Of a stretch of 64,000 bases of DNA, positions 1 through 64,000 are shown piece after piece. Numbering within the stretch: the stretch's first letter is position 1; each line of letters starts with the position of its first letter. The position numbers and the translations under genes were made by a program. Source of the stretch: Salinicoccus halitifaciens (lineage in GTDB: Bacteria > Bacillota > Bacilli > Staphylococcales > Salinicoccaceae); NCBI RefSeq assembly GCF_021026095.1, contig NZ_JAJNCU010000003.1:186001-250000 (forward strand). The letters run 5' to 3'. The notes under the pieces were generated by a model. It saw nothing but the letters and a program-made list of their open reading frames with translations, searched no databases and was not told the origin of the DNA.

Positions 1-287
1 TCTATTTCTCGGAAGAGATTCTGGGGACGCTCGACGTCCCGAAGAACATCCTCGTCAGTGACCGTGCGACTTTATTCAACTGCCTGATCGGCCTGAACGG
101 CTATACGATCTCGACCGGAATTTTAAGCGAAGAACTGAACGGTACGGATATCATCCCGGTGAGGCTCGATATCGACGATCAGATCACGGTCGGGACTTTG
201 ACCAATAAAAAAGCACAGCTCAGCCGGATGGCGAAGCTGTACCTGGAGGAGCTTGAAAACTGCATCGAGTCCTATGAGATTTTATAG
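1..287 (+). CDS. LysR-family transcriptional regulator, C-terminal part (partial)
   Basis: Reading frame 3 is open from the window edge to a TAG at 285-287 and encodes 94 residues. The peptide fits the last third of a LysR effector-binding domain: a strand around ILVSD, then a segment containing ISTGI, then a short acidic C-terminal helix. The DNA-binding N-terminus lies outside the window, so targets and effector cannot be judged. It is convergent with the acetyltransferase on the other strand and the two stop regions overlap by 6 bp. Assignment rests on resemblance of this fragment to LysR C-termini and is moderate. Confidence 0.55.
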   Translation, partial: YFSEEILGTLDVPKNILVSDRATLFNCLIGLNGYTISTGILSEELNGTDIIPVRLDIDDQITVGTLTNKKAQLSRMAKLYLEELENCIESYEIL

Positions 288-731
288 GAAGAGTTTCATG
301 CCTTCATGCGTCACCTTAAAGCCGAGCTTTTCGTAGAACGCATGTGCACCGCTGCGCCGCTTGTCCGTCGTGAGCTGGACGATGCCGCAGCCGTTCTCTT
401 CAGCGAGCCGGATCGCCTCTTCAAATAAAGCCCGCCCCACACCTTTGCCCCGATGGGACTTATGCACCCGGACCCCTTCGATTTGGGCGCGCTTCTGTCC
501 CCCGCGCGCAAGCGTCGGGATGAACGTGAGTTGCAGACAGCCGGTGATCGCGTTGTCTTCGGTGGCAAGCAGGATCTGATTGCCCGCCTGCGCCCTGATA
601 TCCCTGAACGACTGTATGTACTTCTCCTCTACTTCATCAGCGACTGCTTCACGCGCTCTGCCCAGCTCATCATCCGCAAGCATCGCCACGATTTCCTGCA
701 GATCCCCTTCTTCCGCCATTCTGAAATCCAT
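282..731 (-). CDS. GNAT family N-acetyltransferase
   Basis: A single-domain acetyltransferase of about 149 residues, the usual size for the family. The acetyl-CoA pyrophosphate-binding loop is visible as HRGKGVGRALFEEA in the middle, and the C-terminal YEKLGFK motif is typical of GNAT enzymes. GNAT proteins move an acetyl group from acetyl-CoA to an amine; the substrate here is unknown. The start is the ATG at 731, preceded by AAAGGGGTGAGG at good spacing; a longer frame upstream has no such site. The 51-bp repeat array begins about 70 bp upstream of this start. Confidence 0.85.
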   Translation of the reverse strand: MDFRMAEEGDLQEIVAMLADDELGRAREAVADEVEEKYIQSFRDIRAQAGNQILLATEDNAITGCLQLTFIPTLARGGQKRAQIEGVRVHKSHRGKGVGRALFEEAIRLAEENGCGIVQLTTDKRRSGAHAFYEKLGFKVTHEGMKLFL

Positions 732-800
732 TGCCTCACCCCTTTTTATTGGAGTATAGCAGGATTTCAGGGGGATTTCATTTTGGGGGTGATATGGAAT

Positions 801-1050
801 GCCTTCCCGTGACACGAAACATCAATTTTCACTGCCCTCGTGTCACAAAACGCTTCCCCGTGACACGAAATATCAATTTTCACAGCACTCATGTCACAAA
901 ACGCTCTCTCGTGACACGAAACATCGATTTTCATAGCTCTCGTGTCACAAAACGTCTCTCCGTGACACGAAATTCCGATCTTCACTGTTCTCGTGTCACA
1001 AAATGCCCCCTCGTGACACGAAACTCTAATTCTCACCCCACTCGTGTCAG
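801..1050. repeat. 51-bp tandem repeat array with inverted GTGACACGA cores
   Basis: GTGACAC begins at 809, 860, 911, 962 and 1013, an exact 51-bp period, giving four full units and a partial fifth. In each unit an inverted partner (GTGTCAC, ATGTCAC or GTGTCAG) lies 31 bp further on, at 840, 891, 942, 993 and 1044. The cores GTGACACGA and TCGTGTCAC can pair within a unit (20-nt loop) or between neighbouring units (13-nt loop). Because 51 is 17 codons, repetitive frames stay open on both strands, but none has a ribosome binding site and they are not called as genes. The gap 732-1116 holds only this array and the terminator below. Confidence 0.9.
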
Positions 1051-1075
1051 ACTCCAATCCTTTATCTCTCAAGTC

Positions 1076-1111
1076 ATAAATAAAAAGAGACAAAACCGAA
1101 GTTTCGTCTCT
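1076..1111 (-). terminator. Rho-independent terminator of the DapA-family gene
   Basis: On the minus strand AGAGACGAAAC and GTTTTGTCTCT form an 11-bp stem around a TTCG tetraloop, followed directly by a T-rich tract. It starts 5 nt after the stop codon at 1117. Confidence 0.85.
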
Positions 1112-1116
1112 GAATA

Positions 1117-1953
1117 TCATCGAATAATTCCTCGATTACCTATAGGGCTCCTGCAAAGCCATGCTTCATCATAATCATCGGCCAGTGTCTTCTTTATATT
1201 AAATATGGCGTTGCCTTTAAAGATTTCATTTCTGATCTCCTCTAAAACTCTGACATCGTCTTCAGGTATGAAATCATTTAATATCAACTTCTCGAACCAG
1301 CTTTTCACTTCCTCAGGGTAGATATTGCCTGCAATTGATGAAAGGCGGTTATATCCCCATGATATTTTATCTTCCAGCTCCATCTCCCCACCGGCATAAA
1401 AAAGAAAGTCACCTTTGATTCCTTTTTTCAGTATCTCCATTTTATCTCTGTCACCGGGGTCTTTTATTCCTATGACCAATTCGTTTTCACTCAATGTGAT
1501 GATACTGTCCGCTGATAAATCAAAACCTGTCCTTTTAGGGTTGTTATATAAAATAGCAGGCTTGCCAGCCAATTTTATGATTCGCTCCGAGTAGGACAAA
1601 GCTTCTTCTTGTGACGGGATTATATAAGGCGGATATCCCAACATTATTGCTGAAATACTTGATTCATTTATCCTGGTTGCCAATTTCTCTGCATCTTTTT
1701 GTCTGATTGATGAGACGCCCATAATAATTTCCATGTCTGTCGTCAATTCAGGTTCTTTCTCAATTACCTCAAGTATTTCTACCTTCTCTTCCAAACTCAG
1801 GCTATGCTGTTCACCGGTGGTGCCACCTATCAAAACAGACTTCACACCTTTATCATGTAGTAATTTAATATGGTCTATAGTTTTGTCAGTCTCCAGAACT
1901 TCATGAAGACCAAATGCCGTAGGTACAGCTACATGCATCTTTTCTTTCAGCAT
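1117..1953 (-). CDS. DapA/N-acetylneuraminate-lyase family aldolase or dehydratase
   Basis: About 278 residues, a little short of the usual 290-300. The class I aldolase signature is complete: GGTTGE at residues 43-48 binds the substrate carboxylate, Tyr136 in LYNNP is the proton relay, and Lys164 in GIKD is the Schiff-base lysine. Such enzymes cleave or dehydrate 2-keto acids; members include dihydrodipicolinate synthase, KDG aldolase and 5-keto-4-deoxyglucarate dehydratase. The C-terminus is atypical, so lysine biosynthesis is unlikely and catabolism is favoured by the neighbours. The start is the ATG at 1953 with AGGAGG 8 nt upstream. It is last in the minus-strand island, behind an intercistronic hairpin. 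Confidence 0.8.
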   Translation of the reverse strand: MLKEKMHVAVPTAFGLHEVLETDKTIDHIKLLHDKGVKSVLIGGTTGEQHSLSLEEKVEILEVIEKEPELTTDMEIIMGVSSIRQKDAEKLATRINESSISAIMLGYPPYIIPSQEEALSYSERIIKLAGKPAILYNNPKRTGFDLSADSIITLSENELVIGIKDPGDRDKMEILKKGIKGDFLFYAGGEMELEDKISWGYNRLSSIAGNIYPEEVKSWFEKLILNDFIPEDDVRVLEEIRNEIFKGNAIFNIKKTLADDYDEAWLCRSPIGNRGIIR

Positions 1954-2002
1954 TAAAGAAACCTCCTCTTTCGATTCTATTTTAATTAGTGAATAAACAC
2001 TA

Positions 2003-2032
2003 AAGGAATAAGGCTCCAAAGCCTTATTCCTT
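2003..2032 (-). terminator. Intercistronic 13-bp hairpin
   Basis: AAGGAATAAGGCT at 2003-2015 and AGCCTTATTCCTT at 2020-2032 form a perfect 13-bp stem with a 4-nt loop, between the M20 gene and the DapA-family gene. No strong T-tract follows on the minus strand, so it may be a leaky terminator or an mRNA-stability element. Confidence 0.65.
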
Positions 2033-2042
2033 CAGCTGCCTT

Positions 2043-3299
2043 CTATTGATTACACCAATTCTTTATAAAATACGCAATTACTTTCGTGGTGTATCTTAAA
2101 CTGTCCAAATCAATATATTCATTGGGAGCGTGCATGTAATTTCCTAAAGGACCGTAACATGTTACCGGGATGCCAAATTCATCAAATGCCCTGACATCAG
2201 TAGTAGCTGTAAATGAAAGGTTCTCCACTTTTTCCCCGGTCACTTCCTTATGACTTTCTGCCAATATCCTATATAAATCATTTTCAATATCCATTTCGAA
2301 GCCATGCGCCTTGAATCCAAAGAATTCAATTTCAGGAAGGTTGTCCTTCAACCATTCATCTTTCTCACAAGCTTCGATGATCCAATCTCTGACTTCTTTT
2401 TGGATGTCTGCCGGATCAGTACCAGGATAGCATCCGATTCTTGCTTCAAATGTGGTTTCCACCGGTACACTTGATGTCCAGTCTCCACCTTGAATTTTCC
2501 CAATATTAATGTTCAATGGGTGTGGATGATGCTTGAATGCTTCATGTTTTTCCTGACTATTGATGAATTCTCTATATTTTTCAAGGGCTTCAATAATCTT
2601 AAAAGCATTCATTGTAGCATTAACCGCTTCATCTGCTTTTTCAACGTGGGCGCCCACACCTCTGACAGTCACTCTCAGATATATGACACCGACTTGGGAA
2701 GTCAAGATTCTATGTTGTGTAGGTTCCGGTATCAATGCAGCATCAGCGGTATAACCAGCTTGCAATAAAGCTAATGCTCCATTCCCAGTTACTTCTTCCT
2801 CGATAACGGTCTGAATCTGCACCTCTCCATGAAGTGGTTCATTCATCTTTTCCAACGCTTTCACCGCAAATATGTTGGCAGCAAGTCCACCTTTCATATC
2901 AAGGATGCCTCTGCCATACATCTTATTGTCTTTTACGGTTGGAATGTAAGGTTCTGTCTCCCAATGACTCTTGGGTCCCGCATCCACCACATCAATATGA
3001 GCCTGCAAAATCAAACTTTTACCGTCATTAATTTCTGGTTTTTTCGAACCCACGACTACCGGTCTGTCCTTATAATCGATCACCGGTATTCCATGGTTCT
3101 TATAATTGGAGATCTCATCATTATTTACATCAAAAGAAGCTGTTTCAAAGTCCATATCTTTGAGATAGTTTTCTATGAATTGTTGAACTCCTTTTTCATT
3201 GCCAAGCGTACTGTCAAAAGAACCAAGGGTTTTTAAAAACAATAACTCTTCATCCCATAAGTCGTCTATTGCTTTCTCTAACCTTTCATCAAAACTCAC
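2043..3299 (-). CDS. M20 family metallohydrolase, ArgE/DapE-like
   Basis: A di-zinc amidohydrolase of about 418 residues. Visible metal and catalytic positions, counted from the upstream ATG at 3314, are His106 and Asp108 (QAHIDVV), Asp139 (GRGILDMKGG) and the EEE cluster at 172-174. The family removes acyl or succinyl groups from amino acids, or cleaves dipeptides. The ATG at 3314 lacks an SD and is followed by GGGGGTTGG, which would serve the GTG at 3299, so the shorter start is preferred. It follows the N-carbamoylase-like gene by a few bases and is presumably co-transcribed. A second, related M20 enzyme lies at 12499. Substrate unknown. Confidence 0.85.
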   Translation of the reverse strand: MSFDERLEKAIDDLWDEELLFLKTLGSFDSTLGNEKGVQQFIENYLKDMDFETASFDVNNDEISNYKNHGIPVIDYKDRPVVVGSKKPEINDGKSLILQAHIDVVDAGPKSHWETEPYIPTVKDNKMYGRGILDMKGGLAANIFAVKALEKMNEPLHGEVQIQTVIEEEVTGNGALALLQAGYTADAALIPEPTQHRILTSQVGVIYLRVTVRGVGAHVEKADEAVNATMNAFKIIEALEKYREFINSQEKHEAFKHHPHPLNINIGKIQGGDWTSSVPVETTFEARIGCYPGTDPADIQKEVRDWIIEACEKDEWLKDNLPEIEFFGFKAHGFEMDIENDLYRILAESHKEVTGEKVENLSFTATTDVRAFDEFGIPVTCYGPLGNYMHAPNEYIDLDSLRYTTKVIAYFIKNWCNQ

Positions 3300-3326
3300 A
3301 AATCCAACCCCCATTAATTATATTGC

Positions 3327-4562
3327 TCATTTATTCGCTAATTCGAGAATTACTTTCAAAAGAAGATTACCGCAAATATTCAGATATTTTTCCTCGGTAT
3401 GTTCTTTTATATCATGGCTTATCCCCGCTTCACTCGGCATGAAAATCATGGCTGCAGGCGCGATATCATTGATATATCTTGCATCGTGGCCGGCACCACT
3501 GATGATTTTTCTGCTTTTATAGCCCGATGCATTACTATTGTCAGTAATGAGTTTTATAATCTCTTCATCAAATTTAACAGTCGGGGACTCCCACAATTCA
3601 TGAATTTCAGCATTGACTGCGCGGTCATGGCTGACAGCTTCGACTGTTTCTTTCATTGCTTCAATAAATTCTTCCCTCAAGTAATTTTCATCAGCCCTGA
3701 CATCTACAGTGTACTTGACCTTTTTAGGTATTACATTCGGTACATTCGGTTCTGCGAGGAATTTACCGATGGTCAGCTTGACGGCTTTCTCTTTAGCCAA
3801 ACCTTCCAATCTATGAATGATTTCAGCAACTGCGAGCATAGGATCCCTTCTCACTTCCATAGGCGTCGTCCCTGCATGATTGGAATCTCCTTCAACAGCT
3901 ATCTCGAACCAGCTCGTACCCTGGATTCCGGTAACAATACCCACATCCAAATTTTCGTCAGCAAGAATCGGACCTTGTTCTATATGGGCTTCCACATAAG
4001 AATGAATTTCTGCCAGTCTATTCTCTTTCCGCCCTTTATATCCGATTCTTTCCAATTCATCTCCAAAACTCAGGCCATCTTTATCTTTGGTTGAATATAC
4101 ATAATCTCTGGTGAATTCACCTGAAAGTACGCCTGAAGCCATCATGGGAGGAGAAAACCTCGCTCCCTCCTCGTTAGTGAAGTTAACAACTTCAATAGGC
4201 CTTTTAGTTTTAATGCCATTCTCTAAAAGTGTCTCAATGACTTCCAAGCCGAGCAACACACCTGCTATACCGTCGTATCTGCCACCATTAGGCTGTGTAT
4301 CGAGATGGGATCCGACCACCACAGGAGCCAGATTCTCTTCCCCTTCTTTTCTGCCATATATATTACCAACGTCATCGACTCTTACACTCAAACCCAGGTT
4401 TCTCAAATACTCAGTGAAAACGTCTCTCATTTTTTTGTCTTCATCTGTAAGTGCCAGTCTGTTAAGGCCTGTTTCGTAGACTTTTCCTATTTCAGAACTG
4501 TTGTTTAAATTAGCAAGAAATCTGTTGAAGTCAATCTCCAATTCCTTATTGATATCTTCCAT
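3327..4562 (-). CDS. Zn-dependent amidase, N-carbamoyl-L-amino acid hydrolase / allantoate amidohydrolase family
   Basis: About 411 residues, the normal length for the AtzC/HyuC/AllC branch of M20 peptidases. The signature HLDTQPNGGRYDG at residues 86-98 supplies His86, Asp88 and the bridging Asp97; NEEG at 130-133 carries the catalytic Glu; HIEQGP is a hallmark found in this branch and not in ArgE/DapE. GAGHDA near the C-terminus gives the last metal ligand. These enzymes release CO2 and ammonia from carbamoylated amino acids, or hydrolyse allantoate. A TTG at 4565 is possible, but the ATG at 4562 has AAGGTGG at the better distance. It sits 18 bp after the symporter, so its substrate may be what that symporter imports. 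Confidence 0.85.
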   Translation of the reverse strand: MEDINKELEIDFNRFLANLNNSSEIGKVYETGLNRLALTDEDKKMRDVFTEYLRNLGLSVRVDDVGNIYGRKEGEENLAPVVVGSHLDTQPNGGRYDGIAGVLLGLEVIETLLENGIKTKRPIEVVNFTNEEGARFSPPMMASGVLSGEFTRDYVYSTKDKDGLSFGDELERIGYKGRKENRLAEIHSYVEAHIEQGPILADENLDVGIVTGIQGTSWFEIAVEGDSNHAGTTPMEVRRDPMLAVAEIIHRLEGLAKEKAVKLTIGKFLAEPNVPNVIPKKVKYTVDVRADENYLREEFIEAMKETVEAVSHDRAVNAEIHELWESPTVKFDEEIIKLITDNSNASGYKSRKIISGAGHDARYINDIAPAAMIFMPSEAGISHDIKEHTEEKYLNICGNLLLKVILELANK

Positions 4563-4580
4563 CAATGAACCACCTTTTTA

Positions 4581-6173
4581 TTAAAGTCCTAGCATAACGA
4601 AGAAATAGCCCCAAACTGCAACTGCTATAATCGTCATGACAACTGCGGTTATTTGGATCTGCTTGTATTCCTTCTTTATTTTGACCAATCCATCTGGTTT
4701 GCTCAAATACTCATTAATAGTGATTTTAGCCATACTGTTTGACTTCATGTCATAATACGATTCGAGTTCATATTCTTTTGGTTGAGTGAGTAGTGCTACT
4801 ATAATTAAACTGGCTACAGATAAAACAAGGGCAATCATCAACTCATCAATTCCTTCAGGAGGCACGATAATTCCTTGTCTGAAAATCTCACCCAGCGCTA
4901 CAAAGGAAATGACACCAATCAGCATACTGGCAACGGCAGCTTTGCTGTTCATCCTCTTCCATTCAAAAGAAGCGACGATGGTCGGCAGCCAACCGACCGC
5001 AAAAATCGAACCTGCGTATATAGAAATCCAATAAATTGCAGAAGGTCTCATAATAGTTATTATACATACAATTATTCCTACTATGATCTGTCCAACACGC
5101 GCCGCTGAAAGACTTTGCTTTGAATCCAGCTTCTTATCAAATAACCTTTCATATAAATCTCTCGATAAAGCAAAACCGACTAACACAAATAGGGTTGATG
5201 CGGTAGACATTATAGAAGCCATCAGCGCTGCTAATCCAATACCGGCAATTGCTGGAGGGGTGAAATCCAAAAATCCGCTCACCATTGCATAATCTGGATC
5301 AGTGATGTTAGGATCAAGCACTCTTATTGCTGCAGCTGCAATAAATACTGTCAACTGCATGAAAGGTGCGAAAAATACCCCTATAATCGCCACTTTTAAA
5401 ATGACGAAGTCATTCTTTGCAGGGAAAACACGAGATACAAGTGCAGGTATACATGCGAAGAATAGTATCCATACTAAAAATTGTGATATAGACCAACCAA
5501 TATGTCTATCTTCTGTACCGGCTATCGACCAATAACCCGGAAGAGTGTCAGCCAGACCCCTCATCTGATCGAATCCGGCTTGACCAATCAGAAGCGGAAC
5601 GATGACAATAGATATCGTCAGCATTGTAAAAAACATCAGTGTGTCCGTGACAACTATTCCATACATGCCCCCAATGGCAGTGAAAGCCAACATAGCCAAC
5701 GTAAAGAGGATGACTATCCACCTGTAATCAATACCTGTAACCTCACTCAGCACAATTCCCGCACCAATAAATTGGATTACTCCATAACCGATTAGTCCTA
5801 CAATCATTATAATGATTGCTATTACACTGACCCATTTGCTCTTGAACCTTTTATCAAAAAAATCTGGCATGGTCGTACTGCCGTACGCTTTCATCTTTCT
5901 ACCGACATATACCACTGCCAGCAAAGTACCGATCCATGCACCAAATGACCCCAACGCAGAAATGACAAGGGGACCTTCAGTATAAGACTGTCCGGCGATA
6001 CCCAGTAAAGTCGTGGCACTCAAATATGTTGCTGACAAAGTTCCAACAATCAACAACGTGGATCCCCGACCACCCATAATGTAAAAATCGTCCTCATTTT
6101 TAACAACTTTTACTAACGAAATCCCAACTGCTACATAGAATATGAGCACTGCCACCATTATACCTATGATCAT
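4581..6173 (-). CDS. Sodium:solute symporter (SSS family)
   Basis: A 530-residue polytopic membrane protein with about 13 hydrophobic segments. SSS features include a first helix beginning right at the N-terminus, the DFY(I)MGGR segment, a STLLIVGTLSATYLSA helix and the later SIMSTAS motif that lines the Na2 site. Family members move organic solutes inward with Na+. It overlaps the small membrane protein gene upstream by ATGA (6170-6173), which implies translational coupling and suggests the two act together. Hydrolases follow directly, so it probably imports their substrate. Substrate cannot be read from the sequence. Confidence 0.9.
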   Translation of the reverse strand: MIIGIMVAVLIFYVAVGISLVKVVKNEDDFYIMGGRGSTLLIVGTLSATYLSATTLLGIAGQSYTEGPLVISALGSFGAWIGTLLAVVYVGRKMKAYGSTTMPDFFDKRFKSKWVSVIAIIIMIVGLIGYGVIQFIGAGIVLSEVTGIDYRWIVILFTLAMLAFTAIGGMYGIVVTDTLMFFTMLTISIVIVPLLIGQAGFDQMRGLADTLPGYWSIAGTEDRHIGWSISQFLVWILFFACIPALVSRVFPAKNDFVILKVAIIGVFFAPFMQLTVFIAAAAIRVLDPNITDPDYAMVSGFLDFTPPAIAGIGLAALMASIMSTASTLFVLVGFALSRDLYERLFDKKLDSKQSLSAARVGQIIVGIIVCIITIMRPSAIYWISIYAGSIFAVGWLPTIVASFEWKRMNSKAAVASMLIGVISFVALGEIFRQGIIVPPEGIDELMIALVLSVASLIIVALLTQPKEYELESYYDMKSNSMAKITINEYLSKPDGLVKIKKEYKQIQITAVVMTIIAVAVWGYFFVMLGL

Positions 6174-6355
6174 GCCTTGTCTTCCCCCTTAACCTCCGAT
6201 TCCTGCTCACTAATACCGGAGGTGTCCCTTTGCTTTTTCTCTTCTTCTTTGATGACAGGTAAGTATTGTTTCCTCAGTATTCCCAGAACGATGACACATG
6301 ATAATATGGTCACGAATGTGGCATTGAAAAATAGAATAAATACATCAATATTCAT
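6170..6355 (-). CDS. Small membrane protein partnered with the SSS symporter
   Basis: A 61-residue protein with one hydrophobic helix at about residues 5-28 and a charged, glutamate/lysine-rich tail. Its ATG follows AAAGGGGAG. Its stop overlaps the symporter start by 4 bp. Small partner proteins next to SSS transporters (DUF3311/YhdT type) are known, and an analogous pair occurs at 45716-47377. The direct upstream neighbour is a gabD remnant, whose stop codon position relative to this gene's RBS matches the gabD-to-ureohydrolase junction near 19460. Confidence 0.7.
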   Translation of the reverse strand: MNIDVFILFFNATFVTILSCVIVLGILRKQYLPVIKEEEKKQRDTSGISEQESEVKGEDKA

Positions 6356-6374
6356 TAAAACTCCCCTTTGCTCT

Positions 6375-6450
6375 TTAAATCAAATTCACTATCAACAAGT
6401 ATTTTATATAGAAATATACTTCAATACCTTCAGGGTCGCTAAATGGTGCC
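6375..6450 (-). pseudogene. 3' remnant of a succinate-semialdehyde dehydrogenase gene
   Basis: The last 63 bp of the intact dehydrogenase gene at 19470-20864, including its TAA, match this stretch at 52 of 63 positions by eye. In that frame the remnant reads DPEGIEVYFYIKYLLIVNLI then stop, against [20 protein letters not shown] in the intact gene. Before it, about 12 bp match the sequence encoding APFGG, with the intervening glycine-rich segment deleted; further upstream the similarity ends. No start or open frame remains. The remnant lies exactly where the intact copy sits in the paralogous locus: between the GABA aminotransferase and the next gene. Confidence 0.8.
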
Positions 6451-6561
6451 TCATGATTCTATCTAGTGAATTTGGAAGTAAGTTTATTAGCTACGAACAT
6501 CTCAACATACATATTTTCTTTTAGTAGATGAATTAATTCCTTCTAAATTACTTATAAGATA

Positions 6562-6593
6562 AAAGAATAAAACCCATGCAGGTTTTATTCTTT
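6562..6593 (-). terminator. Bidirectional terminator-like hairpin after the GABA aminotransferase
   Basis: AAAGAATAAAACC at 6562-6574 and GGTTTTATTCTTT at 6581-6593 form a 13-bp stem with a 6-nt loop. T-rich runs border it on both strands. It separates the aminotransferase from the gabD remnant and the symporter genes. Confidence 0.75.
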
Positions 6594-6614
6594 AAAATCA
6601 ATTTATTTAATTTT

Positions 6615-7928
6615 TTATTGACTATATACACTTTCAACATTCTTAAATGCCTTTTCCAACACTTCAAGGCCCTTTTCTAATTCTTCGTTTGTGATTACAA
6701 GCGGAATCAGGAAACGGATGACATTATCAAAAACACCTGCTGACAAGAGTACTAAACCATTCTCATTTGCATAATTTGTGATTTTACTTTTTATTTCTTT
6801 ATCCGGTGTATTCTTCTCATCATCTTTCACAATTTCTACTGCAACCATTGCTCCTAAGCGCCTGATCTCTCCAATGAAAGAGTAATGCTCTTGGTAAGTT
6901 TTTAGAACATCTTCCAAACTTTGTCCAATTTTTTCTGCTTTATTGCAAAGATCCTCCTCTTCAATAACATCTAAAACTGCCAGACCAGCTGCACACGCGA
7001 CTGGATTACCAGCGAATGTTCCACCAATTTCACCTGTTGCAGCTGAATCTAAGATTTCAGACTTGCCAACTACACCACTCAGAGGTAATCCTGCAGATAG
7101 TGATTTTGAAACCACCATTAAATCCGGTTCTATTCCAAAGTGTTCAGAAGCAAATAGTTTACCTGTGCGACCGAAACCTGTTTGAATTTCATCAGCAATA
7201 AAAACAATACCATTTTCTTTGCAGAACTTTGCCACAGCATTCATAAAGCTTTTAGGAGGAATTAAAAATCCTGCCTCACCCTGAACTGGCTCAATAACTA
7301 CACATGCTACATTTTCGGGTGCAACTGTTTCAATGAAGAACTTATGAAAATCTTCTATTATCATTTCAGTATATTCTTGCTCCGTCAGCGAAGGGTGCCT
7401 ACGGTATACATTAGGGTAAGGAGCATGATATATATCTGAAGCAAAGGGACCGAAACCATTTTTATATGGCTTAACTTTACTGGTCATGCTCATCGTCAGG
7501 TTTGTACGACCATGAAAGCCTCCTTTAAAGGAAACAATCGCCGACCGGCCGGTATACTTCCTTGCCATCTTTACTGCATTTTCTACCCCTTCCGCACCAG
7601 AATTAAAAAATGCAGCTTTCTTATCGAAGTCCCCTGGTGTTAAACCACATAGCTTTTCGGCCAGCTCTATATAACTTTCATACATAATACAATTGAACCC
7701 CGGATGGAGAAATTTCTCAACCTGATTTTTAACTGCTTCTGTAACCTTGGAATGACTGTGCCCAACATTCAGGACCCCAATTGCCCCTCCAAAATCAATC
7801 ACTTCATTACCTTCAGGGTCGGTAATCGTTGCACCCTTGGCATGAGCTGCTATGCTTTTATTTCCGTTACTGATACTTTGAGAAACGAATTGTTCTCTTT
7901 TCTTTTGAAGCTCTTGAGTTCTATTCAT
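6615..7928 (-). CDS. gabT: 4-aminobutyrate aminotransferase (class III), copy 1
   Basis: A 437-residue fold-type I PLP enzyme. Asp246 in [13 protein letters not shown] contacts the PLP nitrogen and Lys275 in VVSKSLSAGLPL forms the internal aldimine; FHGRTNL and the [11 protein letters not shown] segment are typical of GABA aminotransferases. It would convert GABA and 2-oxoglutarate to succinate semialdehyde and glutamate. It is closely similar along its length to the copy at 20861-22162 but its gene is much more AT-rich. The ATG lies behind AAAGGGG. It is followed upstream in the operon by a dehydrogenase of the tartrate/isopropylmalate type, so a related omega-amino acid could be the real substrate. 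Confidence 0.88.
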   Translation of the reverse strand: MNRTQELQKKREQFVSQSISNGNKSIAAHAKGATITDPEGNEVIDFGGAIGVLNVGHSHSKVTEAVKNQVEKFLHPGFNCIMYESYIELAEKLCGLTPGDFDKKAAFFNSGAEGVENAVKMARKYTGRSAIVSFKGGFHGRTNLTMSMTSKVKPYKNGFGPFASDIYHAPYPNVYRRHPSLTEQEYTEMIIEDFHKFFIETVAPENVACVVIEPVQGEAGFLIPPKSFMNAVAKFCKENGIVFIADEIQTGFGRTGKLFASEHFGIEPDLMVVSKSLSAGLPLSGVVGKSEILDSAATGEIGGTFAGNPVACAAGLAVLDVIEEEDLCNKAEKIGQSLEDVLKTYQEHYSFIGEIRRLGAMVAVEIVKDDEKNTPDKEIKSKITNYANENGLVLLSAGVFDNVIRFLIPLVITNEELEKGLEVLEKAFKNVESVYSQ

Positions 7929-7964
7929 ACAAATGTAACCCCTTTCATATTCTTTTAAAATTTT

Positions 7965-9032
7965 TTATTTTATTTCTAATAACTCAACAAAATAATCTCC
8001 GACCTCTGAAGTCGATGCACTTCCTCCAAGATCTCTTGGTAAAAATTCCTTATTCTTTAAAATAGCGATTATTGATTCCAATATCTTTTCTCCCCATTCT
8101 TCCTCTTCAAAATAATCCATCATTTGACTAATCGACCAAATTGCAGCTAATGGATTTGCAATGCCTTCTCCCGCAATGTCGGGTGCTGACCCATGGACGG
8201 GTTCGAACATTGAGGGATATTTCTTCTCAGGATTGATATTGGCTCCGGTAGCTAAGCCGAGACCTCCTGTGATGCCGGCACCTATATCTGTTAAAATATC
8301 TCCAAAAAGATTGGAAGTCACAACGATTTCAAATCTTCCAGGATCTGAAACAAAGTACAAACTGGCTGCATCAACCAAATATGAGTATGTCTTAACATCA
8401 GGATACTCTTTCCCTACTTCTTCAAAAACTTCATCCCAGAAGACCATAGAATAATTCAAGGCGTTACCCTTACTAACACTGGTTAAAGTTTTAGCTTGTT
8501 TGCGTGCCTCTTCGTATGCATAACGAATAATCCTTTCAGTACCCTTTCTGGAGAACACACCTGTTTGTAGTACAACTTCTTCAGGCTTTCCTCTGTATAA
8601 CCACTCACCCGCACCAGAATACTCACCCTCACTGTTTTCTCTAATCACTAAGAAATCAATATCCTCTTCCCTTTTGTCTTTAAACGGTGTAAGTTCCTCA
8701 TTTAATAATGTGATTGGCCGAAGGTTAACATACAAGTCAAACTCCCTTCGTATTCTTATCAACAAATCTCTTAGAGATATATGATCGGGTACCCCAGGGT
8801 AGCCAACTGCTCCAAGATAAACTGCATCAAAACCTTTCAGCTTGTCAATACCGTCTTCATCCATCATTTTTCCAGTTTCCAAATAATACTCACAACCCCA
8901 GGGAAATGTCTCAAAAGAAAATGATAAATTGTCATCTAATTTTTCGATAAATTTTAAAACCTTTACGCCTTCATTTATTACTTCAACACCTATTCCATCA
9001 CCAGGTATTAGCGCGATGTTAAAATTCTTCAT
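7965..9032 (-). CDS. Isocitrate/isopropylmalate dehydrogenase family, tartrate or D-malate dehydrogenase type
   Basis: A 355-residue NAD-dependent beta-decarboxylating dehydrogenase. The start LIPGDGIG, the RENSEGEYSG phosphorylation-loop equivalent, the Asp-rich metal site in SNLFGDILTDIGAG and the FEPVHGSAPDIAG nucleotide loop are all present. The RENSEGEY form and overall length match tartrate dehydrogenase/D-malate dehydrogenase (TtuC/YcsA/DmlA) better than LeuB or Icd. Reaction in the family: oxidation and decarboxylation of a 2-hydroxy dicarboxylic acid. It sits between aminotransferase and semialdehyde dehydrogenase with gaps of under 40 bp, so it is probably in the same operon. Substrate is inferred only. 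Confidence 0.8.
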   Translation of the reverse strand: MKNFNIALIPGDGIGVEVINEGVKVLKFIEKLDDNLSFSFETFPWGCEYYLETGKMMDEDGIDKLKGFDAVYLGAVGYPGVPDHISLRDLLIRIRREFDLYVNLRPITLLNEELTPFKDKREEDIDFLVIRENSEGEYSGAGEWLYRGKPEEVVLQTGVFSRKGTERIIRYAYEEARKQAKTLTSVSKGNALNYSMVFWDEVFEEVGKEYPDVKTYSYLVDAASLYFVSDPGRFEIVVTSNLFGDILTDIGAGITGGLGLATGANINPEKKYPSMFEPVHGSAPDIAGEGIANPLAAIWSISQMMDYFEEEEWGEKILESIIAILKNKEFLPRDLGGSASTSEVGDYFVELLEIK

Positions 9033-9056
9033 ATTCTACCCCTTAAATGTTACATA

Positions 9057-10478
9057 TTAAATACCTATCGATACATATTGCATCTCTAAAAACTCATCCA
9101 TTCCCTGATGCCCACCTTCGCGACCTAATCCACTTTCTTTCAAACCTCCAAAAGGTGCCTGAACCGCTGAAGGAGCACCGTCATTCCAACCTACTATCCC
9201 AAAATCAATTTCTTCTATTATTCTTGTCCCATTGGATATACTCTCTGTAAAAACATAAGCTGCTAAACCAAAAGGTGTATCATTGGCTAAGTGCACCACT
9301 TCATCAATGGTTTCAAATTTTTGAATCGGGGCAACAGGGCCAAAAGTTTCTTCATTCATCATCAACATATCATTTGTAGCATCTTTGATAATTGTGGGAA
9401 GGTAATAGTTCCCCTTCTCGGAAGGTTGCTTTCCTCCATAAACTAGTTGCGCCCCTTTTTCCAGGGCGTCCGATACATGGGTCGATACCTTTTCCACACC
9501 CGCTTTATTTATTAACGGCCCGATGTTAACTCCTTCCGCCATACCGTTGCCGACCTTAAGCTCCCTTACTCTTTCAGTCAGCAAATCGATGAACTTATTA
9601 TAGATTTTTGATTGAACATAAATTCTATTACCACAAACACAAGTCTGCCCTGAATTTCTGAACTTTGAAGCTATAGTACCTGCCACCGCTCTATTAATAT
9701 CCGCATCATCAAGTACAATGATTGGTGCATGGCCGCCAAGTTCGAGACTAAGCTTCTTTATAGTTTCGGAACCTTGTTTCATCAAAATCTTGCCCACTTC
9801 CGTCGAACCGGTAAAGGTGACTTTTCTTACCCTGGAATCAAGTAAAAGTGCTTCGCCAATTTCACTGGAAGATCCTATAACAATATTAATCACTCCCTTA
9901 GGAAATCCTGCCTCTTCGGCGAGCTGTACGAGTTTGATTGCTGTTAAAGGTGTCTCACTAGATGGTTTAATAACAATGGTGCATCCTGCAGCCAAGGCCG
10001 GTCCCATTTTCCTAGTTAGCATCGCAGCCGGAAAATTCCATGGGGTAATTGCTGCAACTACGCCTACAGGCTTCTTCCATAATTGAAGGCGCTTATTCGA
10101 GTCATGTGTTGGAATTGTTTCTCCATAAACTCGCTTCGCTTCTTCTGCATACCATTCAATGTAGTTTGCTGCATAATGTACTTCACCCCTCGCTTCTGAT
10201 AGAGGTTTACCCATTTCGCTCGTCATCAGTTCGGCCAACTCTGTTTCATTCTCAATCATTAATTCATAAAATCTTTTCAAAAGCTTTGCTCTTTCAAATG
10301 CAGTTGTCTTAGACCAAATTTTGAATGCGTCATCCGCTGCTTCAATGGCTGCCACTGCTTCTTTCTTTCCACCTTTAGGAACTTCTGATATTAATTCTCC
10401 TGTAGCTGGGTTATGAACCAATAATTTTTCTAAAGCCTCTCCAGTCCACTCACCGTCGATATAAAGTAAATTATGCAT
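9057..10478 (-). CDS. gabD: NAD(P)-dependent succinate-semialdehyde dehydrogenase-like, copy 1
   Basis: A 473-residue aldehyde dehydrogenase. PWNFP (Asn148) forms the oxyanion site, Glu246 in LELGGHAP is the general base and Cys280 in GQTCVCGNR the nucleophile; the Cys-X-Cys pair (280/282) is typical of succinate-semialdehyde dehydrogenases. It would oxidise the semialdehyde made by the aminotransferase to a dicarboxylic acid. Its C-terminus (QYVSIGI) differs from the copy at 19470 and from the nearby remnant, so it is a distinct lineage and not the gene that left the scar. Start ATG at 10478. Confidence 0.88.
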   Translation of the reverse strand: MHNLLYIDGEWTGEALEKLLVHNPATGELISEVPKGGKKEAVAAIEAADDAFKIWSKTTAFERAKLLKRFYELMIENETELAELMTSEMGKPLSEARGEVHYAANYIEWYAEEAKRVYGETIPTHDSNKRLQLWKKPVGVVAAITPWNFPAAMLTRKMGPALAAGCTIVIKPSSETPLTAIKLVQLAEEAGFPKGVINIVIGSSSEIGEALLLDSRVRKVTFTGSTEVGKILMKQGSETIKKLSLELGGHAPIIVLDDADINRAVAGTIASKFRNSGQTCVCGNRIYVQSKIYNKFIDLLTERVRELKVGNGMAEGVNIGPLINKAGVEKVSTHVSDALEKGAQLVYGGKQPSEKGNYYLPTIIKDATNDMLMMNEETFGPVAPIQKFETIDEVVHLANDTPFGLAAYVFTESISNGTRIIEEIDFGIVGWNDGAPSAVQAPFGGLKESGLGREGGHQGMDEFLEMQYVSIGI

Positions 10479-10504
10479 GACTACACCTCAATTTTTTAAA
10501 TTTA

Positions 10505-11146
10505 TTATCCCAAAAATTTTCCTTCGACATATTTGATATGAGTATGAATCTTATTTTCTACTATTTTCGGCTCTTTTGTTAACAGTGCTTTCATAAGCTC
10601 CTCCTGTTCTTCATAGAATGCCTTGGGACTGGTATAGTATTCATCCAAATACAATAGAAAAGTTCTTATTTGCACTTTAATCGATTCATACAATTTAATA
10701 ATCCTCGAATTCCCCGATAAGTTAACGATATAGCTGTGAAATTTCATATCTAGATCGAATAAGTCAATCCAGTCTTCAATACTATTTTTGTCTTTCATTT
10801 CATCCAATATAGTCTGCAGCTCAGCAAATTCCTTTTCTCCTAGATGGGGAAGCGCTTTTAAAAAGGCATAAGATTCGACCATCAGTCTCAAATCAATAAT
10901 CTCTTTCCAATCTTCATTAGAAAAGTCAGAGACATATGTACCTTTTCTAGGTTCTATGATTACCATCCCGTCGTTTTCTAATATTTTTAAAGAATCCCTG
11001 ATGACATTTCTGCTTACATCGTACTTCACAGACAGTTCATTCTCGATTAACCTTTCTCCAAACTCTATTTCTCTTTTCCAAATGCTTCGTCTCAGTTCTT
11101 CGGCGATAATTTCTCCTAAAGAACCTTTGATTATATTTGATTTCAT
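10505..11146 (-). CDS. GntR family regulator, FadR/FCD subfamily
   Basis: A 213-residue protein with an N-terminal winged helix (residues about 10-75, including GERLIENELSVKYDVSRNVIRDSLKILE) and an all-helical FCD effector domain after residue 80 with the metal-site residues DLRLMVE, DMKFH and H near the end. FCD regulators usually bind an organic acid and repress the adjacent catabolic operon. The palindrome ATTGTCGACAAT stands between its start and its promoter, and almost the same box occurs at the divergent M20/TRAP operon at 12412, so it most likely controls both and itself. Confidence 0.88.
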   Translation of the reverse strand: MKSNIIKGSLGEIIAEELRRSIWKREIEFGERLIENELSVKYDVSRNVIRDSLKILENDGMVIIEPRKGTYVSDFSNEDWKEIIDLRLMVESYAFLKALPHLGEKEFAELQTILDEMKDKNSIEDWIDLFDLDMKFHSYIVNLSGNSRIIKLYESIKVQIRTFLLYLDEYYTSPKAFYEEQEELMKALLTKEPKIVENKIHTHIKYVEGKFLG

Positions 11147-11188
11147 ATGATTAACCCTTCCTTCAACTTTTAAAAGAGCTAACAGTCG

Positions 11189-11242
11189 ATTGTCGACAAT
11201 TAAACTTAAATATACAATAGACTATGTTAAAAATTCTGTCAA
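11189..11242 (-). promoter_or_regulatory. gntR promoter with operator palindrome
   Basis: On the minus strand TTGACA (11242-11237), a 17-nt spacer and TATTGT (11219-11214) form a sigma-A promoter. Downstream, at 11189-11200, is the perfect 12-bp palindrome ATTGTCGACAAT, which fits the GT-N-AC style of FadR-type operators. Both elements and CATAGTCTA in the spacer are repeated at the 12372-12423 promoter. Confidence 0.75.
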
Positions 11243-11257
11243 ATATATTATTTGTAA

Positions 11258-12241
11258 TCAAATATCATCATCATTTATTACTTCTTGATTTATTAAATTT
11301 GGTGGAATTTCGTTATTTAAACCTCTGATAAGATTCTTTTGTGCTAACCTGGACATCGCTAATTCATTTTCTATTGTTGCTGCACCTAAGTGAGGCAAAG
11401 TAATTACATTTGGTAACGATAATAATGGATTATCGGTTCCTACAGGTTCTTTTTCAAAGACATCAAGTGCTGCAGCTAATATTTCATTGTTTTTCAAAGC
11501 GTTATATAATGCATTTTCATCGATGTTCATTCCTCGAGAAGCATTAACGAAAATTGCGCTTGTTTTCATCTTTTTAAAATGTTCAGCTTTAATAAAATGT
11601 TTTGTTTCTCTAGAACCTGGAATCATCAAAACTACAAAGTCCGATTCTTTCAATAAATCCTCCACATTATGAAAAACAGCACCATAGCTATCCTCCACTT
11701 CCGGTTTTCGTGATCTATTATAATATAGAATTTTCATGTCAAAACCATAATGACATCTTTTAGCAACAGCCTGCCCTATCGCTCCCATTCCAATTATTCC
11801 AATTTTTTTATGATGAACATCGGTCCCAAATCGGTCTAGTTGAAGGTATTCTTTCCATCTTCCTTCTTTAACGAATCTATCGAGCTCAGGTATTCGTCTT
11901 GCCGAGGCTATAAGCATCCCCACAACTGCATCTGCCACTGTATCAGTTAAAACCCCTGGTGTATTGGTTGCCATTATTTTACGTTTGGTCATCTCTGGGA
12001 GGTCGAGGTTGTCGTATCCAACTGATACATTGGAAACAATCTTTAAATTGGGCGCAAGTCCCAAAAGTTCTTTAGTCACTTTTAATTCCAATCCTATAAT
12101 TCCTTCGGCTTCCCCAAGTGCTTTTCTAAATTTTGCACTTTCCAGATATTCATAGTTTTCAAAATACGAGACATCAAATTGTAATTTCAAATCTTCTATC
12201 ACGGGTTTGGAAACTCTTGTATAGGCTATTATTTTTCTCAC
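11258..12241 (-). CDS. D-2-hydroxyacid dehydrogenase (glyoxylate/hydroxypyruvate reductase type)
   Basis: A 327-residue NAD(P)-dependent oxidoreductase. The Rossmann loop GIIGMGAIGQAVAK lies at mid-protein; the catalytic set is present as Arg in NASRG, Glu in DVFEKEP and His in LPHLGAAT. The family reduces 2-keto acids such as glyoxylate or hydroxypyruvate to D-2-hydroxy acids, or the reverse. It has its own minus-strand promoter at 12286-12315. The gntR promoter lies in the short gap after it. The product may feed or drain a keto acid of the island pathway; this is inference. Confidence 0.85.
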   Translation of the reverse strand: MRKIIAYTRVSKPVIEDLKLQFDVSYFENYEYLESAKFRKALGEAEGIIGLELKVTKELLGLAPNLKIVSNVSVGYDNLDLPEMTKRKIMATNTPGVLTDTVADAVVGMLIASARRIPELDRFVKEGRWKEYLQLDRFGTDVHHKKIGIIGMGAIGQAVAKRCHYGFDMKILYYNRSRKPEVEDSYGAVFHNVEDLLKESDFVVLMIPGSRETKHFIKAEHFKKMKTSAIFVNASRGMNIDENALYNALKNNEILAAALDVFEKEPVGTDNPLLSLPNVITLPHLGAATIENELAMSRLAQKNLIRGLNNEIPPNLINQEVINDDDI

Positions 12242-12285
12242 TCTATTCCTCCTGTCCTTCTTTTATAAATTGACATCTATATACT

Positions 12286-12315
12286 AAAATAGTCATTGAA
12301 ATTGAACTTTGTCAA
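12286..12315 (-). promoter_or_regulatory. Sigma-A promoter of the 2-hydroxyacid dehydrogenase gene
   Basis: Minus strand TTGACA (12315-12310), an 18-nt spacer, then TATTTT (12291-12286). The gene starts 45 bp downstream behind an AGGAGG site. Confidence 0.6.
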
Positions 12316-12371
12316 TAAGATAATCTTATTTATTAGATTATTCCTAATTTCTCAAATATTTAATTATCTAG

Positions 12372-12451
12372 TTGACATTAAAATTTCCATAGTCTAACAT
12401 TAGTATTAATAATTGTCGACAGTCTACAAATAACTTTTGTAAGCGCTTGCT
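12372..12451 (+). promoter_or_regulatory. Promoter, GntR operator and cre site of the M20/TRAP operon
   Basis: TTGACA at 12372-12377, a 17-nt spacer and TAACAT at 12395-12400 make a sigma-A promoter. ATTGTCGACAGT at 12412-12423 matches the palindrome in front of gntR at 11 of 12 positions. TTGTAAGCGCTTGCT at 12437-12451 fits the CcpA cre consensus WTGNAANCGNWNNCW at every defined position. The order promoter-operator-cre implies repression by the local GntR protein and by carbon catabolite control, both as roadblocks just past the start point. Confidence 0.75.
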
Positions 12452-12498
12452 TTTGCCTCTCGATTTTCATTACATATTCATAAGGGGATGTTAGCAAA

Positions 12499-13767
12499 AT
12501 GAATCTGCAAGAAGCGATTAAAGAAAAGATAAATTCAAAAAGAGAAGAGTATACCCAGTTTTTACAGAGCGTAGTACAACAACCAAGTACAACTGGAAAT
12601 GAATTAAAAGCACAAACCATTGTCGCTGATCGATTAAAAGAATTAGGGCTAGAGGTGGACGTATGGGTTCCGGATTTTGAGGAATTGAAAAAGAGTGAGT
12701 TCTTCAATCCTCGTAGAGATAATTATGAAAACAGTCCTAATGTAGTTGGTATTTTGAAAGGTAAGAAGAATGGACGATCTTTGATTTTAAATGGACACAT
12801 CGATGTTGTGCCAGCTGGAGACGAAAGTAAGTGGACTGATCATCCTTACTCCGGAAAAGTTATTGAAGGTAAATTATACGGCAGAGGCACTACAGATATG
12901 AAAGGAGGTAATATGTCTACTTTGATAGCACTCGAAACGATAATCGATCTTGGTATAGAACTAAAGGGTGATGTAATTTACGAAAGTGTGATTGAGGAAG
13001 AAACTGGAGGAGCAGGAACACTCGCTGCAATTCAAAGAGGGTATAAAGCTGATGTTGCATTAATCCCAGAACCTAGCGAGATGAAAATATTTCCCAAACA
13101 ACAAGGTTCATTGTGGTTCGAAGTAACTGTAGAAGGTGTATCGGCTCATGGCGGGACCAGATATGAAGGTGTGAGTGCTATTGAAAAGGGATGGATTGTA
13201 TTTCAAGAAATTTTACGATTAGAAGAAACAAGAAATAAACCTTTGCGTAAAGATCCCCTCTACAAAAACAACCCCATACCTATTCCTATTAATATCGGAC
13301 AATTTAATGGGGGTTATTTCCCTTCGGCAGTCCCAGAAGAAGCAAAGATTCAAGGTCGATATGGTATAGCTCCAGGGGAAACTATTACAGAGGCCAAAGA
13401 GATGTTTCAATCAATGTTAGAAAATTTGAAGTCTATTGATGAATGGTTCGAAAAGTACCCAGTATCCGTTGAATGGGGAGGCATCCATCTCCCACCCGGT
13501 GGGTGTGACGACGACCACCCCATGCTGGAAGTCCTTAAAAATAACTATTATAAAGTTGAAAAGGAAGAGCCTATAATAGCCGGTTCTACTTGGGCAACCG
13601 ACGGTGGTTTGCTTACACAAGCAGGAGGAATTCCTTCAATAGTTTTTGGTCCAGGTACGACAAGTATGGCTCATTTCACTGATGAGTATGTCGATTTGGA
13701 AAAAATGTTTAGAACTGCTGAAATTACTGCACTATCAATAATTGAATGGTGTGAAATCAACGAATAA
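12499..13767 (+). CDS. M20 family metallohydrolase, ArgE/DapE-like, second copy
   Basis: A 422-residue relative of the enzyme at 2043. Zinc ligands are visible in ILNGHIDVVPAG (His, Asp), GRGTTDMKGG (Asp) and IEEETGGAG (Glu-Glu), with ALIPEPSE following and a C-terminal MAHFTDEYV giving the last His. It should deacylate an amino acid or cleave a small amide in the cytoplasm. It is the first gene of an operon with a TRAP importer; the TRAP receptor follows 30 bp later, so the imported molecule is its likely substrate. RBS AAGGGGATG precedes the ATG. Confidence 0.88.
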   Translation: MNLQEAIKEKINSKREEYTQFLQSVVQQPSTTGNELKAQTIVADRLKELGLEVDVWVPDFEELKKSEFFNPRRDNYENSPNVVGILKGKKNGRSLILNGHIDVVPAGDESKWTDHPYSGKVIEGKLYGRGTTDMKGGNMSTLIALETIIDLGIELKGDVIYESVIEEETGGAGTLAAIQRGYKADVALIPEPSEMKIFPKQQGSLWFEVTVEGVSAHGGTRYEGVSAIEKGWIVFQEILRLEETRNKPLRKDPLYKNNPIPIPINIGQFNGGYFPSAVPEEAKIQGRYGIAPGETITEAKEMFQSMLENLKSIDEWFEKYPVSVEWGGIHLPPGGCDDDHPMLEVLKNNYYKVEKEEPIIAGSTWATDGGLLTQAGGIPSIVFGPGTTSMAHFTDEYVDLEKMFRTAEITALSIIEWCEINE

Positions 13768-13797
13768 AATTATCAAGTTATAGAAGGGAAATATATT

Positions 13798-14871
13798 ATG
13801 AAAAATTTACTTAGCATATTAGGTTTAATGACTGTACTACTATTATTAAGCGCATGCACAATCGGTTCAGAGGAGAACGGAGATACATCAGCGGATTCGG
13901 AAGAGGCTTCTGACTCAAACGAAACTACAGAGGGTGATGAAGCTACAGGATCAGGTGAGTACTCAATAAGCGTATCTTATACTACACCAGAATCTGGTTC
14001 TACTCATATAGGGATGGAGAATTTTAAAGAGTTGGCAGAGGAGAAGACGAACGGGGAAGTAGTTATAGAATTATACCCTAATGGACAATTGTATGCTTCT
14101 GAACGTGAAGCGATCGAAGCTGTACAGTCGGGGACTGTTGAAATGACTGTTGCAGCCTCAGCACCTGTGGTTGGTTTTGACGAAAGATTTTTAGCAATAG
14201 ACTTACCTTTCATTTTTCCAGATCATGAGACTGCTTATGAAGCTCTAGATGGCGAATTAGGACAAACCTTGCTGGATGGTCTTCCTGAGATAGGCCTCAC
14301 AGGATTAGCTTATGGAGAAACTGGAATGAGGCAAATAACAAACAACAGTCATCCTATTGAAGCTCCTGAAGATCTAAATGGTTTACAAATCCGTACTATG
14401 GAAAATGACGTGCACATAAATACATTTAATGAATATGGTGCCAGCGCCTCCCCATTTGCTTTTGGAGAGCTATATAGTGCATTACAACAAAATATGTATG
14501 ATGGTATGGAAAATCCGATTAACTTAATAGACCAAATGAACTTTTACGAAGTTCAAGAATATTTAACTATTTCTAATCATGCTTATACGGCTACCGTAGC
14601 TTTTATCAATAACGATTACTTCGAAAACCTACCTGAAGATATTCAAGCTTCACTGGAAGAAGCCGCTCTCGAGTCCATGGATTATCAAAGAGAAGTAGCA
14701 AGACAGCAAGATGAGGAAGGTATGGAAAATATCGAAGGTCACATGGAAATCAATGAATTGAGTGAGGAACAGAGACAACAATTTATTGAAGCAGCTGAAC
14801 CAATCTTTGAAAGATATGAAGATGAAATTGGCAGTGATTTAATGGAATTGACACGTTCATATTCACAATAA
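13798..14871 (+). CDS. dctP: TRAP transporter substrate-binding lipoprotein DctP
   Basis: A 357-residue protein with a lipoprotein signal peptide (hydrophobic stretch, then LLSAC at residues 15-19) and a low-complexity Asp/Glu/Ser linker. The DctP fold follows: GTVEMTVAASAP, LPFIF and the selectivity region IRTMEND...ELYSALQQNMYDGMENP, whose Arg normally clamps a carboxylate. The ligand is therefore probably an organic acid or amino-acid derivative bound outside the membrane. It lies between the M20 gene and a strong hairpin, after which the permease genes come. Confidence 0.9.
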   Translation: MKNLLSILGLMTVLLLLSACTIGSEENGDTSADSEEASDSNETTEGDEATGSGEYSISVSYTTPESGSTHIGMENFKELAEEKTNGEVVIELYPNGQLYASEREAIEAVQSGTVEMTVAASAPVVGFDERFLAIDLPFIFPDHETAYEALDGELGQTLLDGLPEIGLTGLAYGETGMRQITNNSHPIEAPEDLNGLQIRTMENDVHINTFNEYGASASPFAFGELYSALQQNMYDGMENPINLIDQMNFYEVQEYLTISNHAYTATVAFINNDYFENLPEDIQASLEEAALESMDYQREVARQQDEEGMENIEGHMEINELSEEQRQQFIEAAEPIFERYEDEIGSDLMELTRSYSQ

Positions 14872-14900
14872 TTTCAGCTCATTACCAATATAGTTATTTC

Positions 14901-14970
14901 GAAGTTTAATTTGTATGGTTGGAAAAGTATAGACTATCTCTTCCCGACTATACTTATTAAACTTCTTTTT
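14901..14970 (+). terminator. Hairpin between TRAP receptor and permease genes (attenuator-like)
   Basis: GAAGTTTAAT (14901-14910) pairs perfectly with ATTAAACTTC (14956-14965), and inside it AAGTATAG (14925-14932) pairs with CTATACTT (14948-14955). A 14-nt bulge separates the two stems on the left side. TTTTT follows. Such an element lets the receptor be made in excess over the permeases, by partial termination or by protecting the dctP mRNA 3' end. Confidence 0.75.
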
Positions 14971-15011
14971 ATAGCTAATTGGATTTCAATTAAAAGTGAG
15001 GCGTAGATATA

Positions 15012-15512
15012 ATGGATTTAAAAAATCTCTTTGACAAACGCATTGAAGAATTCATCCTTGTTCTAACGATGGCTCTTATCGTTGCGATCCTTTTCACTCA
15101 GTCCATTCTAAGATTTTTTGGAGGATTTTCTTTAAGCTGGGGAGCTGAGTTAGCACAGTTCCTTCATATCTGGCAGATATGGATTGGTGCTAGTTTGGCG
15201 ATTCGCTTACAATCCCATATAGGCGTTGATGTCTTTGTGAGATTATTTCCTTATTTTATACAAAAAATCTTCAGAGTCATAGTAATCATTTGTTGGTTTG
15301 TATTTGCTGCTTTTCTGGCAATTGCTGGAACACAATATATTTTAGATATAATGAGTAGTGGCCAAACAAGCCCCTCACTTCGCATACCAATGTGGATTCC
15401 ATACCTGGTAATTCCCATCGGTGGAGTATTAATGATTATTAGGTTAATTCAGCAACTTTATTTATTAATCACTGATAAAATCAACTTAAACGAAACGGAG
15501 GAAATAGAATGA
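15012..15512 (+). CDS. dctQ: TRAP transporter small permease DctQ
   Basis: 166 residues with four predicted membrane helices, the size of DctQ subunits. GAELAQFLHIWQIWIGASLAIR at about residues 45-65 is the conserved DctQ region. It forms the membrane complex with the large permease encoded next. The stop overlaps the dctM start (ATGA at 15509-15512). RBS GAGGCG precedes the ATG. Confidence 0.9.
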   Translation: MDLKNLFDKRIEEFILVLTMALIVAILFTQSILRFFGGFSLSWGAELAQFLHIWQIWIGASLAIRLQSHIGVDVFVRLFPYFIQKIFRVIVIICWFVFAAFLAIAGTQYILDIMSSGQTSPSLRIPMWIPYLVIPIGGVLMIIRLIQQLYLLITDKINLNETEEIE

Positions 15513-16789
15513 CTGTAGCCCTTTTATTTATTTCTTTTTTCCTCCTGATGCTTATAGGTGTCCCTATTGCACTTTCCCTGGGTATAGCATCATTGGTTAC
15601 AATGGTATTTGCGACAGAGAATTCTCCAACCATAATTATACAACAAGCTTTTACATCTCTTGACAGCTTTCCTCTGATGGCAATCCCTTTATTTATATTA
15701 GCTGGTGTCTTGATGAGTACAGGCGGAATTTCAGAACGGTTATTAAATCTAGCTAATGTATTAATAGGCTTTGTTGCTGGCGGGCTGGCAATGGTAACCG
15801 TTTTGGCAAGTATGTTCTTTGCCGCTATTTCCGGTTCAGGCCCCGCAACGGTAGCTGCAATCGGTTCGTTCATGATTCCCTCAATGAGGGAAAATAATTA
15901 TGGTAGTGGCTTTGCTGCAGCTATCACAGCTTCAGCGGGCTCCATAGGCGTATTAATCCCTCCAAGTATCCCATTTGTCATGTATGGGGTCGTGGGGACA
16001 GTCTCAATCGGTTCCATGTTTTTAGCGGGTATCATTCCCGGTCTGATACTTGGCTTCGCATTGATGGTGATCTCTTATATTAATGCCAAGAGAAATGGGA
16101 TTGAGGGATCCGGCGTGACGCCTTCATTCAGAGATGTTTTAAAAGCGTTGAATGAAGCGAAGTTTGCATTATTAGTCCCGGTTATTATCTTAGGCGGAAT
16201 CTATGCAGGTTTATTTTCACCAACAGAATCTGCGGCAGTGGCATCGGTATATGCACTTTTTATAGGAGTTTTTGTTTACAAGGAACTGACATGGAAATCT
16301 GTCTACCAGAGTTTTTCCTCCGCTGCCCTTACAAATGCTGCCACAGTAATCATTATAGGGTTTTCAGTTTCATTTGCTTATCTGATGACAAGAGAAAGAA
16401 TCCCGTCCATCGTAGCAGATTTTATAGTCAGCCTATCAGAAAACCCTCTTGTCATAATGTTAATTATTAACATTTTTTTATTAATTGTAGGCATGTTTAT
16501 TGATACAATATCAGCAATAGTTATTCTGACTCCAATCTTACTTCCAGTCGTAACGAATATTGGATTAGATCCAATACACTTTGGGGTAATACTCGTAATG
16601 AACCTCGCCATTGGGTTTGTCACTCCACCACTTGGTGTCAACTTGTTTGTCGCCTCAAATGTAGGTAAGGTTCCATTTGATAAGATTGCTAAAGGGATGA
16701 TTCCTATTTTAGTTGTCATGCTGATTGCCTTAATGATTGTAACTTATTTCCCTCCATTATCAACTTGGATTCCTAGTTTACGAGATTAA
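15509..16789 (+). CDS. dctM: TRAP transporter large permease DctM
   Basis: 426 residues with about 12 hydrophobic segments; the family length is near 425. Recognisable DctM motifs are ISGSGPATVAAIGSFMIP, GVLIPPSIPFVMYG and the C-terminal GFVTPPLGVNLF. It is the Na+-driven channel subunit that takes the acid delivered by DctP. It ends the operon; a strong terminator lies about 180 bp further on. Confidence 0.93.
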   Translation: MTVALLFISFFLLMLIGVPIALSLGIASLVTMVFATENSPTIIIQQAFTSLDSFPLMAIPLFILAGVLMSTGGISERLLNLANVLIGFVAGGLAMVTVLASMFFAAISGSGPATVAAIGSFMIPSMRENNYGSGFAAAITASAGSIGVLIPPSIPFVMYGVVGTVSIGSMFLAGIIPGLILGFALMVISYINAKRNGIEGSGVTPSFRDVLKALNEAKFALLVPVIILGGIYAGLFSPTESAAVASVYALFIGVFVYKELTWKSVYQSFSSAALTNAATVIIIGFSVSFAYLMTRERIPSIVADFIVSLSENPLVIMLIINIFLLIVGMFIDTISAIVILTPILLPVVTNIGLDPIHFGVILVMNLAIGFVTPPLGVNLFVASNVGKVPFDKIAKGMIPILVVMLIALMIVTYFPPLSTWIPSLRD

Positions 16790-16963
16790 TAAATGCCCAG
16801 AAGACTAATTAAAAAAACAACTCCTTATAGAATGAAATTAGTTTTCCATCAAGTCTTAGGTAGAAGAGGTTCTTGAGCTAAGTAATATAAAAAACTGAGA
16901 TTAATCTAGAGCGCCTTACAAACAATCGATTTTTAATAAAAACGTTCAAGTTGGTCAACAAAT

Positions 16964-16997
16964 AAAAAAAGACAAAATTTATTTTTGTCTTTTTTTT
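16964..16997. terminator. Bidirectional terminator between dctM and the SSS gene
   Basis: AAAAAAAGACAAAA and TTTTGTCTTTTTTT pair around a short AT loop. A- and T-runs flank it, so it can end transcription from both sides, serving the TRAP operon and the minus-strand SSS gene set. Confidence 0.85.
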
Positions 16998-17061
16998 ATT
17001 ACTCGTTGATAATGATTTTTATTGTGCCGCCTATAAAATCTATCTATGAAATTTTTTAAGT

Positions 17062-18465
17062 TCATTCAATTCTATATTGATTCTCTCTTTTCTTCCTGCC
17101 GCCTTTATCAAAATAAGAGACGGTAAGAATCACTATTATATTAACGACAATACCGTAAATTATAGGGTTACTGGCTCCAAGTCCTTCCACCCATAACCCA
17201 ATCAGTACAGCAAAGGCTGAAAGCAAGATAGCGGAAAATGCCGCATTCGCTGTAACCTTTTTGGAGAAAAGTCCGAACAGGATCGGAATGAATATTGAAC
17301 CCGCTAAAACTGCGTAGGCAACATCGATTGCCACAAGCAGCTCCTCAATCCATAAGGCAATTATAATTGCGAATATGGCTAATGTAAAAGTGGTTATCCT
17401 TGAAAGCAATAAAAATTGCGTGTCATTGATTTTCGTAAAGAAATGGTCTTTCAAAATATCTTTGGATATCAATGTTGAAGATGCGAGTAATGTTCCGGAA
17501 GCAGTGGACATAATCGCTGCCGCCACTGCTGCGAATACTATACCTAAAAATCCAGTTGAAATTGTCTCAAAAGCCATCGTTGTGAAAACATCCTGCGTGT
17601 TCTCGATTCCCGGGAGCACGACGAGTGCCGCCATACCTATGAGCACCATGGCCAGTGAGTACAGAAGACTGTATACGCCTACCAAAACCCCGGCAGTTTT
17701 AGCAACTTTCGTATTTTTAGCAGTGAAGTACCTTTGCCAGATGTCCTGCCCGACCATCATTCCCAATGTATAAGTCAATAAATATGATAGTATCTCTCTA
17801 AAGCCAATCTCCGTGACATTGAAATAGCTGCTTGGCAAGTTCGCAGCCAACCCTTCAAATCCGCCGGCCGCGCTTAAGCTTTGAGGCAGCATGATTATAA
17901 ATATCCCTAAAGTCATTATGCCAAACTGGACGACGTCGGTTATAGACAGTGTCCACATCCCTCCTAGTATCGTATAACCGAATACAATGGCACCGCCGAC
18001 CAGTATCGCTTGTGTAAGACCCCAATCAAAAACGCCCGAAAGCAGTGCCCCGATTGCGATGATTTGTGTCACACTGATAAGTAAAGTATAGATGGCTGCG
18101 ACGACCGCTCCTATAAGCTTGGATTTGGTGCCGAACAATCTTCCTAAAAGTTCACTGATCGTCAGGAGTTTATACCCCATCACCCGATCAAGGAATAGTA
18201 AGCCGAATAAAGTGATACCCAGCCCCATCGAGAATACAAACCAGATGCCTGAAAGGCCCATTTCATAACCCAGCTGCGAGGAGCCGATGGTGGATGAACC
18301 GCCCAGGAATACAGCGGTCAAGCATCCAAATAACATCCAGACGCCGAGGTTCCTGTCTGCCACCATATACTGCTCACTGGTTTTCGCCCTCATCATTCCA
18401 AGCACGCCTACACTGATCAATAGCAGGAAATATACCGCAAATACAAGATAGTCTAAAAATTCCAT
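17062..18465 (-). CDS. Sodium:solute symporter (SSS family), guanidinobutyrate/GABA locus
   Basis: A 467-residue polytopic protein with about 13 helices. It begins with a helix, has the AVFLGGSSTIGSSQLG Na+-site helix 1 region and the AAIMSTASGTLL helix 8 segment with conserved Ser/Thr of the Na2 site. It is the last gene of a minus-strand operon behind a ureohydrolase, a semialdehyde dehydrogenase and an aminotransferase, so it likely brings in the guanidino or amino acid they degrade. It is only distantly similar to the symporter at 4581. Confidence 0.9.
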   Translation of the reverse strand: MEFLDYLVFAVYFLLLISVGVLGMMRAKTSEQYMVADRNLGVWMLFGCLTAVFLGGSSTIGSSQLGYEMGLSGIWFVFSMGLGITLFGLLFLDRVMGYKLLTISELLGRLFGTKSKLIGAVVAAIYTLLISVTQIIAIGALLSGVFDWGLTQAILVGGAIVFGYTILGGMWTLSITDVVQFGIMTLGIFIIMLPQSLSAAGGFEGLAANLPSSYFNVTEIGFREILSYLLTYTLGMMVGQDIWQRYFTAKNTKVAKTAGVLVGVYSLLYSLAMVLIGMAALVVLPGIENTQDVFTTMAFETISTGFLGIVFAAVAAAIMSTASGTLLASSTLISKDILKDHFFTKINDTQFLLLSRITTFTLAIFAIIIALWIEELLVAIDVAYAVLAGSIFIPILFGLFSKKVTANAAFSAILLSAFAVLIGLWVEGLGASNPIIYGIVVNIIVILTVSYFDKGGRKKRENQYRIE

Positions 18466-18503
18466 AAATCCTTATCCCCCTGTTTGTGTGAGCTGTCTCA
18501 TTT

Positions 18504-19451
18504 CTAAGATGAAGAATCGCGTTTATTGATTGCTATCAAGCTGATCATCTCAAAAATGATTGATGAAGCTGCTACAGCGGTAATCTCACCACTATCATAA
18601 GTCGGCAACACTTCCACCAAGTCAAAACCTTTAATATCCAATCCTTTCAGATTTCTTACAAACTCCAGCCCTTCAAAAGATGTCGGCCCGCCGACTTCCG
18701 GCGTTCCTGTGCCCGGCGCGTACGCAGGGTCCAGAAAATCGATGTCATAAGAGACGAATGCTTTCGCATCTCCAACTCGTTCCCTGATTCTTTCCGATAC
18801 TTTATCGAATCCCATGTTTCTTGCTTCCCTCATGGTGATCACTTCAAAGCCTAAATCTCTTGCATCCTCAATGCAGCCGGGTCCGTATAATGGCCCTCTC
18901 ATTCCAACCTGGATTGAATGCTCCGTGTCAATGAGCCCTTCTTCGACAGCCCTTCTGAATGGCGTACCGTGCATATATTTCTCCCCATAATAGTTGTCCC
19001 AAGTATCTCCATGTGAATCAAAATGAATCAATGCAACCGGTCCATACTTCTTGTGAAATGCCCTGAGATGACCGAGGGAAATGGAGTGGTCTCCACCCAT
19101 CATGACGGGCGTAATGCCACTGTCCAGGACCGGGGTCAAAGACTCCACTATATTGTCATAAGTTGCATGGATGTTACCCGGTATCACATTGATGTCTCCA
19201 TAATCGACGCCGGAACAATAATCAAATATGTTTATATCCTGGTCAGGATTATATGGTCTGAGCAAAACTGAAAAGTCCCTGATATGCTGGGGGCCGTACC
19301 TCTGCCCCGTCCGATTCGACGCTGCGGTGTCAAAAGGTACACCGATGACAGCGAAGTCCACATTTTCTGTCGTTCTGATATTCTCCAATCTCATAAAAGT
19401 TCTTGGTCCCACAAAGCGTGGTGATTTTGATGAATCTATTGGCTTATACAT
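18504..19451 (-). CDS. Ureohydrolase (agmatinase/guanidinobutyrase family)
   Basis: A 315-residue binuclear manganese enzyme. Ligands are His122 (GGDHSI), Asp145, His147 and Asp149 (HFDSHGDTWD), and the two Asp in SYDIDFLDP; APGTGTPE closes the site. The enzyme splits a guanidino compound to an amine plus urea. Its operon (symporter, semialdehyde dehydrogenase, GABA aminotransferase, divergent gabR) points to 4-guanidinobutyrate as substrate, giving GABA directly. Agmatine is the alternative. RBS AAGGAG overlaps the end of the dehydrogenase gene. Confidence 0.85.
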   Translation of the reverse strand: MYKPIDSSKSPRFVGPRTFMRLENIRTTENVDFAVIGVPFDTAASNRTGQRYGPQHIRDFSVLLRPYNPDQDINIFDYCSGVDYGDINVIPGNIHATYDNIVESLTPVLDSGITPVMMGGDHSISLGHLRAFHKKYGPVALIHFDSHGDTWDNYYGEKYMHGTPFRRAVEEGLIDTEHSIQVGMRGPLYGPGCIEDARDLGFEVITMREARNMGFDKVSERIRERVGDAKAFVSYDIDFLDPAYAPGTGTPEVGGPTSFEGLEFVRNLKGLDIKGFDLVEVLPTYDSGEITAVAASSIIFEMISLIAINKRDSSS

Positions 19452-19469
19452 AAATATCCTTGCTCCTTC

Positions 19470-20864
19470 TTAAATCAAATTCCCTATCGACAAGTATTTC
19501 GTATCCAGATATGCTTCAATGCCTTCGGGGCCGCCTTCCTTGCCGAGGCCGCTCTCTTTCAGGCCGCCGAATGGTGCGTGGGCGGCGGATGGTGCGCCGT
19601 CGTTCCAGCCGATGACGCCGAACTCGAGCTGTTCGGACAAATAAAGCCCCATCTTGTAGTCATTCGTGAAGTAATATGCAGCAAGTCCGAACGGCAGGCT
19701 GTTCGCAAGCGCCACCGCTTCGTCCACTTTCGAAAACGGCTGGATCGGAATCAACGGGCCGAACGTTTCCTCGTTCATGATCTCCATCTCCTGTGTTGCG
19801 TTCTTTATCACCGTCGGTTTATAGAAGTAAGTCCCCTTCTCCTCATCCGCGCGACCCTCGCCGCCGCATAAAATCTCCGCACCGAGCTGCCTCGCATTTT
19901 CAGCCTGGCCGCTGACCTTTTCATACGCCTGTTTGTTGATGAGCGGGCCGACCTGGGTGCCTTCCTCAAGTCCGTTGCCGACTTTAAGCCCCGAAACTTT
20001 CTCACTCAGCTTCCGCGAAAATTCATCCACGATCGACTCATGGACGAACAGCCTGTTCGCGCAGATGCACGTCTGTCCGGCATTCCTGAACTTCGATGCG
20101 ATGGTCTGGTCGACCGCGATATCGATGTCCGCATCCCTGCAGACGATGATCGGCGCATGCCCGCCGAGCTCCATCGACACATGCTTCACCGTATCCGCGC
20201 TGTTTTTGATCAGCGATTTGCCGACCGGCGTCGAGCCCGTGAAAGTGATCTTCCTGACGAGCGGACTGTCGGTAAATATTGACCCGATTTCCCTGCCGGA
20301 GCCGTTCACCGCCTTGAAGACATTCTCCGGCACACCCGCCTCATATGCGAGTTCCACCAGCTTCATCGTCGTGAGCGGCGTTTCCGCCGCTGGTTTTATT
20401 ATAAAGGAACATCCCGCCGCAAGTGCAGGTGCCACTTTCCGCGTCAGCATCGCCGCAGGGAAATTCCACGGTGTGATGCCCGCGACCAGGCCGACCGGCT
20501 GCTTTTTGATGATGATGTTTTTATTCGGTGAATTGGCAGGGACCGTCCGGCCGTAGATGCGCTTCGCCTCTTCAGCGTACCATTCGATGTAGGCATTTGC
20601 GTAGGCGACTTCGCCGAGCGCCTCGTGAAGCGGTTTGCCGCTCTCCTTTGTGATGATCTCAGCCAGTTCATCCTTATGTTCATTGATCAGGCGGAACCAT
20701 TCCTTAATGATCCCCGAGCGATGGTGGGCATCCGTTTTGCGCCACGCCTTGAAGCCTTCGTGGCATGCCTCGATCGCCGCCTGGACCTCCTCCTTCGTAT
20801 TGACCGGCAGAGTGTCCACGACTTCACCCGTCGCCGGGTTCTTTATTTCGAAAGTCTGCGTCAC
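19470..20864 (-). CDS. gabD: Succinate-semialdehyde dehydrogenase, copy 2
   Basis: A 464-residue aldehyde dehydrogenase with PWNFPAAML, the base Glu in MELGGHAP and the nucleophilic Cys in GQTCICANR, again with the Cys-X-Cys pair of SSADH enzymes. It oxidises succinate semialdehyde to succinate with NAD(P)+. Its ATG overlaps the stop of the aminotransferase gene by 4 bp (20861-20864), so the two are translated together. This copy is GC-rich compared with the one at 9057 and is the closest relative of the remnant at 6375-6450. Confidence 0.9.
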
Positions 20865-22162
20865 TGCACTTCACCTGCCTCTTCAAGTGCTGCATCCAGT
20901 ATATCGAGTCCTTTATTGAGCTCATCGTCCGTGATGACGAGCGGCATGAGGAAACGGATGACGTTACCGTAAATGCCGGCGGAAAGCAGTATCAAACCGT
21001 TATCGTTCGCATACTTTGCGATTTTGCCTGTGCGCGCCTTATCAGGCGACTGGTCGTCATTTACGATCTCGACCGCCACCATCGCACCGAGGCGTCTGAC
21101 TTCACCGATGAATCCATACCTGTCCTGATACACTTTAAATATATCTTCAAGCTTCTGACCGATCCGCTCAGCCTTATTGCATAAATCCTCTTCTTCCACC
21201 ACATCGATGACGGCGAGTGCCGCCGCACAGGCGACCGGGTTGCCTGCGAATGTACCGCCGAGTTCACCCGGTTCCGCAGCATCCAGTATTTCCGCCCGGC
21301 CGACGACACCGCTGAGCGGCAGTCCGGCTGCGAGTGATTTCGACACGAGCATCAAGTCGGGCTCGATATCGAAGTGTTCGGATGCGAACCATTTACCTGT
21401 GCGGCCGAAGCCCGTCTGGATCTCATCCGCAACGAAGATGATGCCGTGTTCCCTGCAGAATTCCGTAACCGCCTGGACAAAGCGCTTCGGCGGGATGATG
21501 AAGCCGCCCTCGCCCTGCACCGGCTCCATGACGACGCACGCGACATTTTCAGGCGCGACCGTCTCGATGAAGAAATCATGGAATTCCTTGATCGTCTGGT
21601 CGATGTATTCCTCCTCGGAGAGTGACGGGTGCCTGCGGTAAGTGTACGGGAACGGCGCCGGATAAATATCCGAAGCAAACGGTCCGAAGCCGTTCTTGTA
21701 AGGTTTCACCTTGCTCGTCATGCTCATAGTGAGGTTCGTGCGGCCGTGGTAGCCGCGCTTGAAGGAGACGACCGCATTCCTGCCCGTATATTTCCTGGAC
21801 ATCTTGACCGCGTTCTCCACCGCTTCCGCACCGGAGTTCAACAGGATCGCCTTCTTATCGAAATCCCCCGGCGTGATGCCGCATAACTTTTCCGCAAGTT
21901 CGATATAGCCGTCATACATGATGCAGTTGAAGCCCGGATGCAGATACCGGTCGATCTGGTTCTTGACCGCCTCCGTCACTTTTGGATGGGTGTGGCCGAC
22001 GTTCTGTACACCGATGGCACCCGCGAAATCGATGAAAGTTTTCCCTTCATGGTCGGTCACTGTCGCACCATGTGCCTGGTCCGCGATGGCCAGATTGCCG
22101 TTGCTTACGCTCCTTGAAACGTATTTCTCCCTTTTTTTCTGTAATTCCTCGCTTCTTGTCAT
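20861..22162 (-). CDS. gabT: 4-aminobutyrate aminotransferase, copy 2
   Basis: A 433-residue class III aminotransferase with the PLP residues in [13 protein letters not shown] (Asp) and [12 protein letters not shown] (Lys). It converts GABA to succinate semialdehyde. The protein is co-linear with and closely similar to copy 1 at 6615, but the gene uses far more G/C at third positions, as its surroundings do. It is first in its operon, divergent from the gabR-like gene, with an AAAGGGG ribosome site. Confidence 0.92.
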
Positions 22163-22207
22163 AATTTGAAACCCCTTTCACTTCATTGATTATAGCCATT
22201 ATTTCAA

Positions 22208-22235
22208 AAATTGGTATAATTGAAAGTACCAATTT
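22208..22235. promoter_or_regulatory. Probable GabR operator in the gabT-gabR divergent region
   Basis: AAATTGGTA at 22208-22216 and TACCAATTT at 22227-22235 form a perfect 9-bp inverted repeat in a 113-bp divergent spacer. The element ATACCA known for Bacillus GabR appears in the left arm when read on the minus strand. A TATAAT at 22215-22220, inside the repeat, could be the -10 box of the regulator gene, which would allow autorepression. Confidence 0.6.
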
Positions 22236-22275
22236 CGTAAAAGTTTAGGCACCAGATTTAAAGGGGAGGCAGGCC

Positions 22276-23685
22276 ATGCTTGAAATCAGATTGTCGGAAA
22301 GCCATTCGAAGTATAAATACCGTCAGATATATGAAAGCTTAAAAGATATGATCATCTCCGGAAAGATACCGAAAGACTACAGGCTGCCTTCAAAAAGGGA
22401 GCTCGCCAAAGATTTGGACGTAAGCGTGAATTCGGTCGCCACGGCATACGATCAGCTGATCGCGGAGGGGTATGTATATGCCGTCGAAAAGAAAGGTTAT
22501 TATACGGAAGCGATTAATAAATACAATCCGGAGACGAAGTTCCCGGAAGCACTGCCGGAGTCATTGGAAGAGGACGAAGTACAGAAACGGTATCAGTATT
22601 CCCTCTCCCATATGACGGTGAACAGCACACACTTCCCATACAAGAAGTGGATGAGCTTCCAGAGGGAAGTGATCAACAAGCACCAGTTCGACATCTCGCG
22701 CCTCAATCATCCGCAGGGGCCGCTTGAAGTGCGGGAATCGATCAAGAACCTGATTTCCGTCACACGCGGCATCAACTGCTTCCCGGAACAGATTGTCATC
22801 GGCACCGGCACCCAGCCGCTGATCAGCCAGCTCATCGATCTGTTTGAACCCGATGTCAAAGTCGGCATTGAAAACCCGGGGTACTCCAGGGTGCGGGATA
22901 TGCTGAACGACAAGGGCATCCATGTCGTCAACATCCCCCTTGATAATGAGGGCGTCGACATGCAGAGAATGGAGGAAGAAGACCCGGCCATCCAGTTTCT
23001 GACACCGTCCCATCAGTTCCCGCTCGGCATGATCATGCCGATATCGAAAAGGATCGACCTGCTGAACTGGGCGTCCGAAAAAGAGGGACGCTACCTCATC
23101 GAGGATGACTATGACAGTGAATTCAAATACGGCACCGACAACATCCCCTCACTGCAGAGCCTCGATAAAAACCGGAAAGTGATCTACATGGGGACATTCT
23201 CGAAAACCCTCCTGCCGAGCTTCAGGATCAGCTATATGATCCTGCCGCCGGAGCTGCTCGAAAAATATAAGGCGCGGTATAAATACTGGCTTCAGGGCAA
23301 TGACAGCCTCCAGCTCTACACGTTGAAATACTTCATCGAATCGGGGGAATACAGCCGGTACGTCAAAAAGATGAACAGCCATTATGAGAACAACAGGACC
23401 ATCCTGATCGATGCGCTCCGGAAACGCTTCGGAAAAACAATCGACATCGTGGATGTTCCGGCGGGGCTCCACTTCATCGCAAAATTCAAAACGTCCCGTT
23501 CATACGACGATGTAAAGGCCCGTGCGGAGGCCGCCTCCCTCGAACTGTATGACATCAGACGCTTTTCAACCGGGTATGTCGCAGATGACGATAAGTGGAA
23601 AGATTATGTACTCGGATTCGCAAACCTCGATACGGAGGAAGCCGATGCAATCGCGGCATGCCTCCACACCGTGATTTTTGAATAA
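22276..23685 (+). CDS. gabR: MocR/GabR-type regulator (GntR winged helix fused to aminotransferase fold)
   Basis: 469 residues. Residues about 10-80 are a GntR winged helix (PKDYRLPSKRELAKDLDVSVNSVATAYDQL); the remainder is a fold-type I aminotransferase domain with the PLP lysine in YMGTFSKTLLPSFR and Asp in IEDDYDSEF. GabR proteins sense GABA through PLP and activate gabTD while repressing themselves. Its position, divergent from gabT, fits that role exactly. RBS GGGAGG precedes the ATG. Confidence 0.9.
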   Translation: MLEIRLSESHSKYKYRQIYESLKDMIISGKIPKDYRLPSKRELAKDLDVSVNSVATAYDQLIAEGYVYAVEKKGYYTEAINKYNPETKFPEALPESLEEDEVQKRYQYSLSHMTVNSTHFPYKKWMSFQREVINKHQFDISRLNHPQGPLEVRESIKNLISVTRGINCFPEQIVIGTGTQPLISQLIDLFEPDVKVGIENPGYSRVRDMLNDKGIHVVNIPLDNEGVDMQRMEEEDPAIQFLTPSHQFPLGMIMPISKRIDLLNWASEKEGRYLIEDDYDSEFKYGTDNIPSLQSLDKNRKVIYMGTFSKTLLPSFRISYMILPPELLEKYKARYKYWLQGNDSLQLYTLKYFIESGEYSRYVKKMNSHYENNRTILIDALRKRFGKTIDIVDVPAGLHFIAKFKTSRSYDDVKARAEAASLELYDIRRFSTGYVADDDKWKDYVLGFANLDTEEADAIAACLHTVIFE

Positions 23686-23687
23686 AG

Positions 23688-23720
23688 AAGGCCCTGCGGA
23701 GTTTATTCCACAGAGCCTTT
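23688..23720. terminator. Terminator between gabR and the convergent esterase gene
   Basis: An imperfect stem joins AAGGCCCTG (from 23688) with CAGAGCCTT (ending 23719), extended inside by GG/CC pairs, and a TTT run follows. It lies just after the gabR stop and before the esterase stop. Confidence 0.6.
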
Positions 23721-23731
23721 CAAAATGGTTT

Positions 23732-24370
23732 CTAAATTTTATCGCGGAGCCACTGCACGGCGTCCGCCTTGTTTTCGTCACCGATCGTATGTCCCGTGTC
23801 GTAAGTCGTATACGTGACGCTCGCGCCCTTTTCCTTGAAGTACGCCGCGTTTCTGCCGCCGACTTCGGGCGGGAATAATTCATCCTCCCTGCCGTCCGAG
23901 AGGAAGACATCGAGATGGCCGACATCCTTCACCCCGTACCGCTCCTCCAGGAAGTCCGGCACGTAGCCGTTCATGGAGACGATGCCGCTGATCTTACCGC
24001 CGAGCAGCAGAGCGAGTGTGTTGGAGAGGATTGCGCCCTGGCTGAAGCCGCCGAGGTAAACGTGATCCTCATCCACCGGATATTCCTTGATCAGTTCTTC
24101 GACGAACGCCGGCAGCTTCTCCATGCAGTCATCGAATGTTTCCATATCCGGCTTGCCGAACCCTTCCAGATAATAAAAGGCATAGCCGTTGTTGTAATTC
24201 AGATGGCCGCGTACACCGACGACGATGAATTCATCCGTCAGCTCATCGAATGTGTTCCATGTAAAGCTTTCGTTATGTCCGATGCCGTGGAACCCGACGA
24301 GCATCGGGTATTTTTTGCTTTCATCATAGTTCTCGGGAGTTCTGACTTCGTAGTGAAAAGTATCCTGCAC
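23732..24370 (-). CDS. Alpha/beta hydrolase, carboxylesterase/phospholipase type
   Basis: About 212 residues, the usual length for small YpfH/EstB-type esterases. The nucleophile elbow GFSQGA is near residue 110, a DELFPP segment carries the acid and TGHTIG supplies the His. The likely start is the GTG at 24370 with AGGAGG 7 nt upstream; an in-frame ATG further upstream has no such site and gives an unusual N-terminus. It would hydrolyse a carboxylic ester in the cytoplasm; substrate unknown. No operon partner is evident. Confidence 0.82.
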   Translation of the reverse strand: MQDTFHYEVRTPENYDESKKYPMLVGFHGIGHNESFTWNTFDELTDEFIVVGVRGHLNYNNGYAFYYLEGFGKPDMETFDDCMEKLPAFVEELIKEYPVDEDHVYLGGFSQGAILSNTLALLLGGKISGIVSMNGYVPDFLEERYGVKDVGHLDVFLSDGREDELFPPEVGGRNAAYFKEKGASVTYTTYDTGHTIGDENKADAVQWLRDKI

Positions 24371-24432
24371 AGTGATGCCTCCTATAGTCGTTATAATGCA
24401 TATTATATTGAATTCGGGCATGGAATACAAAA

Positions 24433-24870
24433 TTATTCCGCGCTGATCATCCAGTCGACGCCGTATTTATCCGTGAATGCGCCGAAGAGCTTCGACCATT
24501 CAACCGGCCCGAGGGGCATGCTCACTTCGGCAGCCGCCGCGGATGCCTTCTCAAAAAACGCCGTCACCGTCTCCACCGCCTCTTCGTCATCGCCGTCGAA
24601 GATGAAGGCCACCTGCGTCCCTTCATTGCTGATCTCCTTACCGCCCCATGTGCTGCTGATGTAGATCGGCTCACCGAGTATCCGGATTTCAGCATTCATG
24701 ATGAACTTCTCCGCTTCCTCTCTGGTCATATTCATTTCATCAAGCGAACCTTCGAACATCTCATGATCCTCCTTCGTCACACCCACCACTTCTGCATCAA
24801 AATACTCCACATAATAATCGATCGCCTCGAGTGCATCCTTGAAATTGAAGTATGGCACTGCCTTGAACAT
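24433..24870 (-). CDS. VOC superfamily protein, PhnB-like
   Basis: About 145 residues. It opens with KAVPYFNFKDALEAIDYYVEYFDAEV and ends with FGAFTDKYGVDWMIS, the pattern of PhnB/YjdN-type glyoxalase-fold proteins, which form dimers of paired beta-alpha-beta-beta-beta modules. The biochemical role of this branch is mostly unknown. The start ATG at 24870 has AGGAGGG at proper distance; the longer frame upstream does not. Expressed alone from its own promoter region. Confidence 0.82.
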   Translation of the reverse strand: MFKAVPYFNFKDALEAIDYYVEYFDAEVVGVTKEDHEMFEGSLDEMNMTREEAEKFIMNAEIRILGEPIYISSTWGGKEISNEGTQVAFIFDGDDEEAVETVTAFFEKASAAAAEVSMPLGPVEWSKLFGAFTDKYGVDWMISAE

Positions 24871-24953
24871 GATATCCCTCCTGTGAAAACGTTTTTTAAC
24901 GGTTTTATTATACAACGATTTCACTTCAAAGGGAATTATTACACCAATCCCAT

Positions 24954-25661
24954 TTACATCAGCTGCCCGTCTATATGATCCACAATCACCCGGCCGAGCA
25001 GCGGGTCGAAATTCAAGGAAGGCGTGACTTCATAAGATATCCCCAGGTCGAGTGATTGAGCAGCGCTCTTCACCTTCTCCGTCATCACACCATCATATAG
25101 AAATAAAGGCACGATGATCATGTGATCATACCGTCCAGCTATTTCCGTGAGCGCTTCTTCAAGGCCCGGGTCTCCGTACAGCGTCATCGGGTGTGCAGGA
25201 TACCCCGCCTCCAGTGTTTCAGTGAACGCGGCAAGTGCTGTCTCAGCATCCGGATAGTCCGGGTTGCCGTGCGCCACCACGGCAATGCCCGTGTTACCCT
25301 TCTCCTCAGCTTCACTGATCCGTTGCCTGACGATTTCCTGAATCAAAGGATGGCCCACAAGCGCCGGACGGATATCGATCTTCAGCCGGGGATATGAAGA
25401 TCTGAAATACGATGCGATCTCGGGGATATCCTTCTTCAGATGGGAGGCCGGCAGCAGGAGAAGCGGTGTGATGACGATATGCTCTGTCCCTTCATCAATC
25501 AGCCGTCCGATTACGGTATAGGCATCCTCGGTCTCACTCTCCAGAAATGCGATTGAAAATTCCGCTTCATGCGGTGCCATCACATCCTCAATATGCGACA
25601 CCAGTCTCTTATTCAGGCCGCCCCGTCGTGTACCGTGAGCGAGCAGCAGATGTTTCAGCAT
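24954..25661 (-). CDS. Sirohydrochlorin chelatase, CbiX/SirB family
   Basis: About 235 residues in two similar halves, as in class II chelatases. The first half has LLAHGTRRGG with the metal-binding His and a second conserved His in PASHLKKDI; the second half begins with VVAHGNPDYPD. The enzyme inserts Fe2+ (or Co2+) into sirohydrochlorin, needed for siroheme in sulfite and nitrite reductases. ATG at 25661 follows AAGGGGGATGG; an in-frame ATG six codons upstream overlaps that site. No other siroheme gene is near. Confidence 0.85.
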   Translation of the reverse strand: MLKHLLLAHGTRRGGLNKRLVSHIEDVMAPHEAEFSIAFLESETEDAYTVIGRLIDEGTEHIVITPLLLLPASHLKKDIPEIASYFRSSYPRLKIDIRPALVGHPLIQEIVRQRISEAEEKGNTGIAVVAHGNPDYPDAETALAAFTETLEAGYPAHPMTLYGDPGLEEALTEIAGRYDHMIIVPLFLYDGVMTEKVKSAAQSLDLGISYEVTPSLNFDPLLGRVIVDHIDGQLM

Positions 25662-25788
25662 GGGCCATCCCCCTTTCAATGAAATTATACACTATACCCA
25701 TGTTCTGCACCTTTGATTAAACCCGCACGCTGTGAAATAATTATAAGGATATATATTTTAAACATGAATGTCCGGGAGGAATACGACC

Positions 25789-26949
25789 TTGGAAACATTG
25801 AAGGATCTCGACTATGAACAGCGCATACAATTGATGGAAAAAACGGCTGAGCAGTTCAGGGAAACGTCACAGCAGCATGATGAAGACCTGACCTTCCCTT
25901 TTGAGAATTTCGACAAGCTGAAGGCGGTCGGCTACCCCGCACTGTCCATCCCGAAGGAATACGGTGGCGGGGGCATCAGCCTCACCGAACTGATGAAGCA
26001 TCAGGAAACAATCGCAAAATATGACGGTGCGACGGCACTCTCCATCGGCTGGCATATGGGCATCATCATGGACATCGGTGAAAAGAAGACATGGGATGAA
26101 GAAAATTATAAAAAGGTCGTCGCCGACGTCATAGAAAACGGCGCCCTGATCAACAACCTCGCGACAGAACCCGCGACGGGCAGCCCGACACGCGGCGGGA
26201 AGCCGGAGACGACCGCCCGGAAGCAAGGTGGGCAGTGGATTTTGAACGGTAGGAAGACGTTCTCCACACTCTCCCCCGTCCTGAAATATGCCATTATCGT
26301 CGCCTCAATCGAAGAGACCGATGAAGTCGGTGAATTCCTCGTCGACATGGCACTCCCGGGTGTCAAAATCGAGGAGACATGGAATTCCATCGCCATGCGG
26401 GCGAGCGGCAGCCATGATGTCATCCTTGAAGACACTGTGGTGGAAGAAGAAGACCTCGTTGCCTTCCGGACACCGGGCAAAAAAGATCCGTCGGGGTGGC
26501 TCCTGCACATACCTGCCTGCTACCTCGGCATCGCACGGGCCGCACAGGAAGCGGCGTTGAAGTTTGCCAAAAGCTACTCCCCCAACAGCATCAAAGGCAC
26601 GATTTCGGAGCTACCGAACGTACAGGAGAAGCTCGGCAGGATTGAACTGCTTGCAATGGAAGCTGAGGCGTTTCTTTATTCTGCTACAAATGAATGGGAT
26701 CAGGCGGATGCAGAGGCACGCAGAGACATGGGGCCGAAGCTCGGTGCCGTCAAGACATCCATAGTCAACAAAGCCGTGGAGATTGTCGATCTCTCCATGC
26801 GCGTCGTCGGCGCAAAGAGCCTAAATGCGGACAATGAGCTGCAGCGCCATTACAGGAACGTGCGGGCCGGTCTCCATAACCCGCCGATGGATGATATGGT
26901 GATTGTGAACCTTGCGAAACATTCGCTTGAAAGGACAGATGATCAATGA
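25789..26949 (+). CDS. Acyl-CoA dehydrogenase family protein
   Basis: About 386 residues. All three domains are recognisable: an N-terminal helical part up to EYGGGGISL, the FAD-binding middle beta domain (ATEPATGSPTRGG, then WNSIAMRASGSHDV) and the C-terminal four-helix bundle with RVVGAKSL. The usual catalytic Glu of short-chain enzymes is not obvious, so a monooxygenase or oxidase of the same fold is possible. The frame could start with ATG at 25768, but GGGAGGA at 25774-25780 lies inside it and serves the TTG at 25789. The stop overlaps the nucleoside hydrolase start by 4 bp. Confidence 0.85.
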   Translation: METLKDLDYEQRIQLMEKTAEQFRETSQQHDEDLTFPFENFDKLKAVGYPALSIPKEYGGGGISLTELMKHQETIAKYDGATALSIGWHMGIIMDIGEKKTWDEENYKKVVADVIENGALINNLATEPATGSPTRGGKPETTARKQGGQWILNGRKTFSTLSPVLKYAIIVASIEETDEVGEFLVDMALPGVKIEETWNSIAMRASGSHDVILEDTVVEEEDLVAFRTPGKKDPSGWLLHIPACYLGIARAAQEAALKFAKSYSPNSIKGTISELPNVQEKLGRIELLAMEAEAFLYSATNEWDQADAEARRDMGPKLGAVKTSIVNKAVEIVDLSMRVVGAKSLNADNELQRHYRNVRAGLHNPPMDDMVIVNLAKHSLERTDDQ

Positions 26950-27875
26950 TGAAGAAAGTCATAATGGATGTGGATACGGGCATCGATGATGCCCTTGCGA
27001 TACTGTATGCCATTGAGAGCAAGCAGCTCGATATCCTCGGCATCACGACCGTGAACGGCAACGTGCCGCTCGATTACGTGACAAAGAATACGCTAAAAGT
27101 GCTGCACCTTGCAGGGGAAAATATCCCGGCATACCCGGGCGCCGTCGAGCCTTATTTGAGGGAAGCCGTCCATGAGTTCAAAGTGCATGGCAATGACGGC
27201 ATCGGCAACGCACTCGACGATATGACCGTGACGAAGGAATTGGAAGACACCTTCGCTGCCGATTTCATCATTGAGAGTGCATACGAGCACAATAAAGACC
27301 TCACCCTCATCATGGTCGGGCCGCTGACGAACCTGGCCCTCGCCCTGAAGAAGGATCCGGCCATCAAGGATATGATCGGGGAAGTCGTCATCATGGGCGG
27401 TGTGGTGTCGAATGCCGGACACGGCAATATGCTGCCGACATCCGAGTTCAATATATTCGCAGATGCCGAAGCGGCGAAAGTCGTCTTCCATAAGGGGCTC
27501 GACATCACCCTGGTCAGCCTCGACGTCACCCATCAGGTCATGATGACGGATGAACATGTGGAGAAACTTAAAGATACGAAGTATTACAACTTCGTCAAAG
27601 ACGCGACGGACGAATATATGGCATACGGCCTGAGACTCTACGGCAAAAGGCAGTGCGCCCTGCACGACCCGCTCACCGTCGGTTATGTGCTCAATCCCAC
27701 ACTCCTCACTACGGAGAAGTATTATGTAGATGTCGAAACCTCAAGCCCCCTCAGCTACGGCCAGACCATATGCGACTTCAGGGGCCTGCTTGGCAAAGAG
27801 CCAAACGTAAACATCTGCCCCGGGGTCGACAGTGAACGGTTTCTGGAGGATTTCATTGGGACGTTGAACTTATAA
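26946..27875 (+). CDS. Inosine-uridine preferring nucleoside hydrolase
   Basis: A 309-residue enzyme of the IunH family. The Ca2+-binding motif DVDTGIDDALA stands at residues 7-17, GPLTNLALAL in the middle, NIFADAEAAKVVF and CALHDPLTVGY later, the latter giving the catalytic His. It splits ribonucleosides into base and ribose. Pairing in one overlapping operon with an acyl-CoA-dehydrogenase-like enzyme is unusual. A diverged copy of its last 90 codons lies at 30045-30357 beyond an AT-rich insertion. Confidence 0.92.
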   Translation: MMKKVIMDVDTGIDDALAILYAIESKQLDILGITTVNGNVPLDYVTKNTLKVLHLAGENIPAYPGAVEPYLREAVHEFKVHGNDGIGNALDDMTVTKELEDTFAADFIIESAYEHNKDLTLIMVGPLTNLALALKKDPAIKDMIGEVVIMGGVVSNAGHGNMLPTSEFNIFADAEAAKVVFHKGLDITLVSLDVTHQVMMTDEHVEKLKDTKYYNFVKDATDEYMAYGLRLYGKRQCALHDPLTVGYVLNPTLLTTEKYYVDVETSSPLSYGQTICDFRGLLGKEPNVNICPGVDSERFLEDFIGTLNL

Positions 27876-27899
27876 TTAATTTCATCAACTAGAGTTTAA

Positions 27900-28040
27900 T
27901 TGTCACACGAAACAACAGTAAGTTTAGATATAGGAAATGAAGCTTATACAGCTATAAAGGCTTATGAGAAGGATTCTTTTATGCCAAGAATGCTTTTGGT
28001 GAAAAAAGCACTCCTGAATAAATTAAAAAGCTGTCGGTAG
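27900..28040 (+). other. Short open frame of doubtful status (46 codons)
   Basis: A TTG-initiated frame runs to a TAG at 28038-28040. The peptide contains SLDIGNEAYTAIKAYEKDSF followed by a basic helix. No ribosome binding site precedes it and its end falls in a terminator stem, so it may be the tail of a lost gene brought in with the insertion. Not recognised. Confidence 0.25.
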
Positions 28041-28082
28041 GCGGATACTATGAAGTATCAAGATCGCCTACTGATAGCTTTT
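28025..28082 (+). terminator. Long terminator-like hairpin at the left edge of the AT-rich insertion
   Basis: AGCTGTCGGTAGGCG (28029-28043) pairs with CGCCTACTGATAGCT (28065-28079), and GATACT/AGTATC (28044-28059) extends the stem inside. TTT follows. It would end transcripts from the nucleoside hydrolase operon. Confidence 0.75.
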
Positions 28083-28136
28083 GGGTTTTAAGGTGGCCGT
28101 TGGTTCACACCAAAAGGAAATTGGAAGAAACATTAC

Positions 28137-28655
28137 TTAAAAGATATCTAATAAATCTTTAGCAGCTGTTATGATTTTTTTGTTTTGTTCTTGGTAGATA
28201 TCTTCTTCTTTTGGATATTGTTTTAACATGGCACTTCTTAAATTATCGTCAGTTATGTATTCATTTAATAGTCCTATCTGTGCTAATAAGTGAAGAGATT
28301 GTGATATTGATTCTGATAATCTCTCTGTATCTTCTAAACTTAACTGTTCGATTCTTTCTTCTTTGAATTTTTCAGTATTTCTTACGTATTGGACAGTATG
28401 ATCATATATATCTTTCTGCTCAATATATTTATAAATTTTTTTAGGTTCATTGATTGGAGTTTCCAACATACTCAATACAAAAATTATATTAAAATAATGA
28501 CTGTTTTTACTTTTGTGTAAATCCATTAATTTTATACTGAATTCATCTTTTTCTATTTTCTTTTCGTTTATTGTTGTTCTATGGGATTTAAATGCTATAT
28601 AAACACTAAGTATTGCAGTTATGGAGGTAGTTATTGCTGTAAAAGCTTCTAACAT
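28137..28655 (-). CDS. Hypothetical protein with one N-terminal membrane helix
   Basis: About 172 residues. Residues 3-22 form a hydrophobic helix; the rest is charged and helical, with a coiled-coil-like part around KEERIEQLSLEDTERLSESISQ. No known domain is recognised. The ATG at 28655 has AAGGAG upstream. It is AT-rich and belongs to the inserted segment between the nucleoside hydrolase and its fragment. The architecture, a short anchor plus cytoplasmic helical part, is seen in some phage-defence and stress proteins, but nothing here proves such a role. Confidence 0.6.
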   Translation of the reverse strand: MLEAFTAITTSITAILSVYIAFKSHRTTINEKKIEKDEFSIKLMDLHKSKNSHYFNIIFVLSMLETPINEPKKIYKYIEQKDIYDHTVQYVRNTEKFKEERIEQLSLEDTERLSESISQSLHLLAQIGLLNEYITDDNLRSAMLKQYPKEEDIYQEQNKKIITAAKDLLDIF

Positions 28656-28758
28656 TTCGAACTCCTTCTTTATTAGTTTTGAACTATTCTTTTTTAACTT
28701 AATATTAAATACTAAGGGTGACATCTTCGGTTTACGACTGGTGATCTCTCTGCCTTAA

Positions 28759-28790
28759 TATACCTATATTTAGTATAAAAAATAGGTATA
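28759..28790. repeat. 9-bp inverted repeat in the insertion
   Basis: TATACCTAT at 28759-28767 and ATAGGTATA at 28782-28790 are perfect inverted copies with a 14-nt AT-only spacer. It sits between two minus-strand genes and could be an operator or weak terminator. A 35-codon frame at 28816-28923 (+) lies nearby but has no good ribosome site and overlaps the next gene. Confidence 0.45.
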
Positions 28791-28894
28791 CTTCTTTACT
28801 TCTATTGCAAATGTTATGTCAGAAAAAATACTTGAACGTAAAAATGAATTCAAAGATATTGTTAAGGAGAGTAGTGGTTTTTATATAAAAAGAA

Positions 28895-29182
28895 CTAATC
28901 CTTATTTTTTAAAATTTTTATAATTACCCATACTGGGGAAACTAAATAGGCAATTATTAGAGAATAACGAGAGCTTAAAGGTTCCCAGCTTGGAGTTTTT
29001 TCTTCAGTTTCTATACTGACTATAGGGAATGTAAAAATAGAAATAAAAAAATAGATTGTCAGTATTATATAGGGGAAGCTCAGGACATCGTGATCAAGTA
29101 TCGAATTTACTATTACGACATAGAACAAGAAAAAAACAAAACCAATTATGAAACTAAGTATCTGTGCAAATCTATCACTCAT
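28895..29182 (-). CDS. Hypothetical small membrane protein
   Basis: 95 residues with three hydrophobic segments at about 8-28, 35-55 and 74-90. AGGAG lies about 11 nt before the ATG. No family is recognised. It is AT-rich like its neighbours and has no partner of known function. Confidence 0.5.
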   Translation of the reverse strand: MSDRFAQILSFIIGFVFFLFYVVIVNSILDHDVLSFPYIILTIYFFISIFTFPIVSIETEEKTPSWEPLSSRYSLIIAYLVSPVWVIIKILKNKD

Positions 29183-29295
29183 GTTATTAAAACTCCTATT
29201 CTCCCTGACTATTAGCGGATGTATTCTATTTTAAACATAAAACGGAAGCTTTTGAAGTGACTGTTGATTCATACAAAAGGATCTTGGAATAAATT

Positions 29296-29487
29296 TTATT
29301 TTTCTTCCTTATTCATTGGATGAGAATCAAAAAAAGCAGTTGTTAACATCATGACTATAGCCATAATGGTTGCTGTTAAAATATGTGAAAGCTCAAAATT
29401 TCCGTCATTCAAAGTGACTCTGGAAGTTAGAGTGATAGCAAACATAGTTAATCCAATAGGGATGTACTTCTTTAGTAATCGTTTCAT
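29296..29487 (-). CDS. Hypothetical small membrane protein
   Basis: 63 residues with two hydrophobic segments (about 10-25 and 35-52) and a charged C-terminus. GAGGTC precedes the ATG. It resembles in size and layout the broken gene at 29654 on the other strand, which may be a relative. Function unknown. Confidence 0.45.
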   Translation of the reverse strand: MKRLLKKYIPIGLTMFAITLTSRVTLNDGNFELSHILTATIMAIVMMLTTAFFDSHPMNKEEK

Positions 29488-29653
29488 TTTAAGACCTCTG
29501 TTATTATGGGTTATGTCTTTAATGTATTCAGATCATGTAAGATAAAAAGGGATATTTTTTAAAAGGGAAAACCGTTTTTCATATGAAATATATCATCCTG
29601 TAATGTGTACTTTATCAAAAGGGAGTAAGTAAATAAAAGAGGAGAATGGTAAA

Positions 29654-29840
29654 ATGTTCTTTAAAGAAAATCCGATTTTAAGATATTTTATTATATATAA
29701 TTATATTTATTATAATAATAGCTTTAGATTATATTTTTTCCAGTGAGATAGACCTATTTAAAGCTTTTTTCGGAGCTTTATTGGTTGTAATTCTTTCTGC
29801 TGCTTTTAATAATAATGATAAAAGGATTAAAGAAATTTAA
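29654..29840 (+). pseudogene. Small membrane protein gene, apparently frameshifted
   Basis: GAGGAG is well placed before the ATG at 29654, but the first frame closes after 30 codons. A second frame overlapping it encodes a hydrophobic stretch, then SSEIDLFKAFFGALLVV and a charged end at the TAA 29838-29840. Together they would form one two-helix protein of about 62 residues if one base were shifted in the AT run near 29690-29720. A sequencing error in that run would look the same. Confidence 0.4.
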
Positions 29841-29867
29841 CTCCTATTTTCAACCCAGGAACTATAA

Positions 29868-30044
29868 ATGAGAAGAAACGATATATTTAGGAAATTTAAA
29901 AGCGATTCGAACTCTATTTCTTGCACAATTATCTTGGATGCTTTTATGTCTTTAGTTATAGGATTTCCTTTGAGTACTGGAGCAGGAGTTGCGATTGGAG
30001 AGTTAAAAAAAAGCCATAATAAAAGAAGAGATAAAAATAATTGA
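29868..30044 (+). CDS. Hypothetical small protein
   Basis: A 58-residue frame with AGGA shortly before the ATG. A basic N-terminus is followed by one hydrophobic helix (about residues 20-47) containing a glycine-rich stretch, and by a lysine/arginine-rich tail. It ends exactly where similarity to the nucleoside hydrolase begins. Not recognised. Confidence 0.4.
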   Translation: MRRNDIFRKFKSDSNSISCTIILDAFMSLVIGFPLSTGAGVAIGELKKSHNKRRDKNN

Positions 30045-30357
30045 ATGTACAAAATACCATGACTTTATCTAAGTGTCCATGGATGAATATATGACATACG
30101 GTCTCAGGACCTACGGCAAAAGACAGTGCGCACTGCATGATCCGCTTACCGTCGGCTACGTGCTCGATCCCGCATTCCTCAAGACGGAAAAGTATTATGT
30201 AGATGTCGAAACCTCAAGCCCTCTCAGCTATGGCCAGACCATATGCGACTTCAGGGGACTGCTTGGGAAAGAGCCGAACGTAAACATCTGCACCGCAGTG
30301 GACAGCGGACGGTTTCTGGAGGATTTCATCAGGACGTTGAACATGGAAAGTAATTAA
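30045..30357 (+). pseudogene. Diverged 3' fragment of a nucleoside hydrolase gene
   Basis: From the codon for Asp in DEYM to the end, 77 of 88 residues equal those of the intact enzyme at 26946-27875. Similarity can be followed a little upstream (TKYHDFI, a stop, VSMDEYM against TKYYNFVKDATDEYM) and then fades. An open frame starts at the ATG 30073 but has no ribosome site and lacks the Ca2+-binding N-terminus, so it cannot be active. The divergence shows it is not a recent duplication of the neighbouring gene. Confidence 0.85.
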
Positions 30358-30386
30358 AATGGAGCATACATTGGTATGCTCCATTT
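30357..30386. terminator. Bidirectional terminator
   Basis: AAATGGAGCATAC (30357-30369) and GTATGCTCCATTT (30374-30386) make a 13-bp stem with a 4-nt loop and a T-run. It ends the prpD-side operon on the minus strand. Confidence 0.88.
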
Positions 30387-30391
30387 TTATA

Positions 30392-31810
30392 TCAATCATC
30401 TAAAAAGTTATTCCAGAACTCCGAGATTTTCATTTTTTCAAGCGTTTCTCTGTCTTCAAACAGACCCAGCAAATCTTCTATCTTTTCCCCGGAGAAAAAG
30501 TCTTTCAAATTATCTTTGAATTTCGCACCAAGGATCGGCCTGACTTCATCTCTTCTGAACTTATGGCCGACCGGATATTTCACTTCAATTTCCTCGGATT
30601 CCGTGCCGTCTTTGAAGATCAGCTGCACGGAATTTGCGATGGATCGTTTATCCCTTTCAAGATACTCCCTCGAGTAATCCTTACTTTCCGTCACATCCAT
30701 CTTCCCGAGCAGATCATCGATGACAGGAAAACCTTGATGATATTCATCATAATAATATTCCGTCTTCAAATCCCCATTCAATAAAGAAACTGCGATGATA
30801 TATTCCAGTGAATGGTCCCTGTCCGATGGATTATCCAACTTATCCTTATGCGCAATGATCCGGATGGCGGATTCATGGGTTTTGACTTTGATCGTTTCAA
30901 TGTCAGCAAGCCTGTCCCCATACTTCCCATGGAGTGCCATCGCCGCTTCTGCCGCAGTCTGTGCATGGAATTCTGCAGGAAATCCTGCTTTGAACAATAT
31001 ATTGTTGATGACGTAGCTGTTCATTTCTTGAGTCACCGTAATATCTTTACCGTTCATCACCACGTTGTTGAAGCCCCAGTCTGCATCCTCCAGAACATTC
31101 AAATAGCCTTCGCTCATCTTCCTGTTCAACAAGGACAGGTGGACGCCGCGTGCAGTCGCATCTCCTGCAGCCCAGGATTTACGCGTCGTGACATTCGGTG
31201 AATGCCTGTAGATCCTGAGCGGTCCGGCATCGATAAATACATTGGCTAAAACGTTTTTGATTTCTTCTCTGCCGCCGCCCATCATCTTTGTGGTGACGGC
31301 CGCTGTGGCGAGCTTGACCAGGAACACATGGTCAAAGCCGTTCCTGTTGAGACTGTTGGAAAGTGAGAGGACACCCTGAATTTCGTGTGCTTTCACCATG
31401 TAGCCCAATACATCACGCACGGTCATGCGATGGCCGCTTTTCTCCAAGTGGAGGGCTGTCGCAATAATGCCGCCGAGGTTGTCCGATGGATGTCCCCATT
31501 CTTCCGCCAGGAAACAATCGTTATAATCCAGCCAACGTATCAGTGTGCCGATATTCCAACTGGCATCGAGCAAACTCATTGGCTTGTCGATCCCCGGCAC
31601 CTTAATACCATTTTCCCTGAAGTCATCTTCCTCCAGAGGACCGATCATCATTTGGCACTCCTCGTTATCCAAAGACTTAATCATACAGCCGAGGCTGTCC
31701 TTCAGAACTAAATTGGCTATTTCCATCGTTCGGCCATCAAACTCGATATCCTGATCACAATAGGCAGCTATATTTTCCAAAATATCGGAATTCCCCACTT
31801 GATATGTCAC
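30392..31810 (-). CDS. prpD: MmgE/PrpD family, 2-methylcitrate dehydratase
   Basis: A 472-residue protein of the iron-independent MmgE/PrpD fold. Signatures include RWLDYNDCF and EWGHPSDNLGG near residues 92-115, which carry the active-site Asp and His, and KAHEIQG a little later. It dehydrates 2-methylcitrate to 2-methylaconitate or related tricarboxylates. Its start overlaps the lyase stop by 4 bp. It is the last gene of the tctCBA-prpBD set. Confidence 0.88.
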   Translation of the reverse strand: MTYQVGNSDILENIAAYCDQDIEFDGRTMEIANLVLKDSLGCMIKSLDNEECQMMIGPLEEDDFRENGIKVPGIDKPMSLLDASWNIGTLIRWLDYNDCFLAEEWGHPSDNLGGIIATALHLEKSGHRMTVRDVLGYMVKAHEIQGVLSLSNSLNRNGFDHVFLVKLATAAVTTKMMGGGREEIKNVLANVFIDAGPLRIYRHSPNVTTRKSWAAGDATARGVHLSLLNRKMSEGYLNVLEDADWGFNNVVMNGKDITVTQEMNSYVINNILFKAGFPAEFHAQTAAEAAMALHGKYGDRLADIETIKVKTHESAIRIIAHKDKLDNPSDRDHSLEYIIAVSLLNGDLKTEYYYDEYHQGFPVIDDLLGKMDVTESKDYSREYLERDKRSIANSVQLIFKDGTESEEIEVKYPVGHKFRRDEVRPILGAKFKDNLKDFFSGEKIEDLLGLFEDRETLEKMKISEFWNNFLDD

Positions 31811-32718
31811 ACCTTATCTTGAGGAAGGATGGTCTTGCTGATATTATTGTCCATCTCCTCATATTCTCTTAAGTTCAATATTTCATATAATTCTTTCCGT
31901 GTCTGCATCTTGTCGAGGAAGGGCTTCTGTGAGCCTTCCTCCAATATGGTTCTGTAAAGCTCTTTTACGGATTGTGCCGCTGCTCTTAATGAAGAAACCG
32001 GATATATCACCAGATTGATGCCGATCTGGTCGAAACTTTCTTTGGAAATGTAGTCCGTTTTCCCAAATTCGGTCATGTTCGCAAGAACAGGAATATCTAT
32101 GGAGGATTTAACCTTTTTAAAATCTTCCAAATCCGTCATCGCTTCAGGGAATATAATATCCGCCCCGGCTGCAGTATAGGCTTTGAGCCTGTTCAGCATC
32201 CCTTCCATCCCTTCTATCGCAAAGGCATCAGAGCGGGCGACGATTTTCAATGAAGGGGAGATTTTTTTTATCATCTGTAACTTTTTGACCATGTCTTCCT
32301 TCGTAATCAGTTGCTTTCCGTTCAGATGCCCGCATTTCTTCGGGATTTTCTGATCTTCAATCTGGATTGCGGCAACTCCGACTTCCACCATCTGATGACA
32401 GGTCCTCGCTACATTAAGCGGCTCGCCGAAGCCATTATCAATATCCACCAGCACAGGCATATTCGAAGCTCTGATGATCTCCTGTGCCTTGTGAGCGACA
32501 TCATCAATCGTCAATAAGCCAATATCAGGTATCCCTTTACTCGCTGACAGTGCACCGCCTGACAGGTAAAGCGCCTTAAAGCCGCTTTCCCTGGCCAGCA
32601 GGGCGCTCATTCCATCATGGGCGCCGGCGACCTGAAGTGTCTCTTCGGCTTCCACCTGCGACATGAATTCTTCTGCAAGTTGCCGCTGGTCTTTCCTTTC
32701 TTCCGTCAACCATGTCAT
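31807..32718 (-). CDS. prpB: 2-methylisocitrate lyase
   Basis: A 303-residue enzyme of the isocitrate lyase/PEP mutase family. LYLSGGALSAS is the conserved N-terminal loop, VDIDNGFGE holds the Mg2+ ligands, and KKCGH is the catalytic Cys motif of the lyase branch; VARSDAFA follows. It cleaves methylisocitrate to pyruvate and succinate. Related oxaloacetate hydrolases and other lyases share the fold, but pairing with PrpD favours this assignment. It lies 18 bp behind tctA. Confidence 0.88.
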   Translation of the reverse strand: MTWLTEERKDQRQLAEEFMSQVEAEETLQVAGAHDGMSALLARESGFKALYLSGGALSASKGIPDIGLLTIDDVAHKAQEIIRASNMPVLVDIDNGFGEPLNVARTCHQMVEVGVAAIQIEDQKIPKKCGHLNGKQLITKEDMVKKLQMIKKISPSLKIVARSDAFAIEGMEGMLNRLKAYTAAGADIIFPEAMTDLEDFKKVKSSIDIPVLANMTEFGKTDYISKESFDQIGINLVIYPVSSLRAAAQSVKELYRTILEEGSQKPFLDKMQTRKELYEILNLREYEEMDNNISKTILPQDKV

Positions 32719-32736
32719 GATTTTCTTCCTCCATAA

Positions 32737-34230
32737 TTAAACTTTCGGTTTGGCTAAGTAATTTAATATTTTTGGTAAGAATATCGACAGGATCGTCAAC
32801 GCAGCAAAAACCATTGCGATGGGTGAAGCCGTCAATATATCCATGAAACTGTCATATCTGACATTCGCCATACGGAAATTCTGTTCCAAAGAACTTCCTA
32901 TAATTACTGCAAGAATCAACGGGGCCGGCGGGATGTCCAATAATTTCATGGCCAGCCCCAGAAGACCGAAGATGATAAGTATATAAAAGTCGATGATGTT
33001 GTAACCCAATGTATAAGCGCCTATGAAACCCAGCACCAAAATAATCGGATAAAGTATTTTGGACGGTGTTTTGAGTATCTTAATCAGAGCACCGACCAAC
33101 GCCAGGTTGATGATCACGAGGACGATATTCCCGATGAATAGACTGTTGATGAACGTCCAGGCGATTTCAGGCTGATTTTCAAATAACATCGGTCCCGGCT
33201 GCATACCGAGCATGATCAGGGCACCAAGTATCACCGCTGTCGTACCCGATCCCGGAATGCCCATCGTCAGTAAAGGAATGAATGCTCCCACTCCGGCAGC
33301 GTTATTTGATGACTCAGGCGCCGCCAGCCCTTCCGGTGCTCCTTTACCGAATTCATCTCTATTTTTTGAAATCTGCTGCTCAGTCGAATAACTGATCATG
33401 GAGGCGATGGAACCGCCTGCCCCGGGCAGTATTCCTATCAGGAAACCGACAGGCCCCTGACGGATTGCAGGACCGAGCATCCGCTTCCACTGTTCTTTCG
33501 TGATCCAGACTTTACCGACATCCGACTTCACTTTTAAATCTTCGTTTTTTATATTCAACAAATTATAAAAAACTTCACCTACAGCATAAATACCAATGAT
33601 TATAATCAGGAAATCCACACCATCACTCAAGTGAGGTATATCAAATGTATAACGGTAAACACCTGACTGGCTGTCGACTCCCACGGTGGTCATCATCAGT
33701 CCAAGGAACATTGAAATGAAACCTTTGATCAAATTCCCCCTGGATAATGAAACAACTGCGGATAAAGTGAACAGCAGCAGGAAGAAATATTCAGCCGGAC
33801 CGAACTGTAGTGCAAAACTGGACAATGGTTCCGTCAGGAACATCATGCCGATGATTGCAAAGAATCCGCCGATCAATGAAGCCAATGTCGCCAGAGTCAA
33901 TGCCTGACCGGCCTGACCTTTCCTGGTCATCGGATAGCCGTCGAATGTCGCTGCTATTGATGATGCATCACCCGGTGTATTGACAAGAATCGAAGATCTC
34001 GATCCTCCATACATCGAGCCGTAGTATATTGCACCCATCAGAATCAACGCACTTGTCGGATCCATACCGAAAGTGATCGGTATCAGGACTGCCACTGCAG
34101 TCGCTGCACCAAGACCCGGCAGCATACCGACCACTGTACCGAGGAAACCGCCTATGATGATGAATAACAGGTTTTCAAATCTCAATGCTGTAGTCAAGCC
34201 TTCCAAAAAGCTGTTCCAATCTATTCCCAT
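32737..34230 (-). CDS. tctA: Tripartite tricarboxylate transporter, large permease TctA
   Basis: About 497 residues with 11-12 hydrophobic segments. TctA hallmarks are GMLPGLGAATAVAVLIPIT near the N-terminus, YYGSMYGGSRSSILVNTPGD, and the repeat-like GILPGAGGSIASMISY and LTMGIPGSGTTAVILGA. It is the channel subunit driven by an ion gradient. An upstream frame extends the ORF, but AGGAGGGGG before the ATG at 34230 decides the start. Confidence 0.93.
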   Translation of the reverse strand: MGIDWNSFLEGLTTALRFENLLFIIIGGFLGTVVGMLPGLGAATAVAVLIPITFGMDPTSALILMGAIYYGSMYGGSRSSILVNTPGDASSIAATFDGYPMTRKGQAGQALTLATLASLIGGFFAIIGMMFLTEPLSSFALQFGPAEYFFLLLFTLSAVVSLSRGNLIKGFISMFLGLMMTTVGVDSQSGVYRYTFDIPHLSDGVDFLIIIIGIYAVGEVFYNLLNIKNEDLKVKSDVGKVWITKEQWKRMLGPAIRQGPVGFLIGILPGAGGSIASMISYSTEQQISKNRDEFGKGAPEGLAAPESSNNAAGVGAFIPLLTMGIPGSGTTAVILGALIMLGMQPGPMLFENQPEIAWTFINSLFIGNIVLVIINLALVGALIKILKTPSKILYPIILVLGFIGAYTLGYNIIDFYILIIFGLLGLAMKLLDIPPAPLILAVIIGSSLEQNFRMANVRYDSFMDILTASPIAMVFAALTILSIFLPKILNYLAKPKV

Positions 34231-34243
34231 GTTCCCCCTCCTT

Positions 34244-34696
34244 CTACGGTAAGCTGACACCTAACAGTTCTGAAAATGAATACCATGTAGCGAATGAAAA
34301 TGTGATTGCTACAATGATGTTGATGAGCCATTGCTTTCGACCATTCACCACGAATAATAAAGCAAGTAAAAATAATGAGGTCGAAATCAGGAAACCAACT
34401 TGTTCAAATATCAATGAATACACTATGCAAAGTCCCAATACGATAAGAAACTTCACTGTCAGCTCCTTATCTTTGAATACGTTATAATTATCGAATTTTT
34501 CTTTTCTGCTTAATTTATACTCATTGAGCAAATACAGTATAGAGAGGATTAATAATGAAAATCCTATCAGCAGCGGATAGTTCATCGCTGCTGTAGGATT
34601 ACCTATATTTGCCTCAGGAAGGTTGAATGTAAGAATTAAATATACTGATGCTATGAGTATAAGAAAGATTGGCATGATATATCTGATGACATCCAC
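34244..34696 (-). CDS. tctB: Tripartite tricarboxylate transporter, small permease TctB
   Basis: 150 residues with four hydrophobic segments, the layout of TctB. The FLILIASVYLILTF start, then a loop with AAMNYPLLIG, and a final pair of helices match the family. The frame starts with GTG at 34696; no ideal ribosome site is visible, and translation may be coupled to the receptor gene 22 bp upstream. It forms the membrane complex with TctA. Confidence 0.85.
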   Translation of the reverse strand: MDVIRYIMPIFLILIASVYLILTFNLPEANIGNPTAAMNYPLLIGFSLLILSILYLLNEYKLSRKEKFDNYNVFKDKELTVKFLIVLGLCIVYSLIFEQVGFLISTSLFLLALLFVVNGRKQWLINIIVAITFSFATWYSFSELLGVSLP

Positions 34697-34718
34697 CTTC
34701 TTTTCTTAATGATAAGTA

Positions 34719-35702
34719 TTACTCAGTCATACCGGCTGTATCCAGCAGTTCTTCATACATCTGATCCTGTTCTTCCAGGAATTCGACTGATCCTTCGTGA
34801 TCCAGATAGAAATCATCCCAGCCTTGGTTTTCTAATAATGTGCCCCATTCTTCAGTCTCAACCATCTGGCTGAAAGTATCATTCCAATAAGCGATTTCTT
34901 CATCAGTCATATCAGCCGGACCCATGATGCCTCTCCAATGAGGGAAAGTGTAATCGATTCCCTGGTCCTGCCAGGAAGGGATGCTTTCATCTTCCGGTAT
35001 CGGTTTGTCCGCAGTAGTCGCAATTATTTCAATCTCACCATTCAAATGCTGTTCCAATGATTCAGAGAGCGCCATTGTCGCCACATCCACATGGCCGCCT
35101 AAAAGTGCAGTCAATACATCTCCGCCGCTCTCATAGATCATGAACTCCAGCTGCGATACATCCACTCCATATTCATCCGCGACACTTACAAATGACAAAT
35201 GGTCATTATTGCCGAGCGCCGGGCCGACTGCGATATTCAATGAAGTCGGGTCCTCTTTCAGGCGATCCAGCATATCGATGCCATTTTCAATATCGGAATC
35301 GGCCGGTACGGCAACTGATATCCATTCAGTCGCCAGTGTTGCGAGCGGAGTGAAATCTTCATGTGTCAATTCACTTTGCCCCAGCAGATTGTTCGTCAGC
35401 AAAAGACTTGAGTTGATGGATATAGCATGGCTGTCCTGCTGCGCCAGGTACTGCCAGCCGACTTCTCCGCCGCCGCCCGGTTTATTGGATACGTTCATAT
35501 TTTCTTCTACAAGGCCGTTTTCATCCAAAGTATTCTGAATACCACGAGCGGTGGTATCCCAACCGCCACCCGGAGTGGCCGGTGCAACGATTTCAATGTT
35601 TCCATTTGGGTATTCGGCTTCCCCTGAAGCGTTGCCGCATGCAGCGAGAACACCCATCATTCCCGCCATCAATAATCCCAAAAATTTGGTATTCCTTCTC
35701 AT
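34719..35702 (-). CDS. tctC: Tripartite tricarboxylate transporter substrate-binding lipoprotein TctC
   Basis: About 327 residues with a lipoprotein signal (hydrophobic run, then VLAAC). The mature part begins with IEIVAPATPGGGWDTTAR, the carboxylate-binding beta-alpha loop of TctC/Bug receptors, followed by NKPGGGGEVGWQYLA. It captures a carboxylate outside the cell for TctAB. AAAGGGG lies about 9 nt before the ATG at 35702, which is preferred to an ATG 7 codons earlier. It leads the transporter/prp operon behind a cre site. Confidence 0.92.
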   Translation of the reverse strand: MRRNTKFLGLLMAGMMGVLAACGNASGEAEYPNGNIEIVAPATPGGGWDTTARGIQNTLDENGLVEENMNVSNKPGGGGEVGWQYLAQQDSHAISINSSLLLTNNLLGQSELTHEDFTPLATLATEWISVAVPADSDIENGIDMLDRLKEDPTSLNIAVGPALGNNDHLSFVSVADEYGVDVSQLEFMIYESGGDVLTALLGGHVDVATMALSESLEQHLNGEIEIIATTADKPIPEDESIPSWQDQGIDYTFPHWRGIMGPADMTDEEIAYWNDTFSQMVETEEWGTLLENQGWDDFYLDHEGSVEFLEEQDQMYEELLDTAGMTE

Positions 35703-35769
35703 AAAGATCGTCCCCTTTTTCATTATATGTACTGCTTATGTTTAATTACTCTAGCAAAGGGATTCATAT

Positions 35770-35784
35770 ATGTAAACGCTACCA
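35770..35784 (-). promoter_or_regulatory. CcpA cre site upstream of tctC
   Basis: ATGTAAACGCTACCA on the plus strand matches WTGNAANCGNWNNCW at all defined positions. It lies about 70 bp upstream of the tctC start, so the transporter/prp operon is probably shut off when preferred sugars are present. Confidence 0.7.
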
Positions 35785-35801
35785 ATTTTAAGAATATAAA
35801 A

Positions 35802-35830
35802 AACTTTATGTTAATTAAAAACATAAAGTT
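35802..35830 (-). terminator. Terminator of the two-component operon
   Basis: AACTTTATGTT and AACATAAAGTT form an 11-bp stem; on the minus strand it is followed by TTTTTTATATT. It begins just after the response regulator stop and separates that operon from tctC. Confidence 0.82.
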
Positions 35831-35836
35831 CATGGG

Positions 35837-36502
35837 TTATTTTTTCTTATATTTTTTCTCCGGTCTTCCCTTGTCTCCATATTCCTGGCTGACTTCTAAT
35901 TTGCCGGCGCTTTTCAAATATTCCAGGTATCGCCTGACTGTGGTCCTCGATGTGCCCAAGTATTCCCCGAGTGTTGATGAAGTCCATTCTTTTTCTTTTT
36001 CAAATGCTTCTTCTACCACCCTTAAAGTGACCGGATCAACGCCTTTCGGCAAAAACTCTTCGTTGGGTATTTTTTTATTTTGTCCAAAGTATTCATCGAT
36101 TTTGTCCTGATCTATTTCGTGTGTTCCCTGGATGAACTTCCGCTTTTCCATATAATTTTTTACAGTTTCTGCCAGTCTTTGGAGCTTGACGGGCTTCACC
36201 AGATAGTATTTTGCCCCGAGCTGCATCATTTTTTTGAAGACTTCCCCTTCTTGGGCGGCGGTGATGACGATGAAATCCATATACGGATGTTTTCTGATGA
36301 CTGCTTCCATGAGTTCGTCGCCCAGCATATCAGGCAGGTATATATCTACAAGCATCAATTCCATTTCTACTTCCTCAAGAATTTTCAAACTTTCGGAAGC
36401 GTTGTTTGCTTTATGGACTTCAACTGATTTCAAATGTTGCTGTAGATATTCTTTATACAAATCAGCAATCCTGAAATCGTCTTCGACGATTAGTATCTTC
36501 AT
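35837..36502 (-). CDS. Response regulator, CitT/DctR type
   Basis: 221 residues. The receiver domain has VEDD at 7-10, the phosphoacceptor Asp53 in LVDIYLPD, Thr in VITAA and Lys in LVKPV. The C-terminal third is a helix-turn-helix (TLGEYLGTSRTTVRRYLEYL) as in CitB/DctR-type regulators of organic acid uptake. It shares one base with the kinase stop. It should activate the adjacent tctCBA-prpBD operon. Confidence 0.9.
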   Translation of the reverse strand: MKILIVEDDFRIADLYKEYLQQHLKSVEVHKANNASESLKILEEVEMELMLVDIYLPDMLGDELMEAVIRKHPYMDFIVITAAQEGEVFKKMMQLGAKYYLVKPVKLQRLAETVKNYMEKRKFIQGTHEIDQDKIDEYFGQNKKIPNEEFLPKGVDPVTLRVVEEAFEKEKEWTSSTLGEYLGTSRTTVRRYLEYLKSAGKLEVSQEYGDKGRPEKKYKKK

Positions 36503-38109
36503 TATTCATTCCCCTCTTTCTGATATGGAATTTCTGCAATGAAACGTGTCACACCATCTGTGTGGGAGAAATCCAAATAACCGTTTAAAGCATTTATATT
36601 GTTATTTACATTATAAAGACCATAACCCCGCTCCTCTTTGGTACCTTTTGTAGAGAAACCTTTCTCAAAAAGTTTTCCTTCGTCGTCAAATCCGCTGCCG
36701 TTGTCTTCAACAATGATTTCCATCCACCCTTCAAAGTTTCCTATATAAAAATGAACTTCAGGATGCTCTATCCCGGCAACCGCCTCAATGGCGTTATCGA
36801 TAAGATTGCTTATGATCGTGATCAAGGGGTTGATCATCCCCTCGCTAACAGCTGCCTTATCCAACTGACTCTCCTCGTTTATATTAAATGGTATCCTCTT
36901 TTCTGATGACTTATTCATTTTGGCGATCAGCAGGGCCTTTATATGCTCTTCCTTGATATTAACCAGGCTGCTGTTATAAGAATCGAAATTGTCTATTTCG
37001 TCATTCAGCACTTCACGTATCTGTTGGTATTTATCCATCTCCAGCAACCCTGAGATCAAGTGCAGTTTATTCTTATATTCGTGGCTCTGGGCTCTTAAAT
37101 CATCAAATAGAGACTCCACCACTGTAAGTTTATTCGTCAATTTTGCGATTGCCGATATATCCCTCAGAATGAAAATACGCCCGACTGCTTCTTCTTTTTC
37201 ATACAGGTACTTCATTAAGATCACTATTTCTCTCCCATCGATGGTGACTCCGAAATACCTTTCTGCGATTGATTCCTCTTCTTTCAACATCTCGCCGACT
37301 TCAGGGGGCAGTGCATGGAAGATATTATTTGCACCATCATGATTGGAAGGCAGGAAACTTTTTCCTGATTCATTCGCGTAGGTGATATTTCCTGAATGAT
37401 CCGCAGCGATGATCCCTTCATCCAGTGAGGAGAAAATCTTCTCCCTATTCTTCAATATAGTTGTAATTTCCCTCGGTTCATATCCCAATGTCTGGGATTT
37501 GATGTACCTCGTGAAGAGTCTACTGACGAGCATGCTCAGGAGAAGAAAAACGACTACGATAATAATCAGAGTGGATAATTTATCCAATATATTGCTGGTG
37601 ATGGAACTCTTGAAGTATCCTGCTTTTACGACCCCTTCAAGCACCCTGAATTCATCCCCCTGGTAGATTGGTGCAGTGGATACGATTGCCGGCTCCTGAT
37701 ACCTGCCAGTTTCATAGGTGAGATAAGCTCCGAAAAGTTTAGTTTTAGCATCGTGCTCATCATAAGCTTCGTATTCTCCTATGAATTCCGGGTCAGGATG
37801 TGTGACGATTATTCCATCACTATCTTTTATGATGACAAAATCTATATCGTTCTCAAAGATGTATTGATTGGCAATTGACTGCACCGCCTCTTCGGACAGA
37901 CCCTGATTGTTAACGAGGGAAGGAAGAAACGAGATAGTCTTTGCCGACTGCAACGACAATCTTTCAGCGTTATCATAATATTCATTAGTGGAATCATAAA
38001 GTACAAATACAGAGATGATCACGACAATGGATGTGATGATTCCTATCAGTATCCCATTGATTTTGGCTTCAAGCCCCATATTCAATAATTTCCTCATTTT
38101 ATCAGGCAC
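36502..38109 (-). CDS. Sensor histidine kinase, CitA/DcuS family
   Basis: About 535 residues. Two membrane helices (near 17-38 and 180-200) enclose an extracellular PDC-type sensor with DIDFVIIKDSDG and THPDPE. A cytoplasmic PAS follows (about 225-320), then SHEYKNKLHLISG with the phosphorylated His, and the ATPase domain with NLIDNAIEA, DNGSGF and GYGLYNV. This family senses external di- or tricarboxylates. The frame opens with GTG at 38109; the ATG at 38097 is an equally possible start. Confidence 0.9.
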   Translation of the reverse strand: MPDKMRKLLNMGLEAKINGILIGIITSIVVIISVFVLYDSTNEYYDNAERLSLQSAKTISFLPSLVNNQGLSEEAVQSIANQYIFENDIDFVIIKDSDGIIVTHPDPEFIGEYEAYDEHDAKTKLFGAYLTYETGRYQEPAIVSTAPIYQGDEFRVLEGVVKAGYFKSSITSNILDKLSTLIIIVVVFLLLSMLVSRLFTRYIKSQTLGYEPREITTILKNREKIFSSLDEGIIAADHSGNITYANESGKSFLPSNHDGANNIFHALPPEVGEMLKEEESIAERYFGVTIDGREIVILMKYLYEKEEAVGRIFILRDISAIAKLTNKLTVVESLFDDLRAQSHEYKNKLHLISGLLEMDKYQQIREVLNDEIDNFDSYNSSLVNIKEEHIKALLIAKMNKSSEKRIPFNINEESQLDKAAVSEGMINPLITIISNLIDNAIEAVAGIEHPEVHFYIGNFEGWMEIIVEDNGSGFDDEGKLFEKGFSTKGTKEERGYGLYNVNNNINALNGYLDFSHTDGVTRFIAEIPYQKEGNE

Positions 38110-38368
38110 CCATCATCATTTGAAATTCAAATCTGGAAACGTATTTCTATCCTCTTTCTTCATTATATGAAAATTGCGACACATAACAATAGTATTATAG
38201 AAATAATGCTGGCACAATCACCTTTCTTTAACTCACGGTCAACTATGCTTAGTACCAATAGTTACTTTAATATACTTCATATCATTTTAATATAAGCATA
38301 TATTTTGAAACTGAGATGAATATTCTTTAACATTGATAGTAGAAACAATATAACTAGGAGGTTACATC

Positions 38369-39145
38369 TTGGGAAAACTGTATGAAGATAAAGTTGTATT
38401 AATTACGGGCGGTGCCGGCGGTATCGGACTGGCATCAGCGAAGAAATTTGCCGAAGAGGGCGCAAAAATCGCTTTGGTCGATTTGAATAAAGAATCCGTC
38501 GATAAAGCGGCGGAGGAGATAAAGGATGCCGAAGTCATCACTTTCGGCGCCGATGTGACGGATGAATCGGAAGTCGAGAAGTTCGTTAAGGAAACGAAGG
38601 ACCACTACGGTCGTATTGATGTATTCCTGAATAACGCGGGCATCAATGGCAAGACGGAAGATCTCGTCGATATCACGCAGGAGAACATCGAAAGTGTGTT
38701 TTCAGTCAACGTATTCGGTGTGTTCTACGGATTGAAACATGTGCTCCGTGTGATGAAAGAGCAGAAGAGCGGCTCGGTCATCAATATGGGTTCCATCGGA
38801 AGCTGGATCGGTTCACCGTCCATGAGTCCTTATGTCGCATCCAAACACGCGGTCGTTGGCATCACGAAATCAGCGGCGCTTGAAGCGGCGGATTACGGTG
38901 TGCGTGTGAATGCTGTATCACCGCATGCGGTCGAGACGGAAATGATGAGAAGGATTGAAGCGAACCGGAATCCTGAAGAAGCGGAAGCTGCGAAAAAGGC
39001 GGTCACCGACGGCATACCATTATCCAGATACGCACAGTCTGAGGAGATCGCAGATCTCGTCATCTTCCTTGGTTCCGACAAAGCATCCTTCATCACCGGC
39101 ACTTACCAGAGGATAGACGGCGGCGCATCAGCGTTGTCATCGTAA
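38369..39145 (+). CDS. Short-chain dehydrogenase/reductase
   Basis: A 258-residue classical SDR. The cofactor loop TGGAGGIG is at residues 13-20, with Asp in LVDLN suggesting NAD(H); NNAG and the catalytic Ser, Tyr-X-X-X-Lys (YVASK) are in place. IDGG near the C-terminus is typical of the FabG/glucose dehydrogenase branch. Translation starts at TTG with AGGAGG 7 nt upstream. No operon partner indicates the substrate. Confidence 0.9.
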
Positions 39146-39163
39146 ACACCATAAAATATGAAA

Positions 39164-39195
39164 CGGCAGTGGATAATAAATTCCACTGCCGCTTT
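39164..39195. terminator. Terminator between the SDR gene and the convergent small-protein gene
   Basis: CGGCAGTGGA (39164-39173) pairs with TCCACTGCCG (39182-39191); CTTTTC follows on the plus strand. Confidence 0.8.
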
Positions 39196-39729
39196 TCATT
39201 CAAAATGTTCAATTATGTAATTCTGCTCTTCGCGCGGCGACAACAGTCTCTCGGCTTTGCCGATGGTGCCGTGGTTCGCATTCCAAATGATGTTATGCAC
39301 CTTCACGGCGTTGTTGAAATCCCCTGCCTGCCACCGCTTCAGTGTATCGATATAAAAATCTTTATACTCATAATTGGACTCTTCAGCGATTCTGAGCATC
39401 TCCTCGATACTCTCCTCCGTTATCCGCTTATGCCCCCACTTCTCTTCCGCCATGACTTTCTGATGCGTCATCTTATGTAAATCATCGGCGAATGCCTTTT
39501 CACTGATTTCATTCCCCTGCCGGGCGCGGGATACTTCAAATTCCTTTTCACCGCGTTCCAGCTGTGCGAGTTCTGAATCAGCAGGTCCCGACAGATTTTC
39601 AAGAGGATTCGTGCCATCGGCAACATTTTCAGTTTCGGAACCTGTCACATAAAAGAATATACCTAAGGAAATGGAAGCAAGGAAAATCGTGGAGAAGAAG
39701 CCAAGGATAAGCTTCAATGATGTACTCAA
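39196..39729 (-). CDS. Membrane-anchored hypothetical protein, DUF6241-like
   Basis: About 177 residues: a hydrophobic N-terminal helix (residues 5-28) followed by a soluble, charged domain with KMTHQKVMAEEKWGHKRITEE and NAVKVHNIIWNANHGTIGKA. This pattern resembles a family of uncharacterised anchored proteins of Bacillus and Staphylococcaceae; the family name is given from memory. The start is TTG at 39729 with AGGAGG upstream. Stands alone. Function unknown. Confidence 0.6.
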   Translation of the reverse strand: MSTSLKLILGFFSTIFLASISLGIFFYVTGSETENVADGTNPLENLSGPADSELAQLERGEKEFEVSRARQGNEISEKAFADDLHKMTHQKVMAEEKWGHKRITEESIEEMLRIAEESNYEYKDFYIDTLKRWQAGDFNNAVKVHNIIWNANHGTIGKAERLLSPREEQNYIIEHFE

Positions 39730-39932
39730 AAATATGCCTCCTGTAAAACTGATAATACCTTTATATAGAAATATTATCATTAACTGGTTATTAATGAAAA
39801 GAGCCTTTTAACCTAGATAGGAAAATTTGAGATAAAACGACTTTTTATATGTAAATTTCGTCCCCCCTAGTTTAAGTTGTAAATTTACGTGAATAGAGAA
39901 GTAAATTGCGAGATAAAACAGGGGGTATCCAT

Positions 39933-41702
39933 ATGGGAGAGTTTTTGTTCACCGTCCTATCCGCTGCGTTCTTCATGTTTCTGGTCGCGTGGTACTCTTA
40001 TCTGAAGACAAGGAACACCATCGGTGATTCGACCGGCTACTTCCTCGCGGGGCGGGGCCTGACGGGCGGTTTCATCGCCGGGTCGCTCATCCTCACCAAC
40101 CTCTCCGCAGAGCAGTTGATCGGGCTGAACGGCCAGGCCTACAGCAGCAACATGACCAATATGGCCTGGGAGGTCACGGCGGGCTTCTCCGTGATCGTTC
40201 TGGCACTGATTCTGCTGCCGCGCTACCTCGGCGGGTCGTTCACCACACTGCCTGAATTCATCAACGACCGTTTTGACCGGGGCACGCGCATCCTGGTCGT
40301 GCTTTTGTTCATGCTCGGCTACGGGCTCGTGACCATACCGTCGGTCCTCTACTCCGGTGCTATCGCCGTGCTTCAGCTCTTCAATGTGCCGGAGGCGCTC
40401 GGCATCACTTTCGAGCAGTCCATGTGGCTCACGGTGTGGATCATCGGTATCATCGGATCCTGCTATGCAATCTTCGGCGGGCTCCGGGCCGTCGCGATTT
40501 CGGATACACTGAACGGCATCGGGCTCTTCATCATCGGGCTCATTGTGCCCGTGCTCGGCTTCATCGCCCTCGGGGACGGTAATATGCTGGACGGGATGCG
40601 GACGATCACGCTTGAAAGTCCGGAAAAATTGAATGCCATTGGCGGAAGCGATGACGGCGTGCCGTTCGGTACGATTTTCACAGGTATGATTTTTGCGAAC
40701 CTATTCTACTGGGGGACGAACCAGTATGCCATCCAACGTACGCTCGGCGCACAGAGCCTCGCAGAAGGTCAGAAAGGCGCTTTACTTACAGGTTTTTTGA
40801 AGATACTCGTGCCATTTATGATGATGGTTCCCGGAATCATCGCATTCCATCTTTACGGTCCCGGCCTTGAAACGATGGACCTGGCATATCCTGCGCTGAT
40901 ATCCGATCTCCTCCCGACGTTCCTGAGCGGCTTTTTCCTGGCCGTGCTGCTCGGTGCCGTGTTTTCGAGCTTCAATTCGCTGCTCAACAGTGCCGCTACG
41001 ATGTTTGCATATGACATTTACAAGGTTTTAATCAATAAAAGGGCGACGGACCGCCAGATGATCCGCATCAGCCAATGGTTCGGCGTGGCGTTGTCGCTCG
41101 TCACTTTCTTCATTGCGCCACTCCTGCTCAACGCACCGGACGGGCTTTGGACGGTCATCCGCGAATTCACCGGTTTCTTCAACATCCCGATTATAGCGAT
41201 TGTCCTCGTCGGTATATTTTCAAAATACATTCCGCCGATTGGCCCGAAGGTCGCGATCATCGTCCATGTCATCAGCTACTACATGCTGATGTGGGGCCTG
41301 CCGATGTTCTTCAACATCGAAGTACCGATCAATTTCATCCATATACAGGGCATACTGTTTGCGGTCGCAGTCCTCATCATGCTGATGGCAGGGCTCATCA
41401 AACCGTTGTCGGAGCCCTTCAGGTTCAGACCGAATGCATCCGTCAGCATGGTCCCATGGAAGTATGCCATCCCGGTCACGGTCATACTGTCCAGTGCGAT
41501 GGTGTTTGTATTTATACTCTTCTCCACAATTGGCCTTGCGAGCCCTGAAAACATCGTATCCGGCTGGTTCCTGCCCGTCGTTGCAGGCCTGATCATTGTC
41601 ACAGTCTTATTGTACATGTTGGCCCTGAAATCCTGGAATAAAAAATACCAGAACTTCATCGTCGGCAGGCATGAGGAATTCGTTGAAGAAGCGGAACGGT
41701 AA
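39933..41702 (+). CDS. Sodium:solute symporter, long SGLT-like branch
   Basis: About 589 residues and roughly 14 hydrophobic segments, longer than the other SSS proteins here. SLILTNLSAEQLIGLNGQAY is the helix 1 Na+-site region of the sugar/cotransporter branch (YidK/SglT-like), and AVFSSFNSLLNSAATMFAYD the equivalent of helix 8. Substrate in this branch is often a sugar or inositol; no metabolic gene adjoins. Start ATG at 39933 behind CAGGGGG; the ORF extends upstream from a TTG without a site. Confidence 0.9.
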   Translation: MGEFLFTVLSAAFFMFLVAWYSYLKTRNTIGDSTGYFLAGRGLTGGFIAGSLILTNLSAEQLIGLNGQAYSSNMTNMAWEVTAGFSVIVLALILLPRYLGGSFTTLPEFINDRFDRGTRILVVLLFMLGYGLVTIPSVLYSGAIAVLQLFNVPEALGITFEQSMWLTVWIIGIIGSCYAIFGGLRAVAISDTLNGIGLFIIGLIVPVLGFIALGDGNMLDGMRTITLESPEKLNAIGGSDDGVPFGTIFTGMIFANLFYWGTNQYAIQRTLGAQSLAEGQKGALLTGFLKILVPFMMMVPGIIAFHLYGPGLETMDLAYPALISDLLPTFLSGFFLAVLLGAVFSSFNSLLNSAATMFAYDIYKVLINKRATDRQMIRISQWFGVALSLVTFFIAPLLLNAPDGLWTVIREFTGFFNIPIIAIVLVGIFSKYIPPIGPKVAIIVHVISYYMLMWGLPMFFNIEVPINFIHIQGILFAVAVLIMLMAGLIKPLSEPFRFRPNASVSMVPWKYAIPVTVILSSAMVFVFILFSTIGLASPENIVSGWFLPVVAGLIIVTVLLYMLALKSWNKKYQNFIVGRHEEFVEEAER

Positions 41703-41706
41703 TACA

Positions 41707-41742
41707 AAAATGCTCCGGGCTCATTGTGCCGGAGCATTTTTT
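41707..41742. terminator. Bidirectional terminator
   Basis: AAAATGCTCCGG and CCGGAGCATTTTTT pair with a 10-nt loop between the convergent symporter and the acyl-CoA-dehydrogenase-like gene. Confidence 0.85.
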
Positions 41743-41750
41743 CATGGAAT

Positions 41751-42839
41751 TCATTTCCGCTGATACCCTTCCAGCTCCCCTTCCGAATCCACAAGCAGTG
41801 CATGCTGAGAAGCGGTGAGCAAATCACGGTAGATGCGGTTCAGCGGATGGTGCCTCATAACGATATCCATCCCAAAATATGAGTAAAGATTCTGTACACC
41901 CCGGATGCCAGCGCGGGCAGCGATTTTGCTCTGCATTGAGATGTCCGTCATATCTGCCGCGTCAGCCGTCCTTGAGACATGGGCTTTCCACGATTTCTCA
42001 ACGGAATGGTAGAAATCTTTTCGTGCTTCGAGGAATGCCGCTTCGTTCTTTTCCAGTACTTCAACCGCATGACCATAACGGCTGGAGCCTGCTTTGCCCC
42101 ATGCGTCTTTTTTGGATTCGATGTGTTCACGCGCCGCTTCAAAGAAATGTCTCGCAACCCCGATCGCGGTCGAGGCGATATTCGCCGTCGCAAAAGCCCT
42201 GAATGGATAATGATAGACTGGGTCATCGAAATAAAAATGCGGACGAGTCACATCAAAACGGCGGCTGGCGGGGACGAAAGCATCCTCCACACGAATCGTA
42301 TGGCTGCCGGTCGCCCGCATCCCGAATGCATCCCAGTCCCGTTCAATCGTCACCTGGTCCGGCGTGAAGGCGAAGGCATACAGTTTCCCGTTATCCTGGT
42401 CTCCAGATTTTATCCTGCATGTCGCAGTGAACAGGCTTGCATGATCTGAACCGCTTGAAAAAGGCCATGTTCCATTCACGATATAGCCGTCATCAACTTT
42501 CCGCGCGGTACCTCCCGGCCGGTCACTGCCTGCGATGTAGAAGTCGCGTGCGGTGAAGTGTTCCCTCACCTCATCCGGTTCCATCGTCACGGCGAAGAAT
42601 CCGGCGCCAGAACCGATCTGCACGAGCCAGCCGAAACTGCCGTCCGCACGGGCTGCTTCCTCGAATATCTTCAATGCTTCCGGGAGCGGCTGCATATTGC
42701 CGCCGGTTTCTTCAGGTAAGAATAATTTGAACAGCCCTTTATCGTATATATATTGGAGCACCTCATTGGTGAGCCTGCCTTCCCGCTCCATGCAGGGCGC
42801 CGCTTTCCGGATCATTTCAATCATGTTTTCATCAATCAT
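41751..42839 (-). CDS. Acyl-CoA-dehydrogenase-fold flavoprotein in a TPP-riboswitch operon
   Basis: 362 residues. The N-terminal helical domain (LFKLFLPEETGG, ADGSFGWLVQIGSG), the middle beta domain (GTWPFSSGSDHA, WDAFGMRATGSHTI) and the C-terminal helices are seen. The serine/aspartate-rich SSGSDHA and lack of a visible acyl-CoA catalytic Glu resemble the group D flavin monooxygenases (HsaA/DszC type) that use reduced flavin and O2. It overlaps the ATPase gene stop by 8 bp and is the last gene behind a thiamine-pyrophosphate riboswitch, so it likely acts on an imported thiamine-related compound. This is inference. Confidence 0.75.
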   Translation of the reverse strand: MIDENMIEMIRKAAPCMEREGRLTNEVLQYIYDKGLFKLFLPEETGGNMQPLPEALKIFEEAARADGSFGWLVQIGSGAGFFAVTMEPDEVREHFTARDFYIAGSDRPGGTARKVDDGYIVNGTWPFSSGSDHASLFTATCRIKSGDQDNGKLYAFAFTPDQVTIERDWDAFGMRATGSHTIRVEDAFVPASRRFDVTRPHFYFDDPVYHYPFRAFATANIASTAIGVARHFFEAAREHIESKKDAWGKAGSSRYGHAVEVLEKNEAAFLEARKDFYHSVEKSWKAHVSRTADAADMTDISMQSKIAARAGIRGVQNLYSYFGMDIVMRHHPLNRIYRDLLTASQHALLVDSEGELEGYQRK

Positions 42840-43590
42840 CGTGGAACCCCGCCTTCAATAATCCGTAGATTTCCCTTTTCAGCCGAACGAATTCATCATC
42901 AAGCGTGATGTCGTGATGCCTCGGCCGTTTGAAGGGCACCTTAATCTCCCTGATGATCCGCGCCGGTTTATCGGACAGGATCAGTATGCGGTCGGATAAG
43001 TACAGTGCCTCCTCGATGCTGTGGGTGATGAACAGCACGGAGCGGCGGTCAGCTTCCCACATCCTGAGCAGCCAGTCCTGCATGTCGAGGCGGGTCAGCT
43101 CATCGAGCGCACCGAATGGTTCATCGAGCAGCATCAGATCCTGCGGGCTGAGGAGTGCACGAATGAAGGCGACCCGCTGCCGCATGCCGCCGGACAAGGT
43201 ATCGGGACGTGCCAATTCATAGCCGGCAAGGCCTGCACGTTCCAGCAGCTTCCGTGCCGCCTCCCGGTCGACTTTGCCGTTGATTTCCTGGACGAGGACG
43301 ACGTTGTCCTCCACCGTCCGCCATGGCAAAAGCGAATCCTGCTGGGGCAGGTAGCTGATGTTGCCCCGCGTGCCGTTGGCGCGTTTCCCATCAATGTATA
43401 TATCACCCTGATCCGCTTCGATCAGCCCGCCGATGATGTTGAAGATCGTGCTCTTCCCACTGCCGGAGGGGCCGATCAGCGTGACGAATTCACCGTCCGC
43501 CACATTGAGCGACAGCTTATCCAGCACGCCTTCGGCCGACTCCCCGTCGAACGTATGAGACAGGTTCACAACCTGCAGTTTATCAGCCAT
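42832..43590 (-). CDS. thiZ: ABC transporter ATPase, ThiZ-like
   Basis: About 252 residues. Walker A GPSGSGKST, Q-loop LPQQDSLLPW, signature LSGGMRQR, Walker B LMLLDEPFGALD and switch His in ITHSIEEA are complete. It belongs to the SsuB/TauB/ThiZ branch that powers import of sulfonates, pyrimidines and related compounds. ATG at 43590 follows GGAGTGGAAGGA and lies inside the end of the permease gene. Confidence 0.85.
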   Translation of the reverse strand: MADKLQVVNLSHTFDGESAEGVLDKLSLNVADGEFVTLIGPSGSGKSTIFNIIGGLIEADQGDIYIDGKRANGTRGNISYLPQQDSLLPWRTVEDNVVLVQEINGKVDREAARKLLERAGLAGYELARPDTLSGGMRQRVAFIRALLSPQDLMLLDEPFGALDELTRLDMQDWLLRMWEADRRSVLFITHSIEEALYLSDRILILSDKPARIIREIKVPFKRPRHHDITLDDEFVRLKREIYGLLKAGFHDD

Positions 43591-44362
43591 TCCTTCCACT
43601 CCCTTTCTCATCCGCATTCCATGGGATCAGCCATTTCTCAAGCAACAGTATGAAACCGAACAAAGCCAGACTGATCATCATGATGACGAATATCGATACG
43701 AACACCTGGTCCGTCCGGAATGCCGACGAGGCGACGGTCATAAAGACGCCGAGCCCCTCTTGTGCACCGAGCCATTCGGCGATGACCGCGCCCATCACAC
43801 TGTATGTGGCGGAGATTTTAAGCCCTGAAAAGAAATACGGCAGTGCACTCGGCCATTCCAGCTTGAAGAAAATCTGCCGGCGGCCTGCACCGATCATCCG
43901 CATATAATTGAGCAGCGTCGGGTTCGTCTGCCGGAACCCGTCGATCAGCGAAACCGCAATCGGGAAGAAGCAGACGAGTGTGATGATGAGTATTTTCGGC
44001 AGTGCGCCGAAACCGAACCACAGCACCAGGAGCGGTGCGAGTGCGATGATCGGCACGTTCTGCGAAAGAACCATAAGCGGATATACTGCCTGCCTCGCCC
44101 GCGGCATCAGATGCAGGAGAACAGCGAGGATGAGCCCCACCGATACGCCGATCGCAAATCCGCCCAGTGCGATGGTTATAGTCGACATGCTGTGGCTGAA
44201 GAGGCGCGGATAAATCTCGATGCCTTCCTGTATGATCTGAAGAGGCGCCGGCAGCATCCACGCTTCGATATCAAAAATGCTGACAGCGGCCTGCCAGATC
44301 ACCAGTACAATAAAGATCGCAAGGACCGGGGCGGCCACATTCCACGAAAACAGCCGGCGCAT
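43583..44362 (-). CDS. thiX: ABC transporter permease, ThiX-like
   Basis: About 259 residues with six hydrophobic segments. The EAA loop is visible as GAGRRQIFFKLEWPSALPYFFSGLKISAT, cut here into overlapping parts: RRQIFFKLEWPSA then LPYFFSGLK. It matches the SsuC/TauC/ThiX type. ATG at 44362, behind GCGGGGG; a GTG one codon earlier is also possible. The receptor stop lies only 3 bp away, so the genes are translated together. Confidence 0.85.
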   Translation of the reverse strand: MRRLFSWNVAAPVLAIFIVLVIWQAAVSIFDIEAWMLPAPLQIIQEGIEIYPRLFSHSMSTITIALGGFAIGVSVGLILAVLLHLMPRARQAVYPLMVLSQNVPIIALAPLLVLWFGFGALPKILIITLVCFFPIAVSLIDGFRQTNPTLLNYMRMIGAGRRQIFFKLEWPSALPYFFSGLKISATYSVMGAVIAEWLGAQEGLGVFMTVASSAFRTDQVFVSIFVIMMISLALFGFILLLEKWLIPWNADEKGSGRNG

Positions 44363-44365
44363 CAC

Positions 44366-45364
44366 CTATTCCCCCGCTTCGCCGGGCAGGAATTCGTTCG
44401 TGAACGCCTGATCGACGTCCAGTTCCGATTCGATCAGATCACTCTCATACATCCAGTCCATATAGTTCTGCCAGACATCACGTTCCTGATGTCCCCAGTA
44501 AGGTGCATCACCCTGGTAGACATCGGCGAGCCACTCCTGGCTTGCCATGACGAGTTCCTCATCGAGGTCAGGTTCGGCCTCAAGCAGATGCTGTGCCGCC
44601 CGTTCCGGATCCTCCATCGCGAGTCTGTACCCTTCCGCTGTCGCATGGGTGAACGCCTCGACCATCTCCGGATCATCTTCAATCAGACCTTCATTCGTGA
44701 TCAGCACGGGTGTATAGAAATTCAGTGCATCCGAGTATTCTGTGAAGTCGATCAGGTTGAGCGGCATATCACGGAGCTCGGCTTCAATGCCCGTCCAGCC
44801 GTAATAGATCCATGCGAAATCCACATCCCGCTGTACGGTCGTGAAGAAGTCCACATCCCCGACGTTCAGGATCTCAACTTCACTGAAGTCGGCACCGTCC
44901 GCCTGCATGATTGACGCGATGGTCTCCTCCTCAATCGGGGAGCCATAGCCGCCGTATGTGTGACCCTCAAGATCTGAAGGCGTCTCAAGGCCGTACTCCT
45001 CAGGGGATGCCAAATATGAAGTATTATCTTGGATGATTGCGGCAAGCGAGACGATTGATACATCCTGCAGGCGCGCCTGCGTCACGTTCTCCTGGGCACT
45101 GATGCCGAAGTCCGCATTGCCGGTCGCAACTGTCTGCTCGGCCCCCGCCTCACCTGGCAGGACGATCTCAACATCAAGGCCCTGGTCCTCGTAGTAACCT
45201 TCAGCTTTTGCGGCATAGATGCCCGTATGGTTTGTGTTCGGTGTCCAGTCGAGCACGAACGTGACCTCGGTCAGTTCGGCCTCGTCCGTGGCTCCACCGC
45301 CATCCTCTCCGCCGCATGCTGCAAGCAGCAGAAGCAGGACGATTGGAAAAATAAACTTAAACAT
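44366..45364 (-). CDS. thiY: ABC transporter substrate-binding lipoprotein, NMT1/THI5-like (ThiY)
   Basis: 332 residues with a lipoprotein signal ending in LLAAC. The mature protein starts with FVLDWTPNTNHTGIYAAKAEGYY, the hallmark of the NMT1/THI5 fold (parts DWTPNTNHTG and GYYEDQGLDV). ThiY-type receptors bind formylaminopyrimidine or HMP, thiamine breakdown products. First gene after the TPP riboswitch. AAAGGAG precedes the ATG by about 10 nt. Confidence 0.88.
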   Translation of the reverse strand: MFKFIFPIVLLLLLAACGGEDGGGATDEAELTEVTFVLDWTPNTNHTGIYAAKAEGYYEDQGLDVEIVLPGEAGAEQTVATGNADFGISAQENVTQARLQDVSIVSLAAIIQDNTSYLASPEEYGLETPSDLEGHTYGGYGSPIEEETIASIMQADGADFSEVEILNVGDVDFFTTVQRDVDFAWIYYGWTGIEAELRDMPLNLIDFTEYSDALNFYTPVLITNEGLIEDDPEMVEAFTHATAEGYRLAMEDPERAAQHLLEAEPDLDEELVMASQEWLADVYQGDAPYWGHQERDVWQNYMDWMYESDLIESELDVDQAFTNEFLPGEAGE

Positions 45365-45393
45365 ATGATGAACGCTCCTTTCAAAAACGGCAT

Positions 45394-45422
45394 AAAAAAA
45401 CGCCTTCCCGATCCGGAGGCGT
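45394..45422 (-). terminator. Terminator of the TPP riboswitch expression platform
   Basis: On the minus strand ACGCCT and AGGCGT close a stem strengthened by inner CC/GG pairs, followed by TTTTTTT. It lies between the aptamer and thiY, as expected of a transcription-terminating thiamine switch. Confidence 0.85.
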
Positions 45423-45465
45423 CAAGAACAGCGGGGACGGACCATAAGCAGTCCATCCATCACAC

Positions 45466-45542
45466 ATTCCCTACGCTGGTATTATCCAGATCAGGTCAAA
45501 GGGTCAGGATTCCTCCTTCTCAGCCGTACGGCTCCCCTATGT
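45466..45542 (-). ncRNA. TPP riboswitch (THI-box)
   Basis: The minus strand carries the conserved aptamer parts in order: GGGGAGCC, GGCTGAGA, GACCCTTTGACCTGATCTGG and AATACCAGCGTAGGGA. The two ends pair as the closing helix. With TPP bound, the downstream terminator forms and the thiYXZ operon is off. A sigma-A promoter lies just upstream. Confidence 0.95.
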
Positions 45543-45564
45543 ATCATTATTCACTTGTGAAATC

Positions 45565-45592
45565 AGTATATCATGATTGCGGTGCAAGTCAA
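45565..45592 (-). promoter_or_regulatory. Promoter of the TPP-controlled operon
   Basis: Minus strand TTGACT (45592-45587), 16-nt spacer, TATACT (45570-45565); the riboswitch begins about 25 bp downstream. On the other side, TTGAAAGTGCTTTCC at 45634-45648 is one central base away from the cre consensus and may serve the plus-strand symporter operon. Confidence 0.65.
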
Positions 45593-45715
45593 AGCGCTCG
45601 GGAGACTGTTATGACGGGCATCCAGATTGGTCATTGAAAGTGCTTTCCCGGTTATATATAATTAAATTACGCAATTGATTGAATACACCAAATATTCAAA
45701 AAGGGGATGTTACAC

Positions 45716-45925
45716 ATGGCGCGAAGATCAAAGTTCAAAGATCCGGGGCTCTTTATGACCCTGATCATCATCATCTATTCCACCATCGTGTTCGCATGGT
45801 GGCCGACCGACATCTATATGGCCGGCATATCGCTGGTTGCATGGCTGATGTTCTTCGGTCTGTTCCTATGGTTCATCATCACCGCAGCCTATGTCGTATG
45901 GATTGAAAAAATTGAGAAGGATTAG
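45716..45925 (+). CDS. Small membrane subunit next to an SSS symporter (DUF3311-like)
   Basis: About 69 residues with two hydrophobic helices separated by WWPTDIYMAGIS. Small proteins of this kind precede SSS transporters of the PanF branch. The ATG at 45716 has AAAGGGG at good distance; an ATG three codons earlier would place the site too near. The symporter starts 13 bp downstream. Confidence 0.75.
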   Translation: MARRSKFKDPGLFMTLIIIIYSTIVFAWWPTDIYMAGISLVAWLMFFGLFLWFIITAAYVVWIEKIEKD

Positions 45926-45937
45926 GGGGTATGGGAC

Positions 45938-47377
45938 ATGCAGGTTACTGAAGGAATCATTTTATTAATCTACCTTGTCTTCATGACAATCATCGGCATC
46001 TACTTCTACAGGCGCGCCCGCCAGAGTGAGAGCGACTACTTCACAGCCGGCCAGAGCATCAATACATTCGTCGGTGCTTTCGCAATATTTGCAGCCATCG
46101 CGAGTTCAAGTTCATTGATGGGCGCGGTCGGTTCCGGTGTCACGCTCGGGCTGCCGTACTATTTCACGTACGCATTCGGGGTGCTTGCGGCACTGCCGCT
46201 CGCGATGTTCCTAATCTCCGGCCAGGTCAGGCGTTCCGGTGCCAAAAGCATGCCGGACTTCTTCCATCAGCGGTTCGGCACATCGGTCCAGATATTATCC
46301 GCAATCATCGTCGTGCTCGCCATGACGTTCTATATGGTGCCGCAGCTGACTGCAGCCGGCATCATCGGTTCATACGTCCTCGGCATTGAGTACGCGACGG
46401 CGACCATCATACTCGGACTCGGGTTCACCATATACGCAGCACTCGGCGGCATGTGGGCGATTACATACACCGACCTGTTCCAGGGTATGATCATGCTTTT
46501 CGGTGCGGTGACGCTCGCTGCCATCATCTGGGTGGACTTCGGCAGCATCGGCAATATGCTCGACAGCGCGCTTGCCACGGACCCGGCCTTCGGTGACGTG
46601 ACACAGCCGTGGATGTCCTACTTCGGACTGTTCATCGCCTTCATCTGGTTCGGCATCATTTCACCGTCCGTCGTCATGCGTAACTTCGCATCACGCGATG
46701 CACGGACCGCACGCCGCTCCTCGATGTGGGGGACGTTCATCTACATCATCCTGTTCCTGAGCGGATTCTTCATCACCATCGCCGGTGTCACACTCGGTAT
46801 CGTGGGGACGCTCGAGAACACGGATATGATCTTCGTCTCCGTCGTGGAGGAATATCTGCCGCCGATACTCGGGGGCATCATGCTTGCAGGGCTGCTTGCC
46901 GCCATCATGTCTTCAGCCGATGCGATGCTGCTCGCGATCTCTGCAGGTATTGCACATGACGTCTATAAACAGCACATCAACCCGAATGCGACCGAACGTT
47001 CCGTGACACTGCTCGGACTGATCACGATGTTCGTCGCCGTCATCATCGGCATCGTCATCGCCATCAACCCGCCGGGCATCATTGCGGTCATGGTCGGATG
47101 GGTCGGCGGATTCCTGTTGTCATCATTCGGATTTCCGTTCGTCCTCGGCATATGGTGGAAGCGCGCGAATAAGATCGGGGCATTCACCGGCATGCTCGGC
47201 GGTGCGGTTTTATTCCTCATACTCGTCGCAAGCCAGGCACTGCCGACGAACGCAGAGCCGATCATCGCTGCACCGGTGTCGCTCATACTGGTCATCGTCG
47301 TCAGCCTGATGACATCACCGCCGCCGAAAGAACAGCAGGACAGGGTGGACATGTACCACACACACCTGGATAACTGA
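45938..47377 (+). CDS. Sodium:solute symporter (SSS family)
   Basis: 479 residues with about 13 helices. Residues IFAAIASSSSLMGAVGSG correspond to helix 1, and AAIMSSADAMLLAIS to helix 8 with the Na2-site serines. RRARQSESDYFTAGQSI is the typical N-terminal loop. It is translationally linked to the next gene (stop and start share one base). The nearby convergent permease/creatininase pair may or may not be functionally related. Confidence 0.92.
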   Translation: MQVTEGIILLIYLVFMTIIGIYFYRRARQSESDYFTAGQSINTFVGAFAIFAAIASSSSLMGAVGSGVTLGLPYYFTYAFGVLAALPLAMFLISGQVRRSGAKSMPDFFHQRFGTSVQILSAIIVVLAMTFYMVPQLTAAGIIGSYVLGIEYATATIILGLGFTIYAALGGMWAITYTDLFQGMIMLFGAVTLAAIIWVDFGSIGNMLDSALATDPAFGDVTQPWMSYFGLFIAFIWFGIISPSVVMRNFASRDARTARRSSMWGTFIYIILFLSGFFITIAGVTLGIVGTLENTDMIFVSVVEEYLPPILGGIMLAGLLAAIMSSADAMLLAISAGIAHDVYKQHINPNATERSVTLLGLITMFVAVIIGIVIAINPPGIIAVMVGWVGGFLLSSFGFPFVLGIWWKRANKIGAFTGMLGGAVLFLILVASQALPTNAEPIIAAPVSLILVIVVSLMTSPPPKEQQDRVDMYHTHLDN

Positions 47378-47952
47378 TGGAAAAGGATGACATGATGATA
47401 AAACGCATCGGCAGTAAAAATATATCCGAAAAAGCATTATACCGGGCGATATATAAAAGCCTGGGACTGAAGGCCCGTATGAATAAAACCATCACACCCG
47501 GGCATCTTCAATCACACACAGTGAGCAAAACGCTGATACACCATCCGTTCTGGATGGTGAAGAGCATGGTGCTTGCCGACCGGCCGCCCTTCCCGCCGAG
47601 GAAGATTCCGCGCATGATTTTCGTGGACGCGGTGTCGGGCTACAGGGGCATCTTCTCACATGTACCGCCCGTGACCGAAGAAGCTCCGGGTGAGAAAATT
47701 GAACCGCATATCACAGAGGAAGACCTGCAGAAATATGTGGACGATGTGAGGAAGCGGCAGATCGACAAGCAGTATATGCTGAAGAAGCCGCGGCATGAAA
47801 CAGTCGAGACCACATTGGCACATCTGCCAGTTTATGAGGTGAAGGTGGAGAGTGCTGAAGTGGACGAAACTTTCTACATCAATGCCAATACGGGGGAAGA
47901 CGAGCAGTTCCTGAGTGAGAGATGGACGAGTAAAAAAGATTTGCTCGGATAA
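47377..47952 (+). CDS. Hypothetical protein coupled to the SSS symporter
   Basis: 191 residues, no membrane helix, basic N-terminal half and acidic C-terminal half. PPFPPRKIPRMIFVDAVSGYRG and VYEVKVESAEVDETFYINANTG (given here as PPFPPRKIPRMIFVDAVSG and YEVKVESAEVDETFYI) are the most distinctive parts. No family is recognised. The start ATG overlaps the symporter stop as TGATG; ATGs at 47392 and 47395 have a closer GGA site and are possible. Location suggests a helper or an enzyme for the imported solute. Confidence 0.6.
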   Translation: MEKDDMMIKRIGSKNISEKALYRAIYKSLGLKARMNKTITPGHLQSHTVSKTLIHHPFWMVKSMVLADRPPFPPRKIPRMIFVDAVSGYRGIFSHVPPVTEEAPGEKIEPHITEEDLQKYVDDVRKRQIDKQYMLKKPRHETVETTLAHLPVYEVKVESAEVDETFYINANTGEDEQFLSERWTSKKDLLG

Positions 47953-47954
47953 AT

Positions 47955-47989
47955 AAAACGGAAGCAGGATAAAGTCCTGCTTCCGTTTT
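47955..47989. terminator. Strong bidirectional terminator
   Basis: AAAACGGAAGCAGGA (47955-47969) and TCCTGCTTCCGTTTT (47975-47989) make a 15-bp perfect stem with T-runs, between two convergent operons. Confidence 0.92.
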
Positions 47990-47996
47990 TTAATGC

Positions 47997-48806
47997 TTAC
48001 AAAGGTATTTCCTTTTTCCTGATCTCGACTTCCAACTCTTCGAGATACTCAACAAACTCGGAGATGTTGTCCACCATCCGCTTCTGGTATTCCTGTCCCT
48101 TATCTTTATCCGCAGGTGTTGCATCCCCCATCACGCCCACACCATTTGTCGCTTCCCTGTAGTGGGCGACGTCGCTTGCAGTGAGTATCTTATCCGTCAG
48201 CACGTTCGGATCGTGTTGTAAAAACCTGTTATGGTCTGACGGGATGTTCTTGACGGCAGCTTCCGGGCTGCACAGCTCAGCGTGCCTGTCGTACATGATG
48301 GATGTTTCGAGTTCTTCAGCGTGTCCGATGCCGCCGGGTTCGACTTCACTCAGTTCCCTGCCCGCAACTGCATTGATGTAGAACGGATCGGCGATCCCGA
48401 CGAAGGCGCCGGTGTTATTCCTGACCCGGGTCAGGGCGATTCGGAGCGGCGGCAGGTTCGCTTCCCTGTGCCCGTTGATGATCAGTATCTTTTCGAATCC
48501 ATGATAGATCAAAGAATTCAATACATCCTCCACGACATGCGTCAATGTCTCCGGCCTTAACGTGACCGTGCCGGGGTAGGCCATATGGTGCGGTGCCCAG
48601 CCGTACCACAATGGGGAGGCAATGAGCACACCGGTCTTTTCGGCCACATCCATCGCGATGTCCTGGGCCAGCAGTGAATCGGTGCCGAGCGGCAGATGCT
48701 TTCCATGCTGCTCCACACTGCCAACGGGCAGAAGGATCGTCTTCTTCTCCTTTAGATAAGCTTCCACGTCTTCCCATTTATTTTCATGCAGATAATATTT
48801 CATCAT
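47997..48806 (-). CDS. Creatininase family amidohydrolase
   Basis: About 269 residues. Metal ligands of the creatininase fold are visible: Glu and His in GSVEQHGKHLPLGTD, Asp of the same segment, His in NGHREAN and Glu in GHAEELETS. The family opens cyclic amides (creatinine to creatine) or acts on formamides and mycofactocin precursors. Its ATG overlaps the end of the APC permease gene, with AAGGAG in front, so the permease may import the substrate. True creatininase activity is not proven; NGHREAN differs from the more common NGHGGN. Confidence 0.82.
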   Translation of the reverse strand: MMKYYLHENKWEDVEAYLKEKKTILLPVGSVEQHGKHLPLGTDSLLAQDIAMDVAEKTGVLIASPLWYGWAPHHMAYPGTVTLRPETLTHVVEDVLNSLIYHGFEKILIINGHREANLPPLRIALTRVRNNTGAFVGIADPFYINAVAGRELSEVEPGGIGHAEELETSIMYDRHAELCSPEAAVKNIPSDHNRFLQHDPNVLTDKILTASDVAHYREATNGVGVMGDATPADKDKGQEYQKRMVDNISEFVEYLEELEVEIRKKEIPL

Positions 48807-50188
48807 TTCTTCTCCTTTACCCATAGATTCTCGACATCCTCCGGACTTAAAAACTTCCAGCGCTTCCTTGCATAGGCGAAGTACCATATGGTGAGGAGCA
48901 CGATCCATCCGACGCCGATTGCGATCGCAATCGGATTGACATAGGTGATGATCACCAGACAGCCGAGGGAAGCGACGATTGCCAGGACAGGCACGTTTTT
49001 GATGTTGAACGGATACCTGAAACGTGGGCTCCAGTCCGTCCTCGTTTTTCTCACAACGATGAGTGCGATATTCATCAGGATCATCATAAGCCAGTTGGAA
49101 AACACCGCGGCACTGATCAATATGCCGAGCACTTCCGCGTAGCCGAATATGCTCATGAATGTCGCGGCCAGCGCAAGGATACCTGTCGCAAGCACTGCGT
49201 TATAGGGAATCCCGGCTTTCGATAGTTTCGCAAACACCGGCGGAAAAGCATGCTCCCTCGCCGCAGCATACAACATCCTCGAAGCGCCGAGCAGACAGCC
49301 GATGGTCGATGTTGCTGTGGCGGTCAGGGCCGCAATCGCAATCAGCACGGGACCGTATGACGGCAGCACATTCTCCACCGCAAGTGCAAGCGGGGCGGCG
49401 GATTCTGCAAGGTCCTCGATCGGTGTACTCGATACCACGCCGTATCCGACGAGCACATATAAGATGACCACGGTGACGAGTGCCGAAACCTGCGCATAAG
49501 GCAGATTGACCCGCGGGTTCTTCGCCTCCTCACCGAGTGTCAGCACCGCTTCGACCTGCATCTGGCCGAAAGCGATCAGCGCCACGGCGGCAAACAGGCC
49601 GGCGACGCCGTTCGTGAACAAGTCCGTATATGTAAACGGCCCTGCCGGATTGCTCCCTATCGTGAAGAGCGCAATCGCAAACAGTGAAATGATTTGTATA
49701 ATCGATAATATAGTATTGACCTTACCGGTGAAATTGATGCCGTAAAGCAGCATCAAAGTGATCAATACGGAGATGACCGGCCCGGAAATGAATGGCGGCA
49801 CACCCGGCACAAGCACCGTCAGGTAGCCCGCGAACCCGAGGTTCACTGCGCCTGCGGCAAAAGAAAATGAAAGAAAATATAATCCTGAACACCACAGTGC
49901 AATCAGTTTCGACAAATCTTTTGAAATCGGAAAGAAAGCAAATTTGGAATAAACATATGAAGCCCCCTGATACGGCCAGCTTGAAGCCATCTCGGCATAG
50001 CTCATCGATGACATGATCGCCAGAGCACCCGCAATCAGGAAGGCGATGAATAAAGCAGGCCCCGTCTCGGAAATCGCCGGACCGATGACGGTGAATATTC
50101 CGCCGCCCACCAAAGCACCCACACCGATGGACCATAGGTCGATGAAATTTAAACTCCTTGATATTGAACGATCAGCAGCCCTTTCCAT
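48803..50188 (-). CDS. APC family amino acid/amine permease
   Basis: About 461 residues and 12 hydrophobic segments. SIGVGALVGGGIFTVIG, the unwound helix 1 with its glycines, and SYAEMASSWPYQGASYVY in helix 2-3 are typical of APC transporters. The ATG at 50188 follows AAGGGTGAGG; the ORF runs further upstream without a site. Coupled with the creatininase-family gene, so it may carry creatinine or a similar amide. Substrate not certain. Confidence 0.88.
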   Translation of the reverse strand: MERAADRSISRSLNFIDLWSIGVGALVGGGIFTVIGPAISETGPALFIAFLIAGALAIMSSMSYAEMASSWPYQGASYVYSKFAFFPISKDLSKLIALWCSGLYFLSFSFAAGAVNLGFAGYLTVLVPGVPPFISGPVISVLITLMLLYGINFTGKVNTILSIIQIISLFAIALFTIGSNPAGPFTYTDLFTNGVAGLFAAVALIAFGQMQVEAVLTLGEEAKNPRVNLPYAQVSALVTVVILYVLVGYGVVSSTPIEDLAESAAPLALAVENVLPSYGPVLIAIAALTATATSTIGCLLGASRMLYAAAREHAFPPVFAKLSKAGIPYNAVLATGILALAATFMSIFGYAEVLGILISAAVFSNWLMMILMNIALIVVRKTRTDWSPRFRYPFNIKNVPVLAIVASLGCLVIITYVNPIAIAIGVGWIVLLTIWYFAYARKRWKFLSPEDVENLWVKEKK

Positions 50189-50406
50189 AACCCTCACCCT
50201 TTCAGCAGCAATATACCCACTTATAATATATGAATGTTTTGAATAGTTCAAATTATTTTGGGGACAATTAGCGAGGATAAAAATATAGTTCCCAGCTGAA
50301 AGCAGGATGACAAAGCGGTCTCAATATATGCTACGGGACATCAGAGTGATTTAAGAGCTTTATTGTTGGTGAAATTTCCTTTTGCACCAGTGCTTACATC
50401 ATAATA

Positions 50407-50436
50407 TTGGGAATTAAATCACATGATTGTTATAAT
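50407..50436 (+). promoter_or_regulatory. Promoter of the betaine-binding protein gene
   Basis: TTGGGA (50407-50412), 18-nt spacer, perfect TATAAT (50431-50436). It is the clearest element in the 300-bp divergent gap 50189-50488; nothing else was recognised there. Confidence 0.55.
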
Positions 50437-50488
50437 ATATCCGAAGCTTTCATAAGCTCTATCATCATTAAAAAGGAGTCTATGCAAT

Positions 50489-51415
50489 TTGTTCAATTTC
50501 AATTTCATGAGATTCATGCTGGTTGGAATTTTATTTTCATCACTTTTTGCAGCAGGCTGCAGCATTAACATGACAGAAGCTGATGATATCAGCGATAATG
50601 CCGGAAATGGGGATTACAGTCAGGAAATGGATTACACAATCACCGGAGTTGAACCCGGCGCCGGACAGACTGAAGCGATCAATGATGCCATAGAAACATA
50701 TGACAGCCTGGATGGATGGGAACAGAAGACTTCATCCGCCGCTGCAATGCTCGCCGAACTTGATGAGGCCTTTGAAAATGAAGCACCGATTGCCGTAGCT
50801 GCATGGTCACCCCACTTCAAGTTCTCACAGTATGACCTCAAATATTTGGAGGACACTGAAGGCATCTTCGGGGAAGAAGAGGCCATAAGGACGATAGCCA
50901 GAACGGACCTCGAAGAAGATCTGCCTCACGCCTACAAGATCCTGGACAGGATCCAGTTTGAACCTGAAATGATTGAGGACGCAGTGGCACAAAATGCAGG
51001 CACGGATGCGGACTATACTGAAGTCGCCCGTGAATGGGTGAATGAAAATGCGGATACGGTTGAGGAATGGACAGCAGGCGCCACACCTGCAGCAGGTGAA
51101 CCCGTTAAACTCGTCACCACACACTGGGATGATTCACTATTCACCGCAAACGTCGCCGCCGTTGTTTTAAGCGAGCATGGTTTTGATGTCACGTTGAGTG
51201 CAGTGGATACACTCGCCTTGTTTGAAACCATTGCCGCAGGTGACGCGGATGCATCCCTCTCACCATGGCTCCCTGTAACAGACGGCACCTACTATGATGA
51301 ATACGCAGATCAGATTGATGACCTCGGGCCGCATACGGAAGGTGCCAAAATAGGCATCGCCGTCCCTGAATATATGGATATCGATTCAATCGAAGATCTG
51401 AATCCAAAAGAATGA
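50489..51415 (+). CDS. Orphan glycine betaine/proline-betaine-binding lipoprotein with permuted lobes
   Basis: 308 residues with a lipoprotein signal (LFAAGC). The fold is that of OpuAC/ProX receptors, but the order is turned: the segment with ITGVEPGAGQTEAI, AAMLAELDEAF and AAWSPHFKFSQYDLKYLED comes first, and the segment with VKLVTTHWDDSLFTANV, SPWLPVTDGTYYDEY and AKIGIAVPEYM second. In the Bacillus OpuAC as I recall it the latter half is N-terminal. Aromatic residues for a quaternary amine (Trp in AAWSPH, THWDD, SPWLP) are kept. Start is TTG behind AAGGAG; an ATG at 50482 is out of frame. No permease or ATPase adjoins. Confidence 0.82.
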   Translation: MFNFNFMRFMLVGILFSSLFAAGCSINMTEADDISDNAGNGDYSQEMDYTITGVEPGAGQTEAINDAIETYDSLDGWEQKTSSAAAMLAELDEAFENEAPIAVAAWSPHFKFSQYDLKYLEDTEGIFGEEEAIRTIARTDLEEDLPHAYKILDRIQFEPEMIEDAVAQNAGTDADYTEVAREWVNENADTVEEWTAGATPAAGEPVKLVTTHWDDSLFTANVAAVVLSEHGFDVTLSAVDTLALFETIAAGDADASLSPWLPVTDGTYYDEYADQIDDLGPHTEGAKIGIAVPEYMDIDSIEDLNPKE

Positions 51416-51424
51416 CATACTTAA

Positions 51425-51453
51425 AACACCCCTGAAAAGCTTTCAGGGGTGTT
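51425..51453. terminator. Terminator between the betaine receptor and mcrC
   Basis: AACACCCCTGAAA (51425-51437) and TTTCAGGGGTGTT (51441-51453) form a 13-bp stem with a 3-nt loop, followed by CTCTT. Confidence 0.85.
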
Positions 51454-51474
51454 CTCTTGCAATGGGAATCTGAC

Positions 51475-52527
51475 TTAACCTTCCAATTCATCAGCAATGG
51501 CATTAAGCTGAGCAGCTATTGCTATAAACTCCTGGTTTAAATCCAGTGTTTTTACACTAATTTTATTACCACTCATCCTATACTCATTATCGGGTTGTAC
51601 CGCTTCATCCGTACGGGCATATAACAACATCCCGGAAATTTCCCGGGAGCTCGTCTTTTCTTCATAGGCCTTATTCTTTACATAAGCAAAAATCTGGTAC
51701 ATGTTACTCGAGTGTATTTTATTAGGACCAAAGTACGATTGGGTGTTATGAGCATAATATTTAGCATCGATTATCAGCACTCTGTTGCCATATGTCAGTG
51801 TGATGTCGCTTTGCATCACAGGCAGCATGTCATTCATATCATCGTCAATACCCCAGGGGATTTGAGAAGACCTTACATCAAAGTGAGGATATTCTTTTCG
51901 GTAGTATTCAAGAATAAATTTTTCATACAAACGGCTCATCCTCTGTTCGTCTATGAACGTAGCCATCTTATATCCGCCTTTATCCGTACTCAAAAGCATC
52001 CCCTCGATGATGAATCGGCATATGGAGATCAACATCCGATAAGCCTGCGTGTTACGGTGAAAACGAATAGTTGACCAGTTGATGGCACCTGGCTCAATCA
52101 TTTCCACATCAGAAAAATAAAGCATTTCCTTCTTCAGAATACTTTTGTACTCAATGTCTACATCTGCATGGCGAATCAGCATCAGAACTGTGGTTTTTAT
52201 TATTTGGTTTAAAAGGTTATTTTCGGAAAGTGCATCATAATTGCATGTGAGCATCTGCTTTCTCGCAATTTTATTCCGGATGGTGCCCTGCATGTCAATC
52301 TTGCCGTGCATTACAGCCAAATCTTCCGTTTGATTCGTATATTCCCGGTATAATCCCTGCTTCAGCTGTTGGCTGAGACCCTTTGAAAGGATAGCGGCAA
52401 ATAAATTATGAATATTATCAAAGTCTTCACCTTCTATTTCATCATAATTCGACTGCTTCAGAACAGAGAAAGCATATGATAGCATATAATAGGTATTTTT
52501 TATGAATATCGTATTATCTTTCTTCAT
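51475..52527 (-). CDS. mcrC: McrC-family nuclease subunit of a type IV restriction system
   Basis: About 350 residues. The N-terminal part binds the McrB ring; the C-terminal PD-(D/E)XK nuclease core is visible as MQSDITLTYGN followed by VLIIDAKYY, and a glutamine-containing helix SSNMYQIFAYVK. McrC stimulates McrB GTP hydrolysis and cuts DNA with modified bases. The ATG at 52527 overlaps the mcrB stop by 4 bp. The pair is AT-rich relative to its neighbours. Confidence 0.9.
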   Translation of the reverse strand: MKKDNTIFIKNTYYMLSYAFSVLKQSNYDEIEGEDFDNIHNLFAAILSKGLSQQLKQGLYREYTNQTEDLAVMHGKIDMQGTIRNKIARKQMLTCNYDALSENNLLNQIIKTTVLMLIRHADVDIEYKSILKKEMLYFSDVEMIEPGAINWSTIRFHRNTQAYRMLISICRFIIEGMLLSTDKGGYKMATFIDEQRMSRLYEKFILEYYRKEYPHFDVRSSQIPWGIDDDMNDMLPVMQSDITLTYGNRVLIIDAKYYAHNTQSYFGPNKIHSSNMYQIFAYVKNKAYEEKTSSREISGMLLYARTDEAVQPDNEYRMSGNKISVKTLDLNQEFIAIAAQLNAIADELEG

Positions 52528-54932
52528 CGGAACACACCACGTAATGTGCTCTCCCATGATTTCAACTTGTCATCATCGTCAAACCAGTACTCGCGTAACA
52601 TAGGTAAAATATCATATTCGACGATGAACCTCATCCATTCATCAGTATTATTGTCCTTGTCTTCCGGATTAATGAAATAGCTATGTCCAATACGAAAACC
52701 TGAACCAAGGGACGGATCCGTTGCTATTTCCTTATTTAATTCTTGCACTTTTGTTATCAAAAGATCAAAAGTTTCACTTTCCAGTTTCTCCTGGTATCTC
52801 TTAAACCCTTCTGATTCGAAACCCGGTTCCATATCAAAAAAGCTGAAACGTCTTCGCAGCGCATAATCAATCATGGCGAGACTGCGGTCAGCCGTGTTCA
52901 TCATACCGATGATATATAAATTCTCAGGCACCGAAAATTTTTGTCCATTGTATGCCAATGTCGCTTTCGTTCCTCTGTAGTCACGTTCAATCAACATCAA
53001 TAATTCACCAAATATCTTACTCATATTGCCACGGTTGATTTCATCAATGATAAAATAGAAATCTTTCTCGGGATGGTTTGCAGCCTTTTGACAAAAATGA
53101 TAGAAAATCCCGTATTTTAATTCAAAAGTGTCCCCCGCTGGCTTATAACCCATCATGAAGTCTTCATAAGAGTAATTCTGATGGAACTGGACAAATTTAA
53201 TACGTTGATCGTCCTCAATTCCCATAATTGAATACGCAAGGCGTTTTGCAGTAAATGTTTTCCCGACACCCGGCGGACCTTGCAGGATAATATTCTTCTT
53301 ATTCTTGATCACTGTCACCAAAGTATCGTAGGCATTTTCTGACATAAAAACTTCATTGAGAAAATCATTTTTACTATACTCCACAGATTCTTCTTTCAAT
53401 TCATAAGGGTTTTCCTCACGGATCAAGTCCAGAATAAAATCGTATTCACCCTCTTTCACTTTAAACAAAGTGCCATTAAGGTTGAGATTAAACTCCATAT
53501 CTACAAGTTCTGGACTATTTTTGATTACTTGATAGTCTATTGGTACAGCAAGACCTTCAAGCTTTTTAAAATAGATTTGGTTATTCTCTTGTGCTTCAAG
53601 GACCTCAGCCAACGCCACAATTTGTTTAGTTGGATGGGATTCATACACAATTACTTTCTCACCCGGTTTTGCATCCAAGAAATTTTGAAAGATGCGTCTC
53701 TTATTACCACGTTCGTTATGGAGAGAAAAGGATTGTGTTTCTCCTACTGCTATATCAGAAAAACTCCAGATGGCTGGCTTGGTGTTCAGCCACCAGTAAT
53801 TTTCATTCGTTTCGCTTGAAGGGTTTGTAATATACAATTCCACTTCAGAAAGATCTACCTTGTCGAGGGCTTCAGAGAGTTCATCGCGTAGTTTCCAAAT
53901 ATAGGAACCCTTCTCCTTATCGTTTGTGCGCTTACCGATATAAAGGATTGGCCACCACTGGGAATTATCAGCATCTTTGGGCATCAAAGGACACTTTGTT
54001 ATCTTTGCTATGCGCTTTGCAAGATGCACTGAAACATTATTATAAAAGTTTGGCGTTTCACCATATTTTTCAGAAAGTTGCTTACAGGTCGCCTTCCCCC
54101 CGTAATCTTTAAGGCGTTTCATTACTGCAAGGCTGCTGGAGTCGAAAATCTCTTCATCTCTGATCAGTTCAACCCATCTATCTACAGTAAAGCCAGGCGA
54201 GTAATCTGAAGGAAACCACTCCTCCTCTGTAGAGGGGGATTCTTTTTGTATATTGAGTTTCCGACTGATGTAATAACCCACATCAATTGTTAATGTGCAG
54301 AGCTCAGGATCTGGATAACAGTCAGCAGTTAATTGTGATTTCAATAAATTAACCAGTTTACCATCCTTCTTTAGTACTCTTCGAATTTCATCATAGAGTG
54401 CATAGAAAGTACGAAGATTAGTTTCATATGCCCCTTTTTTTATACTCTCTTCGCTTCTGAGTTCTTCTATAACCCTTTTGATTTCTGAGAATTTATAGAT
54501 GTAGTACTTATCTGGGTAACGCAACCATAAATATGTACTTATCGCGTTTTCATTTTGGTAATGTTTTTCAAGCCGCTCAATATTATAGTTCTCAAGAAGA
54601 GTCTTGGATTTTTCTTTGAAGTCGAGAATCCTGGTGACTACATCCTGGCTTTCATCAAAAAGATTAATGAACATTGTCCGTACTTCTTCGGGGAAAGCCT
54701 TGGCAAAATTTTGTATCATTGATGCCGGAAAGTTACCGGATGAAGCCAAAAGATTAGAAGTTTTTCTCAGAGATTGGGTCAACATTTCAGGAAAATCGGG
54801 CGCATTTATGTCCCAATGATCTTGGAACCATTTTACTGCTTCCCACTTATATTTTTCTTCAGGCCACTGTTTACTTACAAAACTTTCTTTGTAATTCACT
54901 AGTATTGTATCAAGCCGAGATGTATCAAACAT
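52524..54932 (-). CDS. mcrB: McrB-type AAA+ GTPase with an EVE-like recognition domain
   Basis: 802 residues. Residues 1 to about 230 are helical and not assigned. About 370-480 (TKPAIWSF, NFLDAKPGEKVIVYESHP, IVALAEV) look like an EVE domain, a PUA-like pocket that flips modified bases. The AAA+ domain starts near 548: Walker A GPPGVGKT, FIIDEINRGN as Walker B, and MMNTADRS, the NTxD guanine-specificity motif of McrB, then RRRFSF. It forms a ring that threads or moves along DNA and drives McrC. Own promoter region upstream. Confidence 0.88.
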   Translation of the reverse strand: MFDTSRLDTILVNYKESFVSKQWPEEKYKWEAVKWFQDHWDINAPDFPEMLTQSLRKTSNLLASSGNFPASMIQNFAKAFPEEVRTMFINLFDESQDVVTRILDFKEKSKTLLENYNIERLEKHYQNENAISTYLWLRYPDKYYIYKFSEIKRVIEELRSEESIKKGAYETNLRTFYALYDEIRRVLKKDGKLVNLLKSQLTADCYPDPELCTLTIDVGYYISRKLNIQKESPSTEEEWFPSDYSPGFTVDRWVELIRDEEIFDSSSLAVMKRLKDYGGKATCKQLSEKYGETPNFYNNVSVHLAKRIAKITKCPLMPKDADNSQWWPILYIGKRTNDKEKGSYIWKLRDELSEALDKVDLSEVELYITNPSSETNENYWWLNTKPAIWSFSDIAVGETQSFSLHNERGNKRRIFQNFLDAKPGEKVIVYESHPTKQIVALAEVLEAQENNQIYFKKLEGLAVPIDYQVIKNSPELVDMEFNLNLNGTLFKVKEGEYDFILDLIREENPYELKEESVEYSKNDFLNEVFMSENAYDTLVTVIKNKKNIILQGPPGVGKTFTAKRLAYSIMGIEDDQRIKFVQFHQNYSYEDFMMGYKPAGDTFELKYGIFYHFCQKAANHPEKDFYFIIDEINRGNMSKIFGELLMLIERDYRGTKATLAYNGQKFSVPENLYIIGMMNTADRSLAMIDYALRRRFSFFDMEPGFESEGFKRYQEKLESETFDLLITKVQELNKEIATDPSLGSGFRIGHSYFINPEDKDNNTDEWMRFIVEYDILPMLREYWFDDDDKLKSWESTLRGVFR

Positions 54933-55075
54933 CCAATCATCCTTCCATCAGTGAAGTTTATACAGGGATTTCTTGAGCTTCTTACAAAGAGACTATTCTA
55001 TACTCTTTTTATAATTACTAAAATCAGCTACTCCCTGCACGCACTCCTTACTTTAAATAAGATTCTACACGACAA

Positions 55076-55105
55076 AAAACACACTTTCATCTGAAAGTGT
55101 GTTTT
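55076..55105. terminator. Terminator after the epimerase-like gene
   Basis: AAAACACACTTTCA (55076-55089) and TGAAAGTGTGTTTT (55092-55105) form a 14-bp stem with a 2-nt loop between the epimerase-like gene end and mcrB upstream region. Confidence 0.85.
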
Positions 55106-55113
55106 ATCTTTTC

Positions 55114-56547
55114 TTAAGTCCTTCCGGCATGCGGGCTGGATACGTATCTTGCATACCTTGAACCGAGCATATTGGCAAGGAGCCTTGTCTCGAAGCCGAA
55201 GGCCTTCATGACGATCAGGTGGATCTTCGCTTGGGTGAGCGTATAGACGAACCACGGCAGCGTCGGTTCGTACTCATGGAGGGCGATGAGCACCTCATCT
55301 TTATCCAGCACCCGGCGGAATTCCATACGGGCGCGGCCCCCTTCCCGCTCCTGGGAAAACTGACCGCCTTTGATGTAGAAGAGCAGCCTGTCCTCATATG
55401 ACCGTTCCTCCGATTTTTCGAAGATCAGTATCGGATCTTTGAAGAAAGGCAGCGTGATGGAAGTCTCCTTATCATCGACGCTCGTATTGATCAGCCTGCC
55501 GCCGATCCTCGACAGCCAGTTGATGTAGTAATCAGCCGTATCCTCGACCGACCACTGCTCCGGGATTTTGATGCGCTGGATGGATTTCACGTCATTTTTC
55601 TGCACATCCTTCTTCTGCAGTATGCCGCCTGCTGAGGGACTGCTCTGATCCAGTTCCCCGTCGAGCGCGATCCTGACGCTTTCCTTGAAGGTGGTCGGGG
55701 CGTTGGAGATGCCTTCGACGTAATTCTCCTCCCGCATGACCATGTCGTGTGTGAGGCTCTCGAGCAGCGGATAGACCATCTCCTTCGGTTTCTGTGCAAT
55801 GAGGCGCACCCACAGTTTCGACAGGAAGATCGGTATGATCGGCAGGTCCACCATCGGCAGTTTCTTGTCCATGACTTCCGCCGTCTCCTCGAACAGCTCC
55901 CGGTATGTCTTCTCCTCCGGCCCGCCGATATCGATGGATTCATTCTGCTCAGGTTTCCGTTTGACGACCTCCATCAATCCGGACAAAACATCTTTCAAAG
56001 CCACCGGATGCGTCCGATTGTATGCCCATGCCGGCAGGAGGAGCGCCGGCAGACGCTTCACAAGGTTATGGAGGATTGGAAACGACGATCCCTTCGGCCC
56101 GACGATCAACCCCGCACGCAGTGTGGAGACAGGAATGCCGTATGACCCGAGGATTTTTTCACACTCAAGACGGCTTTCCAGATGGGCCGACAGCTCATCA
56201 TCGTCCGGGATGATCCCGCTTAAGTAGATGATCCGCTTCACACCCTGCTTTTTCGCCGCCCAGGCGAAATTATCCGCGAGAATCGCGTCCTTATCACCAA
56301 ACGTCCCCTGGTCGAGCTTCGACGACGGCTGCATGGAATGGACGAGGTATATCGCGATATCCACGCCTTCCATCACCTGCTCGATGTCCAGCTGCGAATA
56401 AAGATCCGCCTCCTTCCAGGTGACGTTCTCTTCGTCTTCCTTATTCGATGTGTTCCTTGATATTGCGATGATTTCATATTCTTCCTTCAGGCTTTCCATC
56501 AGGTTTCCGCCGATATATCCTGATGCGCCGGTCAACAATATTTTCAT
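55114..56547 (-). CDS. NAD(P)-binding epimerase-like protein with DUF2867-type C-terminal domain
   Basis: About 477 residues. The first 290 are an extended SDR/NAD-epimerase-like domain starting with LLTGASGYIGGNL and having YLSGII and RAGLIVGPKG. The last 170 residues (INWLSRIGGRLI, GGRARMEFRR, PWFVYTLTQAKIHLIVMKAF) fit the DUF2867/YbjT-like SRPBCC-type extension. Enzymatic role is unknown in the family. ATG at 56547 follows AAGGGGTG. Transcribed alone. Confidence 0.82.
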   Translation of the reverse strand: MKILLTGASGYIGGNLMESLKEEYEIIAISRNTSNKEDEENVTWKEADLYSQLDIEQVMEGVDIAIYLVHSMQPSSKLDQGTFGDKDAILADNFAWAAKKQGVKRIIYLSGIIPDDDELSAHLESRLECEKILGSYGIPVSTLRAGLIVGPKGSSFPILHNLVKRLPALLLPAWAYNRTHPVALKDVLSGLMEVVKRKPEQNESIDIGGPEEKTYRELFEETAEVMDKKLPMVDLPIIPIFLSKLWVRLIAQKPKEMVYPLLESLTHDMVMREENYVEGISNAPTTFKESVRIALDGELDQSSPSAGGILQKKDVQKNDVKSIQRIKIPEQWSVEDTADYYINWLSRIGGRLINTSVDDKETSITLPFFKDPILIFEKSEERSYEDRLLFYIKGGQFSQEREGGRARMEFRRVLDKDEVLIALHEYEPTLPWFVYTLTQAKIHLIVMKAFGFETRLLANMLGSRYARYVSSPHAGRT

Positions 56548-56684
56548 GTCAGCACCCCTTATCATTAGTTAGGTACTTATACCCCACAGTCCGGGATGTA
56601 TGTATGCATAAGGAATGTATCAACTTGACCTGACAAACGAAAACAGCGCAGAAGCCTAAGCCTCCACGCCGTCATCTATATATT

Positions 56685-57722
56685 TTATTTTCTATCCTGG
56701 GCAGGCATCACTTCAAGGCTCAATGGTTCGCGCGTGTAACGCTTGCCTTTCTTTTCACCCTTCAGTTCCTTCTCCTTCAGGACATAGCTCAACAGATCAA
56801 GCATGATCCTTGCCGCCGTCTGTCCTGTCATCCCTGTCGGGTCATACTGCGGTGCAACTTCGACCAGGTCGAACCCGATCACTTCCCCGTGGCCCGCAAT
56901 CGCCTTCAAAAGGTCGTTCACTTCATCATAGAGCAGTCCGCCCGGTGAAGGTGTGCCCGTCCCCGGTGCTATGGAAGGGTCGACACCGTCGATATCGATC
57001 GTGATATAGTACTTCTCACCCGCCGGGATGAGGTCGAGCAGACCCTGGATGCCCTTCTCGCGCATCTTTTTAGGCGACAGTATTGTGGAACCGTAATCCC
57101 TTGCTGCATCGACGTCTTCCTTCTTGCTGCTGCTGATGCCGCGGATGCCGAACTGGTAGATGTTCTCCACATGGTCAAGCTCCGATAATCTCCGGATGCA
57201 GTTGCCGTGGCCGTAACGCATGCCGGATCTGTGATCCGCCCAGTCAAGGTGTGCATCCAGCTGGATGACGTGGAACGGGCCGAGTTCCTCAAGGCCTTTG
57301 CCGACAGGTGCCGTGATTGAATGGTCGCCGCCCATGATCACCGGCATAGCGCCCTGTGCCACGATCTTACGCACCATTTCTTCAGTGTTGTCATGGCTCT
57401 GCATGATGTCCCCATGGACGATGTCCACATCACCGCAGTCCAGCACTTTCCAATCAGGTCCGAGGTAAGTGATGTCATTTTCGATATCATACGCACCTTC
57501 CAGGCCGAAACTGTATAATGTCGAACCTTCGCGAATCGCCCTCGGGCCCATTCTTGCACCCGACTTCCACTGTGTCCCCATGTCGTTCGGTACACCGATC
57601 ACTGCCACATCCGCCTCCATCTCGGAAAGCTTCTCCACCTCATCACAAATCGGATACTTTCCAAAAGTGCTGATGCCTGTGAACGGCAGATTCAAAAATT
57701 GTTTTTCATCCGGTCTTACCAT
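56685..57722 (-). CDS. Ureohydrolase (agmatinase-like), second copy
   Basis: 345 residues. Manganese ligands: His in GGDHSI, Asp/His/Asp in QLDAHLDWAD, and Asp pair in TIDIDGVDPS; APGTGTPSPGG follows. It is distant from the ureohydrolase at 18504 (DAHLD in place of DSHGD, and a longer N-terminus), so a different guanidino substrate is likely, for example agmatine or a guanidino acid. It is divergent from a YjiH-family transporter across twin palindromes. RBS GGGGGAATG lies before the ATG. Confidence 0.87.
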   Translation of the reverse strand: MVRPDEKQFLNLPFTGISTFGKYPICDEVEKLSEMEADVAVIGVPNDMGTQWKSGARMGPRAIREGSTLYSFGLEGAYDIENDITYLGPDWKVLDCGDVDIVHGDIMQSHDNTEEMVRKIVAQGAMPVIMGGDHSITAPVGKGLEELGPFHVIQLDAHLDWADHRSGMRYGHGNCIRRLSELDHVENIYQFGIRGISSSKKEDVDAARDYGSTILSPKKMREKGIQGLLDLIPAGEKYYITIDIDGVDPSIAPGTGTPSPGGLLYDEVNDLLKAIAGHGEVIGFDLVEVAPQYDPTGMTGQTAARIMLDLLSYVLKEKELKGEKKGKRYTREPLSLEVMPAQDRK

Positions 57723-57854
57723 GATACATTCCCCCTGTTTTATATGAACATTAAGTTTCTGACTTTTCTTAAATCTATCAGTGACTAAAATCTATCACGG
57801 TTTCTCCATAAATACAATACAAAAACGCAAAATAATTTCATTAAAATGATAAAA

Positions 57855-57883
57855 ATAATAACATAAATGCATTATTGCATCAA
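57855..57883 (-). promoter_or_regulatory. Ureohydrolase promoter overlapped by palindrome 1
   Basis: Minus strand TTGATG (57883-57878), 17-nt spacer, TATTAT (57860-57855). The palindrome AATGCA-TTAT-TGCAT (57866-57881) covers the -35 box and most of the spacer. The gap 57723-58100 holds this and the mirror element only. Confidence 0.65.
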
Positions 57884-57953
57884 AATGCAGAATTACATTT
57901 TAACTGATAAATATCTATAATAAAGCCTTTTATAAATAATCTATGATAAAATA

Positions 57954-57991
57954 AATGCATTATTGCATTTTAAAAGTTTTGTTTTTATAAA
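57954..57991 (+). promoter_or_regulatory. YjiH-family gene promoter overlapped by palindrome 2
   Basis: AATGCA-TTAT-TGCATT at 57954-57969 is a 16-bp element with perfect 6-bp arms, repeated 88 bp from the first one. Its right arm contains TTGCAT (57963-57968), which with a 17-nt spacer and TATAAA (57986-57991) forms a sigma-A promoter. No GG-N10-GC sigma-54 element was found in the gap. Confidence 0.7.
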
Positions 57992-58100
57992 ATTTTATGT
58001 CGGAAAACCCTTGTTAAATAATATGCTCCCGTGCATAATGGTTTCCAGGGAGATGGGTTTCTGAAAATAATGAATGTTTAATTAACAAGGGGGACTGGAC

Positions 58101-59501
58101 ATGAATGATCCATTCAATAAGGCGGGAGTTGCACTCAGTAGAAAGCGCTATCTTACAGGGGTAAGCAGATTCATATTTTTCACGAGCATCGCAGTGCTGG
58201 TATTCTTCATACCTTTTGAAATCAACGGCAACAGGGAGATACTTTTCGGCTTCATCTATAATACACTCATCGATCTATTCGGCATCCTCGGCATATGGAT
58301 GATCAGCATCATAACAGCGGGGAACGCCCTGCTCAGCCTCGTCGGTAAATTCGTATCGAAGGAAGGCACGAAGCTGCACAGCTATTACGCAAAGGATTCA
58401 AAAATATATATTCCTATATACTTTCTGGGGGCGGCGTACTCCATACTATATACACTGCAGGTTTCCATACCGGCCTTCAACGGTCCGGAGGCGATCGTCG
58501 GATCGAGCACAGGTGAACTGATGTCCGGCATCGCACTTGCGGTCATGTGGGTCATCCCGCTCGGTGCGATATTCATACCGTTCTTCGTCAACTACGGATC
58601 GATCGATTTTGTCGGCACACTGCTTCAGCCGATCATGCGCCCGGTCTTCAAGGTGCCGGGCAAGAGTGCAGTGGATGCCATCACTTCATTTCTGACATCG
58701 TCATCGGTGGCGGTGCTTTTCACCACCAAACTGTATAATAAGAAGTTCTACACCAAGAAGGAAGCAGCCGTCATCACGACGAGCTTCAGTGCCGTCAGCA
58801 TCGGATTTGCGGCCGTCGTCATCGATACGGCGGGCCTGATGGAACATTTCGGTAAAGTGTACTTTTCGTCGTTCCTCGTGGCGTTCATCATCGCGTTCAT
58901 CATGATCCGCATCCCGCCGCTGTCCCTCAAAAAGAATGTCTATATCGATGACACCGAACAGACGCCGGAAGAGAGGGTCGCAGAAACGTACAATAAAAAC
59001 ACGCTCGGCATCGCCGTCAATTCTGCGATAGACCAGGCTGCCGATGCGAATGATTTCTTCTCTGAAATCAAGGAAAGCCTGAAGGAAGGTCTCGCGGTTC
59101 TGCCGAAAGTGCTGTCCATGCTGTTCGCCATCGGGGTGTCGGTGCTGATACTCGCAGAATACACGCCGACATTTGAGATCATCGGCGCCGTCATCGCACC
59201 GTTCATCCAGCTTTTACGGGTACCGGATGCCGCATTGATCGCACCATCCCTTGCACTTGGACTTGCTGAAATGTTCCTGCCGGTGCTCTACATTGCCGAT
59301 ATGGTGGGTACACTCGATGTACAGGCGAGATACTTCGTCACTGCGGTTTCAATGGTGCAGATCATATTCTTCGCTGAGACGGGTGCTGTCATGCTTTCGA
59401 CGGGACTTCCGCTCAAACTTTGGGAACTGATCGTCATCTTTACATTGAGAACGCTGATCGCAATGCCACTTGTCGCTGTATTCATGCATTTATTATTCTG
59501 A
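58101..59501 (+). CDS. YjiH family membrane transporter with nucleoside-recognition (Gate) domains
   Basis: 466 residues with about 10-11 hydrophobic segments. SFLTSSSVAVLFTTKLYN and the related AETGAVMLSTGLPLKLWELIVIFTLRT (shown as AETGAVMLSTGLPL) are Gate-type segments; EQTPEERVAETYNKN is a long cytosolic loop. The family is believed to transport small organic or amino compounds and is often beside arginine or agmatine genes. It is divergent from the ureohydrolase, so it may import that enzyme's guanidino substrate. RBS AAGGGGGA. Confidence 0.82.
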   Translation: MNDPFNKAGVALSRKRYLTGVSRFIFFTSIAVLVFFIPFEINGNREILFGFIYNTLIDLFGILGIWMISIITAGNALLSLVGKFVSKEGTKLHSYYAKDSKIYIPIYFLGAAYSILYTLQVSIPAFNGPEAIVGSSTGELMSGIALAVMWVIPLGAIFIPFFVNYGSIDFVGTLLQPIMRPVFKVPGKSAVDAITSFLTSSSVAVLFTTKLYNKKFYTKKEAAVITTSFSAVSIGFAAVVIDTAGLMEHFGKVYFSSFLVAFIIAFIMIRIPPLSLKKNVYIDDTEQTPEERVAETYNKNTLGIAVNSAIDQAADANDFFSEIKESLKEGLAVLPKVLSMLFAIGVSVLILAEYTPTFEIIGAVIAPFIQLLRVPDAALIAPSLALGLAEMFLPVLYIADMVGTLDVQARYFVTAVSMVQIIFFAETGAVMLSTGLPLKLWELIVIFTLRTLIAMPLVAVFMHLLF

Positions 59502-59509
59502 TCAAACTA

Positions 59510-59550
59510 AAGAGTGGCTGCACTTCCATTTTGGAAGCACAGCCACTTTT
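59510..59550. terminator. Bidirectional terminator
   Basis: AGTGGCTG and CAGCCACT, with an inner TTCC/GGAA stem, are followed by TTTTT; it lies between the convergent transporter and regulator genes. Confidence 0.85.
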
Positions 59551-59560
59551 TATATGAACT

Positions 59561-60931
59561 TCATTTGAATTTGATGCCGTACTTATGGAACTTCCGCCGG
59601 ATCGTCGTCGGGTCGACTTTGAGCTTCTTCGCCATGTCCGCAACATCACCGCCCGCCTCCATCGCATTCATGAGCACCTGCTTCTCAAAATTCGCCATGA
59701 TGTCGGCAAGCGACTGCGTGCCGTCCATCTCCATGAAAGCAAGGCTGTCGACCTGGGAATTTTTGATTTCAAACGGGATGTCGATATAATCAATGACGGA
59801 CTCCGGACTCGTGACAACAAGCCGTTCAACGATATTCTCAAGCTCCCTTACGTTGCCCGGCCAGTGATAGCCGGTCAGGGCATCCATCGCCTTCGGGTCG
59901 AGCCGTTTATCGAGCCCGTATTTTTCATTGACCTTCTTCAGGTTCTGCATGACGAGCGGATAGATGTCATCCCTTCTCTTCCTGAGCGGCGGGATGTCGA
60001 TCGGAATGATGTTCAGGCGGTAGTAGAGCTCCTCCCGGAACCGCTTCTCCTTCACCATCTCCTCGAGGTCTTTATTCGTCGCGGCGATCACCCGCACATC
60101 GATCGGGATCTCCTCATCACCGCCGGTCCTGGTGAACTTCTCTGCCTGGATGGCCGCAAGCAGCTTGCTCTGGAGGGAGAGCGACAGCTCGTCTACATCA
60201 TCGAGGAACAAGGTGCCGCCGTCCGCAAGCTCAAATAACGCTTTCCTCACGCTGCCAGTGCCGTCTTCACGGCCGAACAGTTCCGCTTCAAGCAGCGTTT
60301 CCGTGATTGCGCCGCAGTCGAGCTTCATGAACGGTTTATCCTTCACCGGGCTGTAGCTGTGGATCAGGCGGGCGATGACGCCCTTGCCGACGCCGGGCTC
60401 GCCCTGGATGAGCACCGACGATTTGACCGAGGCGACGCGCATGACCAGCTGGATGATCTTCTCCATCGTCGCATCCCTTGCGATGACGGCGCTGTCTATC
60501 TCCCGGTACTTCATCTGTTCGAGTTCCATATGGTAGTTTTTGCTGAGGTGCTTCGCCTGCTCCAGCTCATCCCGCAGATTGTTGAGTGAGGTGATGTCCC
60601 GTGAGTTCACGACGACCCCCTTCATCCGCCCTTCCCCGTCGAAGAACGGTGTGGCACTTGCCATGACCAGTTTGCCGTTGATGTTCTGGAACATGTTCAC
60701 ACGTTTTTTCTTTGCGATCGCAGCAAGGGTGATCGATTCCGGATACACCCCCGTATCCACAAAATGCTGCACGTTCTTCCCGATGATGTCCTCACGCCTG
60801 ATGCCTTCGATCTCCTCACACGCCTTGTTATAGAAAAGCGTCACCCCTTCGGCATCGGTGATATGTATCCCGTCGTAGGAAGAATCGATCAGGGACTGGA
60901 ATTCCTCCCTCGTAAAAAGCTTCTCCGTCAT
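59561..60931 (-). CDS. PAS-AAA+ enhancer-binding-type regulator lacking the GAFTGA loop (RocR/TyrR-like)
   Basis: About 456 residues: PAS sensor (about 12-115), AAA+ domain with Walker A GEPGVGKG (180-187) and Walker B LFLDDVD (244-250), and a C-terminal HTH (KLKVDPTTIRRKFHKYGIK). After AELFG the usual KGAFTGA segment is missing: REDGTGSVRKALFELADGG joins directly. That loop contacts sigma-54, so this protein probably works with sigma-A as TyrR does. Start ATG at 60931 behind AAGGGGG; a GTG three codons earlier is weaker. The neighbouring divergent promoters with twin palindromes are its likely targets. Confidence 0.87.
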   Translation of the reverse strand: MTEKLFTREEFQSLIDSSYDGIHITDAEGVTLFYNKACEEIEGIRREDIIGKNVQHFVDTGVYPESITLAAIAKKKRVNMFQNINGKLVMASATPFFDGEGRMKGVVVNSRDITSLNNLRDELEQAKHLSKNYHMELEQMKYREIDSAVIARDATMEKIIQLVMRVASVKSSVLIQGEPGVGKGVIARLIHSYSPVKDKPFMKLDCGAITETLLEAELFGREDGTGSVRKALFELADGGTLFLDDVDELSLSLQSKLLAAIQAEKFTRTGGDEEIPIDVRVIAATNKDLEEMVKEKRFREELYYRLNIIPIDIPPLRKRRDDIYPLVMQNLKKVNEKYGLDKRLDPKAMDALTGYHWPGNVRELENIVERLVVTSPESVIDYIDIPFEIKNSQVDSLAFMEMDGTQSLADIMANFEKQVLMNAMEAGGDVADMAKKLKVDPTTIRRKFHKYGIKFK

Positions 60932-61045
60932 GTCCTCCACCCCCTTTTAAAGTATTGATCTTATCCACTTAAATATAACACAAGCCTTCAAGTGTCGGTA
61001 TTCGCAGGAGACATCCAAATGTCATAAATAAATGTCAGAATTCAA

Positions 61046-61074
61046 TTGACAAGTCTGATTATTTAGTTTAACAT
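61046..61074 (+). promoter_or_regulatory. Promoter of the SAM-riboswitch operon
   Basis: TTGACA (61046-61051), 17-nt spacer, TAACAT (61069-61074). The riboswitch aptamer starts 41 bp downstream. Confidence 0.75.
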
Positions 61075-61114
61075 TACTTGACTAAATCAATAAAAGAATA
61101 GAATATTCATGACA

Positions 61115-61212
61115 CTTATCCAGAGAGATGGAGGGACTGGCCCTTTGAAACCTCGGCAGCAGACTGTTCAGTACTGTGCCAATTCCAGGAAGCCGAAGGC
61201 TTTGAAGATAAG
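61115..61212 (+). ncRNA. SAM-I riboswitch (S-box) aptamer
   Basis: The closing helix P1 is CTTATC (61115-61120) with GATAAG (61207-61212). Between them are the conserved parts AGAGATGGAGGGACTGGCCC, TTTGAAACCTCGGCAGCAG, TGTGCCAATTCC and the helix GCCGAAGGC. This is the standard S-box order. S-boxes bind S-adenosylmethionine and usually control methionine or cysteine genes. Confidence 0.95.
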
Positions 61213-61235
61213 AAGAGCATCAACCAGTCGGATCC

Positions 61236-61266
61236 GGCCTCTTCTACATATAGAAGGGGTCTTTTT
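61236..61266 (+). terminator. SAM riboswitch terminator
   Basis: GGCCTCTTCT (61236-61245) pairs with AGAAGGGGTC (61252-61261) and TTTTT follows. AGAAGAG at 61211-61217, next to P1, is complementary to CTCTTCT of the terminator stem and forms the competing antiterminator. With SAM bound, the operon is off. Confidence 0.9.
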
Positions 61267-61323
61267 ATTTACTGATGGTCTCATGAATATCATTCATATA
61301 CATAAAGGAAGGAATGGTCGAAC

Positions 61324-62445
61324 ATGAAAATAACAGATGTGATCGTCAAAAGGTATTGGGATAACCAGCGCCCGGATATGAAGCACGCCGACGGCTATGA
61401 AGTCATCACGGTCGAGGTGCAGACGGATGCCGGCATCAGCGGCACAGGATTTCTTTCACTGCCCGTCTTCTCCCACGGACATATCGGCGATGTCATCGCC
61501 ACCCTGATCGGGCGCAACCTGCGGAACGTCGTACTGGGTGAAAACCCGCTCCATACTGAAGATGTCTGGCAGCGCATGTACAGCACCACTTGGAAACTCG
61601 GCGGAAAAGGCATCTTCCGTAAATGCATCGGTGCCATCGACATCGCCCTCTGGGACATCAAGGGTAAAGCGGCGAACTTGCCGGTCTCGGGATTGTTCGG
61701 CGGACATAAGCAGCATGTGAAGACTTATGCGAACGTCGCCCACCAGCTCCCGCCGGATGAACTCGCAGCGAAGGCTGTGGAATACACGGAGCAGGGGCAT
61801 ACGGCCCTGAAGATCCGCTGCGGCACCAGCGCCGTCCCGATCGAAGAGGCGGATGAGCGGGTGCGCCTCGTCAGGGAAGCCATCGGACCGGACATCAAGC
61901 TGATGGTCGACGTCAACGGCTCATGGGATGCAGAAACCGCCATACAGCAGCTGAAGAAATGGGAAAAATATGACCTCTACTGGCTTGAGGAGCCGGTGCC
62001 TTACGAAGACACCGCCGGATATGCGCACGTCAAACAGTTCGCAGGCAGCACCTACATCGCGGGTGGCGAGCAGCATGAAGGCCTGGATGAATTCAGGCAC
62101 CTGATCGAACGCAATGCCCTCGATATCGCACAGCCCGACGCTGCAACGACCGGCGGCATCACTGACTGGATGAAGATATATAATTTCGCGACGATGCACA
62201 ACATACCCGTCGCTCCGTGGAACCTCCAGCAGGTCCATATCCATATGGCCGTCGGCCTGCCGAATGTACAGTGGATCGAGTACTTCACGCCGGACCGCGG
62301 CTTCTTCCAGAACAGGCTGTTCGACGGCCCTGCGCTGAAGGAAGTCAGGAAAGCGGACGGCATATACTTTGAAGCGCCGGACGTGACCGGTCTCGGCATG
62401 GAATTGAATGAGGCAGTGGCGGAAGAGACGCTGCTCGACGAATAA
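61324..62445 (+). CDS. Mandelate racemase/muconate lactonizing enzyme family protein (enolase superfamily)
   Basis: 373 residues. The capping domain runs to about residue 125; the barrel holds Lys163 in ALKIR, the metal ligands Asp196 (VDVNG), Glu222 (WLEEP) and Glu249 (GGEQH), then Asp272 (QPDAATTGG), and PWNLQQVHIH with a candidate catalytic His. These enzymes abstract the alpha-proton of a carboxylate; most relatives are sugar acid dehydratases. It is under the SAM riboswitch and precedes a TTT-type carboxylate importer, so the substrate is probably an imported acid, perhaps sulfur-linked. Confidence 0.87.
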   Translation: MKITDVIVKRYWDNQRPDMKHADGYEVITVEVQTDAGISGTGFLSLPVFSHGHIGDVIATLIGRNLRNVVLGENPLHTEDVWQRMYSTTWKLGGKGIFRKCIGAIDIALWDIKGKAANLPVSGLFGGHKQHVKTYANVAHQLPPDELAAKAVEYTEQGHTALKIRCGTSAVPIEEADERVRLVREAIGPDIKLMVDVNGSWDAETAIQQLKKWEKYDLYWLEEPVPYEDTAGYAHVKQFAGSTYIAGGEQHEGLDEFRHLIERNALDIAQPDAATTGGITDWMKIYNFATMHNIPVAPWNLQQVHIHMAVGLPNVQWIEYFTPDRGFFQNRLFDGPALKEVRKADGIYFEAPDVTGLGMELNEAVAEETLLDE

Positions 62446-62491
62446 ACACCAATAAAATGCCCATGGGGCATAAATGAAAAGGAAGAGGTAA

Positions 62492-63502
62492 ATGAAGAAG
62501 AACCATATACTATTTTCGGCACTTATATTTTTGTCGGTGATTTTCCTGCAGGCCTGCGGCAACGGCGGCGGGGAAGAGGCATCAAACGGGGAAAACGGTG
62601 ATGCCGGCGGTGAAGCGGCGAACTACCCTGAGCGTACGATCGAGCTTGTCGTCGGATACGGCGAAGGCGGCGGTACGGACAACTTCGCACGCCTTGTCGG
62701 CCAGAAGATGAGTGAAAAACTCGGCGAAAACGTCAACGTCGTCAACCAGCCGGGTTCACGCGGTGCAATCGCGGAGGAATATGTACAGAATCAGCCGGCG
62801 GACGGCTATACGATCTGGGTGGCGACACCGGATATACTCGTCAACATAGCAACGGATTCAACGCCGTATCCTCTGGAGGACTACACACCGCTCGGACGCG
62901 GCCAGCTGGATACATACACCATCCAGACAAGCTCGGACAGTGAATTCGATGATATCGATGCAGTGATTGAAGCGGCCGAGGAAAACCCGGGCACCATCAC
63001 CATCGGCGGCACTTCCGCCGACGGTTTCGATGAACTGAGTGCCAACAGGGTCATGGAGGACCTCGGTGTTGAACTGAGATATGTGCCATATGACGAAGCA
63101 GGCATGATGCACAGTGATGTGCTCGGCGGACACACCGACCTGATGCTTGAAGAGATCGGTCCGGCAAAAGCGACGATCGAGTCAGGAGACCTGGATGTCC
63201 TTGCGATCTTCATCGATGACGAGGAAGTCGAAGGCTTTGAAGATGTACCGACCAACCCTGAGAGGGGCTGGGAATTCACCGACGGCAACGCCAGGAGCTT
63301 CTACGTGAAGTCGGATACACCTGAAGAGATCATCAATGTACTGGAAGAAGCGTATGCGGAAGTCATCCTTGAAGATGAGGAGTACCTGCAGTATGAAGAG
63401 GACAACTACCTCCATATCAGAGAAGACGGCTACCTGCCGCGCGAAGAATATGAGCAGCTCAACGAACAACTTCTGGAAGAATATGAAGAAACCCTGAACT
63501 AA
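62492..63502 (+). CDS. tctC: Tripartite tricarboxylate transporter substrate-binding lipoprotein TctC, second copy
   Basis: 336 residues with a lipoprotein signal ending FLQAC and a Gly/Asp/Asn linker. The receptor core has IELVVGYGEGGGTDNFAR (parts GYGEGGGTDNFAR), VVNQPGSRG and GGTSADGFDEL, matching TctC/Bug receptors. It should deliver a carboxylate to the permeases that follow. It belongs to the SAM-controlled operon. RBS GGAAGAGG precedes the ATG. Confidence 0.9.
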   Translation: MKKNHILFSALIFLSVIFLQACGNGGGEEASNGENGDAGGEAANYPERTIELVVGYGEGGGTDNFARLVGQKMSEKLGENVNVVNQPGSRGAIAEEYVQNQPADGYTIWVATPDILVNIATDSTPYPLEDYTPLGRGQLDTYTIQTSSDSEFDDIDAVIEAAEENPGTITIGGTSADGFDELSANRVMEDLGVELRYVPYDEAGMMHSDVLGGHTDLMLEEIGPAKATIESGDLDVLAIFIDDEEVEGFEDVPTNPERGWEFTDGNARSFYVKSDTPEEIINVLEEAYAEVILEDEEYLQYEEDNYLHIREDGYLPREEYEQLNEQLLEEYEETLN

Positions 63503-63516
63503 AGATCACACACCAC

Positions 63517-63555
63517 TTGAAAAGAGAGCGGCCGTCACGGCTGCCCTCTTTTCAA
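63517..63555 (+). terminator. Intercistronic hairpin between tctC and tctB
   Basis: TTGAAAAGAG (63517-63526) pairs with CTCTTTTCAA (63546-63555), with an inner GCGGCCG/CGGCTGC part. AT-rich sequence but no long T-run follows, so partial termination or mRNA protection is more likely than full termination. Confidence 0.7.
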
Positions 63556-63579
63556 AATTTATACATGGAGGTCGACCCG

Positions 63580-64000
63580 ATGCGGAATATAGGCATTTCC
63601 ATTATCATCATTTTGTTATCCGTCTTTTTATTTTATGACACTTTCAGCATTGAGGTTGCAGAGAGTGAGGAAATCGGCCCGGTGATGTGGCCGCGCATAC
63701 TGCTGATATCACTCTTTGTATTCGGCTTCACCCTGCTGGTCCAGTCCCTGTACCGTCTGAAGAAGGAGTCGGCGGAAAAATCCGGGGACCGGTTCGATGC
63801 CGTGAAGTTCTGGGGTTTCCTGATACTCATCATCCTGTACATCCCCGCACTCACATATATCGGCTTCATCATCGCAACACCGATCTGGATCTTCATACTC
63901 GCATTCATCGCCGGCATGCGGAAGGTGCTGCCGCTGATACTCACGCCTTTGATCGGCACGGCAGTGGTGACATTCCTCTTCCCCGTGCTGCTCAGGATTT
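63580..64000 (+). CDS. tctB: Tripartite tricarboxylate transporter small permease TctB (partial)
   Basis: 140 codons are present before the window ends. Four hydrophobic segments (about 4-20, 40-58, 78-97, 102-118) and GPVMWPRILLI after the first one are typical of TctB. GGAGGT precedes the ATG. A tctA gene would be expected just beyond the window. Confidence 0.85.
   Translation, partial: MRNIGISIIIILLSVFLFYDTFSIEVAESEEIGPVMWPRILLISLFVFGFTLLVQSLYRLKKESAEKSGDRFDAVKFWGFLILIILYIPALTYIGFIIATPIWIFILAFIAGMRKVLPLILTPLIGTAVVTFLFPVLLRI

Follow-up and report, generated by a model that had tools for sequence, protein, structure and literature searches.

How a regulator can escape sigma-54 while keeping its targets is not obvious. 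The question is raised by a locus within a 64,000-nucleotide stretch of Salinicoccus halitifaciens DNA (hereafter the window), where the gene of an enhancer-binding protein lacking the GAFTGA loop adjoins genes for an agmatinase-family ureohydrolase and a membrane transporter (Table 1). An earlier note on this DNA had read the protein as a RocR-like regulator of arginine or agmatine metabolism, converted to work with sigma-A at two neighbouring promoters. I consider here what related genomes say about each part of that reading.

Loss of GAFTGA accompanied by escape from sigma-54 is itself established for several regulators. TyrR, DhaR and HupR are sigma-70 dependent, VpsR and B. subtilis YplP are probably not sigma-54 dependent, and about 110 homologues deviating from GAFTGA, YplP included, had been noted by 2011 (PMC3162934). 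All five resemble the window regulator in being AAA+ enhancer-binding proteins whose GAFTGA is damaged, but they have other sensor domains and targets, and the available excerpts of PMC3162934 describe for them neither a relative with a -24/-12 promoter at the same locus nor a GAFMGA stage. What is new here, as far as the open PMC library shows, is that one regulator-transporter pair occurs with a -24/-12 promoter in one relative, with GAFMGA in others and with the loop deleted in others still, in cells where sigma-54 remains in use elsewhere. Since the loop is found intact, changed in one residue and deleted within that one pair, with matching promoter types, the order of events is testable between related proteins. 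In the same library I found no publication on this ureohydrolase-transporter-regulator locus, and none on Salinicoccus with sigma-54.

A divergent region of 378 bp separates the ureohydrolase gene from the transporter gene, and the regulator gene lies tail to tail with the latter. The ureohydrolase scores 191.8 bits against the NCBIfam agmatinase model TIGR01230 (cut-off 174.3), and the transporter I take to be YjiH-like. The sole pointer to the arginine or agmatine signal of the earlier note is this adjoining agmatinase-family enzyme, and I have not kept that part of the proposal. The three-gene layout is syntenic in 5/5 orthologous loci. Three genomes from a different family of the order encode ureohydrolases with 81-83% identity, but other genes adjoin these, and the fetched stretches hold no match to the regulator or transporter. 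Among 398 genomes sampled from the class outside the Salinicoccaceae, no close relative of the transporter turned up (3/398 matched at E 1e-80).

Table 1. Coordinates in the window of the genes, putative regulatory sites and altered regulator residues.
Feature	Position	Strand	Basis
Agmatinase-family ureohydrolase, 345 aa, probable target	56685..57722	-	PF00491 Arginase family (Pfam)
Candidate ureohydrolase promoter, ATGAAA-16-TATTGT (TTGAAA in three relatives)	57814..57841	-	Minus-strand conservation rank
Operator 1 (putative), AATGCA-TTAT-TGCATC	57866..57881	.	Kept in five species
Operator 2 (putative), AATGCA-GAAT-TACATT	57884..57899	.	Kept in five species at a constant 18 bp past operator 1
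Operator 3 (putative), AATGCA-TTAT-TGCATT	57954..57969	.	Kept in five species at 70-71 bp past operator 2
Candidate transporter promoter, TTGTTA-17-CATAAT (also TTGTAA)	58011..58039	+	Plus-strand conservation rank
Gate-domain membrane transporter, 466 aa	58101..59501	+	PF07670 Gate (Pfam)
GAFTGA-less enhancer-binding protein, 459 aa	59561..60940	-	PAS, AAA+, Fis HTH (Pfam)
Walker B second acidic residue, Glu -> Asp, residue 248	60197..60199	-	Alignment
Site of lost L1 loop, residues 224-234	60239..60271	-	Alignments

The regulator and its orthologues

The domains that the earlier note had recognised are indeed present: Pfam finds a PAS domain, a sigma-54-type AAA+ domain with its lid and a Fis-type HTH (matches include PF00158 at 190.6 bits, PF25601 and PF02954), and the protein retains its Walker A lysine together with FRE.LYYR and WPGN.REL. 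The alignments also agree that the GAFTGA loop has been lost, the region reading ELFGREDGTGSVRKALFELADGG. In a comparison set of 49 proteins (full ORF, motif filter passed, identical sequences removed), the loop Phe is found in 49/49 and the loop Thr in 48/49. In PspF that Thr is critical for the contact with sigma-54, and substitutions in GAFTGA are mostly damaging (PMC2941729, PMC3162934). A structure model of the regulator was too poor for use (mean pLDDT 57.8, most of the AAA+ domain below 50).

A search of 157 Staphylococcales genomes gave matches in 21 at E 1e-40, and only five of these, the window included, are orthologues. In an alignment of homologues such as the earlier note had suggested, the deletion is shared by S. 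kekensis (96% identical to the window regulator, loop region GREDGTPGGVRK) and Lacicoccus alkaliphilus (87%, GRENGTAEGMRK). The two remaining orthologues, at about 69% identity, are those of S. sediminis and S. carnicancri, and they read GYEKGAFMGA instead. All five orthologues deviate from the comparison set at residues N208, P213, S219 and P253 (window numbering), and the three loop-deleted species deviate additionally at Y224, at Glu 248 (Asp), at G250 and at D304. The Glu at 248, in Walker B, is found in 49/49 proteins of the comparison set and also in the two GAFMGA species, S. sediminis and S. carnicancri. Walker B is Asp-Asp in the window regulator and its two loop-deleted relatives. 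To judge from the residues, the change is consistent with a loss of ATP hydrolysis.

Comparison with TyrR, which has an ACT domain at its N-terminus, serves as an analogy and not as a statement of membership, since ACT is absent among the Pfam hits of the window regulator and its score against the NCBIfam TyrR model is 221.3 bits (cut-off 576). The best score among the 25 NCBIfam models listed is to PrdR (NF041552), which has the same PAS-AAA+-HTH layout; the score of 358.7 bits is nonetheless far from the cut-off of 795, and PrdR is named sigma-54 dependent. A parallel for the lesion itself comes from the NtrC proteins of R. capsulatus and Caulobacter, in which a loop-1 deletion covers GAFTGA; the R. 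capsulatus protein is reported to activate sigma-70 promoters and to need ATP binding rather than hydrolysis (PMC10274813). Those proteins are two-component response regulators, whereas the window regulator has PAS, with no receiver domain among its Pfam matches.

Changes at AAA+ residues that are otherwise invariant might instead be taken to mean that the regulator gene is decaying and that the palindromes described below belong to some other regulator. Against this, the regulator remains a full-length ORF in all five species, and its dN/dS is 0.07-0.09 in four pairs, similar to that of the adjoining transporter (in the fifth pair, the window and S. sediminis, synonymous sites are saturated), which argues that the gene is maintained. 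Furthermore, the operators are damaged where the regulator has been lost. In Candidatus S. stercoripullorum (L116/L134), the ureohydrolase is retained at 89% identity, the regulator is a remnant (67% over residues 9-59) and the search for the transporter gave no match. Of the operators there, the first is destroyed and the second carries mutations, but the TTGAAA and TATTGT boxes before the ureohydrolase are kept. This genome is a single metagenome assembly, and the reading frame of its ureohydrolase gene breaks near residue 291, so the pattern may reflect decay of the whole locus or, in part, an artefact of misassembly. Taken together, I regard a decaying regulator as highly unlikely.

A sigma-54-type relative and sigma-54 in the Salinicoccaceae

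In a tree of 54 sequences, the five regulators form a clade with the regulator of Evansella vedderi, and the five orthologues form a clade by themselves, both with ultrafast bootstrap support of 100. For L054 and L064, which come next in this tree, the 16 kb fetched holds no match to the transporter or ureohydrolase. The E. vedderi regulator is 49% identical to that of the window and has GAFTGA intact. Its gene and that of a 59% identical transporter stand tail to tail, and rpoN is present in the genome. Upstream of its ureohydrolase-transporter pair stands TTGGCACAAGGTTTGCAT, a -24/-12 element of the form TTGGCAC-N5-TTGCAT with 0 mismatches, which 0/500 shuffles equalled. The earlier note held that homologues with an intact loop in the same locus would speak against conversion. 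E. vedderi is the only one found, and since its promoter is of the -24/-12 type, it fits conversion rather than refuting it. The transporter there is preceded by a different agmatinase-family gene (35% identity) and the gene order differs from that of the window, for which reason a rearrangement, and not a series of point changes, may have removed the sigma-54 promoter.

That the sigma-54 state is known from one species only counts against the conversion reading. In the family of E. vedderi, 33/35 genomes have transporter matches at E 1e-60, only two others being close (72% and 71%), and in neither of those two does the fetched 16 kb contain such a regulator. Among the matches listed for the 289 genomes of the order to which E. 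vedderi belongs (11/289 matched, itself included), none was to a regulator more than 50% identical to its own.

The expectation that the organism lacks rpoN did not hold: a search of the window genome with the Pfam model gave a single rpoN match above the cut-off, to a divergent RpoN (172 bits, as compared to an NCBIfam rpoN cut-off of 277). Sigma54_DBD exceeds its cut-off in 19/33 Salinicoccaceae genomes, including all five that carry the regulator, and this is what might favour a regulator still using sigma-54 through some non-standard contact. A linked canonical GAFTGA regulator, however, accounts for rpoN in 18 of those 19 genomes (the exception, G029, is 80% complete), and the loop is lost or its Thr changed in 5/5 orthologues. 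An automatic label of "sigma-54 interacting regulator" can therefore mislead, even where the genome has rpoN.

The promoters of the targets bear on the same point. At the canonical loci, two sigma-54-like elements flank the regulator gene in 18/18 (a count that leaves out L021, L022 and L027, scanned as well but belonging to another family of the order). These loci and that of E. vedderi were the positive controls of the element scan, and the plainness of the elements in them implies that a sigma-54-type element is easily visible where a canonical regulator acts. In the window's target region, by contrast with such loci, the best -24/-12 site has 3 mismatches and is equalled by 223/500 shuffles, in accord with the earlier claim that no sigma-54 element is present. 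That site, on the minus strand at about 58047-58032, keeps GG..GC; it is common to S. kekensis (215/500 shuffles) but absent in the other three species. None of the five target regions has an element beyond chance, in either the textbook or the TGGCAY-N5-TTTCT form, and the only clear sigma-54-like elements found belong to another locus, that of the canonical regulator. A more distant use of sigma-54 at the targets was rejected on the same ground. RocR controls arginine catabolism from sigma-54-type promoters, and with no promoter of that type found at the targets the likeness to RocR falls away. Continued use of sigma-54 by the window regulator I consider improbable in the extreme.

Some observations concern the canonical loci themselves. 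In the Salinicoccaceae (18 loci among L023-L042), the elements read TGGCAY-N5-TTTCT in 36/36 instances, not the textbook TTGCW at -12, a form that may reflect an altered -12 recognition by the divergent RpoN of this family. Those of the window genome lie at 15906 and 17380 of L042 (C6), where masked bases at 10579-11544 give unknown residues in the translation of an ORF. The neighbours of the canonical regulator there are FAD-dependent oxidase-like and proline-racemase-family proteins, both below model cut-offs, from which one might guess that the locus serves the use of hydroxyproline. L021, L022 and L027, from the neighbouring family, have sigma-54-type regulators, with GAFTGA in L021 and L022; these two show the textbook-like TGGCACGAAGTTTGCA, and L027 gave no GAFTGA ORF.

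Putative operators and candidate promoters between the divergent genes

The two palindromes that the earlier note had placed 88 bp apart were found in the sequence (operators 1 and 3 of Table 1), but a third with one mismatch, operator 2, had been overlooked. Each of the three matches AATGCA-N4-TGCATT with 0-2 mismatches across five species, with 10/16, 11/16 and 10/16 invariant columns in the alignment (62-69%), as compared to 9/55 (16%) in the spacer that separates operator 2 from operator 3 and 7/33 in the interval between operator 1 and the ureohydrolase promoter. In the whole 2.68 Mb genome the 15-mer AATGCATTATTGCAT has just two exact copies, both at this locus. Allowing one mismatch, the motif has 12 sites in the genome, as opposed to 1 for a reversed control pattern. 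Three of these lie within 104 bp here, and they are the only ones outside ORFs; the other nine fall inside mechanically called ORFs, which leads me to reject a regulator of many genes and to suppose that the target set is probably this locus alone. The palindromes were also considered as ArgR/AhrC ARG boxes or GlnR/TnrA boxes and rejected, their core-to-core spacing being unlike that of the consensus sequences.

A link between these operators and E. vedderi is suggestive only, since the strict motif (at most one mismatch) is not among the sites listed at that locus (16 sites in the genome against 16 for the control) and the best single looser site is matched by 719/2000 shuffles. The looser sites include the core TGCA-N4-TGCA twice, overlapping, farther upstream than the -24/-12 element, and four sites with at most three mismatches are together reached by 3/2000 shuffles.

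Candidate sigma-A promoters were ranked by scoring each TTGACA-16/18-TATAAT-like pair in five species at once, at a shared column of the alignment, and summing its mismatches. On the plus strand the transporter candidate ranks first, with a sum of 15 as against 19 for the next, and 19/29 of its columns are invariant. The ureohydrolase candidate leads on the minus strand only narrowly (17, as against 18 for a runner-up almost on the start codon), with 24/35 columns invariant over 57808-57842. The promoters proposed earlier (TTGCAT-17-TATAAA for the transporter, TTGATG-17-TATTAT for the ureohydrolase) exist as strings but are outside the six best conserved on each strand, and I have rejected them as the main ones. 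The overlap of palindromes with -35 boxes goes with them, as the palindromes overlap neither of the best conserved promoters.

The positions of the operators are what chiefly separates activation from repression. With the start of transcription assumed to lie 12 bases beyond the beginning of the -10 box, operators 1 and 2 are centred at about -66.5 and -84.5 from the ureohydrolase start and operator 3 at about -84.5 from the transporter start, and at such distances (66-85 bp) upstream activation suits better than blocking. The main rival is a sigma-A repressor whose dimers, on operators 1-2 and on operator 3, would loop out 70-88 bp and shut the promoters until a ligand binds PAS. Operators flanking the intergenic centre at fixed spacing would suit such a loop, as would the overlap of operators 1 and 3 with the weaker promoters of the earlier note, and PMC3162934, in its text on PhhR, offers TyrR as a sigma-54-independent relative that can replace or be replaced as repressor. 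The best conserved promoters, however, are free of operator overlap and have the operators at activator-like distances. I therefore prefer activation and consider repression by looping rather unlikely.

Proposed action and descent of the regulator

The core of the earlier proposal, an enhancer-binding protein converted to sigma-A, finds support in the loss of the loop, in purifying selection on the gene, in a target region without a sigma-54 element beyond chance, and in the ancestor-like sigma-54-type locus of E. vedderi. From these comparisons of sequence it seems to me quite probable that a former sigma-54 activator, having lost its loop, acts with sigma-A RNA polymerase and activates both genes through the three putative operators. 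The regulator would descend from a sigma-54-dependent activator that lost its contact with that factor. Dimers or oligomers would bind the AATGCA-N4-TGCATT operators between the divergent genes, a ligand would signal through the PAS domain, and the protein would touch sigma-A RNA polymerase from upstream, as has been reported for R. capsulatus NtrC. Activation would be exerted from about -66/-85 on the ureohydrolase gene and from about -85 on the transporter gene, and the switch may be the binding of ATP, not its hydrolysis.

The change of sigma factor could have come about in steps: from GAFTGA with a -24/-12 promoter, as in E. vedderi, through rearrangement beside a ureohydrolase with a sigma-A promoter, then from Thr to Met, as in S. 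sediminis and S. carnicancri, and finally to deletion of the loop with loss of the Walker B Glu, sigma-54 still being used at one other locus. I hold the scales to be level on this scheme, and the order of its events is what the sequences would suggest.

Two riboswitches were seen elsewhere in the window. One, a SAM riboswitch at 61113-61214, lies upstream of an enolase-superfamily dehydratase-like gene and one for a TctC-type binding protein, an unusual target, and is present too in S. kekensis and L. alkaliphilus. The other is a TPP riboswitch at 45451-45548 on the minus strand (81.1 bits).
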